The notes under the pieces: generated by a model
The model's input: only the letters and a program-made list of their open reading frames with translations
The model's database searches: none
What the model was told of the DNA's origin: nothing
Shown here: positions 1 to 64,000 of the stretch, one piece after another
Layout of the letters: each line of letters opens with the position of its first letter
Position numbering within the stretch: position 1 is the first letter of the stretch
Source of the DNA: Bacteroidota bacterium
Lineage (GTDB): Bacteria; Bacteroidota; Bacteroidia; Bacteroidales; FEN-979
Length of the DNA: 64,000 bases
Direction of reading: 5' to 3'
Assembly (NCBI GenBank): GCA_026391835.1
Contig: JAPLDF010000075.1
Span: forward strand, 1 to 64,000
Translations under genes and position numbers: made by a program

Positions 1-549
1 CGGTTGTTTATCAACTTTTAAAATAATAAATGTTAGTATGTGTTGGATTTCAAAAAATCAAATTATTTTCAGAAATCAACCTGTTCATTTCAGCCAAATC
101 CTGTTAATAACCCTTATTTTTTAACCACTGATTAGTTACATAACAGATTCAATAAAATCATGCTTAACAAATAGTTACACAGAGGACCACAGAGAAATCA
201 CAGAGAAACTCAGAGAAAAATAATTAGGGAATGTTACTACGATGGTTGTGGAATCTACCAACTTTTTGATAATGGTTAAGTATTATTACCAGGTTACGTA
301 AAACAAATACAGAAAAAACTCTGTGGTCCTCTGGGGCTTCTCTATGGCTCTCAGTGTAATTAACAAGATGTGTATAAAGAGTAGCCTCCAGGGGGAGGGG
401 AAGGGGAAAGGTCCCTGTCCATCCTGATCAACCAAATTTTACACAAGCCCGAAATTTTGCTTGACATTTATTCATATTGAATATATCTTTACCTGTTATT
501 TTAATAACAGTTCAAAACCATACTTTATCCTGCCCTAAATCATTCAACC
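1..549. other. Non-coding AT-rich region upstream of the FISUMP genes
   Basis: No convincing gene is visible on either strand. The region is AT-rich and holds the 15-bp inverted repeat listed separately (180-194 / 319-333) and a purine-rich G tract near 388-412. A TTG at 461-463 followed 20 nt later by TATCTTTA (484-491) could be a weak promoter for the gene starting at 550. The only overlapping reading frame (477-740) is out of frame with the strong secreted protein and is a shadow. Confidence 0.6.
180..333. repeat. 15-bp perfect inverted repeat, 124-nt spacer
   Basis: CAGAGGACCACAGAG at 180-194 is the exact reverse complement of 319-333. Around the left arm, CACAGAG-like units recur (178-184, 189-194, 200-205), so the left arm is itself repetitive. 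No reading frame lies between the arms. It could be a small palindromic repeat element or the remnant of one; no target-site duplication was identified. Confidence 0.6.
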
Positions 550-2463
550 ATGAGAAATCTTGTCTTTTTTCTTGCCCTGCTTCTGATGACGGGCAGTGCC
601 CTGTTTGCCCAGGTCGGTATCAATACAGACAACAGCGCGCCCGACAATTCGGCGATGCTCGATGTGAAATCAACAACCAAAGGATTCCTGCCGCCCAGGG
701 TTGCCCTGACGGCTGCAGATGTCGCCGGTCCGGTAATTGATCCGGCAACAGGGTTGTTTGTCTATAACACCGCAACCAGCGGAACGGCCCCGGACAATGT
801 CGCCCCGGGTTATTATTGCTGGAACGGAACCCGGTGGGTGGCCGCCATTTTACCGCCGGGAACCAACGCGGGGGATATGCTTTACTGGAACGGAATTCAA
901 TGGATCAGCGTACCGGTCGGTGTTAACGGACAGGTCCTGACCCTGAATAACGGGGTTCCGGCCTGGGGTGGAAATCAGCTCCCGACTGTCAGTACGACAC
1001 CGTTAACAGGCATCACAACAGTTGCTGCCACCAGCGGCGGGAATGTGACTGCAGATGGAGGAGCAACCATCACAGCCCGGGGGGTCTGCTGGAATACCTC
1101 TTCAGGTCCCGTGGTCACCGGAAGCCATACTACTGATGCCGGCACGACAGGTTCTTATAGCAGCAATCTTACCGGCCTGGCGGCAGGAACGCTCTATTAT
1201 GTTCGTGCTTATGCAACCAACAACCTCGGAACCACTTATGGAAACGAACTGACCTTCAATACGCTTGCCCTTCCAATAGTTACCACGACAGTTGTAACAA
1301 GTATAACCACGACTACTGCTGCGAGCGGGGGGAATGTGACTTCCGATGGCGGATCCCCGGTCACCGCGCGGGGCGTCTGCTGGAGTACTTCGCCAGGCCC
1401 AACCACGGCGACCAGCTTTACGACAAACGGGGGGGGATCCGGTACCTTCGTAAGCAGCCTTACCGCGCTCTCGCAGGGAACGACCTATTATGTTCGCGCC
1501 TACGCCGCAAACAGCGTCGGAACCGCTTATGGAACCGAGGTAACCTTCACCACACTTACAACTCCCACCATCACCACCACGGCGGTAACCGGTATTACAC
1601 AGACCACTGCCGCCAGTGGCGGAAATGTATCTTCAGAAGGCGGAATTGCCGTTACCGCCAGGGGCGTTTGCTGGAGTACAACTTCGGGTCCTGTGATCGC
1701 GGGAAACCATACGACAGACGGCGCTGGAGCCGGAACCTTCGTTAGCAATCTTACCGGCCTGACAAAGGGAACGCTCTACTATGTCCGGGCTTATGCCACC
1801 AACAGCGTCGGGACTGCATACGGCGACGAAGTGAGTTTCACGACGTTGCCCTGTGGAGATCCCATCACGGTCAGCCATCTGATTACAGGGGGTGTGGCGC
1901 CGGTTGACAAAACGGTTACCTATGGCACAGTAACCAATATCCCGGGAGAAACCACCAAATGCTGGATCACAAGCAACCTGGGAGCCGACCACCAGGCTTC
2001 CGCCGTGAACGACGCCACCGAACCATCTGCGGGCTGGTATTGGCAGTTTAACCGTAAAAAGGGTTATAAGAATGATGGCACAACAGTCACGCCTTCCTGG
2101 ACGATCACCAGCATCGACGAAGTTTTCGATTGGATAACAGCGAACGACCCCTGTGCAATAGAACTGGGAGCCGGCTGGCATGTGCCGACTTCGACCGAAT
2201 GGACCAACGTGGATGGGGCTTCCGGAGGAAATTGGACAAACTGGAACGGTCCCTGGAACTCCGGACTTAACCTTCATGCCGCCGGGTACCTTGAAAAGAT
2301 AAACGGGGCGTTGACAAGCCGCGGGAGCAGGGGCAGTTACTGGTCCGGTACACAGTCCAGCAACATCAACTCCACCTACCTGAACTTTTTGAACACCATC
2401 AGCAACGTGTTGAGCCGGGAAAAGGCCTACGGGTATTCTGTCCGCTGCCTGCGGGATAATTAA
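550..2463 (+). CDS. Secreted FISUMP-domain protein with three Fn3-like repeats
   Basis: 637 residues. A signal peptide (MRNLVFFLALLLMTGSALFA) is followed by an N-terminal segment with the motif SAMLDVKSTTKGFLPPR, common at the N-termini of Bacteroidota surface proteins. Three Fn3-like repeats of about 95 residues follow (roughly 145-434), each with a core like TARGVCW...LYYVRAYATN. The C-terminus (about 435-637) is a FISUMP module (Fibrobacter succinogenes major paralogous domain), with GWHVPTSTEW, a Trp/Asn-rich stretch, YWSGTQ and a final VRCLRDN. The protein is probably exported and surface-associated, perhaps in adhesion or glycan binding; that role is inferred. No T9SS C-terminal sorting domain or lipobox is visible. 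It lies 41 nt upstream of a longer paralogue and is probably co-transcribed with it. Confidence 0.85.
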   Translation: MRNLVFFLALLLMTGSALFAQVGINTDNSAPDNSAMLDVKSTTKGFLPPRVALTAADVAGPVIDPATGLFVYNTATSGTAPDNVAPGYYCWNGTRWVAAILPPGTNAGDMLYWNGIQWISVPVGVNGQVLTLNNGVPAWGGNQLPTVSTTPLTGITTVAATSGGNVTADGGATITARGVCWNTSSGPVVTGSHTTDAGTTGSYSSNLTGLAAGTLYYVRAYATNNLGTTYGNELTFNTLALPIVTTTVVTSITTTTAASGGNVTSDGGSPVTARGVCWSTSPGPTTATSFTTNGGGSGTFVSSLTALSQGTTYYVRAYAANSVGTAYGTEVTFTTLTTPTITTTAVTGITQTTAASGGNVSSEGGIAVTARGVCWSTTSGPVIAGNHTTDGAGAGTFVSNLTGLTKGTLYYVRAYATNSVGTAYGDEVSFTTLPCGDPITVSHLITGGVAPVDKTVTYGTVTNIPGETTKCWITSNLGADHQASAVNDATEPSAGWYWQFNRKKGYKNDGTTVTPSWTITSIDEVFDWITANDPCAIELGAGWHVPTSTEWTNVDGASGGNWTNWNGPWNSGLNLHAAGYLEKINGALTSRGSRGSYWSGTQSSNINSTYLNFLNTISNVLSREKAYGYSVRCLRDN

Positions 2464-2504
2464 AAGTCGGCCTGACGCAAAACTATCCTCAAACCCCGAA
2501 CCTC

Positions 2505-5500
2505 ATGAAAAAGTTCTATCTTTTAGCAGCTATATTAATTCTGACTGTTGCCCGGACCACCGCCCAGGTTGGGATCAATGCCGACAACAGCGCACCCGAC
2601 AATTCGGCGATACTCGATGTAAAATCAACCAGCAAAGGCTTCCTCCCCCCCAGGGTGGCCCTGACGGCTGCAAATGTTGCAAGTCCTGTGACTGCCCCTG
2701 CCACCGGATTGTTTGTCTATAATACATCAATTAGCGGAACAGCGCCAAACAATGTCATTCCCGGCTATTATTACTGGAACGGAACCCGCTGGATGGCCGC
2801 CCTGGTGCCACAGGGAACAACAGCAGGTGACATGCTCTTCTGGAACGGGACGCAATGGGCAAAACTGCCGATTGGTCTTGAAGGAGAGGTTCTGACTCTG
2901 AGCAACGGAATTCCGTCCTGGGGTGGCAAGCGTCTCCCGATTGTCAGCACAACGCAAATATCTGGCGTTTCCTCCATTTCTGCCATCAGTGGCGGTTATA
3001 TAACAACAGATGGAGGGATTCCTGTTACGGCCCGGGGAGTTTGCTGGAGTACAGCTCCGGATCCTGTTGTTTCAGGCAGCCACACCTTGGATGGCAGCGG
3101 AACAGGAACATTTACCAGCAGCCTTACAGGACTGGCAGCTGGAACTTTATATTATGTTCGTGCCTACGCTTCCAGCAGTACCGGAATAACTTACGGATCC
3201 GCGATCAGTTTCACAACAGTTTTATGTGGTGCGTCCATCACCATAAACCACTATATTTCAGGCGGTGTGGCTCCGGTTGATAAGACGGTTACCTATAGTT
3301 TGGTGACCGGTATTCCCGGAGCGCCCTCCAAATGCTGGATTGCCAGCAACCTTGGCGCCGACCACCAGGCCACTGCTATGAGTGACCCCACAGAACCCTC
3401 TGCAGGCTGGTACTGGCAGTTTAACCGGAAACAGGGTTATAAACATGATGGGACCAACTTAACCCCGGGTAACACCTGGGTTTATTCAATAGTTGAAAAC
3501 AGCGATTGGCTGCCTGGCAATGACCCTTGTACACTTGAACTTGGTGTATACTGGCGAATCCCAACCAATGCAGAATGGTATAACGTGGATGCAAACTGGT
3601 ACTATTCATATGGACCCGATCCTTGGAATTCAGCATTGAAACTTCATAGTGCCGGGGCCATTTATAGTGGGTCTCTGTATGATCGCGGTTCCTGGGGCTA
3701 CCAGCTGAGTAGCACACAGGCTGCCCTCAATAAGGCTGTTACCAGGCTATTCTGCCCTGTAGTCTATTACAATAGTAATCTGTTTAAGACTGATGCCTGC
3801 TCCATCCGTTGCCTCTGTGATGCCGGCACTGCCGGCTTAATCCCAACGGTTACCACGTCACCGGTTATTAATATAACTTCATCCACTTCAACAAGCGGAG
3901 GTAGTGCTACTGTTGATGGTAATGCAACTGTGACTGCAAGAGGCGTCTGCTGGAGCACCTCTTTCAACCCAACTACGGCCGACAACCATACAACAGATGG
4001 AGGCGGGACCGGAACATTCACGAGCAACATAACCGGGCTTACTGCAAACAATCTTTACCATGTCAGGGCTTATGCCACCAGCGTCTCAGGTACTGGTTAT
4101 GGGGAAGAAGTGACTTTCACCACGCTCTCCGCAATTCTTCCCTCGGTATCCTCTACAGGGGTATCCTATATAACCACTACAAATGCCATTATCAGCGGTA
4201 ATGTTTCTTTTGACGGTTATGCAACTGTGACCGCCAGGGGTGTTTGCTGGAGTACCTCGCCGAACCCCACCTTTGCGGGCAGCCATACAACGGATGGCAG
4301 CGGTACCGGAATATTTACCAGCAATCTTACCGGGCTTACGGTAAACACTCGCTACTATGCCAGAGCATATGCCACCAACAATGCCGGAACAGGGTATGGG
4401 GACTACCTGACCTTCAACACACTTCTTTCACCGCTACTCCCCACGGTAACCACTGCGGCAGCAACCAGTATTGCGCTGTTCAGTGCAACCAGTGGAGGAA
4501 CTGTGATTTCCGATGGGGGGGAATCGGTTACCCTACGGGGTGTTTGTTGGAGTACCTCTTCAAATCCTACCACGTCAAACAGCCACACAACAGATGGCAG
4601 CGGCACGGGAACATTCACCAGCAGCATAACAGGGCTCACTGCCAGCACAATTTACCATATAAGGGCTTATGCCACCAACACCATCGGAACAGTGTACGGG
4701 GAAGACATCACATTCACCTCTCTTTCGCCTTCGATTCCCACAGTGACAACCTCTGAAGTGTACAACATTACTGTGTCGGTTGCCACAAGCGGAGGGAATG
4801 TAACTTCCGATGGCGGGGCCACCATCACCGCCCGGGGTGTTTGCTGGAGTGCATCCCCCGGTCCGTTAGCCACGGGAAACCATTCCTCTGAGGCCGGAAC
4901 GACAGGTTCCTTTGTAAGCAGTCTCACCGGCCTGGCACCACAAACACTCTACTACGTTCGTGCCTATGCTACCAACAGTGTTGGAACAGCCTACGGAGAT
5001 GAAGTTAGTTTCAGCACGATCTCCTGTGGCGCATTCATCTCTGTCAACCATCTGGTTTCCGGAGGCGTGGCGCCTGTCAACAAGCTGGTTACCTACGGCA
5101 CGGTTGGCAATATTCCGGGTGAACCCGATAAATGCTGGATCACCAGCAACCTTGGCGCCGACCACCAGCCCACCGCTGTCAATGATGGAACAGAACCATC
5201 CGCCGGCTGGTACTGGCAATTCAACCGTAAGCAGGGCTATAAACACGACGGTACAATACAAACACCATATGTTACCTGGAATATTTCAATAGATGAGAGC
5301 GGTGACTGGCTGGCGAGCAACGATCCGTGCACCCTTGAACTTGGCGCCGGCTGGCGGATCCCAACTTATGAGGAATGGACTTATGTGTCTTATCCCGACG
5401 GCGGCAACTGGACAGACTGGAACGGTCCATGGAACTCAGGCTTGAAACTTCATGCTGCCGGGTATATCCCTTCCAACGGTTCACTGAGCAATCGCAATTC

Positions 5501-8345
5501 ACAAGGCTACTATTGGAGTAGTGAGCATGGTCTTTTTAATTATAATGGACGTAACCTGTTCTTCGACAGTGGGAACTGCTTTTTTATGGAGTTTATGGAC
5601 AAGACAAACGGCTTCCCGCTCCGCTGTCTCATCGATGATGGTTCTAGTTCACAAATCCCTTCCGTCACCACATCACCTGTTACCAATGCCACCCAAACGG
5701 CTGCCTCCACCGGGGGAAATGTTACGTTTGCCGGCGGGGCCATGGTTACCGCCCGGGGTGTTTGCTGGAGTACCTCTTCAAACCCCACTACAGCCGACAA
5801 TCATACAACGGATGGCAGCGGAACAGGTGTCTTTACGAGCAACCCTGTAGGGCTTTCGCCGGGGCTGAACTATTATATCCGTGCTTATGCCACCAACAGT
5901 GCCGGAACAGCCTACGGCAACAAGGTGATTTATACGCCTTTTGCCTGTGGCAGTTCCATCACAATTAACCATTTGGTCTCTGGTGGAGTGGCGCCGGTTG
6001 ACAAATTGGTTACTTATGGGACGGTGAATAATATCCCGGGCGAAATCGCCAAATGCTGGATCACCGGCAACCTGGGCGCCGACCACCAGGCCATCGCGGT
6101 CAATGACGCCACCGAAGCCTCGGCCGGCTGGTACTGGCAATTTAACAGGAAACAGGGCTATAAACACGACGGCACCATACGAACCCCAAATACCGCCTGG
6201 ATTACATATATAAATGAAGACTTTGACTGGCAGGCTGCCAACGATCCCTGTACCCTTGAACTTGGTGCCGGCTGGCGTATTCCGACTTATGCAGAATGGA
6301 ACAATGTGAATGCAGTCGGAAACTGGTCAAACTGGAACGGCCCGTGGAACTCCGGATTGAAACTGCATGGAGCCGGGTTTTTATACAACACCAATGGTTC
6401 GCTGGGTGGTCGCAGTTCACAAGGCCACTACTGGAGTAGTAATAATGGGTCATCCGATTTGGCATGGGTATTCGTCTTCACTGGTGGTTTCACTCAAATA
6501 CCGGTCGAGGATAAGGCGAACGGTTTATCTCTCCGCTGTCTCATTGATAATGGTTCTGCAATGCAAATACCTTCTGTTACTACCTCCCCCGCAACCAACA
6601 TCACCCTGACCTCTGCCACAAGCGGCGGAAACGTCACTTCCGATGGCGGAGCCACAGTCACGGCCCGGGGCGTCTGCTGGAGTACCTCGTCAAACCCCAC
6701 CACGGCAAACAGCCATACGACGGACGGCAGTGGAACCGGGACCTTCACCAGCAGCCTTACAGGACTCACGGCCTACACCCTATACCATGCCAGGGCCTAT
6801 GCCGTCAACAGCATCGGGACTGCCTACGGGAGTGAAATAACCTTTGCTACGAATGTAATTCCCACGGTTACCACCGCAGCGGTCACAGGTATTACACAAA
6901 CCACGGCGGTAAGCGGAGGGAATGTCACTTCCGATGGCGGAGCCGCCGTCACCGCAAGGGGCGTCTGCTGGAGTACCTCTTCGAACCCAACCACGGCAAA
7001 CAGCAAAACGACGGATGGCAGCGGAACAGGTACCTTCACCAGCACTCTAACCGGGCTTACGTTCAACACCTTCTACCATGTCAGGGCCTATGCCGTCAAC
7101 AGCGTCGGAACTGCATACGGAACCGAAGTTACCTTCACCACGCTTCCGGGTAATCCCGCCGTGACCACTCTTGCGGTATCCGGTATTACGCAAACAACTG
7201 CTGTATGCGAAGGAAATGTGTCTTCAGATAATGGAGCCACCGTCACCACCCGGGGTGTTTGCTGGAGCACTTCTGCGAACCCCACCACGGCGAACAGCCA
7301 TACAACAGATGGCAGCGGGACAGGGTCCTTCACAAGCAACCTTACCGGGCTCACCGCCAACACCCTCTACCATGTCAGGGCCTATGCCACCAACAGTGCC
7401 GGAACAGGATACGGGAGCGATATGACCTTTACTACACTTCCCCTGCCTGTTCTTCCCACCGTGACCACTGCTCCGGTAACCAATATTATGCAGACGTCGG
7501 CTTTAAGCGGCGGAAATGTGACTTCAGATGGCTGGGCCACCGTTACTGCCCGTGGCGTCTGCTGGAGTACTTCGCCCGGCCCCACCACTTCAAACAGCCA
7601 TACGACGAATGGCGGCGGAACCGGCACTTTCACCAGCAGCCTTTCCGGCCTGACCAGGGGAACCCTGTACTATATCCGTGCCTATGCCACCAACAGCATC
7701 GGAACAGCCTATGGCGCCGAATTGAATTTTACGACGTTACCCTGCGGAGATCCCCTCCCCGTAAACCATGTGGTGTCGGGAGGTGTGGCGCCGGTAGCCA
7801 AATCGGTTACCTACGGCACGGTGACCAACGTGCCGGGTGAAACCGCCAAATGCTGGATCACCAGCAACCTGGGGGCCGATCACCAGGCCACCGCGGTAAC
7901 CGATGCCACCGAACCATCTGCCGGCTGGTACTGGCAGTTTAACCGTAAAAAAGGGTACAAGAATGACGGGACCGTGACACCTGCGTGGTCGATCTCCAGC
8001 ATCAGCGAATCGTTCGACTGGCTCTCTTACAATGATCCCTGTATGATAGAACTGGGCACCGGGTGGCATGTTCCTACTTCCTCGGAATGGACCAATGTGG
8101 ATGCAGGCGGAAGTTGGACAAACGGGAACGGTCCGTGGAATTCACTCCTGAAAATGCATTACGCCGGGTACCTTGACAAAGGAAACGGGGCGGTGGGCAA
8201 CCGCGGGATCTCCGGAGATTACTGGTCGGCTAACCAGTCGGCCCTCACAACCGCAAACGACATGGACTTCGGGAGCAGCAACAGCGGAGTGGTGGTTCGG
8301 GACAAGGCCTATGGTTTCCCTGTCCGCTGCGTGCGGAATAATTGA
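2505..8345 (+). CDS. Giant secreted protein with four FISUMP modules and ten Fn3-like repeats
   Basis: 1946 residues and a tandem paralogue of the preceding gene. After a signal peptide (MKKFYLLAAILILTVARTTA) and the same N-terminal segment, modules run: one Fn3-like repeat (about 143-238), FISUMP 1 (240-439), four repeats (445-838), FISUMP 2 (841-1045), one repeat (1048-1146), FISUMP 3 (1148-1349), four repeats (1352-1745), FISUMP 4 (1746-1946). FISUMP landmarks recur in each module: SGGVAPV, KCWI.(S/G)NLGADHQ, GWYWQFNRK, NDPC, PWNS and a terminal RC(L/V). The repeats are similar enough at DNA level to allow internal recombination. Modules 1-3 are followed by more repeats and module 4 closes the protein. 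The likely location is extracellular; ligand unknown. No T9SS sorting domain is seen at the C-terminus. Confidence 0.85.
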   Translation: MKKFYLLAAILILTVARTTAQVGINADNSAPDNSAILDVKSTSKGFLPPRVALTAANVASPVTAPATGLFVYNTSISGTAPNNVIPGYYYWNGTRWMAALVPQGTTAGDMLFWNGTQWAKLPIGLEGEVLTLSNGIPSWGGKRLPIVSTTQISGVSSISAISGGYITTDGGIPVTARGVCWSTAPDPVVSGSHTLDGSGTGTFTSSLTGLAAGTLYYVRAYASSSTGITYGSAISFTTVLCGASITINHYISGGVAPVDKTVTYSLVTGIPGAPSKCWIASNLGADHQATAMSDPTEPSAGWYWQFNRKQGYKHDGTNLTPGNTWVYSIVENSDWLPGNDPCTLELGVYWRIPTNAEWYNVDANWYYSYGPDPWNSALKLHSAGAIYSGSLYDRGSWGYQLSSTQAALNKAVTRLFCPVVYYNSNLFKTDACSIRCLCDAGTAGLIPTVTTSPVINITSSTSTSGGSATVDGNATVTARGVCWSTSFNPTTADNHTTDGGGTGTFTSNITGLTANNLYHVRAYATSVSGTGYGEEVTFTTLSAILPSVSSTGVSYITTTNAIISGNVSFDGYATVTARGVCWSTSPNPTFAGSHTTDGSGTGIFTSNLTGLTVNTRYYARAYATNNAGTGYGDYLTFNTLLSPLLPTVTTAAATSIALFSATSGGTVISDGGESVTLRGVCWSTSSNPTTSNSHTTDGSGTGTFTSSITGLTASTIYHIRAYATNTIGTVYGEDITFTSLSPSIPTVTTSEVYNITVSVATSGGNVTSDGGATITARGVCWSASPGPLATGNHSSEAGTTGSFVSSLTGLAPQTLYYVRAYATNSVGTAYGDEVSFSTISCGAFISVNHLVSGGVAPVNKLVTYGTVGNIPGEPDKCWITSNLGADHQPTAVNDGTEPSAGWYWQFNRKQGYKHDGTIQTPYVTWNISIDESGDWLASNDPCTLELGAGWRIPTYEEWTYVSYPDGGNWTDWNGPWNSGLKLHAAGYIPSNGSLSNRNSQGYYWSSEHGLFNYNGRNLFFDSGNCFFMEFMDKTNGFPLRCLIDDGSSSQIPSVTTSPVTNATQTAASTGGNVTFAGGAMVTARGVCWSTSSNPTTADNHTTDGSGTGVFTSNPVGLSPGLNYYIRAYATNSAGTAYGNKVIYTPFACGSSITINHLVSGGVAPVDKLVTYGTVNNIPGEIAKCWITGNLGADHQAIAVNDATEASAGWYWQFNRKQGYKHDGTIRTPNTAWITYINEDFDWQAANDPCTLELGAGWRIPTYAEWNNVNAVGNWSNWNGPWNSGLKLHGAGFLYNTNGSLGGRSSQGHYWSSNNGSSDLAWVFVFTGGFTQIPVEDKANGLSLRCLIDNGSAMQIPSVTTSPATNITLTSATSGGNVTSDGGATVTARGVCWSTSSNPTTANSHTTDGSGTGTFTSSLTGLTAYTLYHARAYAVNSIGTAYGSEITFATNVIPTVTTAAVTGITQTTAVSGGNVTSDGGAAVTARGVCWSTSSNPTTANSKTTDGSGTGTFTSTLTGLTFNTFYHVRAYAVNSVGTAYGTEVTFTTLPGNPAVTTLAVSGITQTTAVCEGNVSSDNGATVTTRGVCWSTSANPTTANSHTTDGSGTGSFTSNLTGLTANTLYHVRAYATNSAGTGYGSDMTFTTLPLPVLPTVTTAPVTNIMQTSALSGGNVTSDGWATVTARGVCWSTSPGPTTSNSHTTNGGGTGTFTSSLSGLTRGTLYYIRAYATNSIGTAYGAELNFTTLPCGDPLPVNHVVSGGVAPVAKSVTYGTVTNVPGETAKCWITSNLGADHQATAVTDATEPSAGWYWQFNRKKGYKNDGTVTPAWSISSISESFDWLSYNDPCMIELGTGWHVPTSSEWTNVDAGGSWTNGNGPWNSLLKMHYAGYLDKGNGAVGNRGISGDYWSANQSALTTANDMDFGSSNSGVVVRDKAYGFPVRCVRNN

Positions 8346-8491
8346 GAGGCGATAGAAAACAAAATTCCGGGATCGGTTGGAAAAAATGGGGGCGGAGTCA
8401 GAAGATCTGAAACGTGAAATGCGAAATGCGAAATGAAAAAGGCAGACGATCCGCCATCACATTTCGCATTTCGCATTTCGCATTTGATTTG
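8346..8491. other. Intergenic region with a heptamer inverted repeat
   Basis: There is no gene between the FISUMP protein stop and the tRNA. The region contains the 19-bp inverted repeat listed separately. No clear U-tract terminator follows the FISUMP operon, so the repeat hairpin may serve as its 3' boundary; this is inference. Confidence 0.5.
8417..8478. repeat. 19-bp perfect inverted repeat made of GAAATGC heptamers
   Basis: 8417-8435 (AAATGCG-AAATGCG-AAATG) is the exact reverse complement of 8460-8478, with a 24-nt loop between. The right arm continues to 8485, so each arm is a tandem 7-nt array. In RNA this would form a strong stem-loop. Related heptamer arrays lie at 8570-8664, 11832-11942, 26035-26097 and 49313-49368. 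Confidence 0.85.
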
Positions 8492-8562
8492 TTGACCCAC
8501 CAGGATTCGAACCTGGGCTAAGTGAACCAAAATCACTAGTGCTGCCGTTACACCATGGGTCA
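8492..8562 (-). tRNA. tRNA-Gln (anticodon UUG)
   Basis: Read on the minus strand, the 71-nt sequence folds as a cloverleaf. The acceptor stem TGACCCA pairs with TGGGTCA, the discriminator is A, and CCA is not encoded. The anticodon stem AGTGA/TCACT encloses the loop TTTTGGT, giving anticodon TTG (reads CAA, Gln). The T-arm CCAGG-TTCGAAT-CCTGG is canonical. It is a lone tRNA between intergenic repeat arrays and points opposite to both flanking protein genes. Confidence 0.95.
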
Positions 8563-8569
8563 GGAAAAA

Positions 8570-8664
8570 ATTACGAATTACGAATTATGAATTACGAATA
8601 ATATTAAGGGTGTATCGTTTATTCACTTGTCACCTGTCATTCGTCATTCGTCATTCGTCATTCG
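8570..8664. repeat. Two heptamer arrays: ATTACGA x4 and TCATTCG-type x6
   Basis: Four units of ATTACGA (one reads ATTATGA) fill 8570-8597. Six units fill 8623-8664: TCACTTG, TCACCTG, then four perfect TCATTCG. Read as CGAATTA, the first array is nearly the reverse complement of the second (one mismatch per unit), so the pair has the same inverted layout as the arrays at 8417-8485 and 11832-11942. No coding frame is affected. Confidence 0.85.
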
Positions 8665-8722
8665 AATGCGGCTGCAAAGGTAAAAAAAAAATATTACCGC
8701 CCACGGTTTGCAGGTAAATTTG

Positions 8723-8730
8723 TACTTTTG
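8723..8730 (+). promoter_or_regulatory. Promoter -7 element TACTTTTG for the DUF2723 gene
   Basis: TACTTTTG matches the Bacteroidota -7 consensus TAnnTTTG and is followed by GC, a common continuation. It lies 28 nt before the ATG at 8759. A TTTG at 8707-8710 is closer than the usual -33 spacing, so the upstream element is uncertain. Confidence 0.55.
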
Positions 8731-8758
8731 CCGCGCAATTCCAGCAAAATACAATTCT

Positions 8759-11700
8759 ATGAAGAATTTCCAGAAACTGAACAACATTTTCGGTTGGGCC
8801 ACTTTTATCATTGCATCAACGGTTTACCTTCTTACCATTGAGCCCACTGCCAGCTGGTGGGATTGCGGTGAGTATATTGCCACAGCATTTAAACTGCAGG
8901 TTGGACATCCTCCCGGAGCCCCATTGTTCCAGATTATCGGACGGTTTTTTTCACTCTTTGCGTTTGGAAATGTTTCACATGTTGCCATGATGGTCAACAT
9001 GATGTCAGGAATCTCAAGCGGCTTTACCATTTTATTCCTTTTCTGGAGCATTGTGCTGTTCGCCAAAAAAATTGTCGCCCCCAAAGGAGAAATGACAACC
9101 GGCCAGATGTTTACCGTTTTTGCTTCCGCTTTTATCGGGGCAATGGCCTATACCTTCAGCGATACTTTCTGGTTTTCGGCGGTCGAAGGTGAAGTCTATG
9201 CCATGTCCTCGGCTTTTACAGCCATTTCCTTCTGGGCTATCCTGAAATGGGAAGATGTCGCAGACGAAAAGCATTCCTATCGCTGGCTTGTCTTGATTGC
9301 CTTTCTGATGGGGCTTGCCATCGGTGTTCACCTGCTGAACCTCCTGGTAATTCCTGCAACCTGCATGGTCTATTACTACAAAAAATTCCCGAAACCCACC
9401 AAAATGGGCATGTTGCTCACGTTTGTCCTCTCGATCCTGATACTCGCATTTGTGATGTTTGTCATCATTCCGGGAACGGTTCAATTGTCGGGCAAATTCG
9501 AATTGCTTTTTGTCAATTCACTGGGGATGCCTTTCAACTCCGGTACCATGTTCTATTTTTTACTGCTGATCGCATTAATTATCTGGGGCTTGTATATCAC
9601 CCGTAAAAAGGGTAAAACCATATTGAATACCATTATTTTATCCTTTGCATTCATTCTCATTGGCTATTCGTCATTTCTAATGCTGGTGATCCGTGCAAAC
9701 GCGGATACCCCGATCAATGAAAACGCGCCAAAGGATGCGATCAGCCTGCTTTCATACCTGAACCGCGAACAATATGGTGATTTTCCGATTGCCTACGGAC
9801 AATATTACAATGCCCCGATTGTCGATTATTCCGATGGAAATCCTATCTATCAAAAGGATGCGAAGGCCGGTAAATATATCATTATCGACAACAGAAAGGG
9901 AACGGTCCCGGTTTGGGACCCGAATTTTACCACGATATTCCCGCGCATGTGGAGCAACCAGCGAAGAGGGTCGGGCGAATTTTACAAAAACTGGGGCGGC
10001 GAAGGTGTTCCTGTCGAAGTTACGACACAGGATGGAAAACCGGGGACACTCAATCGTCCTACTTTTGGCGAAAATCTCAAATATTTTTTCTCATACCAGA
10101 TCGGGCACATGTATATCCGGTACTTTATGTGGAATTTCGCCGGGCGCCAGAATGATGTACAGGGATTTGGCGGCAGCAAGGAAGACGGAAACTGGATCAG
10201 CGGGATCCCTTTCCTGGATAAGATGAGGCTTGGCAATGACCAGACCAACCTTCCTGACAGCAAGAAAAACCGCGCTGCCAATAAATACTATTTCCTGCCA
10301 TTGATACTGGGGCTTATCGGATTTTTTTTCCACATGGGCCGGGACTATAAGGGTACCATGATCATCTCGCTGCTGTTTATTATGACAGGGCTGGCGATCC
10401 TGGTTTACCTGAACCAGCAGCCTTATGAACCCCGTGAACGTGATTATGCCTATGCCGCCTCATTCTATGCTTTTGCCATATGGATAGGGCTGGGAATCAT
10501 TCCGTTGATTAACTTCCTGCAGAAAAAGCTTTCGGAGAATATCTCGATTGTTATAGTGTTTGGCCTGTGCCTCCTGCTGGTACCTGGTATCATGGCAAAG
10601 GAAAACTGGAATGACCACGATCGTTCAGGTAAATTTGCCTGCCGCGATTTTGCTGCAAATTACCTGAAATCATGCGATCCGCAGGGAATTCTATTTACAA
10701 ACGGGGATAACGATACATTCCCTTTGTGGTATGACCAGGAAGTTGAAGGCATCGGCACCGATGTGCGGGTGGTAAACCTTATGCTTGCCTCCGGTCCCTG
10801 GTATATCAACCAATTGTACAAAAAGGCCTACGACTCGGATCCCATCCCGCTCACCCTTGACCAGGAACAATACAGGCAGGGAACAAACGATATTCTCCCG
10901 TTTTATGATATCGGAATCAAGGGATATGTTGAGCTGAAAGACATGATCGACTTTATCAAGAGCGACAACCCGCAATCCTACCTTACCCTGCAGAATGGCG
11001 AAAAAATGAAATTCTTCCCTTCTAAAAAGGTGAAAATTACCGTTGATTCGGCAGCCTGCGTGAAATACGGCATTGTTCCTAAACACCTCCGCGGGCAAAT
11101 GGTTGATTCAATATGCTGGACCATCAAGTCAAATCAACTGTACAAAAACGACCTGATGCTGCTTGACCTGCTTGCATCAAACAAATGGGAACGGCCAATC
11201 TATTTTGCAGCACCTTCAAGTGTGAGCCATTGTGTGGCGATCGATTCCTTCTGCCTTGTCCAGGGCTGGGTGTACAAGTTTATGCCGGTCAAGGCCGACC
11301 CGGCTGATTACATACAGGGGATGGGCGGCGTGGACGCCATAACTTCATACGATATTCTCAAAAACAAATGCGCATGGGGGAACCTGAATGATCCGCATGT
11401 GTATGTCGATCCTGAAAGTCTCAACAATTCAGTACGGCCGAAGACCAACTTCATGCGTGTTGCGCAAACATTGCAGGAACATGGGAAAAATAAGGAGGCC
11501 ATTGAGATGCTCGACACCTATATCAAGTATTTTCCCGATTCAAAGGTGCCGTTTGATATGTACATGCTTCCGTATGCCGAAACCTATTACAAGGCCGGCG
11601 CACCTGAAAAAGCGAATAAACTTGTTGAACGCGTCGCTGAGATTTGCAGCCAGAACCTGGATTATTACTATTCATTTTCCCCTGACAATTCGCAATATTT

Positions 11701-11830
11701 TGAACAGGATATTCAGACCGCCCTGGGGATCATGAAACGGATGTCGATGGTGGCTTCTGAAAATCACCAGCCCAAACTGGCCGCAAAGATCGATACCTTG
11801 TTTAATATGAAGATCAGGGAGTTTAAATAA
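8759..11830 (+). CDS. DUF2723 family integral membrane protein, probable GT-C glycosyltransferase
   Basis: 1023 residues from the ATG at 8759, chosen because it follows the -7 promoter element; an in-frame alternative start at 8708 would lie upstream of that element. The N-terminal half is strongly hydrophobic with about ten membrane segments. The first loop after helix 1 carries SWWDCGEYIATAFKLQVG, the hallmark of DUF2723, with acidic residues where GT-C enzymes bind metal and donor. A soluble C-terminal part (from about residue 640) has TPR-like helices near the end. The human DUF2723 protein TMEM260 is a protein O-mannosyltransferase; a bacterial role in O-glycosylation of exported proteins is inference. 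Its neighbour lgt also acts at the membrane. Confidence 0.8.
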   Translation: MKNFQKLNNIFGWATFIIASTVYLLTIEPTASWWDCGEYIATAFKLQVGHPPGAPLFQIIGRFFSLFAFGNVSHVAMMVNMMSGISSGFTILFLFWSIVLFAKKIVAPKGEMTTGQMFTVFASAFIGAMAYTFSDTFWFSAVEGEVYAMSSAFTAISFWAILKWEDVADEKHSYRWLVLIAFLMGLAIGVHLLNLLVIPATCMVYYYKKFPKPTKMGMLLTFVLSILILAFVMFVIIPGTVQLSGKFELLFVNSLGMPFNSGTMFYFLLLIALIIWGLYITRKKGKTILNTIILSFAFILIGYSSFLMLVIRANADTPINENAPKDAISLLSYLNREQYGDFPIAYGQYYNAPIVDYSDGNPIYQKDAKAGKYIIIDNRKGTVPVWDPNFTTIFPRMWSNQRRGSGEFYKNWGGEGVPVEVTTQDGKPGTLNRPTFGENLKYFFSYQIGHMYIRYFMWNFAGRQNDVQGFGGSKEDGNWISGIPFLDKMRLGNDQTNLPDSKKNRAANKYYFLPLILGLIGFFFHMGRDYKGTMIISLLFIMTGLAILVYLNQQPYEPRERDYAYAASFYAFAIWIGLGIIPLINFLQKKLSENISIVIVFGLCLLLVPGIMAKENWNDHDRSGKFACRDFAANYLKSCDPQGILFTNGDNDTFPLWYDQEVEGIGTDVRVVNLMLASGPWYINQLYKKAYDSDPIPLTLDQEQYRQGTNDILPFYDIGIKGYVELKDMIDFIKSDNPQSYLTLQNGEKMKFFPSKKVKITVDSAACVKYGIVPKHLRGQMVDSICWTIKSNQLYKNDLMLLDLLASNKWERPIYFAAPSSVSHCVAIDSFCLVQGWVYKFMPVKADPADYIQGMGGVDAITSYDILKNKCAWGNLNDPHVYVDPESLNNSVRPKTNFMRVAQTLQEHGKNKEAIEMLDTYIKYFPDSKVPFDMYMLPYAETYYKAGAPEKANKLVERVAEICSQNLDYYYSFSPDNSQYFEQDIQTALGIMKRMSMVASENHQPKLAAKIDTLFNMKIREFK

Positions 11831-11831
11831 A

Positions 11832-11942
11832 AAGTGACAAGTGACAAGTGACAAGTGACAAGTGAGGGACAATAAATTGTCATTCGTCATTTGTAATTTG
11901 TCATTCGTCATTTGTCATTCGTCATTTGTCATTTATCATCCG
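11832..11942. repeat. Heptamer arrays AAGTGAC x4.5 and TCATTYG-type x9
   Basis: Immediately after the DUF2723 stop, AAGTGAC is repeated four times plus a partial copy (11832-11866). After a 13-nt spacer, nine heptamers alternate TCATTCG and TCATTTG with a few variants (11880-11942). The first array read as CAAGTGA can pair with TCATTTG using G-U pairs, so the transcript could fold into a long hairpin between the two genes. A reading frame runs through the second array in frame with lgt, but the better lgt start lies at its end. Confidence 0.85.
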
Positions 11943-11947
11943 TCCAT

Positions 11948-12766
11948 ATGGTAATGTTATCCGTTGTTTGGAACCCAAGTCCTGAAATTTTCGAAATAGG
12001 TGGTTTTGCCGTGAGGTGGTATGGCCTGTTTTTTGCGCTTTCGTTCTTTTTTGGTTACCTGATCATGCAAAAGTTTTTCAACAAGGAGGATGTTCCGATT
12101 AAACTCCTTGATGAACTTACCACCTATATGATCATCGGAACAATTGTCGGGGCGCGTTTGGGGCATGTTTTCTTTTATGAGCCGGCGTGGTACCTGGCAC
12201 ATCCCCTGAAGATTTTCAAGGTATGGGAAGGCGGGCTGGCAAGTCACGGGGCAGGGATTGGCATTATAACGTCAATACTTATCTTCTCCTATGTCCGCAA
12301 GAAGCCTTTCCTCTGGGTGATGGACAGGATTGTGATTGTTGTTGCACTGGCCGGGTTTTTGATCCGTATGGGGAACCTGATGAATTCCGAGATCTACGGG
12401 TTGCCTACCTCCCTGCCATGGGGATTTCAGTTCCTGCGCTCGACCACACCATCTGACGGATTGTTGCCGCGTCATCCGACCCAGATCTATGAAGGGTTGT
12501 CCTATCTTATAATATTCCTGGTATTGTGGCGGTACTACTATAAAAAAGACGGCAAGCCCGCATTGGGGTTCTTATTCGGCCTTTTTATGGTCCTGGTATT
12601 CGGACTTCGCTTTGTGGTTGAATTTATCAAGGAACCCCAGGTAGGATTTGAGCAGGGATTATACCTGAATATGGGGCAGTTGCTTTCGATACCCTTCATC
12701 ATTGCAGGTATTGTCTTTATTTACCTGGCTTCAAAGAAGGGGGCGCCGGTACAGTCAGTTCCCTGA
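11948..12766 (+). CDS. lgt: Prolipoprotein diacylglyceryl transferase
   Basis: 272 residues from ATG 11948 (ATG 11954 is also possible). The enzyme moves diacylglycerol from phosphatidylglycerol to the lipobox cysteine of prolipoproteins in the inner membrane. Several membrane helices are visible. The Lgt signature (GR.GNF.N.E in other species) appears as IRMGNLMNSEIYG, and the HG motif as GGLASHGAGIG. RHPTQIYE and LRFVVEFIKEPQ are also family hallmarks. The frame is open further upstream to 11912, but that part is heptamer repeat and unlikely to be translated. Its 3' end overlaps the convergent glycosyltransferase gene by 50 nt. Confidence 0.93.
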   Translation: MVMLSVVWNPSPEIFEIGGFAVRWYGLFFALSFFFGYLIMQKFFNKEDVPIKLLDELTTYMIIGTIVGARLGHVFFYEPAWYLAHPLKIFKVWEGGLASHGAGIGIITSILIFSYVRKKPFLWVMDRIVIVVALAGFLIRMGNLMNSEIYGLPTSLPWGFQFLRSTTPSDGLLPRHPTQIYEGLSYLIIFLVLWRYYYKKDGKPALGFLFGLFMVLVFGLRFVVEFIKEPQVGFEQGLYLNMGQLLSIPFIIAGIVFIYLASKKGAPVQSVP

Positions 12767-13835
12767 TCATCTCCACTAAATCCCGGTAGTTGTTCCGGAT
12801 GACCATCCCCGGGAAGTTTTTGGACATCTCAAGGGCGTACAGCAGGTCAAAATCACGCTGGTTCATCGAAAAATAGATTTTCTTTTCCATCAGGTACCTT
12901 GAGAGGTATTCCTGTTCCGGCTGCCCGGGAGTAGGGATGAAGATAGCTCTTTTACCAAGGGTGACGATGTCCATGATACTCGAATAGCCCGAACGGCAAA
13001 TTACCATCGCCGACCTGTTGATCAAATCTCCCAATTTTGCGGAATCGAGGTGGGCGAAAACATGAATGCGGCCGTCCAGCACATACGCTTCTTCCGATTC
13101 GGGCATGCCGCGCACCATTGCAACCTGCATGTTGATACTGACGAGTTGCCGGAGAATTTTTTCTTCAAGGATTGACCGCTGAGGTTCCGGTCCCGATAAC
13201 ATCACCAGCAAGTCAAAATCAGGCTGGATACTTTGGGTAAACGGGTCCGGTGGTTCGGAAAAACGGGAAAGAATGCCGATATACCGTGCATTCGGTGGCA
13301 ACGTCACGGGATGGGACAATGCGCCTGCAAGACCACGGTGAGGCTCAAAATCCGGGATCCAGCATGCCTTGTACTTTCGTATAAACATGTAGTTCAGCGA
13401 ATTGAGCGCTCGTTTTATCCACGTTGATTTAAAGGGTATCTGTATGTTTAATTGATGGGTGATGAACACAGAAGGTATTGACGCGTGCCAGCACCCGTAC
13501 CTGTTATCAGAAATGATCAGTGTTGCCCCGGACTGGGCGGCAATCTTTTTCAGCAGCCGGTGTTCATGCCAGGTGCCATGGATCAACCTGGGCAGGAGTG
13601 TGAAAATTTTCATTCCGATCCGGTTGCTCCTGGGATAGTTTATGGTGACACCCGGGAAATCAATGACCGGGATGCCGGGATACTCTTTCCTGATGAATTC
13701 CAGCGGCCGGCCGCTGGCTGCTACAACTACTTCAAATCCGAGTTCCATCAACTTTGAAATCACGGGAACACAACGTGTTGCATGACCGATTCCCCAGTCC
13801 AAAGGACAGATGAGCACTTTTTCTTTCCCTGCCAT
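12717..13835 (-). CDS. MurG-like (GT28-type) glycosyltransferase family protein
   Basis: 372 residues from the ATG at 13835; an in-frame alternative start at 13847 exists. The N-terminal half begins VLICPLDWGIGHATR, the glycine-rich first loop of GT-B enzymes related to MurG. The C-terminal half has CRSGYSSIMDI...PTPGQPEQEYLSRYL, the nucleotide-sugar binding region of the GT28 C-terminal domain. No signal peptide is seen. The substrate is unknown; UDP-sugar transfer to an envelope glycolipid is plausible. True MurG is normally in the mur/dcw cluster, so this is a paralogue of that fold, not MurG itself. It converges on lgt with a 50-nt overlap of coding ends. Confidence 0.75.
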   Translation of the reverse strand: MAGKEKVLICPLDWGIGHATRCVPVISKLMELGFEVVVAASGRPLEFIRKEYPGIPVIDFPGVTINYPRSNRIGMKIFTLLPRLIHGTWHEHRLLKKIAAQSGATLIISDNRYGCWHASIPSVFITHQLNIQIPFKSTWIKRALNSLNYMFIRKYKACWIPDFEPHRGLAGALSHPVTLPPNARYIGILSRFSEPPDPFTQSIQPDFDLLVMLSGPEPQRSILEEKILRQLVSINMQVAMVRGMPESEEAYVLDGRIHVFAHLDSAKLGDLINRSAMVICRSGYSSIMDIVTLGKRAIFIPTPGQPEQEYLSRYLMEKKIYFSMNQRDFDLLYALEMSKNFPGMVIRNNYRDLVEMIRELTVPAPPSLKPGK

Positions 13836-13944
13836 AACAATCAGCACCTATTCAGACCAAATTTATATTAAAATCTTCTCCGGCCTGATAAAAAGTTATT
13901 CACACTGCATCACCTTTTATGAACGAAAACGATAAAGCGACGAG

Positions 13945-15060
13945 ATGATGGTTGATATGACAGAAGATAACCTGGTTTACCAGATCGCATTAACGCTTCT
14001 TCCGGGGGTAGGGGATGTCCTGGGAAGAAAGCTGGTGACGCTTTGCGGAAGTGCCGAAGCGGTTTTCAGGGAACCAAAGCACATCCTTAAAAAAATGCCG
14101 AGGATTGGAAATTTGCTGGCACAGTATGCAGGAAACAGCGAGATTTTGACGCGGGCCGAACAGGAGGTGTCATTTATTGAACGGTACCGGATCACGCCTC
14201 TGTTTATCCAGGACAAGGGCTATCCACACCGCCTGAAACATTGCCTTGACTGCCCCGTCATGCTGTTTTACAAAGGAACAGCCGATTTGAATTCAGCCAG
14301 GATCATCGGGATTGTAGGTACGCGAAACGCAACGGATTATGGGAAAAGTGTCACACGTGAACTTGTTGGAGGGCTTGCCAGGCAGCAGGTTTTGGTTGTC
14401 AGTGGCCTTGCGTATGGAATTGACAGCTGCGCACACCGTTTTTCGCTTGATTTCGGGCTCGATACCATTGGTGTACTTGGGCATGGCCTGGATACTGTAT
14501 ACCCATGGCTTCACCGGCCGCTGGCTGAGAAGATGCTGGCGCAGGGCGGGCTGGTAACTGAGTTTTTAAGCAAGTCCAGGCCCGACCGTTCCAATTTTCC
14601 AAGGAGAAACAGGATCATTGCGGGGTTGTGTGATGCCGTTATCGTTGTTGAAGCGGGTCGGAAAGGAGGGGCACTCATCACTGCTGATATTGCCAATTCG
14701 TATAACCGTGATGTGTTTGCTGTTCCGGGAAGAATAACTGATCCGTTCTCAGATGGTACAAACTATCTTATCAGGACAAACCGGGCTGCCCTGGTCCAGA
14801 AAGCCGATGACATTGAATACCTGATGGGATGGAAGGAGCAAACCAGAACCGCTCCTGCCGCCCAACGGAAAATTTTCATTGAGTTGACCCCTGATGATGA
14901 AAAAATTGTCGGCCTCCTCCAGGAAAACGGACAAATGTGTATCGACGAAATATGCGTTCAAACAGCAACTCCGATGAGTAAAGTCTCAGCTTCCCTGCTG
15001 AACCTCGAATTTGAAGGAATTGTAAAGTGTATGCCAGGCAAACTCTATTCTTTGCTTTAA
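13945..15060 (+). CDS. dprA: DNA processing protein DprA
   Basis: 371 residues. DprA binds single-stranded DNA and loads RecA during natural transformation. An N-terminal helix-hairpin-helix/SAM-like region is followed by the Rossmann-like core with GIVGTRNATDYGK, VSGLAYGIDSCAH, FPRRNRIIAG and EAGRKGGALITA, all signature motifs. The C-terminal 60 residues form a winged-helix-like domain (DDEKIVGLLQENG...). ATG 13948 is an equally possible start. It is followed, across a promoter, by rsgA. The gene is intact; whether the cell is competent cannot be told from this window. Confidence 0.95.
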   Translation: MMVDMTEDNLVYQIALTLLPGVGDVLGRKLVTLCGSAEAVFREPKHILKKMPRIGNLLAQYAGNSEILTRAEQEVSFIERYRITPLFIQDKGYPHRLKHCLDCPVMLFYKGTADLNSARIIGIVGTRNATDYGKSVTRELVGGLARQQVLVVSGLAYGIDSCAHRFSLDFGLDTIGVLGHGLDTVYPWLHRPLAEKMLAQGGLVTEFLSKSRPDRSNFPRRNRIIAGLCDAVIVVEAGRKGGALITADIANSYNRDVFAVPGRITDPFSDGTNYLIRTNRAALVQKADDIEYLMGWKEQTRTAPAAQRKIFIELTPDDEKIVGLLQENGQMCIDEICVQTATPMSKVSASLLNLEFEGIVKCMPGKLYSLL

Positions 15061-15070
15061 TGGTTCGGGA

Positions 15071-15099
15071 TTGGAATTGTAATTTATTTTATACTTTTA
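15071..15099 (+). promoter_or_regulatory. Promoter for rsgA (TTG-N18-TACTTTTA)
   Basis: TTG at 15071-15073 and TACTTTTA at 15092-15099 are spaced 18 nt, close to the Bacteroidota -33/-7 pattern; the last base of the -7 element differs from consensus. The rsgA start is 85 nt downstream, leaving a leader with two copies of GCGAAA (15121-15133). Confidence 0.45.
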
Positions 15100-15184
15100 C
15101 AAATTAAAGCAATAGCTCAGGCGAAATGCGAAAAAATCGGGATCTCACCTCGGAGTAGCTTAAACATACATATTAATCTATCAG

Positions 15185-16093
15185 TTGGAAGGAATCGTTG
15201 TTAAGTCGACAGGAAGTTGGATCATCGTGCGTTTGCAGGATGGTACGCGGCTCGATTGCAAGCTGAAAGGCCAGTTCCGCATGCAGGATATCAAACACAC
15301 CAACCCGGTGGCAATAGGGGATAAGGTGCATGTGGAACACCTGCCGGGAGACAGCCATGGAATGATTACGCAGATAGAAACCCGTGATAATTATATCATC
15401 CGGAAGGCGACAAAACTGTCGAAGGTTTCTCATATCATTGCTGCCAACCTCGATCATGCCTATTTGATTGCAACCCTTGCACAGCCCAGGACCTCAAACG
15501 GGTTTATCGACCGGTTTCTCGTCACAGCAGCAGCATATTACATCCCGGCCAGTATCATTTTCAACAAAATTGATCTTTACGACGAGCCACTGCTGAACGC
15601 TCTTGACGTGTTGAGCAATATTTATGAAAATGCCGGCTACCGCTGCTACCGCACCTCTGCCACCAGGGGTGATGGCGTTGCCGGGATCAGGGACCTCCTT
15701 GAAGGCAAGGTGAGCCTGTTTTCGGGCCATTCAGGAGCAGGAAAGTCTGCATTGATAAAAGCCATCGACCCTGCCCTGAACCCGCGTGTCGGGATCTTGT
15801 CGGCAATGCATCAGAAGGGGATGCATACCACGACCTTTGCTGAAATGTATGAATTGGCAAACCATGGATTCATTGTCGACACCCCCGGGATAAAGGAATT
15901 TGGCCTGATTGATTTTGAAAAAACTGAAATTCACAGGTGTTTCCCGGAGATGGACCGCCTTTTACCGTTTTGCCAATATAAAAATTGTTCTCATACACAC
16001 GAACCGGGTTGCGAGGTTAAAGCAGGGCTTGAAACCGGTTCAGTGAGTGTTTTACGTTATAATTCCTACCTTAGTATCCTAAATGATAGCTAA
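15185..16093 (+). CDS. rsgA: Ribosome small-subunit-dependent GTPase RsgA (TTG start)
   Basis: 302 residues. RsgA helps late maturation of the 30S subunit. An N-terminal OB-fold (MEGIVVKSTGSWIIVRLQDG) precedes a circularly permuted GTPase with G4 (FNKIDL), then G1 (SGHSGAGKSALI), then G3 (DTPGIKEFGL). A C-terminal zinc site has C, C, H and C in FCQYKNCSHTHEPGC. The start is TTG at 15185: the frame upstream has no ATG or GTG before a stop at 15161, and the N-terminus matches where family members begin. Its last 11 nt overlap the CBS gene, so the two are likely translationally coupled. Confidence 0.93.
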   Translation: MEGIVVKSTGSWIIVRLQDGTRLDCKLKGQFRMQDIKHTNPVAIGDKVHVEHLPGDSHGMITQIETRDNYIIRKATKLSKVSHIIAANLDHAYLIATLAQPRTSNGFIDRFLVTAAAYYIPASIIFNKIDLYDEPLLNALDVLSNIYENAGYRCYRTSATRGDGVAGIRDLLEGKVSLFSGHSGAGKSALIKAIDPALNPRVGILSAMHQKGMHTTTFAEMYELANHGFIVDTPGIKEFGLIDFEKTEIHRCFPEMDRLLPFCQYKNCSHTHEPGCEVKAGLETGSVSVLRYNSYLSILNDS

Positions 16094-16748
16094 ACAATTA
16101 ATTACCAGTCATATTATCCCGCTTAAAAGAACCGATACCGGTGTCTTCGCCCTTGCACAGATGGATGAGGCCCGGCTGTCGCACCTTCCTGTTGTGGATG
16201 GAGATGAGTTCATCGGGGTGATCTCCGACAAGGAAATCCAGGCAGTTGATGAACCGGAATACGAAATCGGTCAATTTAAAATATTGTTAACCAGGGCTTT
16301 TGTAGCGGAGGAACAACATGTTTATGAGGTTCTGAAACTGTTCTCCTCACTAAACCTGACCATGCTGCCTGTGGTTTCCGAAGCCAACCAGTATGTCGGG
16401 GCCATCATTCTCCCGACCTTGGTGAATGTACTCGCGGAGATGGTGGGCATTCAAAACCCGGGTGGTGTCATCGTTCTGGAAATCAATGATAAAGATTACA
16501 GCCTGGCTGAAATCGTACAGTTGATTGAATCGAATGATGCCAAAATCCTGAGTTGTTTTGTCACCTCCCAACCGGATTCAACCAAGCTGGAGGTTACCCT
16601 GAAAGTCAACAGGATCGAAATCGGACCGTTACTCCAGGCATTTTTCAGGTTAAATTACACTGTAACAGCTTCATGGTCAAAGGAAGACCTGTACCATGAA
16701 GGACTTCAGGACCGTTTTGATGCCTTGATGAATTACCTGAATATCTGA
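16083..16748 (+). CDS. CBS-domain protein
   Basis: 221 residues. Two CBS motifs span about 1-120 (LSHLPVVDGDEFIGVISDKEI and LTMLPVVSEANQYVGAI), which usually form an adenosine-nucleotide binding pair. The C-terminal 90 residues (about 130-221) look like an ACT-type small-molecule domain (GVIVLEINDKDYSLAEIVQLI). No enzymatic domain is attached, so it may be a stand-alone sensor. It overlaps rsgA by 11 nt and lies 3 nt before the POTRA-barrel gene. A CBS protein just upstream of nadK is a familiar Bacteroidota arrangement, which suggests a regulatory link that is not demonstrated. Confidence 0.8.
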   Translation: MIAKQLITSHIIPLKRTDTGVFALAQMDEARLSHLPVVDGDEFIGVISDKEIQAVDEPEYEIGQFKILLTRAFVAEEQHVYEVLKLFSSLNLTMLPVVSEANQYVGAIILPTLVNVLAEMVGIQNPGGVIVLEINDKDYSLAEIVQLIESNDAKILSCFVTSQPDSTKLEVTLKVNRIEIGPLLQAFFRLNYTVTASWSKEDLYHEGLQDRFDALMNYLNI

Positions 16749-16751
16749 GCA

Positions 16752-18209
16752 ATGAACCGTTTATGTTCAGGGAGGTTCCTTTTAATCTTATTTATCAGCT
16801 GCTTTGCGATCGTGCTGAATGTCCAGGGTACTTGTGCACCTGGTCAGGATAATCCTGTTGCACCGGGAATTAATCCGGACACTGTAATTATCCACAAAAT
16901 CTACATTTCGGGAAACAGTGTTACAAAAAAGGGAATCATCCTCCGTGAATTGAGCTTCAGTGAGCAGGATACCCTCCCGGTTTCGTTGTTTTCAGCATTG
17001 CTGCTCAGCAGCAAGCAAAATATTTTCAATACCAGGCTTTTTAATTTTGTATCGGTCGACACATCCTGCAACCCTGAACACACCATGGTTGACGTCAGAA
17101 TTGCATTGGTTGAACGATGGTATATATGGCCAATTCCCTATTTGGAGATATCCGACCGCAATTTCAATGTCTGGTGGGAAACACGCGACCTCAGGCGCCT
17201 GACATATGGCATTGACTTCACTTTTTTCAACGTCAGGGGAAGAAATGAAACGCTCAAAATAATGACCCATTTCGGGTACAACCAGAAATACGGGTTTACC
17301 TATAAAATTCCCTATGTCAATAAGAAGGAAACGATTGGTATAGGGTTTGGGGCTGCACTGGAACTGAATCATGAATTGTCCGTTTTCACCCGTAACAATG
17401 AGCCATTCTTTATCCGGAGTAATTCCGTTTATCTTAAAAAATTAATTGGCGCTTACGCTGATTGCAGCCTCAGACCTGATTTTTTCAGCACCCATACCTT
17501 TCGACTGGCTTATGCTCATTATAATTTTGATTCTACCATCCGAAAGATCCCCGGATATGTGGTTCGGGAGAAAAATGTACAACAGTTTATCAGTTTCACC
17601 TACCTGTATAAAAATGATCATCGAGATGTCCAGTACTATCCATTGAAAGGTTATTGCCTGGATATTGAAGTAAACCATTCAGTTCCCTATAAAACAGCAT
17701 ATAACAGTTATGTCAGGACGAACCTGCGGGTCTATTCGCAACTTTATAACAAATGGTACTGGGCATCGGGGTTTACGGGAAAACTGAGCTTCGAAAAAGT
17801 ACAGCCGTATTACCTGCAGCGGGGGTTGGGATACTTGCGGGATTATGTGCGTGGTTATGAGTATTATGTGGTTGACGGTCAACATTTCGTTTTACTGAAA
17901 AACAATATCAAATTTGCCCTTATACCGCAACGTGTGGAGAAACTCGGATTCATCAAAACCACAAAATTCAATACCATACCCCTCGCCCTTTATATGAATG
18001 CTTTCGTTGATATGGGCTATGTGTGGCATTATGCGCAGCCTGTTCCCGCCAATACGGATATGGGCAATACCCTGCAAAACACTTTCCTGGCCGGATGTGG
18101 TCTTGGCCTTGATTTTACCACTTACTATGATGTGGTAATCAGGATTGAAGGAGCCATGAACCGCATGGGCAACCCGGGGATCTATTTGCATTTTATTGCA
18201 CCGATATAA
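16752..18209 (+). CDS. Outer-membrane POTRA/beta-barrel protein (BamA/TamA-like)
   Basis: 485 residues with a signal peptide (to about residue 26). One POTRA-like domain follows (about 40-115: IHKIYISGNSVTKKGIILREL...NTRLFNFVSVD). The remainder is rich in alternating aromatic and polar strands typical of an Omp85-type barrel (for example FTYLYKNDHRDVQYYPLKGYCLDIEVNHS). It is much shorter than BamA and has one POTRA domain instead of five. It is distinct from the true bamA at 20858. The role is unknown; insertion or secretion of outer-membrane proteins is the family theme. It is probably co-transcribed with the CBS gene. Confidence 0.75.
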   Translation: MNRLCSGRFLLILFISCFAIVLNVQGTCAPGQDNPVAPGINPDTVIIHKIYISGNSVTKKGIILRELSFSEQDTLPVSLFSALLLSSKQNIFNTRLFNFVSVDTSCNPEHTMVDVRIALVERWYIWPIPYLEISDRNFNVWWETRDLRRLTYGIDFTFFNVRGRNETLKIMTHFGYNQKYGFTYKIPYVNKKETIGIGFGAALELNHELSVFTRNNEPFFIRSNSVYLKKLIGAYADCSLRPDFFSTHTFRLAYAHYNFDSTIRKIPGYVVREKNVQQFISFTYLYKNDHRDVQYYPLKGYCLDIEVNHSVPYKTAYNSYVRTNLRVYSQLYNKWYWASGFTGKLSFEKVQPYYLQRGLGYLRDYVRGYEYYVVDGQHFVLLKNNIKFALIPQRVEKLGFIKTTKFNTIPLALYMNAFVDMGYVWHYAQPVPANTDMGNTLQNTFLAGCGLGLDFTTYYDVVIRIEGAMNRMGNPGIYLHFIAPI

Positions 18210-18220
18210 CCTGCCGGCGT

Positions 18221-18249
18221 TTTGTAAATCAAAAATAGCCGTACCTTTG
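18221..18249 (+). promoter_or_regulatory. Promoter for nadK (TTTG-N17-TACCTTTG)
   Basis: TTTG at 18221-18224 and TACCTTTG at 18242-18249 match the Bacteroidota -33/-7 consensus with 17-nt spacing. The ATG follows at 18279. This promoter separates nadK from the POTRA-barrel gene. Confidence 0.65.
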
Positions 18250-18278
18250 CACGCCGAATTAAAAAAACCTAAAACCCC

Positions 18279-19157
18279 ATGAACATTGCCCTGTTTGGAA
18301 AAACTGTCACTGATACAGTTCTCCCTTTTGTCCAGGAATTGGTCGATGCCTTGTACAAACTGAACGGGGTTACGCTTATTTACCAGCCTTTTTACGAAAG
18401 CCTGGTCAACAGGATCATTTTTCAAAGAGAACCCGTTTTATTTTCGAAACAGTCGGAAATCGAACATAACGTTGACTTTTTGCTTTCGATAGGAGGTGAC
18501 GGAACAATACTGGATGCTGTCGGCCTGATTGGCAATTCAGGGATCCCGGTAACGGGAATCAATATGGGAAGGTTGGGTTTTTTATCCAGTATCTCGAAGG
18601 AAAGGATACTGCCGGCCATAGAGGCGATTCAAAACGGGTCTTACCAGATTGAAAAAAGGACATTGTTAAGACTTGATGCACCGGAACTGTTGTTTGGCCC
18701 TATCAACTACGCCCTGAACGATCTTACTGTTTCCAAGCCGAATGTGATGTCGATACTCACGATAAAGACCTGGATCAATGGGGAATTTCTCAACGCCTAC
18801 TGGGCCGACGGGCTGATAGTTGCCACACCTACCGGGTCAACTGCCTATTCGCTGAGTTGTACCGGGCCGATCATTACCCCGGATTCTGAAACATTTCTGA
18901 TTACCCCGATAGCCAGCCATAACCTGACCGTCAGGCCGATTATCATCCGGGATGACTCCGAGATCAGGATCCGGGTGGAAGGGAAGAATTCCGAGTTCCT
19001 TGTCAGCCTGGACTCACGCACCGAAAAAGTGGACCATTCAGTTGAACTGGTAATTCGCAAAGAGTCATTCAAGATAAACCTGCTCCGTTTGACAGACAAA
19101 AACTTTTTTCAAACAATTCGTGAAAAGTTAAATTGGGGATTGGACAACAGAAATTAG
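18279..19157 (+). CDS. nadK: NAD kinase
   Basis: 292 residues. It phosphorylates NAD to NADP in the cytoplasm. The motif SIGGDGTILDA contains the family GGDG, followed by GINMGRLGFL, NDLTVSK and the nucleotide-binding ATPTGSTAYSLSCTGPI. Length and motif order are normal. It sits in the conserved order nadK, porG-like, uppS, bamA, skp. A strong promoter element lies 30 nt upstream. Confidence 0.96.
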   Translation: MNIALFGKTVTDTVLPFVQELVDALYKLNGVTLIYQPFYESLVNRIIFQREPVLFSKQSEIEHNVDFLLSIGGDGTILDAVGLIGNSGIPVTGINMGRLGFLSSISKERILPAIEAIQNGSYQIEKRTLLRLDAPELLFGPINYALNDLTVSKPNVMSILTIKTWINGEFLNAYWADGLIVATPTGSTAYSLSCTGPIITPDSETFLITPIASHNLTVRPIIIRDDSEIRIRVEGKNSEFLVSLDSRTEKVDHSVELVIRKESFKINLLRLTDKNFFQTIREKLNWGLDNRN

Positions 19158-19260
19158 CAAATATTATTTGCCTGACAGCAATTTCATCAAATAAAATTGT
19201 GATCTGACCGTTAATCAAAGTTATAGAAAGAAAAAGATCAAATTACAATATTCAAACTGC

Positions 19261-20067
19261 ATGTATACACGTATCAGGAAACCAATTTTCTTGACAGTCT
19301 TTTTTCTTTCCCTGGTTATTTCAGTGAATTCACAGGACCTGGAAGTTGGCTTCACGGCAGGAGGATGCTATTACCTTGGGGACTTAAACCCGGGAAAACA
19401 TTTCCTGAATACCCAGGTTTCCTATGGCCTGGTCGCCCGGCTTAACCTTGATACGCGCTGGTCGGTCAAAATCAGCGGCACACGCGGGAAAATAATGGGC
19501 AGTGCAGCCTCCAGCACATTTCTCCCCGACCGGGGATTGTCGTTCACCAGCGATTTGACTGATATTAGCGGTGTTGTTGAATTTAATTTCCTTCCATATT
19601 TTACAGGCAGCCGTATGAACGTAATATCGCCGTATATTTACAGCGGTATTTCTGTCTTCTTTTTTAACCCGGTCAACAATGGAATTTCGTTGCGGACATT
19701 GGGAACGGAGGGCCAGAATATCGGGTATGAGGGGCGGAAACCTTATGGTTCTGTGGGTGTTTCTATTCCATTCGGGCTGGGTGTCAAAGTGAGCCTTGCA
19801 AAACGAGTAGGCATGCAGGTGTATTGGGAAATGCATAAGACGTACAATGATTATCTTGATGATGTGAGTACGACCTACTATCTTGATGGTCGTACGCTTG
19901 CCAAAGATGATCAAACCGGAGTCGCATCGGATCCGACACTCAACCATGAACCCGGTATGCAGAGGGGGAATTCTTCAAACAATGACTGGTATGCCTTTTT
20001 TGGGGTCGCCTTCACCTATAAATTTAATTTGCTGTCGTCTAAAAAATGCCGGGATTTGAAACATTAA
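19261..20067 (+). CDS. porG: PorG-like outer-membrane protein (DUF6089)
   Basis: 268 residues. A signal peptide ends near VISVNSQ. The mature start, DLEVGFTAGGCYYLGDLNP, is typical of the PorG/DUF6089 family of small outer-membrane beta barrels. In Porphyromonas gingivalis PorG is a T9SS component that associates with the PorK/N ring and lies directly before uppS and bamA, the same order as here. It lies 16 nt before uppS. The assignment rests on N-terminal motif and gene order; C-terminal strands (DWYAFFGVAFTYKF) also fit a barrel. Confidence 0.78.
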   Translation: MYTRIRKPIFLTVFFLSLVISVNSQDLEVGFTAGGCYYLGDLNPGKHFLNTQVSYGLVARLNLDTRWSVKISGTRGKIMGSAASSTFLPDRGLSFTSDLTDISGVVEFNFLPYFTGSRMNVISPYIYSGISVFFFNPVNNGISLRTLGTEGQNIGYEGRKPYGSVGVSIPFGLGVKVSLAKRVGMQVYWEMHKTYNDYLDDVSTTYYLDGRTLAKDDQTGVASDPTLNHEPGMQRGNSSNNDWYAFFGVAFTYKFNLLSSKKCRDLKH

Positions 20068-20083
20068 GTTTCAGAATTTCAAT

Positions 20084-20851
20084 ATGATAGAAATCAAGGA
20101 TCAAATTGATAAGAAAAAATTACCGGGTCATGTAGCTGTGATCATGGACGGGAATGGCCGCTGGGCTAAAAAACGCGGTTTCATCCGGACGATCGGGCAT
20201 GAAAAGGGCGTTGATGCTGTTCGCAACACAGTTGAAGCTGCTGCCGAACTTGGCATCCGGTATCTGACCATGTATGCCTTTTCAACTGAAAACTGGAACC
20301 GTCCAAAATATGAGATTGATGCACTGATGGGAATTCTCGTTAATTCACTGCATAAGGAGATGAAGACGCTGATGAACAACAACGTCAAGCTTCAGGCTAT
20401 CGGCGATTTAAAATCGTTGCCTTCCAAAAGCTACCGTGAATTGATGAAATCAATTGCTGAAACAGAAAAAAATACCGGGTTGACGTTGATCCTCGCACTC
20501 AGCTACAGTTCCCGGTGGGAACTTGTTGAAGCTGCCAGGTCAATTGCACGAAAAGTGGAATCAAAAGAGTTAACGCCCGACCAGATCGATCTGTCGACAT
20601 TTACCTCTTTTTTAGCTACTTCCGCCTTTCCTGATCCTGAATTGCTGATTCGTACAAGTGGTGAGTACCGTATCAGCAACTTCCTGCTGTGGCAAATTGC
20701 CTATGCGGAATTTTATTTCACCAATACACTTTGGCCTGATTTTGGTAAGGACGATTTTTACAAAGCTATTCTTGATTTTCAAGGAAGGGAGCGAAGGTTT
20801 GGTCTTACAAGTGAACAGATCAATGAATTTGAAGGTAAACTACGAAAATAA
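20084..20851 (+). CDS. uppS: Isoprenyl transferase (undecaprenyl diphosphate synthase)
   Basis: 255 residues. It makes the C55 lipid carrier for cell-wall and surface-glycan synthesis. The motif VAVIMDGNGRWAKKRG holds the catalytic Asp, and TMYAFSTENWNRP and LLIRTSGEYRISNFLLWQ are further family signatures. Length is normal. Its stop is 6 nt before the bamA start, so the two are an operon. Confidence 0.96.
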   Translation: MIEIKDQIDKKKLPGHVAVIMDGNGRWAKKRGFIRTIGHEKGVDAVRNTVEAAAELGIRYLTMYAFSTENWNRPKYEIDALMGILVNSLHKEMKTLMNNNVKLQAIGDLKSLPSKSYRELMKSIAETEKNTGLTLILALSYSSRWELVEAARSIARKVESKELTPDQIDLSTFTSFLATSAFPDPELLIRTSGEYRISNFLLWQIAYAEFYFTNTLWPDFGKDDFYKAILDFQGRERRFGLTSEQINEFEGKLRK

Positions 20852-20857
20852 CCCTGG

Positions 20858-23479
20858 ATGAGACTTCGCAACCTGCTGATTTTATTTTTTTTACTTCTTG
20901 CTACACTTCCTGTTTCGGCTCAGATCAGTCTCGGTGAAGGTCATGTTACGGATTACAACAGCCCGAAAGAATATTTTATCGGTGGCATCACTGTAAGCGG
21001 TGTGAAATATCTTGATGGAAATGTACTCATCATGTTGTCGGGCCTGACAGTTGGCGATAAGGTCAAAGTTCCAGGCGATAAAATTTCACAGTCTGTCCGT
21101 AAATTATGGGACCAGGGGCTTTTTGAGGATGTTAAAATTTCCGTTTCCAAAGTTGTTGATGACCAGATTTTCCTGGATTTTTATCTCAAGGAGCGCCCCC
21201 GGCTTTCAAAATTCCAGTTCAATGGTATTAAAAAATCAGATGCCGACGATATCCGGCAAAAAATACGTCTTGTCAAAGGCGATTATGTAACGGATAATCT
21301 CCTGATCAAAACAAAAAATATCATCCGTAAATTTTACAATGACAAAGGTTTTTTGAACGCCGACGTGGAGATCCAGCTTAAGAAAGACAGTGCCACAGCC
21401 AATGAAGTGACGATGTATATCAACATCGACAAAAACGAAAAGGTGAAAGTTTATTCCATCAACATCCATGGGAATAAGGACGTAGGTGCGGACCTGATCA
21501 AGGCATCATTTAAAAAAACCAAGGAGAAGAGCCTGTTCAACCCCATGAATGACATGGACAAGGTCGTTTATAACACTGCAAAAGAAGCGGCAACCCTTGA
21601 TTTTGTTGAAATAGGCAATGTACTGGGACAGCAGGCCACCGATAACATCCGGTTGAGGATTTTTAAATCCTCAAAATTTATCGACGATGATTACCAGGCC
21701 GACAAACAGTTGCTGATTGGCAAATACAACTCGCTTGGTTATCGCGATGCACGCATTCTCAGGGATTCTGTTTCAAAAAATGATGATAATACCATCAACA
21801 TTGACATCTGGATTGAGGAGGGCCCTAAATATTACATCAGGAGCATCACATGGGTTGGCAACACAAAATATACATCCAGGTTCCTCGACAGGATACTGAA
21901 GGTCGGTAAAGGGGACGTATATGACCAGGCTGCGCTTGAGGAGGCCCTTACATACAATCCAAACGGTGCTGATATCCGTTCACTTTATATGGACGACGGA
22001 TACCTGTTCTTTGATGTTGTACCGGTGGAAACCAAGGTGCAGAATGATTCGATTGATCTTGAAATCCGCATGCATGAGGGGAAACAGGCCACCGTTAACC
22101 GGGTTACCATTAAGGGAAACACCAAAACCAACGATCATGTGGCATTGCGTGAAGTTCAAACCCGCCCTGGGCAGCTCTTCAGCCGTGACCGGCTTATCAG
22201 GTCGCAGCGGCAACTGGCCCAGTTGAAATATTTTGATGCAGAGAAATTAACGCCCAATGTGAATCCAAACCCAGAAGATGGTACTGTTGATATTGGCTAT
22301 GAAGTAACAGAGACGTCAGCCGACCAGATCGAACTTTCCGGTGGCTGGGGATATGGCAGGATCGTGGGTACACTTGGTTTGTCGTTCAACAATTTCTCAT
22401 TGAAGAATATCACGAATTTGAAATCATGGAAACCAATCCCTGCCGGCGACGGACAAAAATTAAGTCTGAGGTTTCAAACATATGGGAAGGGTTACTACAG
22501 TTATAGTTTCTCATTTACCGAACCCTGGCTGGGAGGCCGGAAACCGCTTGCCCTGAGTTTGTCGTATTATCACTCAAAATACACCAATGGCCTTGCAGCC
22601 AATGACGTAAGCTATGCGTTTTTCAAGATTGACGGGGTTTCGGTGGGATTAGGCTCCCAGTTGCGGTGGCCGGATGATTACTTTTCGCTGTACCAGAGTC
22701 TCAACTATAACAGGTATAACACATTCAATTATGCGTCCATCTTCACGTTTGGCGGGGGAAATGGAGTTTATAATGCATTGAGCTATGGCATTGCACTTTC
22801 GCGCAATTCGGTTGACGCTCCTATTTTTGCAAGAAATGGATCGGAGATCACGATCGGGCTTGATGTAACTCCTCCTTACTCGTTATTTCGCGGGAATGTC
22901 AACTACAAGACGATGCTCCCGTCGGAACGATACAAATGGGTTGAATACTATAAGATCAAATTCAAGGCAGCCTGGTACATCGACCTGATTGAAAAATTGG
23001 TGATGACGCCCCGGATCAGGATTGGTTTCCTGGGAGCGTACAACCAGGACCTCGGGGTTACGCCGTTTGAACGGTTCTATCTCGGCGGTGACGGACTTTC
23101 GGGGACAAACAATATGGATGGCCGTGAACTGATCGGAATGCGCGGATATGCGAATAATTCGCTTACCCCGGGATATCCGACGACAATCGGCGGTACGGTG
23201 TATACCCGTTACACGCTTGAACTGCGCTACCCGATTTCGCTCAATCCAAGTGCCACCATTTATGGACTGGGATTTGTTGAGGCAGGAAATGACTGGTTGC
23301 GGTGGAGTAGTTTCAACCCTTTTAACGTGTACCGTTCTGTCGGGTTCGGTGTGAGGGTGTTTTTGCCGATGTTTGGCCTTCTCGGTCTTGACTGGGGATA
23401 TGGTCTTGATGCTGTTCCGGGTGTTCCGGGTGCCAACGGGGGGCAGTTCCATTTCTCGATAAACTCCTCGATTGACTAG
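20858..23479 (+). CDS. bamA: Outer-membrane protein assembly factor BamA
   Basis: 873 residues. A signal peptide ends near LPVSAQ. Several POTRA domains occupy the N-terminal half (for example GGITVSGVKYLDGNVLIMLSG and YYIRSITWVGNTKYTSRFLDRIL), followed by an Omp85 barrel from about residue 485 (IELSGGWGYGRIVGTLGLSF). The C-terminus ends FHFSINSSID, so the last strand is followed by a short polar tail. It inserts beta-barrel proteins into the outer membrane. Downstream skp genes encode periplasmic chaperones for the same pathway. Confidence 0.95.
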   Translation: MRLRNLLILFFLLLATLPVSAQISLGEGHVTDYNSPKEYFIGGITVSGVKYLDGNVLIMLSGLTVGDKVKVPGDKISQSVRKLWDQGLFEDVKISVSKVVDDQIFLDFYLKERPRLSKFQFNGIKKSDADDIRQKIRLVKGDYVTDNLLIKTKNIIRKFYNDKGFLNADVEIQLKKDSATANEVTMYINIDKNEKVKVYSINIHGNKDVGADLIKASFKKTKEKSLFNPMNDMDKVVYNTAKEAATLDFVEIGNVLGQQATDNIRLRIFKSSKFIDDDYQADKQLLIGKYNSLGYRDARILRDSVSKNDDNTINIDIWIEEGPKYYIRSITWVGNTKYTSRFLDRILKVGKGDVYDQAALEEALTYNPNGADIRSLYMDDGYLFFDVVPVETKVQNDSIDLEIRMHEGKQATVNRVTIKGNTKTNDHVALREVQTRPGQLFSRDRLIRSQRQLAQLKYFDAEKLTPNVNPNPEDGTVDIGYEVTETSADQIELSGGWGYGRIVGTLGLSFNNFSLKNITNLKSWKPIPAGDGQKLSLRFQTYGKGYYSYSFSFTEPWLGGRKPLALSLSYYHSKYTNGLAANDVSYAFFKIDGVSVGLGSQLRWPDDYFSLYQSLNYNRYNTFNYASIFTFGGGNGVYNALSYGIALSRNSVDAPIFARNGSEITIGLDVTPPYSLFRGNVNYKTMLPSERYKWVEYYKIKFKAAWYIDLIEKLVMTPRIRIGFLGAYNQDLGVTPFERFYLGGDGLSGTNNMDGRELIGMRGYANNSLTPGYPTTIGGTVYTRYTLELRYPISLNPSATIYGLGFVEAGNDWLRWSSFNPFNVYRSVGFGVRVFLPMFGLLGLDWGYGLDAVPGVPGANGGQFHFSINSSID

Positions 23480-23509
23480 AAACCATCGGGTAAGTCATCC
23501 GGTAATGGG

Positions 23510-23535
23510 TTGTGCACGTGATTTGATTATCTTTG
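23510..23535 (+). promoter_or_regulatory. Promoter for the first skp gene
   Basis: TATCTTTG at 23528-23535 matches the -7 consensus; a TTG at 23510-23512 is 15 nt upstream, somewhat short. The ATG is 62 nt downstream at 23597. Confidence 0.5.
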
Positions 23536-23596
23536 CAACACCATAAGTTTGTATCTTTTACTTCAACGGATAAGTGACTTTTTTAACTTACAGTAT

Positions 23597-24295
23597 ATGA
23601 AAAAGACAGTTTTAGTATTTTTGGCAATCATGTTTACTGCTGCTATGGTCCACGCGCAAAAGTTCGCGTATGTCGACACGCAGTACATCCTCGACAATAT
23701 TCCTGAATTTGCAGAAGCGCAGTCACAGCTGGATGAAATTTCAGTTCAATGGCAAAAGGAAATAGAAACCAAATTTGCCGAAGTAGATAAAATGTATAAA
23801 GATTACCAGACGCAGGCTGTTCTTCTTCCGGATGACATGAAGAAGAAAAAGGAACAGGAAATTGTTGATAAGGAAAAGGATGTCAAGAACCTGCAGCGTA
23901 ACCGTTTTGGTAAGGACGGTGATTTGTTTAAAAAACGCCAGGAACTTGTGAAGCCGATCCAGGAGAAAATTTATAACGCAATCCAGGAACTTGCTGCCAA
24001 CAACAACTATGCAGTTGTTTTTGACAAGGGGGGGAGTTTGACGATGATGTATGCCAATCCGAAGTATGACATCAGCGATGATGTCCTCGATAACCTCGGA
24101 GCAAACCTCAATAACCGGAAGGGCAAGGGGAAAACAGGAGGATCGACGTCGTCCGGCTCAAAAGCAGGTGGTTCAAATGAGGGGAATTCGGGTTCGAAGC
24201 AGGGGGGGATAAATGAAGCGCCTTCCGGATCGAAACCAGGTGTGATAAATGATACACCTCCCGCAGGAACTGAGTCGCGGGAGCCTAAGAAATAA
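23597..24295 (+). CDS. OmpH/Skp-family periplasmic chaperone with a low-complexity tail
   Basis: 232 residues from ATG 23597, chosen because it starts a clean signal peptide (MKKTVLVFLAIMFTAAMVHA) and lies downstream of the promoter; in-frame sequence upstream to 23549 is unlikely to be coding. The mature core begins QKFAYVDTQYILDNIPEF, typical of OmpH, with long charged coiled-coil helices. The last 55 residues are Gly/Ser/Asn-rich with imperfect repeats around SGSK.GG.NE, unlike the next gene. It should carry unfolded outer-membrane proteins across the periplasm to BamA. Confidence 0.9.
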   Translation: MKKTVLVFLAIMFTAAMVHAQKFAYVDTQYILDNIPEFAEAQSQLDEISVQWQKEIETKFAEVDKMYKDYQTQAVLLPDDMKKKKEQEIVDKEKDVKNLQRNRFGKDGDLFKKRQELVKPIQEKIYNAIQELAANNNYAVVFDKGGSLTMMYANPKYDISDDVLDNLGANLNNRKGKGKTGGSTSSGSKAGGSNEGNSGSKQGGINEAPSGSKPGVINDTPPAGTESREPKK

Positions 24296-24306
24296 AAAAA
24301 AATGTT

Positions 24307-24314
24307 TACTTTTG
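24307..24314 (+). promoter_or_regulatory. Promoter -7 element TACTTTTG for the second skp gene
   Basis: TACTTTTGC lies 40 nt before the ATG at 24354, just past the previous stop. No clear -33 TTG is seen at the right distance. Confidence 0.5.
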
Positions 24315-24353
24315 CATCACCAAATCGTAGTATAAACCATTTAATTATTGAAA

Positions 24354-24872
24354 ATGAAAAAAATAGCTAAGTTCTTTGCCGTTGTTGCTTTAATCATTGG
24401 TTGTTCTTTCGCATCACAGGCGCAAAACCCGGTCAAGATTGGATATATCGACTTCAACACGCTTTTAGCAGCGATGCCTGGTATTGATTCGGTTAAAATC
24501 AAACTTCAGACCTATCAAAAAACACTAACAGATCAGATGGATGCCATGAAAGCTGAGTTTGAAAACAAGTACCAGGATTACCAGTCACAGGCTGCAAGTA
24601 TGTCGGATCTTATCAAGCAGACCAAGGAAAAGGAATTGTCAGATCTCCAGGGACGTATTGACGCATTTCAGCAGAAGGCCAGCCAGGATCTCCAGGCTAA
24701 ACAGCAGGAACTGGTTGCTCCCTTTATTGAGAAGGCAAAAGTTGCTATCAAGGATGTGGCTAAGGAAAACAAATTCACCTATATCTTAAATGCCATTGAA
24801 GACGTTGTCATCTATAAGGATGAAGCCGATGATGTTATGGCACTTGTCAAGAAAAAACTGAGCATTCAGTAA
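24354..24872 (+). CDS. OmpH/Skp-family periplasmic chaperone
   Basis: 172 residues from ATG 24354 (a TTG two codons upstream is also open). Signal peptide MKKIAKFFAVVALIIGCSFASQA, then VKIGYIDFNTLLAAMPG, the OmpH start motif, and a coiled-coil arm rich in Gln and Lys (QDYQSQAASMSDLIKQTKEK). Paralogue of the preceding gene; paired ompH genes after bamA are usual in Bacteroidales. It is followed by a strong terminator shared with the convergent DUF4492 gene. Confidence 0.92.
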   Translation: MKKIAKFFAVVALIIGCSFASQAQNPVKIGYIDFNTLLAAMPGIDSVKIKLQTYQKTLTDQMDAMKAEFENKYQDYQSQAASMSDLIKQTKEKELSDLQGRIDAFQQKASQDLQAKQQELVAPFIEKAKVAIKDVAKENKFTYILNAIEDVVIYKDEADDVMALVKKKLSIQ

Positions 24873-24890
24873 TCAGAACTGTTATAATAG

Positions 24891-24927
24891 AAAAAAAGCC
24901 GGTATTCATTGAATTACCGGCTTTTTT
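24891..24927 (+). terminator. Rho-independent terminator after the second skp gene
   Basis: An A-rich stretch, then AAGCCGGTA, a short loop, TACCGGCTT and a run of six T. The stem is perfect. The A tract on the left gives a T tract on the minus strand, so it can terminate both directions; its last T residues overlap the stop codon of the convergent DUF4492 gene. Confidence 0.9.
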
Positions 24928-25141
24928 AATGGTTACGTTCGATCAGTTCCCTGCCAACGTAATCTCCTTTTTCCTTTATGTTATGGAACCTGGAGCTTAA
25001 AAAATCGGGGAAAAAGAAGAGGCGCAGAACGAAGAACAAAATGAATATTTTAACAAGAATGATCACCCAGAGACGTTTCCCTACAGTCATATTGCGGAAT
25101 CCATCGTAATAGAGCAACCAGATACGTTTTAACAGGCTCAC
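24926..25141 (-). CDS. DUF4492 small membrane protein (GTG start)
   Basis: 71 residues. The start MSLLKRIWLLYYDGFRNMTVGKRLW followed by one hydrophobic helix (VIILVKIFILFFVLRLFFF) fits the DUF4492 family of Bacteroidota. The start codon is GTG. Function is unknown; in other Bacteroidota this family is often next to cytochrome bd oxidase genes, which are not present here. It follows the TPM gene on the same strand after 67 nt. Confidence 0.8.
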   Translation of the reverse strand: MSLLKRIWLLYYDGFRNMTVGKRLWVIILVKIFILFFVLRLFFFPDFLSSRFHNIKEKGDYVGRELIERNH

Positions 25142-25208
25142 CTCTTTTTTTTATAATCTAGCTTGTCCTTTTCTCAATTATACCATTTTGCCAATCTGCC
25201 ATTTGAGA

Positions 25209-26021
25209 TTACCAGCTACCGCCAGCCCCTCCGCCACCAAAACTACCGCCACCAAAACCGCCAAATCCGCCGCCACCCCCGCCGCCGAATCCTCCGCTGC
25301 CAGAGCTGAAATCGGTCCATGAACCACTGTGGCCCCGGCCCATTGAGCCGAGTAGCCAGAAGGCTGTCCAGAACGGCAGGCTCTTTCCTACGGATGTTCC
25401 GGATCCATGGCTGCCCCGCATTAAAAGGAACACAACCACGATAATGATAAGGGGAATCAACAGGCCGTAAGGACTGGATTTTTTCTTGATTCTTTTGTTG
25501 TATTGCTCTGCTGTATATTCACCTTTGGCCAGGGAGATCATTGTTGTTGTTGCGGCATCAATACCTGTAAAATACTTACCCTGGACAAAATTCGGGATCA
25601 TCTCATTTTCAACGATTCGTTTTGCCAAAGCATCCGGGATAGCCCCCTCGAGCCCATATCCTGTCTGTATACAGGCTTCGCCTTTTTCGTTGGCGTATTT
25701 GGGCTTCACCACTAAAACCGCCCCGTTATTCTTCCCTTTTTGCCCTACACCCCATTTTTCTCCGATTAACCGTGCAAATTCATTTTTGTCAAATCCATTC
25801 AGGGATTTAACAACAACAACAACGATCTGGGTAGATGTAGAATCGTTGAACATGACAAGCTTCCGTTCGAGACCCTGGATTTCATCAGGGGTCAATACAC
25901 CTGCAAAATCATTCACCAACCTGGGCGGATCCGGCCTGGCCGGGATATCCTGTGCATTTGTCGTTCGCGAAAACGCAAACAACAAAAACAACATAAGCAA
26001 AACCCCCTTATATCTCAACAT
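25209..26021 (-). CDS. TPM-domain (YgcG-like) protein with Gly-rich C-terminus
   Basis: 270 residues from ATG 26021; an in-frame GTG at 26039 lies inside the heptamer array and is less likely. A signal peptide ends near SRTTNAQ. The TPM domain spans about 35-155 (LVNDFAGVLTPDEIQGLERKL, IVVVVVKSLNG, QTGYGLEGAIPD). A membrane helix (about 180-200, GLLIPLIIIVVVFLLM) precedes a glycine-rich tail of GGFGGGG units ending GGSW. Homologues are probably membrane-anchored; some TPM proteins show phosphatase activity or act in membrane quality control. It lies in one direction with a second TPM gene and lemA, a common trio. Confidence 0.87.
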   Translation of the reverse strand: MLRYKGVLLMLFLLFAFSRTTNAQDIPARPDPPRLVNDFAGVLTPDEIQGLERKLVMFNDSTSTQIVVVVVKSLNGFDKNEFARLIGEKWGVGQKGKNNGAVLVVKPKYANEKGEACIQTGYGLEGAIPDALAKRIVENEMIPNFVQGKYFTGIDAATTTMISLAKGEYTAEQYNKRIKKKSSPYGLLIPLIIIVVVFLLMRGSHGSGTSVGKSLPFWTAFWLLGSMGRGHSGSWTDFSSGSGGFGGGGGGGFGGFGGGSFGGGGAGGSW

Positions 26022-26034
26022 CTGTCTCAATCTT

Positions 26035-26097
26035 AACACTTAAAACTTAGCACTTAACACTTAACACTTAACACTTAACACTTAACACTTAACACTA
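26035..26097. repeat. AACACTT heptamer array (about 9 units)
   Basis: Nine head-to-tail heptamers, six of them perfect AACACTT, lie between the two TPM genes, directly upstream of the ATG at 26021 on the minus strand. The unit differs in sequence from other arrays in the window but has the same 7-nt period. It would form the leader of the downstream TPM gene. Confidence 0.88.
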
Positions 26098-26104
26098 TTG
26101 CGTA

Positions 26105-26551
26105 TCAATCTTTCCCGAAAGAAATATCATCCGGCAGTTCGTTGACATCGTCGCGGTGATGAGGGAAATGTTTTTTCAGCTGAATGCCGGTTGAGGTTAT
26201 AGCTTCGATGAGACCTTCGGTAAACCTGTTTTCCCTGAATTGGTTCAACATGTTTCCTTTGATATCATTCCAGAAGTTGCCAGGTACCACACTGTTTATC
26301 CCACTGTCGCCAATGATGGCAAAACGACGGTTTTTAACTGCAAGGTAAATCAGCACACCATTGTGAAGCACTGTTTTATTCATGCCGAGTTGTTTGAAAA
26401 TGAAAGCGGCCCTGTCCATTACTTCGCCGGTGAACGTATTCTCAATATGAACGCGAATTTCGCCGGATGTATCCAGTTCAGCATTCATGATTGCTTGTTT
26501 AATGTCCTCTTTCTCCTGTTTCGAAAAAAAGTCTTTTGCAGAAGTTCCCAT
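26105..26551 (-). CDS. TPM-domain protein, short form
   Basis: 148 residues from ATG 26551. A GTG-started frame reaches 26605, but its first codons run into a palindromic repeat (26605-26637), so the internal ATG is preferred. The TPM domain includes SGEIRVHIENTFTG, LHNGVLIYLAVKNRRFAIIGDSGIN and a C-terminal HHRDD-type acidic tail (ELPDDISFG). No signal peptide is visible, unlike the neighbouring TPM protein. It probably works with LemA and the other TPM protein; the function is unknown. Confidence 0.82.
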   Translation of the reverse strand: MGTSAKDFFSKQEKEDIKQAIMNAELDTSGEIRVHIENTFTGEVMDRAAFIFKQLGMNKTVLHNGVLIYLAVKNRRFAIIGDSGINSVVPGNFWNDIKGNMLNQFRENRFTEGLIEAITSTGIQLKKHFPHHRDDVNELPDDISFGKD

Positions 26552-26604
26552 TGATTTTGTTATCTGGTGGTTTATCTGGTGTTTTGAACGCCGCTTTTTC
26601 TTCA

Positions 26605-26637
26605 CGTCCCCTGCGTTATTTTAAACCACAGGGGACG
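26605..26637. repeat. Palindromic hairpin CGTCCCCTG / CAGGGGACG
   Basis: Nine-base arms at 26605-26613 and 26629-26637 are perfect reverse complements with a 15-nt loop. It lies between lemA and the short TPM gene and would form a stable hairpin in their transcript. It may be a REP-like element or attenuate read-through; there is no T tract. Confidence 0.7.
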
Positions 26638-26693
26638 CAAAGGCTTTCCAAGGCATATAGGATTTTGTGATGGTAAAGCCGTAATGTTTTGAG

Positions 26694-27290
26694 CTAGAAT
26701 TGAACCTGTGGTGCTTTCTCGGCTCCGGCTTGTGCCTGGAAATAGGCTTTCTTCTGGAATCCGAACATGCCCGCAAACATGCTGTTGGGGAAGCGCCGCA
26801 GGTAAGTGTTATATGCCTGGGCTGATTCGTTGAACTTCATGCGTTCGACAGAGATGCGGTTTTCGGTACCCTCGAGTTGTGCCTGTAATTCCGAGAAATT
26901 TTGTGTAGCCTTGAGTTCTGGGTATTTTTCCACAACCACCATGAGTCTACCGATGGCAGAACTCACACCATTCTGGGCTTCCTGGAACTTTTGCAGGGAT
27001 CCTTCATCCAGGTTCTTGGGATTGATCTGAACGCTGGTAGCCTTTGCACGTGCTTCAATAACCGCAGTGAGTGTTTGCTGCTCAAAATTGGCAACACCTT
27101 TAACAGTATTCACCAGGTTTGGGATGAGATCAAGCCTCCGCTGATAAACGTTTTCCACATTGCCCCAGGCCTGGTTGACACCTTCCTCCCTGGTTACCAA
27201 ACTATTATTGATACCAGTAATCCATACCGTGAGCAGCAGAACAATACCGACGATCACAATCAAAGCGATCCAACCTTTACTTAATTTCAT
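26694..27290 (-). CDS. lemA: LemA family protein
   Basis: 198 residues. One N-terminal membrane helix (WIALIVIVGIVLLLTVWITGI) precedes the LemA helical domain (NQAWGNVENVYQRRLDLIPNLVNTVKG, ERMKFNESAQAYNTYLRRFPN, FGFQKKAYF). These are the strongest family markers. Biological role is unclear; it is commonly linked to TPM-domain proteins, as here. Confidence 0.93.
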   Translation of the reverse strand: MKLSKGWIALIVIVGIVLLLTVWITGINNSLVTREEGVNQAWGNVENVYQRRLDLIPNLVNTVKGVANFEQQTLTAVIEARAKATSVQINPKNLDEGSLQKFQEAQNGVSSAIGRLMVVVEKYPELKATQNFSELQAQLEGTENRISVERMKFNESAQAYNTYLRRFPNSMFAGMFGFQKKAYFQAQAGAEKAPQVQF

Positions 27291-27358
27291 GATTTGTAAG
27301 TTTATGGTTAATATTTGCTTAATGTTAAATTGGGTGACAAAGATTCAAGTATAAATTG

Positions 27359-27366
27359 CAAAATTA
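27359..27366 (-). promoter_or_regulatory. Promoter -7 element TAATTTTG for lemA
   Basis: On the minus strand TAATTTTGC lies 69 nt upstream of the lemA ATG, just beyond the htpG stop. It suggests that lemA and the TPM genes start their own transcript; no clear -33 TTG is seen. Confidence 0.5.
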
Positions 27367-27370
27367 CGGA

Positions 27371-29281
27371 TTATACCATCTTCTCGGTACTCCTCCTGAT
27401 AAACTCTGCCAGTTCCTTGCCTTTCAGCATATTCTGGGCCAGTAAAGCAAGATCGAGCAGTTGTTTGATGGTATCTGCCTGTTTGTCATTGTCGGTTTCG
27501 GCAAGGATTTTACCTACCAGCGGGTTATTCGAATTTACAACCAGGTTATAATTTTCGGGCATTTCTCCCATAAAACCATATCCTCCGCCACCGCCAAGTG
27601 CCGACATATCCTTCATTCGCCGCATAAACTCATTCTGGGTGATCAGCAGCGGTGATTCTTTTTCACTGAGGCTTTCGAACACAATGGTGAACTTTTTACC
27701 GTCGATTTGTTTTTCAAAAACCTCCTTAAGCAATTTCTGCTGATCATCGTTCAGTTTGGAAGGAAGGGCATCCTCCTTTTTGATCAGTTTTTCAACTGAT
27801 TCAGCATCAACGCGCGTGAAGCGTGTTTTATCCAGTTTTTGCTCCAGTGTGTTGATAAAATGGGCTTCGAGAACACCATCCATCATCAAAACGTCATATC
27901 CCCGGTCTTTTACAGATTCTATGAAGGTATACTGTTCATGCTGGTTTGTGGCGTAAAGGTAGATGAGTTGCCCTTCTTTGTCTTTTTGAGTAGCCTTGAC
28001 ATGGTTTTCATACTCTTCGAGGGTGAAATATTTGCCATCGACATTTTTCAGCAGGCAGAATTTTTTTGCACGGTCGTAGAACTCAGGCTGGGAGATAATG
28101 CCATACTGGATGAATACTTTGATGTCATCCCACTTTGCCTCAAAATCACCACGGGTTTCTTTGAAAAGCGACTCAAGCTTGTCAGCCACCTTCTTCGTGA
28201 TGTGGTTTGAAATCTTTTTCACATTCGGATCACTCTGCAGATAGCTGCGTGAAACATTGAGCGGGATGTCCGGGGAGTCAATCACACCATGCAGCAAGGT
28301 CAGGAAGTCAGGTACAATCCCTTCAACGGAATCGGTGACAAATACCTGGTTGCAGTATAGCTGGATTTTATCTTTTTGTACTTCGAGGTTCTTTTTTACC
28401 TTGGGAAAATAGAGTATGCCCGTCAGGTTGAATGGATAATCTACATTGAGGTGAATCCAGAACAGTGGTTCGTCGAACGAGTAAGGGTAAAGTTCCCTGT
28501 AAAAACTCTTGTAATCTTCTTCCTTGAGGTCAACCGGTTTCTTTTTCCAGATCGGGTCAGTATTGTTGATAATGCGTGGTTTTTCAACTTCAACCTGCTT
28601 GTCATTGCCGTCTTTGTCTTTCTCGCCCACAACTGTTTCCCACGTTTTTTCAGTCCCAAACTGAATGGGAACCGGGAGGAACTTGCAATATTTTTTAAGG
28701 ATTCCAAGAAGTGTATGTTCTTCCAGGTAGTCCTTTGAATCGTCGGCAATATGGAGAATCACTTCAGTACCCCGGTCGCTCTTGTCGCAATCATCCATGG
28801 TGTAATCCGGGCTGCCGTCACATTCCCATCGAACGGCTCCTGTTTCACCTTTTTTCTGGTATGTCTTTGTAAGAATTTCCACTTTCTTGGAAACCATGAA
28901 ACTGGAGTAGAAACCCAAACCGAAATGGCCGATTATGGCATTCATTTCTGATTCCGACTTGGTTTTAAACTTTTTAATGAACTCTTCCGCACTCGAAAAT
29001 GCAATCTGGTTGATGTATTTATCCACCTCAGCCGATGTCATTCCAATGCCCTTGTCCTTTATGGATATGGTTTTTTTCTTTTTATCCAGGGTGACCAGGA
29101 TGGTAAGGTCAGTGATGTCACCATTGTATTTTCCAAGTGCCGCCAATGTCTTGAGTTTTTGTGTGGCATCAACCGCATTTGAAATTAATTCACGCAGGAA
29201 TATTTCGTGCTCCGAATAGAGGAATTTTTTAATAATCGGGAAGATGTTCTCAGTCTGTACGTTTATTTTACCTTGTTGCAT
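27371..29281 (-). CDS. htpG: Molecular chaperone HtpG (Hsp90)
   Basis: 636 residues. The GHKL ATPase domain has ELISNAVDA (ATP/Mg-binding Asn), DKGIGMT and GHFGLGFYS. The middle domain contains VSRSYLQSDPNVKKISNHI with the Arg that completes the ATPase site. The C-terminus ends RRSTEKMV and lacks the eukaryotic MEEVD tail, as expected. It is monocistronic. The leader between 29282 and 29494 holds TGACA-AAA-TGACA at 29345-29357, a possible operator, unproven. Confidence 0.97.
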   Translation of the reverse strand: MQQGKINVQTENIFPIIKKFLYSEHEIFLRELISNAVDATQKLKTLAALGKYNGDITDLTILVTLDKKKKTISIKDKGIGMTSAEVDKYINQIAFSSAEEFIKKFKTKSESEMNAIIGHFGLGFYSSFMVSKKVEILTKTYQKKGETGAVRWECDGSPDYTMDDCDKSDRGTEVILHIADDSKDYLEEHTLLGILKKYCKFLPVPIQFGTEKTWETVVGEKDKDGNDKQVEVEKPRIINNTDPIWKKKPVDLKEEDYKSFYRELYPYSFDEPLFWIHLNVDYPFNLTGILYFPKVKKNLEVQKDKIQLYCNQVFVTDSVEGIVPDFLTLLHGVIDSPDIPLNVSRSYLQSDPNVKKISNHITKKVADKLESLFKETRGDFEAKWDDIKVFIQYGIISQPEFYDRAKKFCLLKNVDGKYFTLEEYENHVKATQKDKEGQLIYLYATNQHEQYTFIESVKDRGYDVLMMDGVLEAHFINTLEQKLDKTRFTRVDAESVEKLIKKEDALPSKLNDDQQKLLKEVFEKQIDGKKFTIVFESLSEKESPLLITQNEFMRRMKDMSALGGGGGYGFMGEMPENYNLVVNSNNPLVGKILAETDNDKQADTIKQLLDLALLAQNMLKGKELAEFIRRSTEKMV

Positions 29282-29494
29282 ATGGATAGTAGTTTATGAT
29301 TGTTGAGACCGTACTTGTCAAAGGTGGTGCCACGATGGTGAGGCTGACAAAATGACAATGCGCGGGATGCTTTGATTTTTTTTTCATTATGATAATTTGA
29401 AACGGAAAATGCTTAATTTTACAGGGTGCATTAATAAAATCCATTCAACTGAAACCACAGCCGGGAGCATCCCCGGCGATAAAAACTCATCGAT

Positions 29495-30514
29495 ATGAAC
29501 CCGATAGATTGGAAAAACTTACCGTTTGGTTATTTTAAAACGGATTACAATGTCCGTTGTCATTATAAGGATGGAAAATGGGGTGAACTGGAAGTTACCG
29601 ACTCCGAAACCATCACAATGCACATGGCGGCAACATGCCTTCATTATGGACAGGAAGCCTTTGAAGGGATGAAAGCCTTTACCGGCAAAGACGGCAAAAT
29701 CAGGATTTTCAGATTGGAAGAAAATGCCAAAAGGATGATCAGGTCGGCACAGGGTGTGATGATGGCTGAAGTTCCCGTGGAGCTCTTCACCGAAGTGGTA
29801 CTGAAGGCGGTAAAACTCAATCTTAAATATGTACCTCCCTATGGCGAAGGAGCATCGCTGTACATCCGGCCATTGCTGATCGGTACAGGTGCACAGGTTG
29901 GTGTCAGTCCTGCAAAGGAGTATATGTTCATGGTATTCGTCGGCCCGGTCGGCCCTTACTTCAAGGAAGGATTTAACCCGGTGAAGATGCAGATCGTTCG
30001 TGATTTTGATCGTGCGGCGCCCCTGGGAACAGGCCATATTAAAGTGGGGGGTAACTATGCCGCCAGCCTGCGGGCCGGCCAGCGCGCCCACCAGGACGGT
30101 TATGCCTCCTGTATATTCCTTGATGCCAGGGAGAAAAAATATATTGATGAAGCCGGTCCTGCCAATTTCTTCGGAATTAAAGACAATACATATATCACGC
30201 CCGATTCAGTCTCCATTCTCCCGTCCATCACAAACATGTCCCTGCGCGTATTGGCCGCTGAAATGGGTATGAAAGTTGAACAACGCCATATCCCGGTTGA
30301 AGAGCTGGATGAATTTGAGGAGGTTGGTGCCTGTGGCACAGCTGCCGTGATCTCGCCGATTTGCATGATCCATGACCGCGATACCGGGAAAGAGTATAAG
30401 TATTGTAAAAACGGGCAGCCTGGTACTGTTTCGCAGAAACTCTACAGCAAACTCAAGGGAATCCAGGAAGGCCTGGAACCTGACACCCACGGGTGGATCA
30501 CGATTGTTGAATAA
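29495..30514 (+). CDS. ilvE: Branched-chain amino acid aminotransferase
   Basis: 339 residues. A PLP fold-type IV enzyme that makes or degrades Leu, Ile and Val. Motifs: LHYGQEAFEGMKAF, YIRPLLIGTGAQVGV, and GHIKVGGNYAASL with the likely PLP lysine near residue 183; DEAGPANFFGI binds the cofactor phosphate. Length fits the BCAT2-like class. A terminator hairpin follows that extends into the convergent pyrF. Confidence 0.94.
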   Translation: MNPIDWKNLPFGYFKTDYNVRCHYKDGKWGELEVTDSETITMHMAATCLHYGQEAFEGMKAFTGKDGKIRIFRLEENAKRMIRSAQGVMMAEVPVELFTEVVLKAVKLNLKYVPPYGEGASLYIRPLLIGTGAQVGVSPAKEYMFMVFVGPVGPYFKEGFNPVKMQIVRDFDRAAPLGTGHIKVGGNYAASLRAGQRAHQDGYASCIFLDAREKKYIDEAGPANFFGIKDNTYITPDSVSILPSITNMSLRVLAAEMGMKVEQRHIPVEELDEFEEVGACGTAAVISPICMIHDRDTGKEYKYCKNGQPGTVSQKLYSKLKGIQEGLEPDTHGWITIVE

Positions 30515-30533
30515 ACGCTTTACGGAATTGTTT

Positions 30534-30567
30534 AAAGCCGGGATTTACAAAGTTCCGGCTTTTTTTA
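30534..30567 (+). terminator. Terminator of ilvE, embedded in the pyrF 3' end
   Basis: AAAGCCGGGA, a 9-nt loop, then TTCCGGCTTT and further T residues. The right arm and T-run encode the last codons of pyrF on the minus strand (KKAGTL), so the two convergent genes share this segment. Confidence 0.85.
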
Positions 30568-31390
30568 TGAGGTGTTGTTCCATCTCTGCCTGTATGTTCA
30601 GGGCTTCCTCTCGTGCTTTTTGGGCAAAATCGGTACCTTTTGATGCATAGATGATGTTCCTGGATGAATTTACGATGAGCCCGCATTCCCTTGTCAGGCC
30701 ATATTCAGACACTTCACGAAGGCTGCCGCCCTGGGCGCCTACGCCCGGAACAAGGAGGAAATGATCAGGCACGATTTTTCTGATATCGGTCAGCAGTTCT
30801 GCCTTGGTCGCACCAACCACATACATCATGTTTGCATTGTTGCCCCATTCCCTTGATTTTGAGAGTACCTTTTCAAAAAGGTGATGATCGGTGTCTTTGG
30901 CAACCTGGAAGTCTTCAGCACCTTTGTTTGATGTCAGGGCAAGCACAATGATCCATTTATCAGGGTAGGAGAGGAAGGGCTTTACGGAATCTTCACCCAT
31001 ATAGGGCGCAACTGTCACGGCGTCAAAGTCCATCCCCGATGAAGCCGGATCGAATACAGCACGGGCATATTGCTGGGATGTGTTGCCGATATCGCCCCGT
31101 TTGGCATCCGCGATCGTGAACAACTGTCCCGGGTATGTGAGGTTGATGTACTGAATGGTCTTTGTCAGACTTTCCCATCCCTTCACCCCATAGCATTCAT
31201 AAAAGGCGAAGTTTGGCTTGTATGCGATGGCAAGGTCGTGCGTGGCATCTATGATCGCTTTGTTAAACTCAAACATAGGATCTTCGCACGCCAGGAAATG
31301 AACGGGAATTTTTGACAGGTCGGTGTCAAGCCCGATACAAAGAAATGATTTTTTTGAAAAGATAAGGTTGACAAGCGATGTACGGTTCAT
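30545..31390 (-). CDS. pyrF: Orotidine 5'-phosphate decarboxylase (type 2)
   Basis: 281 residues from ATG 31390 (a TTG at 31408 is also in frame). Last step of UMP synthesis. [12 protein letters not shown], the catalytic [15 protein letters not shown] and the phosphate-binding GVGAQGG are typical of the longer type 2 enzymes. It lies downstream of prfA and purM on the same strand and may share their transcript; 51 nt separate it from prfA. Confidence 0.95.
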
Positions 31391-31441
31391 CTGTTCAGGA
31401 TTAATCAATTATTGATATTGACACTTCGCCCAATTCGCCGG

Positions 31442-32515
31442 TTAGTTCGTTCCCGCTTCTTTCAGCCTCTCCGCATTCTCCGCAAGCTGAAGAGCTTCGA
31501 TCAATGGCTCAACTTCACCATCAAGCACCACAGGCAGGTTGTAAAGTGTCATATTGATGCGATGGTCGGTAACACGGCTTTGGGGGTAATTATAGGTACG
31601 GATCTTTGCTGAACGGTCGCCGGTTGATACCATGGTTTTCCGTTTTTTGGATATGGCATCGAGATATTTCTGGTGTTCCAGTTCGTAAAGCCTGGTGCGT
31701 AACACCTTCATGGCTTTCTCGAAGTTTTTGATCTGGGACTTTTCGTCCTGGCAGGATACAACAATGTTTGACGGGATATGCGTCAGCCGGATCGCCGAAT
31801 AGGTCGTATTGACTGATTGTCCTCCCGGTCCTGATGAGCAGAACGTGTCTTTCCGCACATCGGATTGTTTTATTTCAACATCAAACTCATCTGCTTCAGG
31901 TAAAACAGCCACTGTTGCAGCGGATGTATGTACACGGCCCTGCGTTTCGGTTTGGGGAACACGTTGTACACGGTGTACGCCCGATTCATATTTCATGAGG
32001 CCATATACATTCTCCCCCATGATATTGAAGATGATCTCTTTAAAACCACCCATGGTGCCCTCGGTAAAATCGACCAGTTCCACTTTCCATCGCTTGGTTT
32101 CAGCGAATTTGCAATACATGCGGTGCAGGTCGCCGGCGAAAATACTGGCCTCGTCGCCTCCTGTTCCGGCCCGGATCTCGATGACGGCGTTTTTACCATC
32201 TTCAGGATCTGCAGGAATGAGCATCATCCGGATCTCTTCCTCGATTCTGTCTTTTTCGGCAGTGAGCACATTGAGTTCTTCCTTGGCCATTGTCCGGAAC
32301 TCCTCATCCTTTTCGTTGTGGATGATATCCTTGGCATGGTCAATATTGGACAGGGTCGTTTTGTATACTTCAAAAGCCTCCATGATTGGCTGAAGTTCCT
32401 TGTAATCCTTGTTGAGCTTGATATAATTCTTCATATCGCTCATCACCGAAGGCTCATTCATCTGCCGCTGAATGTCTTCGTATCGTATCTTGATGGCCTC
32501 TAATTTATCTAACAT
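31442..32515 (-). CDS. prfA: Peptide chain release factor 1
   Basis: 357 residues from ATG 32515 ([19 protein letters not shown]), the normal RF1 start. The in-frame sequence up to 32572 contains the -7 element of its own promoter and is not coding. [16 protein letters not shown] holds the GGQ tripeptide that hydrolyses peptidyl-tRNA, and [20 protein letters not shown] is an RF1/RF2 hallmark. Recognises UAA and UAG. Confidence 0.96.
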
Positions 32516-32537
32516 GTGTGAATTTGAAATGGGAGTG

Positions 32538-32568
32538 CAAAGGTAAACATTTCGCGCCACTTCAGCAA
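32538..32568 (-). promoter_or_regulatory. Promoter for prfA (TTG-N20-TACCTTTG)
   Basis: On the minus strand TTG (32566-32568) and TACCTTTG (32538-32545) match the Bacteroidota promoter pattern with 20-nt spacing; the ATG follows after 22 nt. Confidence 0.65.
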
Positions 32569-32624
32569 GCATGGCATCCCGCCTGCAGTTGCGAACGACA
32601 GCATGCGTTTTCCCCGGTTAATGA

Positions 32625-33794
32625 TTAATAATGAAATTCTCCGAATTCAGAGCGTATGGTAAGTTGTCTGGATGAGGCTGGTTCACAATGCCCGATCACC
32701 TGGGCATCGATATTGAATGTGGCGGCTATACCGATAATTGCTTCTGCAAGATGTGCCGGAATGTAGAACTCAAGCCTGTGTCCCATGTTAAAAACCCGGT
32801 ACATTTCCTGCCAGGGGGTCACTGATTCTTCCTGGATGAGCCTGAAGAGGGGAGGAACAGGAAACATGTTGTTTTTAATGATGTGCATGTGACCGGTGAA
32901 ATGGAGGATTTTGGTCTGTCCGCCTCCGCTGCAGTGAACCATGCCATGAATTTCGTGCCGGAACTGGTCGAAGATCTTTTTTACCACCGGGGCATACGTC
33001 CGGGTGGGGGATAGGATCAGTTTCCCGATATCAACCCCGTGAACTCCCGAGGGATCAGTGAGGCTTTTACTTCCTGAATACACAAGGCTTTCCTGGATTG
33101 CCGGGTCATAACTTTCCGGATAACCGGCTGCATAGGATTTGCCCAGGACGTCATGTCGTGCCGAGGTGAGTCCGTTGCTGCCCATTCCCCCGTTATATTC
33201 CTTTTCGTAACTTGCCTTTCCCGACGAAGATAGTCCTACAATTACATCGCCGGCGCTGATCTTTGCGTTGTCGATGACATGATCTCTTCTTAACCTGCAG
33301 CTGACAGTCGAATCTACGATGATAGTCCTCACCAGGTCGCCGACATCGGCGGTTTCGCCGCCTGTTGACCAGATGCCTATTCCCTGGTCGCGCATGTCGG
33401 CCAGGAAATCTTCCGTTCCCTTGATGATCTCTGAAATGACTTCACCCGGGACCAGGTTTTTATTGCGCCCGATGGTCGAAGAGAGCAGGATGTTGTCGGT
33501 TGCGCCGACGCAAAGGAGATCATCAAGATTCATCACGATCGCATCCTGGGCGATGCCGCGCCAGACGGAGATATCCCCGGTTTCCTTCCAGTACAGGTAA
33601 GCCAGCGAGGATTTTGTTCCGGCGCCATCGGCATGCATGATATTGCACCATTCGTCGTCTCCTCCCAGGAGATCGGGCACAATTTTACAGAATGCTTTCG
33701 GGAACAATCCTTTGTCCAGGTGCTTTATGGCTTCATGGACGTCTTCCTTGGATGAGGATACTCCACGTTGCGCATATCTGTTGGGAGTGGTCAT
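32625..33794 (-). CDS. purM: Phosphoribosylformylglycinamidine cyclo-ligase (AIR synthetase)
   Basis: 389 residues. It closes the imidazole ring in purine synthesis. RYAQRGVSSSKEDVH, HADGAGTKSSLAYLYW, MNLDDLLCVGAT and STGGETADVGDLV are PurM-type metal/ATP-binding motifs, and VGLSSSGKASYE follows. The form seen here is the longer Bacteroidota version. Its ATG overlaps the stop of the upstream OmpA gene by the sequence ATGA, so translation is probably coupled. Confidence 0.92.
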   Translation of the reverse strand: MTTPNRYAQRGVSSSKEDVHEAIKHLDKGLFPKAFCKIVPDLLGGDDEWCNIMHADGAGTKSSLAYLYWKETGDISVWRGIAQDAIVMNLDDLLCVGATDNILLSSTIGRNKNLVPGEVISEIIKGTEDFLADMRDQGIGIWSTGGETADVGDLVRTIIVDSTVSCRLRRDHVIDNAKISAGDVIVGLSSSGKASYEKEYNGGMGSNGLTSARHDVLGKSYAAGYPESYDPAIQESLVYSGSKSLTDPSGVHGVDIGKLILSPTRTYAPVVKKIFDQFRHEIHGMVHCSGGGQTKILHFTGHMHIIKNNMFPVPPLFRLIQEESVTPWQEMYRVFNMGHRLEFYIPAHLAEAIIGIAATFNIDAQVIGHCEPASSRQLTIRSEFGEFHY

Positions 33795-36415
33795 TCGAAG
33801 ATTATCTCGCCTGTTGCATCATCAATATTGTACTTGCCGAATTTTTTCAGCAGGCCGTCCCCGAACTGAAGGGATTGGATTTTCTTGTTTACCGTGGCTT
33901 TAACATCCCTGACACTGTTCTTGCCGATCCTGATTTCTTTGAGTGTTACCACTGCTTTATCAGCAACCGTGCCGTCCCCGAGGATTTTGGTGGGATCACC
34001 GTCAAAACTTGTTTTATCGATGACGCCGTCCTTGAGCAATTTGAGTGTTACAACAGGTGAAATAAAGACCTCTTTTTCCTTGGAGTCAAAGACGAAATCA
34101 GTTGTGATTCCATTGATATAACTGGTGGCCTGTCGCAGTCCATCCTTGGTTTTTGTAAAGGGAACGTTGTTTTCTTCGGGTTTCACCACCATTTCAATTT
34201 TGGCAGAAGGAACATTTTTGGAGATTTTTGTTTTTGGGACAAAATCGTTCCTGAGAATAGAAAATTCACTCCGCCTGTTCAGCTGATGTGCTGCCTCCTT
34301 AAGGGTAGTGGTCGTCAACAGGTTGATAATGGAGTCGTTGAGCACGGTCCCTGTTTTGATGGTAAATCCTTCCCTGATCACATCCTTGTTGAGTGTCCGG
34401 GGAACGCGCTCGCCATAACCCCTGGCCACAAGGCGATCAGGATCAATACCCCTGGAGATGAGGTAATCCACAACGCTTTGTGCCCTTTTCTGGGACAGGA
34501 TGTCATTTCGTTCATCGCTGTCGCGTGAGTCGGTATGAGATGCAAGTTCAATCACGATGTTTTCGTTGGCATCCAGGGTTTCTATCAGGCCCTGCAGGGA
34601 GTCACGGTACTGGGGCTTCAGATCCCATTTCCCAAGGTCATAGAGGATATCGGGCAGTACAACAGGTTTTCGCGGGATGGGGCGCAATGCGAAGTTGCGA
34701 ACCAGGTCTTTGCTTCGTTCAATTCCAACCGTTGTTTCCCTTCCTTTCTCATTGAAATAGTCCTTTTTGGTCACAAGAATATCATAGGTTGTTTTGGCCA
34801 GGATCTGCATTTTATTGAAGGCATAATGTCCTTTTTCGTCAGTATTGTATTCGAATGCCTTGCCGTCGGTTCCCACGATTCTGACCTTTGCCGAGGCAAC
34901 AGGTTGCAGCGTGCGGTCATCGGTGATAATTCCTTCAAGGGTGTAATATACCGGGGGAATAATGAAAGAGTAGACATCATCCCGTCCTTTTCCCCCGGGA
35001 CGGTTTGACGAAAACAGTCCTTGTTCCAGTTCATCCCCGTTGAAAACGATGCCGAAATCATCGGCAGGGGAGTTTATTGGCGATTTCATGTTCATTGGCT
35101 TGCTCCAGTGGTCGGTGGTCATCGCACCACCTGGTTTGTATGAACTGGTAGTTGCCCCGCTGGCATTGGAAAATGTGTTGTTGCCGAGCGTACTTTGCCA
35201 TTCGTAATTGGTAGAGCCGTCGATATTTGCAAATGTCTTGTTTTCAAGGGCACTCTGCCATTGATAGGTGTTTGCGATACCTGATTTTGACCGGGTTGAA
35301 ACGAAAATATCGAGCCCGCCCATTCCCGGCAGGCCGTTGGATGAATAATAGAGGATACTGTCGTTGCGGATAAACGGGAAAAGTTCATCGCCCGGTGTAT
35401 TGATCTCAGGGCCAAGATTTACCTTCACATATTTCCCGCCTTTTTTATCCTTTTTTGCCATCCAGATATCTTTTCCGCCAAAGCCGCCTGGTAAGTCGGC
35501 TGAGAAAAAGATGGTTTCATCGGAGCCGACACTCGGGTGTCCCATAATGGAGGATGAATCGCCTCCCAACTCTACTTTTTCAGGTTCCGACCAGGTTGTT
35601 CCGCCCTGGCGGCTGGACTTCATGATCGCGCATCCGTTTTTCCGTTTAGGATCATTCCAGCACCGTGTAAAATAATAAGATGAAAACCGGGCATTAAACT
35701 GCCCAACGCCGTCATTGGCCTTGGAGTTGATCATACCTTCGGCATCGGCAAGCACCGGCTTGCTCCAGTCTCCCTTGCGGTCGACACGTGAAAGAAAAAG
35801 GTCGGAAAATCCTAGTCCTGTCCAGTTGTCAACAACCCTTCCCTTGGCCCCGCTGCGGTCGGATGTAAAAAGAATTGATATGTATTTCCTGTCGGCATAA
35901 GCTGCTGCAAAATCATCCTCTTTGGAATTCAGCAGTTTTTCCCATTTCACGCCATATTTTGTAGGGTTTTCTATCCACCCTTTTGCCGTGGTACATGTAG
36001 CAATTCCAATATCGGCGCGGGGATCTGCAGGGCCTGCCAGTTTGTAGGCTTTATATTGTTTTATAGCTTCTTCATAATTCCCGTTTGCTTTAAGCATATC
36101 GGCATAAACAAGCAGGATCTTTGGATTGTCTTTTATGTAATTTGCATTGTTTACAAGTCTTTTATACGATGTTTCCGCCTTTTTGGTATTGTTCATCATC
36201 CGGTAACATTCGGCAATCCTGAGGGAAACACGATCGCGTTCTGCTTTGTTCTTTTTAATCTTTGAGTAGGCTTTCTGATATTTCTGCAAGGCAAGTAAAA
36301 ACATTTGGTCAGCATAGGCCGCATCTGCAGCTTTTGAAAATTTATTCTGTGCAAATGAGCCGGGAGCAGAAGCCAGTAATACCAGGATCAATAGAGATAA
36401 TATCGTGTAACGCAT
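33791..36415 (-). CDS. PorE-like OmpA-family protein with PD40 propeller and a C-terminal degenerate aspartic-protease-like domain
   Basis: 874 residues. Signal peptide MRYTILSLLILVLLASAPGSFA; TPR-like helices (about 25-140); PD40/WD40-type beta-propeller blades (about 170-470, for example FTSDRSGAKGR, FSADLPGGFGGKDIWMAKK, YYSSNGLPGMGGLDIF); a carboxypeptidase-regulatory-like domain (about 475-560); an OmpA-C domain (IVIELASHTDSRDSDERNDILSQKRA...LVARGYGE). This order matches PorE of the T9SS. The last 120 residues are an unusual extension resembling a retropepsin-like domain with D777-S-K in place of D-T/S-G. Between propeller strands, an insert near 375-430 contains two similar units, QWQSALENKTFANIDG and EWQSTLGNNTFSNASG. 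It likely anchors to peptidoglycan at the outer membrane. Confidence 0.8.
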   Translation of the reverse strand: MRYTILSLLILVLLASAPGSFAQNKFSKAADAAYADQMFLLALQKYQKAYSKIKKNKAERDRVSLRIAECYRMMNNTKKAETSYKRLVNNANYIKDNPKILLVYADMLKANGNYEEAIKQYKAYKLAGPADPRADIGIATCTTAKGWIENPTKYGVKWEKLLNSKEDDFAAAYADRKYISILFTSDRSGAKGRVVDNWTGLGFSDLFLSRVDRKGDWSKPVLADAEGMINSKANDGVGQFNARFSSYYFTRCWNDPKRKNGCAIMKSSRQGGTTWSEPEKVELGGDSSSIMGHPSVGSDETIFFSADLPGGFGGKDIWMAKKDKKGGKYVKVNLGPEINTPGDELFPFIRNDSILYYSSNGLPGMGGLDIFVSTRSKSGIANTYQWQSALENKTFANIDGSTNYEWQSTLGNNTFSNASGATTSSYKPGGAMTTDHWSKPMNMKSPINSPADDFGIVFNGDELEQGLFSSNRPGGKGRDDVYSFIIPPVYYTLEGIITDDRTLQPVASAKVRIVGTDGKAFEYNTDEKGHYAFNKMQILAKTTYDILVTKKDYFNEKGRETTVGIERSKDLVRNFALRPIPRKPVVLPDILYDLGKWDLKPQYRDSLQGLIETLDANENIVIELASHTDSRDSDERNDILSQKRAQSVVDYLISRGIDPDRLVARGYGERVPRTLNKDVIREGFTIKTGTVLNDSIINLLTTTTLKEAAHQLNRRSEFSILRNDFVPKTKISKNVPSAKIEMVVKPEENNVPFTKTKDGLRQATSYINGITTDFVFDSKEKEVFISPVVTLKLLKDGVIDKTSFDGDPTKILGDGTVADKAVVTLKEIRIGKNSVRDVKATVNKKIQSLQFGDGLLKKFGKYNIDDATGEIIFE

Positions 36416-36447
36416 GTAAACGCAATTTGGATTGCCTAATTAACGCA

Positions 36448-36455
36448 CAAATATA
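36448..36455 (-). promoter_or_regulatory. Promoter -7 element TATATTTG for the PorE-like gene
   Basis: TATATTTG on the minus strand lies 32 nt upstream of the ATG at 36415, a typical distance. No good -33 match is seen. It may also drive purM, whose start overlaps the PorE-like stop. Confidence 0.5.
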
Positions 36456-36477
36456 GATAAAAGTCTTATGAAGGCCT

Positions 36478-36516
36478 AAAAAAAATGGCTATCCCCTTGT
36501 TTTGGGACAGCCATTT
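36478..36516 (-). terminator. Terminator of secDF
   Basis: On the minus strand AAATGGCTGTCCC, an 8-nt loop, then GGGATAGCCATTT runs into a T tract of eight (A tract on the plus strand). The arms pair with one mismatch. It lies 18 nt after the secDF stop. Confidence 0.88.
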
Positions 36517-36534
36517 CCTGAAGGAATTTAAAAG

Positions 36535-39500
36535 TTATTTGGCTTTGGTTTTTAATGCAGCCAACTCTTTCTTTTCATTGCGGCGTTTCTGCCACATTAA
36601 AATGTCGTATGCAACCGGTGTTGCGTTAAACACAGATGAATAGGTACCGATGACAACCCCTACGATCAACGCAAAGGTGAATCCCCTGAGAACTTCACCA
36701 CCAAAAATAAAGATGATGATCAATGTAACGAGGGTTACACCTGATGTGTTGATGGTACGGCCAAGAGTGCTGTTGATAGCTGCATTGATATTCATGCCGA
36801 GGTCACGTTTCGGATAAAGCGCCCTGTATTCACGGATCCTGTCAAAGATAATAACTGTATCCATGATTGAATACCCGATGATGGTGAGCAGGGCGGCAAT
36901 AAAGGATTGGTCAACCTCCATGCCGAATGGCAATATCCCGTAGAACAGGGAAAATACCCCGATGATGATCAGGGAGTCATGGAACAGAGCCGTAACACCT
37001 CCGATACCAAACTGCCAGTTCTTAAAACGAAGAGCAATATACACGAAGATAATCACGAGGGAGAACAACACCGCCATGACCGCTTTCCAAATCAGTGAGT
37101 AGGAGATGGTGGGGTCAACGCGTTGTGAACTGAGTTCCCCAACGATTTTACCAGGTGTGTTGGCTTTAAAGTCCGACATGGTGAGAGGGGCTTTGTAGAA
37201 CCCTTTTACACCGTCAAAAAGCCTGCTGTTGACAATCGAATCCGATTGTTGTCCACGTTCGTTGATCATAAACTTGGTGGTGATCTTAACCTGGTTTTTA
37301 GGTCCGAAAGTTTTCACTTCAGGAGATTCACCAAATGTTTTGCGCAGGGATTCTCTTACATCACTGGTCGAGACATTCTGATCGAAGCGGACAATGTAGC
37401 TGCGGCCGCCCGTGAAATCAAGACCCGGGTCTAATCCGCGAACTGCAAGACTGATGAGACCAGGGACAATGATGGCAAGGGAAACGATGTACATTTTTTT
37501 ACGCAACCCGATGAAGTCGATCTTCGTGTTCTGGAACAGGTTGAATGTATATTTGTTCCCGGTTGTGATGTTCATATTCCTGTCGAGCATCCATTCGAAT
37601 ACAAGCCTGGCGATGAAGATGGATGAGAACAGTGACAGGAGCAGACCGATAACAAGCGTGGTGGCAAACCCCTGTACCGGGCCTGAACCAAAGATGTACA
37701 AAACGATACCTGTAAGAATTGTTGTAACGTGGCCGTCGATGATGGCTGACAATGCATGGTGGAAGCCATCTTTGACTACAAGACGCATTCCCTTGCCCGC
37801 CCGGATTTCCTCTCGCATTCGCTCATAGATGATAACGTTTGAGTCGACTGCCATGGCGAGTGTCAGCACGATACCGGCAATACCAGGAAGTGTGAGGACT
37901 GCGCCGATAGAGGCCAAAACCCCAAAAAGGAAGAAAACATTCGCAAACAGTGCGACATCGGCTACGTGACCTGCTCCGTTGTAATAGAGGGACATGTAGA
38001 GAAGTACCCCGATGAATGCAATGACAAATGAAAGCAAACCGGCATTGATGGATTCCTGTCCGAGTGACGGCCCTACTATTTCCTCTGCAACGATCCTGGC
38101 AGGGGCCGGGAGTTTACCGGCTTTGAGAATGTTGGCAAGGTCAAGCGCTTCTTCAACCGTCATTTCGCCACCAGTGATGGATGACATGCCGTTGGGGATT
38201 TCCCCGTTTACATTCGGGTAACTATAGATATATCCATCAAGTACGATGGCAACCTGTTTGCCTACATTTTCACCGGTGAGTCTTTTCCAGATACGTGCAC
38301 CTTCGCTGTTCATCGACATGGAGACTTCAACACGGCCGTTCTGATCATAATCCTGGCGTGCTGCAACAATCACATCACCGCCCAGAGCCGGGGAACCGTC
38401 TCTCGAGGTAACTTTCAAGGCAACGAGTTCAAGTACATCCTTTGCTTCAGAACGTGGTTTAACGGTCCAGGCAAGTTTCATGTCGCGGGGGAACATGCTT
38501 TTCGTCAGGCGAAGCATGTAGTTGATCCGTGCGGTATCTTTGATAAATGCACGACCGACCATGGCTGTCTGACCTGCCACATACTGTCCTTCCTTGTTCT
38601 GGTAAATTGCCGGGTTCAGATAGGCAAACAAGGGGTTCTTCTTGGCATAGTCTTCGAATGACTCTTTTTGCTTGTTGGCTGCCGAAGCTTTTGAGGTATC
38701 CTTGTCAAGCTGTTTGAGCAGGGCGTTGCCTTTGGATGTATCTGTTTTGGCAGTGTCGCCTTTCTTCAAGGCACTCTTTTTAGCAGGTTCCTTTTTCTCG
38801 GCGAAATCCTGTTTTGAAGCAATCGCCTTCGCTGTTGCTGCAGTATCTGATTTAAGTGTGCTGTCGGCCCTGGTGGAATCCTGGGTTGCAGAGAGGATCG
38901 ATTTCAGTTTTGTATTGGCCTCTGCAAAGAAAGGCTGGAGGTCAGGGAACTGGTATGTTTCCCAGAATTCAAGTTGCGCGGTGCCCTGCAGGAGTTTACG
39001 TACACGCTCGGGATCTTTGATACCCGGCAATTCGATCAGGATACGTCCGGCAGTCTGAAGCCTTTGAATGTTGGGCTGAACAACGCCAAACCGGTCAATA
39101 CGCGTTGTGAGGATATTATAGGTGCGGTCGATGGCCCCGTTGCTTTCCTCGCGGATGACCTTGATTACCTCATCGTTTGTGGAGTTGTAGTTTATTTTAT
39201 CTTTAAGTTCGACTGTGTTAAAGATGGCAGCCAGTTTGGCATTCGGATCCGTTTCCTTGAATGACTCGGCAAACAGGTCAACGAAGTCACGGGTACTTGT
39301 CTTTTCCTTGTTAATAGCCAGCAGGAGAGCTTTTAAAAATGTAGGATCCTGGTTGTATCCCGACAATGCACGAATCACATCGGGCACGGAAACTGCCATT
39401 GTCACGTTCATGCCGCCCTTTAAGTCAAGACCGAGATTGATTTCGCGCTCACGCACATCTTTCAACGTATACTTCTTCAGGAGAATATTGAAAACGTTGA

Positions 39501-39741
39501 CAGAGGCCATGGAGTCGTTAAAATATTCCAGGCGTGATTTAGAGATGGAGTCGTAATAGTATTCTTCTTTCAAGGAATTACCTTGCGCCAAGTTCTTGGC
39601 CATCGCTTTCACCTGTGGGGAGTTTGCGTAATCGTCGGATTTGCCTGAGTAATAGTAGCTGATGAACGTGAACGATAACTGGAATAAACAAACCAAAATG
39701 AAGGTGATCGCGAAAAATTTAACAACGCCTTTGTGCTGCAT
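36535..39741 (-). CDS. secDF: Fused protein translocase subunit SecDF
   Basis: 1068 residues from ATG 39741 (MQHKGVVKFFAITF); in-frame sequence up to 39795 reaches the promoter and is excluded. The SecD half has GLDLKGGMN, RIDRFGVVQPNIQRL and LPGIKDPERVRKLL; the SecF half has GLDFTGGRSYIVRF and YIALRF. Twelve membrane helices are expected. A Lys/Ala/Ser/Asp-rich insertion (about residues 290-370) is typical of Bacteroidota. It uses the proton gradient to pull proteins through SecYEG. Confidence 0.96.
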   Translation of the reverse strand: MQHKGVVKFFAITFILVCLFQLSFTFISYYYSGKSDDYANSPQVKAMAKNLAQGNSLKEEYYYDSISKSRLEYFNDSMASVNVFNILLKKYTLKDVREREINLGLDLKGGMNVTMAVSVPDVIRALSGYNQDPTFLKALLLAINKEKTSTRDFVDLFAESFKETDPNAKLAAIFNTVELKDKINYNSTNDEVIKVIREESNGAIDRTYNILTTRIDRFGVVQPNIQRLQTAGRILIELPGIKDPERVRKLLQGTAQLEFWETYQFPDLQPFFAEANTKLKSILSATQDSTRADSTLKSDTAATAKAIASKQDFAEKKEPAKKSALKKGDTAKTDTSKGNALLKQLDKDTSKASAANKQKESFEDYAKKNPLFAYLNPAIYQNKEGQYVAGQTAMVGRAFIKDTARINYMLRLTKSMFPRDMKLAWTVKPRSEAKDVLELVALKVTSRDGSPALGGDVIVAARQDYDQNGRVEVSMSMNSEGARIWKRLTGENVGKQVAIVLDGYIYSYPNVNGEIPNGMSSITGGEMTVEEALDLANILKAGKLPAPARIVAEEIVGPSLGQESINAGLLSFVIAFIGVLLYMSLYYNGAGHVADVALFANVFFLFGVLASIGAVLTLPGIAGIVLTLAMAVDSNVIIYERMREEIRAGKGMRLVVKDGFHHALSAIIDGHVTTILTGIVLYIFGSGPVQGFATTLVIGLLLSLFSSIFIARLVFEWMLDRNMNITTGNKYTFNLFQNTKIDFIGLRKKMYIVSLAIIVPGLISLAVRGLDPGLDFTGGRSYIVRFDQNVSTSDVRESLRKTFGESPEVKTFGPKNQVKITTKFMINERGQQSDSIVNSRLFDGVKGFYKAPLTMSDFKANTPGKIVGELSSQRVDPTISYSLIWKAVMAVLFSLVIIFVYIALRFKNWQFGIGGVTALFHDSLIIIGVFSLFYGILPFGMEVDQSFIAALLTIIGYSIMDTVIIFDRIREYRALYPKRDLGMNINAAINSTLGRTINTSGVTLVTLIIIFIFGGEVLRGFTFALIVGVVIGTYSSVFNATPVAYDILMWQKRRNEKKELAALKTKAK

Positions 39742-39792
39742 GAGTTCTAAATTTAAATGGATTGTATTTCTTAAGCCTTTTTTTTGAGGGTG

Positions 39793-39823
39793 CAAAATTA
39801 TAAAATTCCTTGGAAATAACCAA
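39793..39823 (-). promoter_or_regulatory. Promoter for secDF (TTG-N20-TAATTTTG)
   Basis: On the minus strand TTG at 39821-39823 and TAATTTTG at 39793-39800 are 20 nt apart; the ATG follows 51 nt after the -7 element. Confidence 0.65.
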
Positions 39824-39869
39824 TAGAATTAAAATTCAGATGCGATTTGTGATTAAAACATTTGATTTA

Positions 39870-40469
39870 TCAGGGTTTCATGCTGTTGTTGATTTCAAAA
39901 TAGAGCTTTTTAAGCATTTTCTGACCGCGGTTTTTAAATCCGGCGGTTTCTTCGTTCATGCGCCATTCAATTGAATCTGCCAGTTCTTTTTTCAGGTCGG
40001 GTTCAATCTGCGATATCCTGTACAGAATATCCATACAGTATATTTTGGCTGCAATTGCTTCACTCGTTTCCAGCAGCCATTCAAAGCTGATCATAATTAA
40101 TTTGCCAAGATGGCTTTCTGACGGCAGCGGGGAACGTGCAAGAATCCGCATGGAATGTCTTTTGAGTCCATCATGCCGGAATGTCGGCAGCAGGTCAATG
40201 ATTTCAAGGAGATGCGGGGCGATTAACTCCGGGTGTTTTTCTGAAACGGTGTCAATCACCCATGCAGCCCGCCTGCTGACAGGTTCAGTGTTGTTTGCAA
40301 ACGTACGGAACAATTCTTCAAATAACTCAGGTTTCTGGCAAACCAGGTCAGCTACAAGGTCGGTATTGCGCCGCGACATTTCCACGAGCAGCAAATCATC
40401 CAGGATTCCAGGTCCACTCATTAGCTTTATCGGTAAGGTAATAGCTGCAGATAAAGCGTATTGCTTCAT
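39870..40469 (-). CDS. HEAT-like repeat protein of unknown function
   Basis: 199 residues, no signal peptide expected from the internal start MSGPGILDDLLL at 40418, although the frame opens at ATG 40469. Helical pairs resemble HEAT repeats (PVSRRAAWVIDTVSEKHPELI, RHDGLKRHSMRILARSPLP, AIAAKIYCMDILYRISQIEPDLKKELA). Such proteins usually act as binding scaffolds. It is alone between secDF and the divergent arginine decarboxylase. Confidence 0.65.
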   Translation of the reverse strand: MKQYALSAAITLPIKLMSGPGILDDLLLVEMSRRNTDLVADLVCQKPELFEELFRTFANNTEPVSRRAAWVIDTVSEKHPELIAPHLLEIIDLLPTFRHDGLKRHSMRILARSPLPSESHLGKLIMISFEWLLETSEAIAAKIYCMDILYRISQIEPDLKKELADSIEWRMNEETAGFKNRGQKMLKKLYFEINNSMKP

Positions 40470-40560
40470 CCTCTGCTGGTTTTACCGCCCAAAAATACAA
40501 ACATTAAGGAAAACCTGTAATTTTTTTCGTTCTCACGGTCATTTCTTTTCTGCAATGATT

Positions 40561-40568
40561 TAACTTTG
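40561..40568 (+). promoter_or_regulatory. Promoter -7 element TAACTTTG for the arginine decarboxylase
   Basis: TAACTTTGC matches TAnnTTTG, 77 nt before the ATG at 40646. The long leader contains the direct repeat at 40582-40632. Confidence 0.5.
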
Positions 40569-40581
40569 CATAAATTTATCA

Positions 40582-40632
40582 ATCCGGGTGATTTACATTG
40601 TTCCTAAAAAGATGATCCGGGTAATTTACATT
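40582..40632 (+). repeat. 18-nt direct repeat in the leader of the polyamine operon
   Basis: ATCCGGGTGATTTACATT (40582-40599) recurs at 40615-40632 with one change (G to A). The copies start 33 nt apart, close to three helical turns, and lie between the -7 element and the start codon. They could be a protein binding site or an RNA element. Confidence 0.75.
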
Positions 40633-40645
40633 CAATAAATGTCCA

Positions 40646-42040
40646 ATGAAGAATAAATATATTGATCTGATTGAACAAACGTTTGAGTTTCCTCAACCTG
40701 AGTTTGAAGTGGTTGATAATGAACTCTATTTCCATAAAGTTCCATTGATGGATATCATCAAACAATATGGAACTCCACTTAAAATTAGTTACTTACCCAA
40801 GATAAGTTCGCAGATCCAGCGTGCAAAAAGGTTGTTCAACGTTGCCATGGCCAAGGTAGATTACCAGGGCGACTATCACTATTGCTATTGCACGAAGAGT
40901 TCACATTTCAGTTTTGTACTGGAAGAGGTACTTAAGAATGAGGTCCACCTGGAAACCTCCTCGGCATTTGACATCAACATCATCGAAGACCTGGCCGAAC
41001 GGGGATTGTTCAATAAGGACCGCTATATTATCTGCAACGGATTCAAGCGTCCGATGTACATCGAAAACATCGTGCACCTTGTGAACAATGGGTTTACAAA
41101 CGTGATACCGGTGCTGGATAATATTTTTGAGCTGGAAAAAATAGAGACGGAAATTCAGCATAAAGTAAAACTGGGCATACGTATTGCATCAGAAGAAGAA
41201 CCCAAGTTTGATTTTTATACCTCACGGCTGGGTATCCGGTACAACGATATCGTACCTTATTTCCTGGAGAAGATAAAAGACAATCCCAAGTTTGAACTGA
41301 AGATGCTTCACTTCTTCATCAATACCGGGATTAAGGACAAAGCATACTATTGGAATGAGTTAACCAAGAGTGTCCAGGTATATTGTGACCTGAAGAAACT
41401 TTGTCCTGAACTCACTGCATTGAACATCGGAGGAGGGTTGCCCATCAAGAACTCGCTCGAGTTTGTTTACGATTATGAATATATGGCCGAGGAGATCATC
41501 GCGCAGATACAAAGCATATGCGAACGAAATGAAGTTCCTGAACCCGATATCTTTACGGAGTTCGGATCGTTCACTGTTGGCGAAAGCGGTGCAGTCCTTT
41601 ATTCCATTATTGACCAGAAGCGGCAAAATGACCGTGAGATTTGGAACATGATCGACAGTTCTTTCATGAATACCCTTCCGGATACCTGGGCGATCAACCA
41701 GAAATTCATCCTTTTGGCCATCAACAACTGGGATGTGGAGTATGAACGGGTATTCCTGGGCGGACTGACTTGCGACAGCGAAGATTTTTATAATGCGGAG
41801 GAGCACAGCAATGCGGTATACCTGCCCAGGTTTAATCAAAGTGAGCCGCAGTATATCGGGATGTTCCATACAGGGGCCTACCAGGAGGCGATCGGCGGCT
41901 ACGGCGGAATCCAGCATTGCCTGATCCCTGCCCCGAAGCACGTCCTGATCGACCTCGATGAGGAAACCGATGAAATTACAACAAAGCTATGGTCCAAGGA
42001 GCAAAGTTTCAAATCAATGCTTAAAATACTTGGTTACTGA
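40646..42040 (+). CDS. Arginine decarboxylase-like PLP enzyme (fold type III)
   Basis: 464 residues. It shows the alanine-racemase-like barrel of fold type III decarboxylases: HYCYCTKSSHFSFV carries the likely PLP lysine (K84), GGGLPIKNS binds phosphate, and FTEFGSFTV matches the catalytic region. It is shorter than Escherichia coli SpeA and matches the form annotated as arginine decarboxylase in Bacteroidota. Substrate is inferred; agmatine would be the product. The next gene, 51 nt on, is deoxyhypusine-synthase-like, so the pair probably makes polyamines. Confidence 0.82.
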   Translation: MKNKYIDLIEQTFEFPQPEFEVVDNELYFHKVPLMDIIKQYGTPLKISYLPKISSQIQRAKRLFNVAMAKVDYQGDYHYCYCTKSSHFSFVLEEVLKNEVHLETSSAFDINIIEDLAERGLFNKDRYIICNGFKRPMYIENIVHLVNNGFTNVIPVLDNIFELEKIETEIQHKVKLGIRIASEEEPKFDFYTSRLGIRYNDIVPYFLEKIKDNPKFELKMLHFFINTGIKDKAYYWNELTKSVQVYCDLKKLCPELTALNIGGGLPIKNSLEFVYDYEYMAEEIIAQIQSICERNEVPEPDIFTEFGSFTVGESGAVLYSIIDQKRQNDREIWNMIDSSFMNTLPDTWAINQKFILLAINNWDVEYERVFLGGLTCDSEDFYNAEEHSNAVYLPRFNQSEPQYIGMFHTGAYQEAIGGYGGIQHCLIPAPKHVLIDLDEETDEITTKLWSKEQSFKSMLKILGY

Positions 42041-42091
42041 TTTGTGTCCCTGAGGTAAATTAATTTATTATTTTTGACAAAAACTTCAACA

Positions 42092-43117
42092 ATGAAAAAG
42101 AGTAAAAAATCAATTTTAAAAGAAGAGGTAAAGCACATTGATATCAAGGCGATCAACTCTACCAAGATCATCGATGCAATGCGCGACATGTCTTTCACAT
42201 CGCGTGATACCGCCGCCGCCGCTGACATCCTGAACATGATGATCAAAGATAAGGGATGCACGGTATTCCTTACCCTTGCAGGCAGCACCAGTGCGGGCGG
42301 ATGCATGCAGGTGTATGTTGACATGGTGAGGAGCAATATGATCGACGCCATTGTGGCTACAGGTGCTTCTATTGTTGATATGGACTTTTTCGAAGCGCTG
42401 GGTTATAAGCATTACAAGGGAACGCCCTATGCCGATGACAAGGAACTGCGGGCCAATTACATCGACAGGATCTATGATACGTATATTGATGAAGAGGAAC
42501 TGCAGCATTGTGATGCCACCATCAATAAAATTGCGAACACCCTCGAACCCCGTCCTTACTCGTCGCGGGAGTTTATCCGTGAAATGGGTAAATGGCTGGT
42601 GAAGAATTCGGTAAAGAAGGATTCGCTTGTCCAGGCCTGCTATGAGCACAATGTTCCCATTTTCTGCCCAGCTTTCAGTGACAGCAGTGCCGGTTTCGGA
42701 TTGGTAAAACATCAATGGGATAACCCCAAAAAGCATGTTTCCATCGATTCTGTCAAGGATTTCCTTGAACTTACCAAGATCAAAATGGTTGCGAAAACAT
42801 CAGGGCTGTTTATGATCGGGGGGGGGGTACCAAAGAATTTTGTCCAGGATACCGTTATTTGCGCTGAAGTTCTTGGGAAAGAGGTCCCGATGCATAAATA
42901 TGCCATTCAGATCACCGTAGCCGATTCACGGGATGGAGCCTGTTCCAGTTCAACGCTGAAAGAGGCCGCCAGCTGGGGGAAAGTAGATACTGTTTATGAA
43001 AAAATGGTATATGCCGAGGCAACCAGTGTGCTGCCGCTCATCGCCAGTTATGTATATCACAAAGGAGACTGGAAGAAACGCAAAAAATACGAGTGGACAA
43101 AAATGCTGGACAAATAG
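42092..43117 (+). CDS. Deoxyhypusine synthase-like protein (polyamine metabolism)
   Basis: 341 residues from ATG 42092. STSAGGCMQVYVDMV, IDAIVATGASIVDMDFFEALG and SWGKV (K297, where eukaryotic enzymes have the catalytic lysine) place it in the deoxyhypusine synthase family. Bacteria lack eIF5A, so a homospermidine-synthase-type reaction or another aminobutyl transfer is likelier than protein modification. The upstream decarboxylase supports a polyamine role. The reaction is not proven by sequence. Confidence 0.85.
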   Translation: MKKSKKSILKEEVKHIDIKAINSTKIIDAMRDMSFTSRDTAAAADILNMMIKDKGCTVFLTLAGSTSAGGCMQVYVDMVRSNMIDAIVATGASIVDMDFFEALGYKHYKGTPYADDKELRANYIDRIYDTYIDEEELQHCDATINKIANTLEPRPYSSREFIREMGKWLVKNSVKKDSLVQACYEHNVPIFCPAFSDSSAGFGLVKHQWDNPKKHVSIDSVKDFLELTKIKMVAKTSGLFMIGGGVPKNFVQDTVICAEVLGKEVPMHKYAIQITVADSRDGACSSSTLKEAASWGKVDTVYEKMVYAEATSVLPLIASYVYHKGDWKKRKKYEWTKMLDK

Positions 43118-43131
43118 ATAAACCAGGTTTA

Positions 43132-44502
43132 TTATTTATAGCGGATCCACTTCCACAATTCCTTATAGCTTACTTTTTTTCCGTACATCAGGATACCGGT
43201 GCGGTAAATCCTGCCTGCAAGCCATGTTGTGCCGAGAAACCCGAGCAGGAGCAGAACCATCGATAAAATAACCTGTATATATGGTACTCCAAAGGGAATC
43301 CTGATCATCATAATTACCGGTGAAGTGAGCGGGAATATTGAAAACCAGAATGCCACCGGACCATCAGGATCCTGGATGATATATTGAGCCATGACGATCG
43401 AAAGGATCAGCGGGATGGTAATCGGTAACATGAACTGCTGTGTGTCGGCTTCACTGTCGACCGCGCCTCCGATTGCTGCAAAAAGTGCTGCATAGAGCAA
43501 ATAACCTACAAGAAAGAAAAAGATAAATGCCCCGATCATCACCGGGAAGTTTACTGAGTTCAACGCTTCCATCACGCCACCCATTCCCTCATCGGATTTT
43601 TCATCCTGTGACGACGCTGCCTGTGAAACTGCGGAACCCATACCCTGTTTCTGGCTCATCATTTGTTCAGTGGCCGATTTCCTGATACTTCCTGAGGGCA
43701 TGAAGGAGGTAACCACGGTCACAATTCCGAAGGTGAGCACCACCCATAGCAGGAATTGTGTGAGACCTACAAGACCAACACCGATGATCTTGCCCATCAT
43801 CAGCTGAAAAGGTTTTACCGAAGAGATGATCACCTCAACGATCCGGCTGGTTTTTTCCTCGATTACCCCGCGCATGACCTGTGCTCCGAACATGAAGATA
43901 AAGAAGTAGATGAGGATCCCCGAGAACATACCAAGAACCATGTTGATCTCGGTATAGCTTTTTGACTCCTTCCCGTCTTCGCCGATTTTCATGGTGTTGA
44001 TGTCCACCGTGGTTTTGATGGAACGAAGGATATCATCCACCGATACCGGGTTTTTCTTATCCGTTTGAAGTTCACTGAGCCTTGCCTGGAGCTTTAACTC
44101 CTCGATCTGCTTGCTCATCACATTTTTAATGTAGGAGGTTACATTGATATTGACACTCTTCTCAGAATAGAGGATGGCATTGGTGGGCAGGGTAACTTCC
44201 GTCTTGGGGATGAAAAGCAGTGCATGGTCGTCACTCTTCGAAAAGTTGGCTTTTGCTGTTGCAATATCACTCACGAGGTAATGAAAGCGGATGTTGTCGG
44301 AATCCTTGAATTTTTCGTAGAAAATACCGGTTTCGTCAAGAACGGCAACAGTTTTGGTTTCATTGGTCCGGGTTGCAAGATAGATGGGGACCACGATGGT
44401 GGCAGCCATCAGCAATGGCCCGAGAATGGTCATTACAATGAATGAACGTTTTTTTACACGTGTGAGGTACTCTCGCTGTATGATGAGGAAGATCTTTTTC
44501 AT
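43132..44502 (-). CDS. ABC-2 type permease (NatB-like)
   Basis: 456 residues. An N-terminal helix (SFIVMTILGPLLMAATIVV), a large extracytoplasmic loop (about 40-190) and a C-terminal bundle of about five helices are typical of ABC-2 exporters. LVGYLLYAALFAAIGGAVDSEADTQQFMLPIT is the family's characteristic region. It follows the ATPase gene by one base and forms an exporter with it. The substrate is unknown. Confidence 0.88.
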   Translation of the reverse strand: MKKIFLIIQREYLTRVKKRSFIVMTILGPLLMAATIVVPIYLATRTNETKTVAVLDETGIFYEKFKDSDNIRFHYLVSDIATAKANFSKSDDHALLFIPKTEVTLPTNAILYSEKSVNINVTSYIKNVMSKQIEELKLQARLSELQTDKKNPVSVDDILRSIKTTVDINTMKIGEDGKESKSYTEINMVLGMFSGILIYFFIFMFGAQVMRGVIEEKTSRIVEVIISSVKPFQLMMGKIIGVGLVGLTQFLLWVVLTFGIVTVVTSFMPSGSIRKSATEQMMSQKQGMGSAVSQAASSQDEKSDEGMGGVMEALNSVNFPVMIGAFIFFFLVGYLLYAALFAAIGGAVDSEADTQQFMLPITIPLILSIVMAQYIIQDPDGPVAFWFSIFPLTSPVIMMIRIPFGVPYIQVILSMVLLLLGFLGTTWLAGRIYRTGILMYGKKVSYKELWKWIRYK

Positions 44503-44503
44503 A

Positions 44504-45442
44504 TCAGTCTTTGGTTTCGGGCTGTGAAGTTTGTTGGGTGACTGCCTGGATAAAAATGTCGTTCATGCTGGGGATTTGTTCGTTTACCGAATATATGGTA
44601 ACAAACGGGAGCACGGCACTGATCAGGTCATTGGGTGTTGCCCCGTCAGGAAGTTTAACACGCGCGTGCCGGTGATCCACATCCTGGTTTTCGGAGAGCA
44701 CCTGGAATGAAGCAGGGAGAATGGATTGAAGAGTTCCTTCGTATGAATTGTAGCTTATTCCGAAGGTATTGGTCTTAAAAGTCTTTTTAATATTTCTGAC
44801 AGCGCCGCTTAACACGACCTTTGACCGGTTGATCAATGCAATATCATCGCACAGTTCTTCAACGGAGGACATGTTGTGCGTCGAAAAGATGATTGTAGCT
44901 CCTTTTTCTTTTTGCGCGAGGATCTCATCCTTCATGATACTGGCGTTGATCGGATCAAAACCACTAAAAGGCTCGTCGAAAATCAAAAGCTTTGGTTCGT
45001 GGATGATGGTAACCAGGAACTGCACTTTTTGCTGCATCCCTTTCGAGAGCTCTTCAACTTTCTTATTCCACCAGCCTTTGATCTCAAATTTGTCAAACCA
45101 GTAATTCAACCGTTTTTGTGCTTCATGGTGGCTCAGCCCTTTAAGCTGGGCCAGGTACATGGCCTGCTCCCCTACGGTCATTTTTTTATACAACCCGCGT
45201 TCTTCGGGAAGGTAGCCAATGAAGGCAATGTCGTTTGGCTGGAGTTTGCGTCCCATAAAGATAAGTTCGCCTTCATCGGGGGCGATGATTTGGTTGATGA
45301 TGCGGATAAGTGTTGTCTTACCGGCACCATTGGGCCCGAGAAGTCCGAATATATGATTATCCGGAACGCTGATGCTTACTTTGTCCAGGGCTTTGTGATT
45401 CGCATACTGTTTTGAAACAGCCTGCGCGGAAAATAGGTCCAT
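44504..45442 (-). CDS. ABC transporter ATP-binding protein (NatA-like)
   Basis: 312 residues. Walker A GPNGAGKTT, signature ELSKGMQQK, Walker B LLIFDEPFSGFDP and the switch histidine in STHNMSSVEEL are present. A C-terminal domain of the DUF4162 type follows (about 225-300). Energises the permease encoded just downstream. It is 11 nt after dnaJ, so the exporter may be transcribed with the chaperone genes. Confidence 0.93.
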   Translation of the reverse strand: MDLFSAQAVSKQYANHKALDKVSISVPDNHIFGLLGPNGAGKTTLIRIINQIIAPDEGELIFMGRKLQPNDIAFIGYLPEERGLYKKMTVGEQAMYLAQLKGLSHHEAQKRLNYWFDKFEIKGWWNKKVEELSKGMQQKVQFLVTIIHEPKLLIFDEPFSGFDPINASIMKDEILAQKEKGATIIFSTHNMSSVEELCDDIALINRSKVVLSGAVRNIKKTFKTNTFGISYNSYEGTLQSILPASFQVLSENQDVDHRHARVKLPDGATPNDLISAVLPFVTIYSVNEQIPSMNDIFIQAVTQQTSQPETKD

Positions 45443-45453
45443 GAAGTGCGTTA

Positions 45454-46617
45454 TTATTGTTCAAAAAGATTTTTCATCCGGGAAAAAATGTTCTTGTCAT
45501 GTGTTCCCGGGGTGGGGTGGAAATTGTCGGAATTACCCAACTTTTCAAGCATTGACTTTTCCTCTTTCGTCAGCGTTTTCGGAGTCCAGATGAGGATGCT
45601 GATCAGCAGGTCGCCTTTACCTTCGTAACCGTTGATGCTGGAAAGACCTTTCCCGCGCAGTCGGAGTACTTTCCCGCTTTGCGTGCCCGGATCAATTTTT
45701 ATTTTTACTTTTCCGTCAAGGGTGGGTATTTCGGCATTGCTCCCCAGTGCAGCTTCCGAAAATGAGATGTAATGTTCATACAGGAGGTTGTTCCCGTCAC
45801 GTTCAAACCGCTCATGGGCAACTTCTTCTATCTGGATAAGGAGGTCACCGGCAACTCCTCCACGGGCCGCGGCATTGCCTTTTCCTCCCATTGACAGCTG
45901 CATGCCTTCGGAAACGCCTGCGGGTATCTGCATGGAAATCACCTCTTCGCCTTTTACCACGCCATTGCCTGCACAGTCGGTGCATTTATCAACAATGATC
46001 TGTCCTTCGCCACCGCAATTCGGGCAGGTCTGGGTGGTTTGCATCTGCCCGAGAAAGGTGGATGTTACCCGCGATACATGTCCGGAACCACGGCAGGTCG
46101 AACAGGTGGAGTATGAACTTCCGCCTTTTGCGCCTGTACCTTTGCAGGTATTGCATGAAAGGTATTTGTTTACTTTGATTTTCTTTTCAACGCCATGGGC
46201 TATCTCTTCCAGTGTCAGTTTAACTTTAACGCGCAGATTGGACCCGCGGTTCACTGTTTTCCCCCTTCTGCCGCCTCCGCCGCCGCCGAAAAACGAACTG
46301 AAAGGATCGTTTCCTCCACCGCCGCCGAAAATATCGCCAAAATGGCTGAAAATATCTTCCATATTCATGCTGCCGCCACCAAAACCGCCATTGCCGGCGC
46401 CTGCGTGCCCGAACTGGTCATACCGCTGACGTTTGTTTGGATCACTCAGAACTTCGTATGCTTCAGCAGCCTCCTTGAATTTTTCTTCAGCATCCTTTTT
46501 CCCGGGGTTTTTATCGGGATGAAATTTGATGGCCTGTTTCCGGTAGGCCTTTTTCAACTCTTCAGGCGATGCGTCTTTGCTGACTTCCAGTATTTCGTAA
46601 TAATCTCTTTTCGACAT
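45454..46617 (-). CDS. dnaJ: Chaperone DnaJ
   Basis: 387 residues. J domain with the HPD motif (KFHPDKNPG), a Gly/Phe-rich linker, four CxxCxGxG zinc motifs ([32 protein letters not shown]) and the C-terminal substrate domains. Stimulates DnaK ATPase. It lies 9 nt after grpE; dnaK itself is not in the window. Confidence 0.97.
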
Positions 46618-46626
46618 ATTTTTTCT

Positions 46627-47217
46627 TTAATTTCCAACCACCACTTTAGCATACCGGATCACCTTACCATTGAGGAGGTAACCTTTTTCAAGTTCATCAA
46701 CGATCTTCCCCTTCAGTTCCCTGGTAGGAGCAGGAATGTTGGTAATGGCTTCATGAAAATCGGTATCAAACGGTTCGCCGGCGGTGCGCATCTGTTCCAA
46801 TCCCTGCTGGTTCAGGATGGTAGTAAATTTATTGAATATCAAAATCATGCCATCCTTTACTGCCTGTCCGGCTTCGGCGTTGGCATCGAAGGCCTTGATG
46901 GCACGGTCAAAGTCATCGAGAACAGGTAAAAGTTTTATAATTATATCAGCGGATGCATATTTGCCCAGTTCAATCTTCTCTTTCAGGGTACGTTTCCGGA
47001 AGTTATCAAAATCCGAATACAGACGAAGGTATTTATCGTTGAGCTCAGCATACTGGTTGTCTGAACCCTGGTCGGCCGGGGGATTAATATTGGTTGCGGT
47101 GCTTTCCGCAATTGGCGTGGTTTCGTCAAAATCCTGTGGTACTACCTCTTCGGGGGCATGCATATTTGTGGTACTGTTCATATTGGGTTTTCCTTCTTTT
47201 TTGCTTTTACGGATCAT
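46627..47217 (-). CDS. grpE: Nucleotide exchange factor GrpE
   Basis: 196 residues. An acidic, disordered N-terminus, a coiled coil (ELNDKYLRLYSDFDNFRKRTLKEK) and the beta domain with FDTDFHEAI.NIPA and VRYAKVVV-type ending are typical. Releases ADP from DnaK. A short palindrome GACAA-A-TTGTC at 47284-47294, overlapping the murA stop codon, is a possible heat-shock operator; this is only a guess. Confidence 0.96.
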   Translation of the reverse strand: MIRKSKKEGKPNMNSTTNMHAPEEVVPQDFDETTPIAESTATNINPPADQGSDNQYAELNDKYLRLYSDFDNFRKRTLKEKIELGKYASADIIIKLLPVLDDFDRAIKAFDANAEAGQAVKDGMILIFNKFTTILNQQGLEQMRTAGEPFDTDFHEAITNIPAPTRELKGKIVDELEKGYLLNGKVIRYAKVVVGN

Positions 47218-47292
47218 AAAATAATAATCTTCGAATAAATTCGGTTAAAACGGTATCAAAAAACTTGCCAGTTGGTAATTTGCGACAAATTG

Positions 47293-48603
47293 TCAGCCAT
47301 TGATCCGGCGTATCTGCGCTCCAAGTTTCTGAAGCCGGAGATCTATTTGCTGATAACCACGGTCAATCTGTTCAATATTGTCGATGATGCTGGTACCCTC
47401 TGCCGACAAGGCTGAAATCAGAAGTGCCACCCCTGCCCGGATATCGGGGGAAGACATCCTGATCCCCCTCAGCTGGTATTGGTGGTCGAGCCCGATCACG
47501 GTTGCCCTGTGCGGATCGCAAAGGATTATCTTGGCACCCATATCGATGAGCTTGTCAACGAAAAAAAGCCTGCTTTCAAACATTTTTTGATGGATGAGGA
47601 CGCTCCCCTTGGCCTGTGTTGCGATGACCAGCACAATGCTGATCAGGTCGGGTGTAAAACCGGGCCAGGGTGCATCGGCGACGGTCATGATGGAGCCATC
47701 CATGAAGGTTTCAACCTCGTAATGTTCCTGGGCGGGTATGTAGATGTCATCATCCCTTTTCTCAAACCTGATTCCCATGCGTTTGAACACTTCAGGAATC
47801 AGTCCGAGTTGCTGGTAGTTGACATTTTTAATTGTGATCTCCGATCCTGTCATTGCAGCAAGACCGATAAAACTGCCTACTTCAATCATATCAGACAGCA
47901 GGGTATGATCACAACCATGCAGTTGGTCAACCCCTGTCACCGAGAGCAGGTTTGATCCGATCCCTTCGATTTTTGCTCCCATGGAGACAAGCATCCGGCA
48001 AAGCTGGGAGACATATGGCTCACAGGCTGCATTGAAGATTGTGGTGGTTCCGGTTGCCATCACGGCGGCCATCAGGATGTTGGCGGTTCCGGTTACCGAA
48101 GCCTCATCGAGCAGCATATACGCGCCCCTGAGGCCAGAAGAAGTAACAGTGAACAGTTGTTCCTGCTGATGATATTCGAAATTTGCCCCCAGCTTCTGGA
48201 GTCCCAGGAAATGGGTGTCGAGCCTTCGCCGTCCGATTTTATCGCCACCCGGGATGAAAACGAATCCTTTGCCATACCTGGCAAGCATGGGCCCGAGGAT
48301 CATGATGGATCCGCGGAGACTGCCTACTTTGTCCCGGAAATCTTTGGTACGGAGATAGTCGAAATTGATTTCGGTAGCTTCAAAGGTGACCGATGATGAT
48401 CCGTTTCTGGAAATTTTAACGCCAATGGCTTCCAGCAATTCGATCAGTTTGTTAACATCACGAATGTCGGGGATGTTGTGAATGGTAACCTTTTCGGAGG
48501 TAAGGAGGCAAGCGCATATAACCTGTAGCGCTTCATTTTTTGCGCCCTGGGGAATGATTTCACCGCTTAGTTTTTTACCTCCGATGATTTCAAAGGAACT
48601 CAT
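47293..48603 (-). CDS. murA: UDP-N-acetylglucosamine 1-carboxyvinyltransferase with Asp at the Cys115 position
   Basis: 436 residues. First committed step of peptidoglycan synthesis. QGAKNEAL holds the conserved Lys/Asn pair of the active site. In the mobile loop, the usual PGGCAIG reads PGGDKIG, so D121 replaces the catalytic Cys that fosfomycin alkylates. Asp at this position is active in mycobacteria and Chlamydia and gives intrinsic fosfomycin resistance. Length is normal. The ATG overlaps the stop of the DUF4290 gene (ATGA). Confidence 0.95.
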   Translation of the reverse strand: MSSFEIIGGKKLSGEIIPQGAKNEALQVICACLLTSEKVTIHNIPDIRDVNKLIELLEAIGVKISRNGSSSVTFEATEINFDYLRTKDFRDKVGSLRGSIMILGPMLARYGKGFVFIPGGDKIGRRRLDTHFLGLQKLGANFEYHQQEQLFTVTSSGLRGAYMLLDEASVTGTANILMAAVMATGTTTIFNAACEPYVSQLCRMLVSMGAKIEGIGSNLLSVTGVDQLHGCDHTLLSDMIEVGSFIGLAAMTGSEITIKNVNYQQLGLIPEVFKRMGIRFEKRDDDIYIPAQEHYEVETFMDGSIMTVADAPWPGFTPDLISIVLVIATQAKGSVLIHQKMFESRLFFVDKLIDMGAKIILCDPHRATVIGLDHQYQLRGIRMSSPDIRAGVALLISALSAEGTSIIDNIEQIDRGYQQIDLRLQKLGAQIRRING

Positions 48604-49268
48604 TGGGGTTTGTTGCGGCCGCGCAGGTTGTTGAAATTCTGTTTTGGGTGGCTCGGCTGTTGTTTGTTGAAATTCCGGTCAGGTCCCTGGCGGAAAGGTT
48701 TCCGTTTCTGGTTCTGGGCAAGAATATCGTTGGTATGGGTAAACCTGAAATCCTGGTTCAGTTTGAGCTGGTCCTTGGACAGCACGCTCAGGTGTTTTTC
48801 GATCAGTTCATCATTCACCGATTCGCGGTTCCAGTTCAGATATGATTTCTTCATGTGGTTGGCGATGGCTTTGATAAGCGCATCCTTCTCGGCACCTTCC
48901 TCATATTCGGTGGCTTTTTCAATCATCAGGGCGATGTTTTTGCCATAATGCTTGAACTCGATTTCCTTGTCGTGGTATGAAAGATGCTCGGGTTTGGTGC
49001 TCAGTGACAGCGGTGGCGGAGGGGGGTAGGGGGCGTCGACATCAAGTTTGAAATCGGCAATGATAAACAGGTGATCCCATAGTTTATGCTTGAAATCGCC
49101 CGATTCCTTCACTGTCGGATGGAGCTCGGCCATGACATTGATGATGAATTTTGCTGCCTTGTTGCGCTTGTCACGATCTTCGATTGTGCAGCTGTACTGA
49201 ATCATCCGCTGGATATTCCGGCCATATTCCGGGATAAACATCAATTCGCGGGTGGTATTGTATTCCAT
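48600..49268 (-). CDS. DUF4290 family protein
   Basis: 222 residues from ATG 49268 (in-frame TTG at 49280). The start MEYNTTRELMFIPEYGRNIQRMI and LWDHLFIIADFKLDVD are characteristic of DUF4290 in Bacteroidota. The C-terminus is a basic, Asn/Gln/Arg-rich tail (about 190-222) that might bind nucleic acid. It is translationally coupled to murA by a 4-nt overlap, a conserved pairing that suggests a role near cell-wall synthesis; function unknown. Confidence 0.85.
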   Translation of the reverse strand: MEYNTTRELMFIPEYGRNIQRMIQYSCTIEDRDKRNKAAKFIINVMAELHPTVKESGDFKHKLWDHLFIIADFKLDVDAPYPPPPPLSLSTKPEHLSYHDKEIEFKHYGKNIALMIEKATEYEEGAEKDALIKAIANHMKKSYLNWNRESVNDELIEKHLSVLSKDQLKLNQDFRFTHTNDILAQNQKRKPFRQGPDRNFNKQQPSHPKQNFNNLRGRNKPQ

Positions 49269-49294
49269 GTGTTCGTTCAAAATATATTTTTTTG

Positions 49295-49302
49295 CAAAGA
49301 TA
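49295..49302 (-). promoter_or_regulatory. Promoter -7 element TATCTTTG for DUF4290-murA
   Basis: TATCTTTGC on the minus strand lies 26 nt upstream of the ATG at 49268. No -33 TTG is obvious; the region upstream is a heptamer array. Confidence 0.55.
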
Positions 49303-49312
49303 ACAATTATTT

Positions 49313-49368
49313 ACGATTGGGCGATTTGCGATTTGCGATTGGACGATTTATGATTTTAGAATAAATCG
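49313..49368. repeat. GCGATTT-type heptamer array with a short inverted repeat
   Basis: About three clean heptamers (GCGATTT, GCGATTT, GCGATTG; 49321-49341) sit between looser copies (ACGATTG, ATGATTT). CGATTTAT at 49344-49351 is inverted at 49361-49368 (ATAAATCG). It separates the pcrA stop from the DUF4290 promoter. Confidence 0.7.
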
Positions 49369-49386
49369 CACATCCAAGGATGTAAA

Positions 49387-51708
49387 TTAATTCACGATGC
49401 GCAGTTTGGCAAACCGCAGCAACAACTGCTTCTGACCGATTTCGGGGAAAAAAACCGTTGCTTTTTTATTGGGGCCTACGCCTTCAAGGTTCACCACTTT
49501 GCCTTTCCCAAAACGTTCATGGATCACTTCCATACCTGTCTGAATATCTTCAACCTCAGATGGCGGGCCTGCTGGTGACGGCCTTTCAGGAGTGCTGCTC
49601 ACACTGTCTACTCTCTGGAAATTCTTTGGAACCACCGGTTTTTTCGGGGGCAGGTTAACGCCTGGCAAGGATGCTGACCAGTTGTAGGCCTTCGAAAACC
49701 CGGTGTTCGCAGTAGAAATTTTCCTCGGAAAATCAATGAATGCCTCAGGGATTTCACTGATAAAACGGCTGGGCTCACAGGTGGTCGGTGTTCCCCAGCG
49801 ATACCTGTTTTCGGCAAATGACAGGGTGAGTTTTTGCTGGGCACGCGTAACCGCCACATAAAACAGGCGGCGTTCTTCCTCCAGGTCAGTCCGTGAATTC
49901 AACGATTGGATGCTTGGAAAGAGGTTTTCTTCCATCCCCACAACGTAAACATACGGAAATTCAAGCCCTTTGGCAGCATGGATGGACATCAGCGTCACCC
50001 GGTCAAGGTCGTCGGGGTTTCCCTTGTCGGCATCGGTGATCAGGGCTATATCCTGCATGAATTCATCAAGTGTGCGAACCACACCCGGTTCGATTTCACC
50101 TGTTTCGATATTCGTCCTCGGTGATTCTGAAAATTCCTTGATCGCGTTGAGCAACTCTTCGAGGTTTTCGAAACGACTTACGCCTTCAGGGGTTTTATCA
50201 TCGTACAACTCTTTCATCAACCCAGAAGAACCTGCGATGTGTTTTGCCAGTTCATATGCGTTCCTGGAATTGATCAGGGCTGTAAAACTTTTAATCATGG
50301 TCACGAACCCGAATACTTTCTGGGATGTTCCCTCAGGCAGTCGGATATTGTTTTCGGCCGGATTTTCGATCAGTTCGAAGATGCTTTTCTTATGCTCATC
50401 TGCCATGACAATGAGCCTTTCCATGGTGGTCTTGCCTATTCCGCGGGCCGGGAAGTTGATCACCCGCAGCAGGGCATCTTCATCCCTGTGATTGATGGTA
50501 AGCCGGAAATAGGAGAGCAGGTCTTTTACCTCCTTGCGCTGGTAGAAGGAGAGGCCTCCATAAATCCGGCAGGGTATGTTCAGGCGCCGCAAGGCTTCCT
50601 CGTGGGCGCGTGACTGTGAATTGGTGCGGTAAAGAATTGCAAAAGCGGTGTTTTGCAGCTGATTGTTCATCTTGTTCTCAAAGATCGATTGTGCCACCAG
50701 GTTCGCCTCCTCATTGTCGGTGGAAGCCTTGATAAGCTGAATGCGGGGACCCTCTTCATTCTCGGTCCAGACCTCTTTGAAAATCTGATTTTTATTATTT
50801 TCAATGATCTTGTTGGCCGCGTTGACAATGGTTTTGGTTGACCTGTAATTTTGCTCCAGTTTAAATACCTTGTGATCGGGGTAATCGCTTTTAAAATTCA
50901 GGATGTTCTGGATGTTGGCTCCCCTGAATGCATAGATGCTTTGCGCATCGTCGCCCACAACACATATGTTTTCATTGTTGGCTGCCAGGTTTTTGATGAT
51001 CAGGTACTGTGCAAAGTTGGTGTCCTGGTACTCGTCCACCAGGATGTATTGAAATTTTTGCTGGTATTTATACAATACATCCGGAAAGTCGCGCAAAAGC
51101 ACATTCATGTTGAACAGGATGTCATCGAAATCCATGGCCGATGCCCGCCGGAGCCTTCCCTGGTACTGGGTGTAAAGGAGCCCTGTCTGCGGTTTCCCGG
51201 CTGAAGCGTCATATTCTTTCAATTCGGGGCTTTGATTGTATTCCTCCGCTGTAAGCAGACTTGTTTTTGCAGAGGAGATCCGGTGAAGAATATATCCTGC
51301 CTGGTAAAGCTTATCATCCAGGTTGTTTTCCTTTATCAGGTTTTTGATCACCCGTTTGGTATCGTCCGTATCATAGATGGTATAGTTGGGAGGATAACCA
51401 AGCAGATGGCCTTCGATGCGCAATACCCTGGCGAAAACTGAATGGAATGTTCCCATCCATACATTTTTGGCTTCGGGGCCGACCAGGCTGACGATGCGTT
51501 CTTTCATCTCCCGGGAAGCTTTGTTGGTAAAGGTGAGGGCTAGAATGTGAAAGGGATCGACCCCCTTTTCAACAAGATGTGCCACACGGTATGTAAGCGC
51601 CCTGGTTTTCCCGGAGCCGGCGCCGGCAATGACCATCACCGGCCCTTCCGTAGCCTGCACGGCTGCACGCTGGACGTCGTTGAGTTCGTTAAGGATGTTT
51701 TTTGACAT
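49387..51708 (-). CDS. pcrA: UvrD/PcrA-type DNA helicase
   Basis: 773 residues. Superfamily 1A helicase with Walker A GAGSGKT (29-35), Walker B VDEYQDT, motif III GDDAQSIYAFRGA, MSIHAAKGLEF and the arginine-bearing YVAVTRAQ. The C-terminal Tudor-like domain (GMEVIHERFGKGKVVNLEG) is typical of PcrA. Works in DNA repair and removal of stalled complexes. Monocistronic. Confidence 0.93.
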   Translation of the reverse strand: MSKNILNELNDVQRAAVQATEGPVMVIAGAGSGKTRALTYRVAHLVEKGVDPFHILALTFTNKASREMKERIVSLVGPEAKNVWMGTFHSVFARVLRIEGHLLGYPPNYTIYDTDDTKRVIKNLIKENNLDDKLYQAGYILHRISSAKTSLLTAEEYNQSPELKEYDASAGKPQTGLLYTQYQGRLRRASAMDFDDILFNMNVLLRDFPDVLYKYQQKFQYILVDEYQDTNFAQYLIIKNLAANNENICVVGDDAQSIYAFRGANIQNILNFKSDYPDHKVFKLEQNYRSTKTIVNAANKIIENNKNQIFKEVWTENEEGPRIQLIKASTDNEEANLVAQSIFENKMNNQLQNTAFAILYRTNSQSRAHEEALRRLNIPCRIYGGLSFYQRKEVKDLLSYFRLTINHRDEDALLRVINFPARGIGKTTMERLIVMADEHKKSIFELIENPAENNIRLPEGTSQKVFGFVTMIKSFTALINSRNAYELAKHIAGSSGLMKELYDDKTPEGVSRFENLEELLNAIKEFSESPRTNIETGEIEPGVVRTLDEFMQDIALITDADKGNPDDLDRVTLMSIHAAKGLEFPYVYVVGMEENLFPSIQSLNSRTDLEEERRLFYVAVTRAQQKLTLSFAENRYRWGTPTTCEPSRFISEIPEAFIDFPRKISTANTGFSKAYNWSASLPGVNLPPKKPVVPKNFQRVDSVSSTPERPSPAGPPSEVEDIQTGMEVIHERFGKGKVVNLEGVGPNKKATVFFPEIGQKQLLLRFAKLRIVN

Positions 51709-51724
51709 AGTTAAATTTGTGGTG

Positions 51725-51732
51725 CAAAATTA
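51725..51732 (-). promoter_or_regulatory. Promoter -7 element TAATTTTG for pcrA
   Basis: TAATTTTGC on the minus strand lies 16 nt upstream of the pcrA ATG. No convincing -33 element was seen. Confidence 0.5.
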
Positions 51733-51870
51733 GCGTAAAAATGGAGACGGCAGTTTTTTTGGAATGATGAGATGGTGATTGCGATATTGGTTTTTATCCC
51801 CTCATTTCATGGCTCAATAGCAATATAGATTATAAAAGTTCGGAAAATGTTTTGAAATTGTTAATTATTG

Positions 51871-51878
51871 TATATTTG
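51871..51878 (+). promoter_or_regulatory. Promoter -7 element TATATTTG for the M1 aminopeptidase
   Basis: TATATTTG precedes the preferred ATG (51934) by 55 nt; TTTG at 51851-51854 is 16 nt upstream as a possible -33 element. Confidence 0.5.
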
Positions 51879-51933
51879 GAGGAAGGAAGTTGGGAACGTA
51901 TACAACCAGGCATCTCTGAAAAAAATATTTCCA

Positions 51934-53919
51934 ATGAAAAAGTTCGTTTACATATTGATTGTTTTAAATGTTGGTTGCTTCCCGGGGTTTAGCCAGAAAC
52001 CAACTACGCTCAATGATTTCTACAAATCCGAGTGGTCCAATTTTAAAGATTATATCAAAATTAGAAATGGAAGAGGAAACACCGATACCACTTTCAACAT
52101 TACCTTTTATTATTTAAAAGCGGATGTATCCCTTGATGCAAATGCTAAATATATCCGGGGAAACCTGCTTTGCAAATTTAAATCCAGTGTCAATAACCTG
52201 GTCAGGATTGTTTTGAGCCTGCAGGATGATCTGCATGTTGACAGTATTACCGGGAATTCTTCAACCTATTCAATATCCGGTGACAGCATTAACATCATGC
52301 TTGACAGAACTTACAGCAATGGCGAGGCTGCTGAAATTCGGATCTGGTACCAGGGAGTTCCTCAACTGGCAGGTGGTTACAAAGGTTTAAGGTACGAAAC
52401 CCATCACAACGGGGAACCGGTGATTGCCACGCTGTCAACCCCCTACCTCGCGCATTACTGGTATCCTTGCAAAGACGGGCCCGAAGACAAGGCTGATTCG
52501 GTTTACCTTGATATTACGGTTCCTGATACCGTTATAAATGGTAATAAGGCAATTGCGGTTTCTAACGGATTGCTGGAAAATGTAACAACTGTAAATAACA
52601 AAGTTACTTATTGCTGGCGGCACAGGTACCCGATAGTTACATATTATGTAATGATGGCCATCTCAAATTATTCACATTTTCAGCAATCGTTCATTGGCCC
52701 GGATGGTGAATCCTTTCCTATAGACTATTTTGTTTTCGGGGAACATGATTCAATATCAAGGTTAGGTGTTTCTGAAATGCCTGATGTTATGCAATTCTAT
52801 TCAAATCTTTTTGGGAAATATCCTTTTTGGAAAGAAAAATACGCGATGTCGGAACTGGGTTACTATGGAGCGATAGAAAATCAAACCAACACCATTACCA
52901 ACAGTATGGATATTTCATGGTTTTATGTATCAGCGCACGAGTTGTCGCATATGTGGTTTGGTGACATGATTACCTGTGCTGACTGGCATCATGCCTGGAT
53001 GAATGAAGGCTTTGCAACATATGCCGAAGCTTTATGGACAGAACATAAAAACGGGATGGCGGCGTATCATTCTTATTTAAACTCCACAGCAGCTTTTATG
53101 GGAGGCACGTTATACCTGCAAAACGACCTTGATACCTTCAATATTTTCCAGGAAATAGTATATTCCAAAGGTGCCTGGGTATTGCATATGCTGAGAGGTG
53201 TTCTGGGTGATCAGACTTTTTTCAATTGCCTTAAATCGTATGCAGGCAGCCCGGGATTTATGTATAAAAATGCTTCAACAGAAGATTTCAGGCACCTGGC
53301 AGAAAATACCAGCGGGAAGAATCTCGCTGCGTTCTTTAATCAGTGGGTATACGATGCATACTATCCAATGTATCATTTTAACTACAAACAGGATAGCTCA
53401 AGCAAGGTATTGACACTTCACATATTCCAGGCCCAGGCCAGCATCAGCAACTGGCGTGAGGTGTTCGAAATGCCACTTCAGGTTAAGATTACCGATGTTA
53501 ATGGGAATGACACAATTATAACGGTTCAGAACAACCAAAAAAACCAGGAATACCAGTTTCGGTTGACAGGGTATGTAAACCATGACTATACTTCTGTCGT
53601 TATCGATCCTGATAAATGGGTGATCCGCAAGACATATTTCAAACCAAATCTTCCGGTAGGCCTTCCGGAGGTGCCTGATGAAAGGATGGCATTTAATTTA
53701 TATCCTGACCCTGCATCAGATCAACTTAACATTGGGTTTCCGCAACCGGTCAAAAAGGCCGCTTTTAAAATATTCAATCAATTCGGTGAACTTGTAAACA
53801 GCGGATTTTTAAAATCAACAGTATCCAGTATTTCGATAAATAATTTGAGCAGGGGATTGTATTTTATTGTAGTTGATGACGGGAAAACTCAGCATTCCGA
53901 AAAGTTTATGAAACTTTAG
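51934..53919 (+). CDS. Secreted M1 family aminopeptidase with T9SS sorting domain
   Basis: 661 residues from ATG 51934, which starts a signal peptide (MKKFVYILIVLNVGCFPGFS); the frame upstream to 51868 overlaps the promoter. GAIEN (usual GAMEN) binds the substrate N-terminus; HELSH with the third ligand in NEGFATY forms the zinc site, spaced as in the family. The last 75 residues (YPDPASDQLNIGFPQ...GLYFIVVDDG) are a type A T9SS C-terminal sorting domain. Likely released or attached at the cell surface to digest peptides. Confidence 0.93.
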   Translation: MKKFVYILIVLNVGCFPGFSQKPTTLNDFYKSEWSNFKDYIKIRNGRGNTDTTFNITFYYLKADVSLDANAKYIRGNLLCKFKSSVNNLVRIVLSLQDDLHVDSITGNSSTYSISGDSINIMLDRTYSNGEAAEIRIWYQGVPQLAGGYKGLRYETHHNGEPVIATLSTPYLAHYWYPCKDGPEDKADSVYLDITVPDTVINGNKAIAVSNGLLENVTTVNNKVTYCWRHRYPIVTYYVMMAISNYSHFQQSFIGPDGESFPIDYFVFGEHDSISRLGVSEMPDVMQFYSNLFGKYPFWKEKYAMSELGYYGAIENQTNTITNSMDISWFYVSAHELSHMWFGDMITCADWHHAWMNEGFATYAEALWTEHKNGMAAYHSYLNSTAAFMGGTLYLQNDLDTFNIFQEIVYSKGAWVLHMLRGVLGDQTFFNCLKSYAGSPGFMYKNASTEDFRHLAENTSGKNLAAFFNQWVYDAYYPMYHFNYKQDSSSKVLTLHIFQAQASISNWREVFEMPLQVKITDVNGNDTIITVQNNQKNQEYQFRLTGYVNHDYTSVVIDPDKWVIRKTYFKPNLPVGLPEVPDERMAFNLYPDPASDQLNIGFPQPVKKAAFKIFNQFGELVNSGFLKSTVSSISINNLSRGLYFIVVDDGKTQHSEKFMKL

Positions 53920-54012
53920 GAGGTCATTTTGGTATGTGATACTTTGAATTGTTGACCGGACCAGGAAAGATTTCTAAAATCAAGGCTTGATGTTACCTTC
54001 GGCAAATATTAA

Positions 54013-54020
54013 TAAATTTG
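54013..54020 (+). promoter_or_regulatory. Promoter -7 element TAAATTTG for the methyltransferase gene
   Basis: TAAATTTGCC lies 17 nt before the ATG at 54037; a TTG at 53987-53989 is 23 nt upstream. Confidence 0.45.
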
Positions 54021-54036
54021 CCCTATAATTTTTTTA

Positions 54037-54774
54037 ATGAACCTTTCCATTTTTCAGATAGTCAATTACCTGTTAATCCTCATCCTCCTTGTACTATTTA
54101 TAAGGTATTTGTGGATTCAGTATGTGGTTCGTGATGATGAGCCTGTTCAATGGCAGTATGCAGTAAAGAACAAGCTCATTCCATCCCCGCTTAAAAGGAT
54201 TAAGCGCGGATACCCGGATAAAGTTCGGTTTTTCAACTGGTGGTTCCAGGTGGAAAGACTGAAAAACGAGCATGTTCCCGGTGTGTTTGTCGAGCTGGGT
54301 GTATACAAAGGTGACAGCGCCAGGGTTATTCATCACCTTGATCAGGACCGTCATTTCCACCTGTTCGATACCTTTTCGGGTTTTACAGCCGGAGACCTGC
54401 GTGTTGAAACCGGAGAGGCGGCAACCTATACACCTGATCATTTTGCCGACACCAGTATCCCGTCGGTTCTGAAGAGAATCGGGGGCAATCACAATATAAT
54501 CATCCACCAGGGGTATTTCCCGGAAAGTGCGCACGATTTCCGTGAGCAGGTATCACTGGTAAATATGGATGCAGATCTTTACAATCCGACAAGGGCCGGA
54601 CTTGAGTTCTTCTATCCTTTGCTAGCTCCCGGGGGAGTCATGATGGTACACGATTACAATTACAGGTGGCCGGGGATTATCAAGGCTGTGGATGATTTCG
54701 TGAAGACAATCCCGGAGAACCCGGTCCTCCTGCCGGATGTGAACGGAACTATGATGATTATCAGGAACAAATAA
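54037..54774 (+). CDS. TylF/MycF-type methyltransferase with N-terminal membrane anchor
   Basis: 245 residues. A single N-terminal helix (IVNYLLILILLVLFIRYLW) precedes the SAM-dependent domain with VPGVFVELGVYKGDSARVI (SAM site), HLFDTFSGF and VNMDADLYNPTRAGLEFFYPLL, where acidic residues would bind metal as in TylF/MycF sugar O-methyltransferases. GGVMMVHDYNY follows. The likely substrate is a sugar of a surface glycan. It stands alone before the ribosomal cluster. Confidence 0.82.
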   Translation: MNLSIFQIVNYLLILILLVLFIRYLWIQYVVRDDEPVQWQYAVKNKLIPSPLKRIKRGYPDKVRFFNWWFQVERLKNEHVPGVFVELGVYKGDSARVIHHLDQDRHFHLFDTFSGFTAGDLRVETGEAATYTPDHFADTSIPSVLKRIGGNHNIIIHQGYFPESAHDFREQVSLVNMDADLYNPTRAGLEFFYPLLAPGGVMMVHDYNYRWPGIIKAVDDFVKTIPENPVLLPDVNGTMMIIRNK

Positions 54775-54800
54775 TTTTTTAACTTTTTTTCACAATTTCC

Positions 54801-54830
54801 TTGTTCGGTCCAAAATAAGTTGTACTTTTG
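54801..54830 (+). promoter_or_regulatory. Distal rpsL promoter (TTG-N19-TACTTTTG)
   Basis: TTG at 54801-54803 and TACTTTTG at 54823-54830 with 19-nt spacing give a near-consensus Bacteroidota promoter. It starts about 315 nt before the rpsL ATG. Confidence 0.75.
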
Positions 54831-54870
54831 CACCCTCGAAAACCATATTATGTTTTCGATTGAATTACAA

Positions 54871-55043
54871 GCCGGAAACGGCAAGGAAACCTGATAAAGT
54901 GAAACAACTATAGGTTTCAATCGCAGTCTAACCGATGACTGCGGTAGAAAGTTTCGCGAATTTCAATCCTTCCTTATTATTTCCAGCCCACTAATTCAGG
55001 GATTATTCCCGCTGTTTGGAACGGTTTCAAACCTGTCCGGACA
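54871..55043 (+). ncRNA. Candidate structured leader RNA or small RNA
   Basis: In order: GCCG-GAAA-CGGC (54871-54882, a GNRA-type tetraloop hairpin); GAAACCT (54886-54892) pairing with AGGTTTC (54912-54918), with a second GAAAC at 54901-54905 that could compete; CGCAGTC (54922-54928) with GACTGCG (54937-54943), 8-nt loop; GTTTG (55014-55018) with CAAAC (55028-55032), or GGTTT-AAACC (55023-55033); and the palindrome TGTCCGGACA (55034-55043). Competing GAAAC and GTTTC copies could allow alternative folds. It may be an autogenous ribosomal leader. I do not recognise a named family. Confidence 0.4.
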
Positions 55044-55066
55044 AATAAAGTTTTTATCGTAAAATG

Positions 55067-55096
55067 TTGGTAGTGTAAAATTAATTTGTACTTTTG
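55067..55096 (+). promoter_or_regulatory. Proximal rpsL promoter (TTG-N19-TACTTTTG)
   Basis: TTG at 55067-55069 and TACTTTTG at 55089-55096, again 19 nt apart and followed by CAC as in the distal promoter. The ATG follows after 49 nt. Confidence 0.75.
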
Positions 55097-55145
55097 CACT
55101 CCCGTTTTGGGGAAATTGACACTAAAGTTTTATAAAACCATTGAT

Positions 55146-55519
55146 ATGCCTACGATTTCGCAACTGGTTCGTAAAGGAAGAAAAAAATTAGTAGATAAAA
55201 GTAAGTCTCCTGCTTTGGATTCCTGTCCGCAGCGCCGTGGCGTTTGCGTTCGTGTTTATACCACGACGCCCCAAATTCGGCCATGCGCAAGGTAGCCAGG
55301 GTTCGGCTCACCAACGGTAAGGAAGTAAATGCCTATATCCCCGGTGAAGGTCACAACCTGCAGGAACATTCAATTGTAATGATCCGCGGCGGTCGTGTGA
55401 AAGACCTTCCAGGAGTTCGTTACCATATTATCCGTGGTGCCCTTGATACTTCCGGTGTGGAAGGTCGCAAGCAACGCAGAAGTAAATATGGTGCCAAGCG
55501 TCCAAAGGAAAAGAAATAA
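55146..55519 (+). pseudogene. rpsL: Ribosomal protein S12 gene, interrupted by a 7-nt deletion frameshift
   Basis: The first 42 codons ([14 protein letters not shown]... to VRVYTTTP, 55146-55271) are normal S12 and then run out of frame to a stop soon after. The correct sequence resumes at 55274 in another frame ([18 protein letters not shown]...), ending AKRPKEKK at 55519. The universal PKKPN segment should read nine bases between P42 and the Asn codon; only CA is present, so seven bases are missing (CCC-AAA-AAG-CCA-AAT would become CCCCAAAT by losing AAAAAGC). Restored length would be 126 residues, which is normal. S12 is essential for decoding, so this is either an assembly error or a dead copy; no second copy is in the window. 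Confidence 0.9.
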
Positions 55520-55525
55520 TTGAGA

Positions 55526-55585
55526 TTGGCGGGTTTAACCCACACGGATAAAAAAGATTGAAAGAAGCGGGGTAAAACCCGCCAA
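55526..55585. repeat. 11-bp inverted repeat between rpsL and rpsG
   Basis: TTGGCGGGTTT (55526-55536) is exactly inverted at 55575-55585 (AAACCCGCCAA), with a 38-nt spacer. The pair would form a hairpin in the polycistronic mRNA just before rpsG. Confidence 0.75.
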
Positions 55586-55600
55586 GACAAAACAAATACC

Positions 55601-56068
55601 ATGAGAAAGTCAAAACCGAAAAAAAGACCCATTCTTCCCGATCCAAGGTTTAGTGATACCCTGGTCACAAAATTTGTGAACAATGTCATGATGGCAGGAA
55701 AGAAAAATATTGCCTACGAAGTCTTTTATGAAGCCATCGACACGGTCTCAGAAAAGACTAAGGAAGATGGCCTTGAGGTATTCAAAAAGGCACTTGCCAA
55801 TGTCACTCCTTCCGTTGAGGTCAGGAGTCGTCGTATCGGGGGTGCTACTTTCCAGATCCCCTCAGAAATCCGTCCGGGCAGGAAAAGTTCCATTGGCATG
55901 AAATCGCTTGTGAACTATGCCCGCAGGCGTCATGAAAAAAGTTTTGGTCAGAAACTGGCGGCTGAAATTATGGCTGCTTACAAAGAAGAAGGAGCCGCTT
56001 ACAAACGTAAAGAAGATACACACAGGATGGCTGAAGCCAACAAGGCGTTCTCCCACTTCCGTTTCTAA
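55601..56068 (+). CDS. rpsG: Ribosomal protein S7
   Basis: 155 residues. Primary 16S rRNA-binding protein that nucleates the 30S head. [35 protein letters not shown] and [16 protein letters not shown] are conserved. The C-terminal [27 protein letters not shown] fits the family. Intact. Confidence 0.97.
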
Positions 56069-56082
56069 CAATAAAAATGTAA

Positions 56083-56102
56083 GGACATGGCATGCCATGT
56101 CC
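56083..56102. repeat. 20-bp perfect palindrome between rpsG and fusA
   Basis: GGACATGGCA followed by its exact reverse complement, no loop, 18 nt before the fusA ATG. In DNA it is a perfect palindrome; in RNA it would form a short hairpin. It may be a REP-like element. Confidence 0.85.
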
Positions 56103-56120
56103 CAACGATCAAAAGACAAA

Positions 56121-58226
56121 ATGACCGGTAAATTAGAAAATACAAGAAACATTGGCATAATGGCGCACATCGACGCGGGTAAAACCACGACGACGGAGCG
56201 TATCTTGTATTATACCGGCAGCAACTATAAATTGGGAGAGGTTCATGATGGTACTGCCACCATGGACTGGATGGTTCAGGAACAGGAGCGCGGAATTACG
56301 ATAACCTCTGCTGCAACAACTGTTTACTGGGATTACAGGAATGAAAATTACCGGATTAATCTCATTGATACGCCAGGACATGTTGACTTCACAGTAGAAG
56401 TTGAGCGTTCACTTCGCGTACTCGATGGAGCTGTTGCTATTTTCTGTGCAGTTGGTGGTGTAGAGCCCCAGAGCGAAACAGTATGGAGACAGGCTAATAA
56501 ATACAATGTACCGCGCATCAGTTACATCAACAAGATGGACCGTACCGGTGCTGATTTTATGCATGTTGTTGATCAAATCAGTGACAAACTTGGTGCAATT
56601 CCTGTTGTTATCCAGTTGCCAATTGGTGCTGAAGAGGATTTTGCCGGTGTTGTCGATCTGATTACAAATAAAGCTTACGGTTGGGATGAAGCATCTCTCG
56701 GTCGGGAATATTTTGAGATTCCTCTTCCCGGTGAGATGAAAGACATGGTGCACGAGGCGAGACTGAAACTCATTGAAGGCGTTGCCGAAGAGAGTGATGA
56801 ACTGCTGCACAAATTCATGCAGGATCCCAATTCAATTACTGAAGATGAGATCATTGCAGAGATACGCAAAGCTACCATCGCAGGAAAGATCACCCCGGTA
56901 ATTTGCGGAGCCTCCTTTAAAAACAAAGGTGTGCAACTGCTGATCGATGCAGTTATTAAATTCCTGCCTTCTCCGTATGATATGCCTGCCGTGTTGGGTA
57001 TGAATCCGTTTACCGAAAAGGAAGAGGTTCGCCATCCTGATCCCAACGAACCGTTTACTGCCTACGCTTTTAAAATTGCAACTGACCCATTTGTTGGCAG
57101 AATTGCTTTTTTCCGTGTTTATTCCGGAAAACTTGAAGCAGGTGAAGTGGTACTGAATACCCGTACAGATAAGAAAGAACGTTTACTCCGCATCATGCAA
57201 ATGCATGCCAACAAGCAAAATCCTCTCAAGCATATCGAGGCCGGGGAAATTGCAGCTGCAGTTGGTTTTAAGGATATCCGCACCGGTGACACATTGTGTG
57301 ACCTTAAACATCCTCTTGTCCTGGAGACGATGGTTTTTCCTGAGCCAGTGATCAATATGGCGGTTGAACCAAAGACACAGGACGATCTTGAAAAACTTGC
57401 TGTTGCCTTACATAAGCTTGCAGAAGAAGATCCTACGTTCCAGGTGAGGGTTGATGATGAAACCGGTCAGACGCTGATCAGTGGAATGGGTGAATTGCAC
57501 CTGGATATCATTGCCGACCGCATGCGTCGCGAATTCAATATTGAAGTGAACCGTGGGAATCCGCAAGTTGCTTATAAAGAGGCTATTATCAACACGGTGA
57601 TGCACCATGAAGTTTACAAGAAACAGACTGGTGGCAAAGGCCGTTTTGCAGATCTTGTGATCGAAGTAGGACCTGCAGATGCTGGTTTCAAAGGATTGCA
57701 GTTTATCAATGAGATCAAAGGCGGCAATATTCCACGCGAATTTATTCCATCCATCGAAAAGGGTTTGAAAGCGGCGATGACCAATGGTCCGATCGTTGGA
57801 TTCCCTATGGAAAGCGTCAAAGTACGTTTGATCGATGGTTCTTATCATAGTGTCGATTCTGACGCACTTTCATTCCAGGTTGCTGCAGGTTTTGCTTTCA
57901 AGGAAGCGAGTAAGAAAGCCAAGGTGGTGATCATGGAACCAATTATGAAATTTGAAATTATTACACCCAGCGAATATATGGGTGAAGTAACCGGTGATAT
58001 TACAAAACGCCGCGGTCAGGTTGAAGAGGTGGAATCCCGCATCGGAAACCAGGTAATCCGTGGCAGGGTGCCATTGGCAGAAATGTTCGGTTATGTGACA
58101 ACTTTGCGCAGTCTTTCTTCCGGCAGAGCTACGGAAATGCTGGAATTTTATAAATATGATATTACGCCGAAAGAGATACAGGACGAAGTATTATATAAAA
58201 TCCGGGGATATGTTCCCGCATATTAA
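56121..58226 (+). CDS. fusA: Elongation factor G
   Basis: 701 residues from ATG 56121 ([22 protein letters not shown]). The frame is open 68 codons further upstream, but that part overlaps rpsG in another frame and is not EF-G. G1 [11 protein letters not shown]2 [12 protein letters not shown]3 DTPGHVDF and G4 NKMDR are present, then domains II-V. Drives ribosomal translocation. Confidence 0.97.
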
Positions 58227-58234
58227 ATTTATAT

Positions 58235-58540
58235 ATGAGCCAGAGAATTAGAATTAAACTGAAGTCTTACGATTACAACCTGGTTGACAAGTCAGCCGAA
58301 AAGATCGTAAAAACCGTAAAGGCTACGGGTGCTGTTGTCAGCGGACCGATTCCTTTGCCAACGGACAAAAAGATCTTCACTGTGCTGCGTTCAACCTTCG
58401 TGAACAAAAAGTCACGGGAACAGTTTCAACTATGCACTTACAAACGGTTGCTCGACATCTACAGCACGACCTCGAAGACAATCGATGCACTGATGAAACT
58501 TGAACTTCCAAGTGGTGTGGAAGTTGAAATTAAGGTTTGA
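58235..58540 (+). CDS. rpsJ: Ribosomal protein S10
   Basis: 101 residues; first gene of the S10 group, 8 nt after fus[32 protein letters not shown] and the C-terminal [11 protein letters not shown] are conserved. Part of the 30S head; length normal. Confidence 0.97.
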
Positions 58541-58584
58541 GTGTAATTAGACAAGTAAAGTTAAAAACGTAAGAAACGTAAGAA

Positions 58585-59214
58585 ATGTCTGGATTAATAG
58601 GTAAAAAAATCGGAATGACCAGTATCTACGATGCAAACGGGAGAAATATCCCCTGCACCGTGATCGAGGCTGGCCCTTGTGTCGTGACACAAGTCCGGTT
58701 AAAGGAAAAAGACGGATACGAAGCCATCCAGCTTGCTTTCGATGAAAAGAAAGAGAAGCATACGACCAAAGCTGAAATGGGACACTTTGCCAAAGCCGGG
58801 ATCACTCCCAAAAAGGTGTTGGCCGAATTCACCCGTTTTGAAGTGGATCACCAGAAACAGTTTGGTGATATCGTTCAGGTTGACATTTTCGTTGAAGGTG
58901 AATTAATCGATGTGGTTGGGATATCCAAGGGTAAAGGTTTCCAGGGAGTTGTAAAACGTCACCATTTTGCAGGTGTCGGTGAAGCAACCCACGGACAACA
59001 TAACCGGTTGAGAGCTCCTGGTTCGGTTGGCGCATCATCATGGCCTTCAAGGGTTATGAAGGGTCTCCGCATGGCCGGCCGCATGGGTGGCGACCGCGTG
59101 AAGGTTGTAAACCTCCAGGTGTTAAAGATTATTCTCGAGAAAAACCTGATATTGGTAAAAGGCGCAGTTCCGGGACACAATGGTTCATATGTAAAGATTG
59201 AGCGATGGAAGTAG
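58585..59214 (+). CDS. rplC: Ribosomal protein L3
   Basis: 209 residues. Starts [33 protein letters not shown] and the [15 protein letters not shown] loop reach toward the peptidyl transferase centre. Its last 10 nt overlap rplD. Confidence 0.97.
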
Positions 59215-59834
59215 TAGTATATAATATAAAAGGAACAGAGACAGCCAACAAGGTTGTTCTGGACGATTCGATCTTCGGGATTGAACCCAATGACCATGCT
59301 ATTTATTTGGATGTGAAGCAATACATGGCAAATCAGCGTCAGGGGACACACGATACACTGGAAAAGTCAACAATTTCAGGAAGTACCCGCAAACTTCATA
59401 AGCAAAAAGGTACCGGAGGTTCCCGTAAAGGGAGTATCAAAAGCCCGCTGTTCAGAGGTGGAGCCCGCGTTTTCGGACCTCATCCCCGCGATTACAGTTT
59501 TAAACTTAACAAAAAACTGAAACGGTTGGCACGTAAGTCTGCCTTGAGTTATAAGTTGAAAGACAATCACCTGACCATCCTGGAAGATTTTACGTTTGAC
59601 ACCCCCAAAACGAAGAATTTCACCGAACTGCTGAAGAACCTTCAGCTGACCGGAAAAAAGACTTTGCTTGTGATCGCTAAGTTTGAAGAAAACGTGTTGT
59701 TGTCTTCAAGAAATCTGAAACGGGTGAAAGTTGTAAACGCTGCAGATCTGAACACATATGAAATACTTGATGCGACGCAGCTGCTTATCACTGCCGGTTC
59801 CATCAAGGAAATTGAAAAAATACATCAGAATTAA
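59205..59834 (+). CDS. rplD: Ribosomal protein L4
   Basis: 209 residues. [32 protein letters not shown] and [15 protein letters not shown] form the extended loop lining the exit tunnel. In E. coli L4 also represses its own operon; no such leader is visible here. ATG overlaps rplC. Confidence 0.97.
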
Positions 59835-59855
59835 ACCGATTAATTCGATATACCA

Positions 59856-60146
59856 ATGACAGTTATTATTAAACCGATCATAACCGAGAAGATGACGCAG
59901 TTGGGCGAGAAGCTCAACCGTTATGGGTTCATGGTTGACCGGAAGGCAAACAAGCTTCAGATCACGAAGGCCATTAAAGACCTCTATGGAGTGGATGTTA
60001 CTTCTGTCAACACGATGGTGTTCTCCGGTAAAAACAAGTCGCGCTTTACGAAGAGCGGTGTAATCTCAGGAAGAACCAGTACATATAAGAAAGCCATTAT
60101 TACCTTGGCTAAAGGCGAAACAATTGATTTTTACAGCAATATTTAA
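59856..60146 (+). CDS. rplW: Ribosomal protein L23
   Basis: 96 residues. Binds 23S rRNA at the tunnel exit and helps dock SRP and trigger factor. IIKPIITEKMTQL and FMVDRKANKLQITKAIKDLYGVDV are conserved. 4 nt before rplB. Confidence 0.96.
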   Translation: MTVIIKPIITEKMTQLGEKLNRYGFMVDRKANKLQITKAIKDLYGVDVTSVNTMVFSGKNKSRFTKSGVISGRTSTYKKAIITLAKGETIDFYSNI

Positions 60147-60150
60147 ATAA

Positions 60151-60975
60151 ATGGCGCTTAAGAAATATAAACCGACAACACCCGGTCAGCGGTTTAAAGT
60201 AATCAGTACTTATGATGAAATAACTGCGGACGTTCCCGAGAAGAGCCTGTTGGCTCCGTCGAAAAGATCCGGTGGCAGAAACAACGAAGGGAGAATGACC
60301 ATGCGTTACCTTGGTGGTGGTCATAAACAGATGTACAGAATAATTGACTTCAAGCGGGACAAGGAGAATATTCCTGCTGTAGTAAAAACCATCGAGTATG
60401 ATCCGAACAGGACATCACGCATTGCCCTGGTGGTATATGCAGATGGGGAAAAAAGATACATCGTAGCCCCTCATGGATTAAAAGTAGGTCAGACAATTCT
60501 GGCAGGAAAAGGTGTAGCTCCGGAAATCGGAAATACATTATACCTCAGCGAAGTGCCTTTTGGAACTGTAATTCATAATGTTGAGTTACGTCCGGGTCAG
60601 GGTGCAAAAATGGTTCGCAGTGCCGGCGCACATGCTCAGCTGATGTCGCGTGATGGTAAGTTTGCCATTCTGAAGATGCCCTCTGGTGAAACCCGCATGA
60701 TCCTTCAGACTTGTAAGGCTACAATTGGTATGGTGTCGAACATTGACCACAGCCTTGAGTCGTATGGTAAGGCAGGTCGTACCCGCTGGCTGGGACGCCG
60801 TCCAAGAAACCGTGGTGTTACCATGAACCCTGTTGACCATCCGATGGGCGGGGGAGAAGGTAAGGCTTCCGGTGGACAGCCACGCTCACGCAAGGGTGTT
60901 CCTTCAAAGGGTTATAAGACACGTGCCCGTAAAAATCAGTCGAATAAGTACATCATTGAACGCAGGAAGAAGTAA
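60151..60975 (+). CDS. rplB: Ribosomal protein L2
   Basis: 274 residues. [15 protein letters not shown] start; [23 protein letters not shown]-terminal [17 protein letters not shown] with the histidine near the peptidyl transferase centre. Length and ends are normal. Confidence 0.97.
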
Positions 60976-60993
60976 TCGATAATACATCAGACT

Positions 60994-61272
60994 ATGAGCC
61001 GATCGCTTAAAAAAGGTCCGTATATCCACTATAAGCTGGAAAAGAAAGTAACGGAACTTCTGGAATCCAAGAAAAAGACCGTCATTAAAACCTGGTCGCG
61101 TGGATCCATGATCTCTCCCGATTTTGTTGGGCAGACCATTGCCGTGCACAATGGCAATAAATTTATCCCGGTCTATGTTACCGAGAATATGGTTGGCCAT
61201 AAGTTGGGCGAATTTGCACCCACCCGGATTTTCCGCGGTCATGCAGGTAATAAAGATAAAGGAAAGAAATAA
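60994..61272 (+). CDS. rpsS: Ribosomal protein S19
   Basis: 92 residues. [41 protein letters not shown] and [11 protein letters not shown] are invariant family segments. Forms a head complex with S13. Confidence 0.97.
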
Positions 61273-61292
61273 CCTCTTAATTAAGATAGATT

Positions 61293-61736
61293 ATGGGAGT
61301 TAGAACCCGCACCAGAGCCGAGAATCGTAAAGAGGCTAAAAAGAATGTGGCTTTTGCCAAACTGAATAATTGCCCGACGTCACCGCGTAAAATGCGTTTG
61401 ATTGCTGACCTGATCAGGGGAAAAAGGGTAGAGCTTGCTTTGCACATCCTGAAGAACAATGCAAAACAACCTTCAGAGCGTTTACGCAAATTGTTATTGT
61501 CGGCGATTGCAAACTGGCAGACAAAAAATGAAGGCCTGCGTATTGAGGACAGTGACCTGATCGTTAAGGAAGTTTTTGTTGACAGTGGCAGGCAGCTCAA
61601 GCGGTTGTTGACCGCCCCCCAGGGACGGGCCCACAGGATCAGGAAACGTTCAAACCACGTGACTATTCTTCTTGACAGCCGGAATAAACCGGAAGTTGAG
61701 GTCGAGGAAACTGAAGAAGTTGAAAATAAGAAGTAA
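61293..61736 (+). CDS. rplV: Ribosomal protein L22 with acidic C-terminal tail
   Basis: 147 residues, longer than the 110-residue core. NCPTSPRKMRLIADLIRGKRV and the tunnel hairpin GRQLKRLLTAPQGRAHRIRKRSNH are conserved. The extra C-terminus ends EVEVEETEEVENKK, a strongly acidic tail. Confidence 0.95.
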   Translation: MGVRTRTRAENRKEAKKNVAFAKLNNCPTSPRKMRLIADLIRGKRVELALHILKNNAKQPSERLRKLLLSAIANWQTKNEGLRIEDSDLIVKEVFVDSGRQLKRLLTAPQGRAHRIRKRSNHVTILLDSRNKPEVEVEETEEVENKK

Positions 61737-61772
61737 TAAAAGTTAATAAGCAATAATTAAAAGTAAGTTTTA

Positions 61773-62612
61773 ATGGGACAAAAGACCAATCCGATTGCTA
61801 ACAGGTTAGGCATCATCCGCGGCTGGGATTCAAACTGGTTCGGCGGGAAGAATTTTGAGCCCAAGCTGGTCGAGGACGATAAAATTCGTAAGTATTTGAA
61901 TGCCCGTCTGGCCAAGGCTGGTATTGCGAAAATAGTCATTGAACGTACCTTGAAGCTTGTAACTGTTACCATTCACACCGCACGACCGGGTATTATTATC
62001 GGAAAAGGTGGCCAGGAAGTTGACAAATTGAAGGAGGAGTTGAAAAAGATCACCAAGAAGGAGATCCAGATCAACATTTCTGAAATCAAACGTCCGGAAA
62101 TCGATGCAGTTATTGTGGGCAATACGGTAGCAAGCCAGATTGAAGGCCGCATATCTTACCGTCGTGCGATCAAAACTTCCATTGCCTCAGCAATGAGGAT
62201 CGGTGCCGAAGGTATTAAAATCATGATTTCAGGTCGCGTCGGTGGTGCTGAAATGGCACGTCGCGAACAATATAAGGAAGGGCGAATTCCTCTTCATACA
62301 TTCCGCGCTGACATTGATTATGCCACGGCCGAAGCCCATACAACCTATGGTATTATTGGTATCAAGGTATGGATTTGCAAAGGTGACATTTATGGTCGTC
62401 CTGACCTGGTGCCCGATGCATCTGCAACCAAAGTAAAGCCTGCACAACATCGTGGCGGCGATCGTCCGGGTGACCGGGATCGTGGACGCGGCGATCGTGG
62501 CGGTGACAGAGGTGGAGATCGTGGCGGAGATCGTGGCGGCGACAGAAGCAATGACCGTCGCGGTGATCGTGGCCCTGCCAGAGATGCCGGAAGTTCACGC
62601 GGAAGAAGATAA
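61773..62612 (+). CDS. rpsC: Ribosomal protein S3 with an RGD-rich C-terminal extension
   Basis: 279 residues; the conserved part ends near 219. [20 protein letters not shown], the KH-domain [10 protein letters not shown] and [12 protein letters not shown] are standard. The last 50-60 residues are repeats of GDRG with Arg, Gly and Asp (for example [17 protein letters not shown]), ending SSRGRR. Such a tail would be disordered and could bind RNA; it is encoded in frame with no break. Confidence 0.94.
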
Positions 62613-62646
62613 TTGATAGCAACGTAACCAAAAATATAATTGAATA

Positions 62647-63075
62647 ATGTTACAGCCAAAGAAAACAAAATACAGAAAACAGCAGAAAGGAAAGATGAAG
62701 GGCAATGCCCAGCGTGGTCATCAACTCGCTTTTGGCTCATTCGGTATCAAGACACTGGAAGAAGCATGGATCACTGGCCGTCAGATTGAAGCAGCCCGTC
62801 AGGCGATCACCCGTCATATGAAACGTGAAGGTCAGCTTTGGATCCGCATTTTCCCGGATAAACCGGTCACCAAAAAACCTGCTGAAGTCCGTATGGGTAA
62901 AGGAAAGGGAGCTCCCGAATATTTCGTAGCCCGTATCAATCCAGGCAGGATTCTCTTTGAAATCGAAGGCGTACCTATGGTTATCGCGAAGGAAGCTCTT
63001 CGCCTTGGAGCCCAGAAACTCCCTGTGCAAACCAAAACAGTTATGCGTAAGGATTACGTAGAAGAAGCAATATAG
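62647..63075 (+). CDS. rplP: Ribosomal protein L16
   Basis: 142 residues. [43 protein letters not shown] and [14 protein letters not shown] are invariant. Helps position tRNA in the A site. Confidence 0.97.
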
Positions 63076-63123
63076 TGAGATGTACGGGTGATTCATAGAA
63101 TTTCCCAACAACAAAAAAGAAAA

Positions 63124-63345
63124 ATGGAACAGAAAGTTATCAGAGAATTAACATCGGCTGAAATCCTGGAGAGGATGGATGAAGAAAAGCGTCAGCTTAC
63201 CAAACTTAAGCTCAACCATGCTGTTTCTCCATTGGAAAATCCAAATAAAATCAAGGCGTATCGTAAGACTATCGCACGTCTTGAGACGGAATTACGTCGC
63301 CGAGTGCTGAAGGGTGAAACAATCACTAAAACTGGTAAGATTTAG
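63124..63345 (+). CDS. rpmC: Ribosomal protein L29
   Basis: 73 residues from ATG 63124 ([20 protein letters not shown]). Two helices with the conserved [31 protein letters not shown]. In-frame sequence upstream to 63088 is excluded. Confidence 0.95.
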
Positions 63346-63348
63346 TAA

Positions 63349-63368
63349 AGACGCACCGCAGTGCGTCT
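63349..63368. repeat. Short palindrome between rpmC and rpsQ
   Basis: AGACGCAC, a 4-nt loop CGCA, then GTGCGTCT; it begins 4 nt after the rpmC stop. It would form a compact hairpin within the ribosomal mRNA. It has the look of a REP-like repeat. Confidence 0.75.
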
Positions 63369-63382
63369 CCAAAAGAGACAAT

Positions 63383-63640
63383 ATGGAAACGAGAAACCTC
63401 AGAAAAGAAAAAACCGGTATCGTTGTCAGCAACAAAATGGAGAAATCTGTCGTCGTTGCGGTAGAACGTAAGGTAAAGCATCCCAAATACGGAAAGTTCG
63501 TTAAGAAATCTTCCCGGTTCATGGCCCACGATGATCAGAATGAATGCAGCGAGGGTGATAAAGTGCGGATAGCAGAAACCAGGCCGCTCAGTAAAAATAA
63601 GTGTTGGAGACTTGTCGAAATCATCGAAAAGGTTAAATAG
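63383..63640 (+). CDS. rpsQ: Ribosomal protein S17
   Basis: 85 residues from ATG 63383 ([22 protein letters not shown]); the open frame upstream covers the palindrome and is not coding. [23 protein letters not shown] and [14 protein letters not shown] are conserved. Confidence 0.95.
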
Positions 63641-63642
63641 CT

Positions 63643-64000
63643 ATGATACAGCAAGAGTCAAGATTAACAGTCGCAGATAACAGCGGTGCCAAGGAAGTCC
63701 TTTGTATTAAGGTACTGGGTGGCACGCGCAAACGGTACGCCAGGGTTGGTGACCGGATCATTGTAACGGTGAAGCACGCGCTGCCTTCCGGTAACATTAA
63801 GAAGGGTACAGTGTCGAAAGCTGTTGTCGTAAGAACTAAAAAGGAGACCCGCCGTGCAGATGGTTCCTATATCAGGTTTGACGACAACGCCGTGGTGTTG
63901 CTCAACAATGCCGGTGAAATGATCGGTACCCGTATCTTTGGACCAGTTGCCAGGGAGTTACGCGAAAAACAATTCATGAAAATCGTTTCTTTAGCACCTG
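63643..64000 (+). CDS. rplN: Ribosomal protein L14, cut by the window edge
   Basis: 119 complete codons are visible from ATG 63643: [19 protein letters not shown] at the start and [20 protein letters not shown] near the end. The family is about 122 residues, so only a few codons lie beyond 64000. No stop codon is present before the edge. Confidence 0.95.

Follow-up and report, generated by a model that had tools for sequence, protein, structure and literature searches.

Does a Bacteroidales bacterium carry a broken gene for ribosomal protein S12, or is the break confined to its assembled sequence? The question arises from a 64,000-nucleotide stretch of contig JAPLDF010000075.1 (the window), in which the rpsL reading frame is interrupted at the decoding loop. 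S12 is essential and its loss should be lethal. The frameshift is present in the sequence and most likely absent from the bacterium, whose str operon in all likelihood begins with a single rpsL that is ordinary and intact. A real break would overturn the view of the S12 decoding loop as indispensable. An assembly error is ordinary, yet a useful warning for draft genomes.

The rpsL reading frames and the seven-base gap

The rpsL gene starts on the forward strand with the ATG at 55146. The zero frame encodes 42 S12 residues, the last of which is Pro42 (codon 55269–55271), and runs through 7 non-S12 residues to a TAG stop at 55293–55295, giving a 5′ piece of 55146–55295. S12 resumes at the Asn46 codon (55274–55276) in the −1 frame, which is open from 55205 to 55516 and overlaps the zero frame at 55205–55292. 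The 3′ piece (55274–55519) extends for 81 residues to the usual stop at 55517–55519. The Pfam profile PF00164 (110 positions) matches the two pieces separately, with positions 2–27 in the 5′ piece and 30–109 in the 3′ piece. The 3′ piece also aligns end to end with residues 46–126 of the solved uS12 chain 7jil_q (E = 7.7e-46). An uninterrupted frame containing the conserved decoding loop is absent from the window rpsL, which breaks after Pro42. The frames and the profile matches confirm the sequence-only reading, which had S12 intact to P42 (ending at 55271) and resuming in another frame at the Asn codon at 55274.

That reading had also claimed a net loss of 7 nucleotides at the decoding loop, and comparison with other loci bears this out. 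Both S12 halves are encoded by 108 of 112 loci, a set that counts one genome or more twice via two collections, and two of the 108 are the window itself. The linker from the Pro codon to the Asn codon is 9 bases long in 106 of the 106 non-window loci with both halves and 2 bases long at the window junction (55269–55276, forward strand). Alignment of 54675–56068 with 14 congeneric genomes places the difference in seven columns after 55270 that hold bases in 14/14 congeners and none in the window. The position of the gap inside the CCCC run is an arbitrary placement. When columns with a base in at least 8 of the 14 congeneric genomes and none in the window were counted over this alignment, the seven columns formed the sole gap longer than one base, the alignment ends excepted. 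The other columns lacking in the window are single and lie after 54965 (base in 10/14) and after 55115 (13/14). The gap site holds only the CCCC and no long homopolymer, and direct repeats of at least 8 bases were not found at the gap within 55180–55360.

The genes around the gap are those of an ordinary str operon. Intact rpsG (S7, 55601–56068, PF00177), the fusA open reading frame (EF-G, 56121–58226, named by eye) and intact rpsJ (S10, 58235–58540, PF00338) follow rpsL on the forward strand, and the order is syntenic with congeners. The downstream open frames read as S7, EF-G, S10, L3, L4 and L23, and further frames as L2, S19, L22, S3, L16, L29, S17, L14, L24, L5, S14 and S8; these names were assigned by eye, with Pfam support for S7 and S10 only. 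The earlier statement that the ribosomal neighbors are intact holds for the open frames from S7 through S8. Around rpsL, the 459-kb contig keeps the gene order of its relatives.

Among the genomes examined, the two-piece S12 is found in the source genome alone. Counting the source genome, an S12 match is present in 56 of 61 near relatives (5 have none) and in 244 of 247 genomes of a phylum sample (3 have none). The other genomes with a match at E ≤ 0.001 number 298 (55 near relatives and 243 from the phylum sample); each has exactly one match and none has S12 in two pieces. The match in one near relative (G021) is truncated where its contig begins, and one in the phylum sample (G285) is weaker. 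Three congeners without an S12 match (G002, G015, and G017) are estimated to be 93–94% complete; what matches the region in them starts at a contig end or is divided among contigs, and contig breaks probably account for the missing rpsL. Judged by S7, the best named relatives are metagenome-assembled Bacteroidales or Bacteroidetes, a list from which very near genomes may be missing, and their isolate names (LacPavin, Kiruna, AlinenLipids) suggest lakes.

Explanations for the gap

The gap is very probably an error of the assembled or consensus sequence, a judgment drawn from indirect evidence. This explanation is favored because the gap is unique among the genomes examined, the assembly holds no other copy, and neither half of the gene has decayed. 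The source assembly comprises 86 contigs and 5.35 Mb with an estimated completeness of 96.7% and contamination of 0.6%. A profile search of this genome returned one rpsL, in two pieces. No second rpsL or recognizable fragment was found in the 86 contigs, which may lack about 3% of the genome; elsewhere in the source genome, rpsL matches at the DNA level do not exceed 20 bases. Relative to 15 congeners, the 5′ piece (42 codons) has 1–17 synonymous and 0–1 nonsynonymous differing codons, and the 3′ piece (82 codons with the stop) has 24–50 synonymous and 0–3 nonsynonymous differing codons. From these counts both halves look to have been under strict protein selection until very recently, and a very recent event would give the same lack of decay; the gap is therefore either extremely young or not real. 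A pseudogene of a duplicated rpsL is unlikely: the 86 contigs contain no second intact copy, and the codon counts give no sign of relaxed selection.

The error would have arisen during assembly, plausibly because the first part of rpsL is near-identical between related species and reads or graph paths of several populations may meet there. For the 142 bases that end at 55270 the window matches one congener (G001) exactly, and beyond the gap the two stay identical as far as 55293; identity between the two over the surrounding kilobases is about 82%. The exact match to G001 ends at the gap simply owing to the gap. In 36/36 pairs of nine genomes, the window included, rpsL agrees better over its 5′ part than over its 3′ part. 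The rpsL start (55129–55293, forward strand) has a mean pairwise DNA identity of 0.893 versus 0.838 for the 3′ part when the window is left out, and DNA conservation of the rpsL start exceeds the protein's need. High 5′ identity is general among the congeners and is thus a property of the gene rather than proof of a chimera. A chimeric contig was rejected on the same 36/36 pairs, which show no window-specific change of parentage. The start of rpsL in this genus can be identical over more than 140 bases between distinct species, and draft genomes may break or err there.

A contig break falls inside a 4-kb query around rpsL in 8/18 congeners versus 4.3 expected from contig density, with a simulated P of 0.037 in a post hoc test that used rounded contig numbers. 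The genomes are G001, G002, G004, G005, G008, G009, G015, and G017; a break was called where a match ran to a contig end or was divided between contigs, and the G017 break was inferred from matches on two contigs. A codon-usage scan for frame breaks covered 480,964 bases of the source genome, counting 54001–64000 twice (in the window and in locus L125), and found two other in-gene places, both in tandem-repeat genes of the same contig. These frame switches lie at about 10276 of L145 (C86:~244276) and about 16767–17005 of L146 (C86:~270767–271005) and are probably local assembly errors in repeats. Most switches in the scan had a stop and a start nearby and were treated as presumed gene junctions. 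Sixteen listed rows had no start within 60 bases, and two of them are one place, the rpsG/fusA junction seen in the window and in L125. Thirteen rows were read by eye, with no profile, as 11 ordinary junctions and 2 frame breaks (L145 and L146), and a fourteenth row inspected is the second switch in L146. The switch at 62436 of the window coincides with low-complexity sequence in the tail of an S3 frame that is intact. The scan is blind to short genes, missed rpsL itself, and gives no measure of the small-indel rate.

Some observations speak against an error. The contig is long at 459 kb, its synteny is ordinary, and no chimera signal was found. Neither a long homopolymer nor a repeat marks the site, so it indicates no particular error mechanism.

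The gap could instead be a real minority sequence, a deletion in some cells or strains of the sampled population whose path was picked by the assembler. The lack of decay in either half fits such a very recent event, but loss of S12 is presumably lethal, so the variant would be rare and unlikely to win the consensus, and the estimated contamination is low; we consider this explanation unlikely. It is very unlikely that the deletion is fixed in the window copy and that a second, intact rpsL sits in an unassembled or unbinned part of the genome. Completeness below 100% leaves room for such a copy, but the 86 contigs hold neither copy nor fragment, each of the 298 other genomes has a single S12 match, and the broken rpsL is without decay.

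Translational recoding by a −1 shift near 55271 is highly improbable. The frames overlap at 55205–55292, and slipping back one base after the Pro codon would return the ribosome to the S12 frame, but the product would lack the two lysines of the decoding loop, which are encoded in no frame. No X-XXY-YYZ slippery heptamer occurs in the zero frame of the overlap, where the best slip sites retain 4/6 codon bases after slippage. Conservation of the kind expected of a programmed −1 frameshift is also missing, as the break recurs in none of the 298 other genomes. Excerpts of a study of Klebsiella pneumoniae rpsL (PMC4182516) associate the S12 substitutions K42R, K42N, and K42T with streptomycin resistance and P41L, K42Q, and K43E with streptomycin dependence, and these excerpts mention no deletion of both lysines. 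The dependence caused by P41L, K42Q, and K43E suggests that losing both lysines is unlikely to be neutral. A comparable rpsL case was not seen in the titles and abstract openings returned by literature searches, whose scope took in few subscription papers. A fixed, real deletion in a bacterium whose ribosomes work with an S12 lacking the lysine pair, made by an unrecognized −1 shift, is more improbable still. Least probable of all is an S12 made as two separate polypeptides from the overlapping frames: the two pieces share a strand and each matches S12, but the conserved loop is absent from both, the only starts of the 3′ frame near the junction are TTG 55244 and ATG 55283, and we know of no bacterial precedent.

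The sequence-only reading had offered an assembly error, a strain mixture, a second functional copy, and recoding. The first two remain, with the assembly error favored. The search for a second copy found none in the 86 contigs, which may lack about 3% of the genome, and recoding is disfavored for want of a heptamer and of lysine codons.

A conserved RNA element upstream of rpsL

A conserved stretch occupies 54834–54985 (forward strand) between the upstream methyltransferase gene and rpsL. Mean identity to 14 congeners is 88% over 54840–54975, and the methyltransferase gene is 67.5–74.7% identical in the 13 of 15 congeners that gave a match. The element probably forms a structured RNA. Its fold z-score is −6.3, and a hand-written five-helix structure pairs 91.9% of cells across 19 family sequences. 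Both-side changes in this structure number 22 versus 5.8 in shuffles and 2–6 in slid controls, and its covariation score is 0.166 versus 0.128. Further pair types (19 versus 20.1 in shuffles) show no excess. Helix 3 hardly varies, and the 19 sequences are relatives of one another. Helix 3 is missing from the minimum-energy fold of the window RNA, and RNAalifold recovers only helices 3 and 5 and part of helix 2, its covariation term being −0.54. Helix 4 would involve the loop of helix 3 in a pseudoknot. At helix 4 the alignment is off by one base in four of the 19 rows, which pair at 6/7 positions once shifted.

The source genome contains one copy of the RNA core. A covariance model, run with strict filters and 50 candidates scored per genome, found the element in 4/60 genomes of the order, the source included. 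One of these genomes (G041) has the element at C103:27433–27648, just upstream of its S12 match (C103:27889), and a similar core lies upstream of rpsL in several other loci, including some from other Bacteroidales. Rfam gave no match at E up to 1 for 53800–56200 and a single tRNA for the whole window.

Promoter-like sequences of the Bacteroidetes type, recognized by eye at about 54806–54835 and about 55064–55098 (forward strand), flank the element. With one before the element and one after it, the RNA and rpsL may be transcribed separately. The stretch between the element and the second promoter-like sequence is variable and contains palindromes in several congeners. Candidate roles for the element are that of a small RNA in its own right and that of an alternative str operon leader. 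This upstream structured RNA may merit more attention than the frameshift.

Comparison with known systems

A survey of ribosomal leaders (PMC7247131) names in its Table 1 the L13 and S4 leaders for Bacteroidia and no leader of S12 or S7. Control of the Escherichia coli str operon, as outlined in PMC10931766, involves S7 binding between rpsL and rpsG; the window element lies in a different place, upstream of rpsL.

The broken frame resembles programmed −1 frameshifting, as in dnaX, in having two overlapping frames of one protein. It differs from it in that the window has no slippery heptamer and a shift could not supply the missing residues. The gap also resembles the small assembly or consensus indels of draft genomes: it is private to one assembly, lies in an essential gene under constraint, and shares its contig with further in-gene frame breaks in repeats. 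It differs from them in being 7 bases long and outside any homopolymer or repeat, and a loss of this kind is not the commonest type of assembly indel.

The window shares with the uS12 genes of the str operon (rpsL-rpsG-fusA) the position of rpsL as first gene, the flanking genes, and both halves of the protein (PF00164). A further likeness is that drift from the congeners is nearly pure synonymous change. The window differs from its relatives by having 2 rather than 9 bases in the decoding loop, which produces the frameshift.
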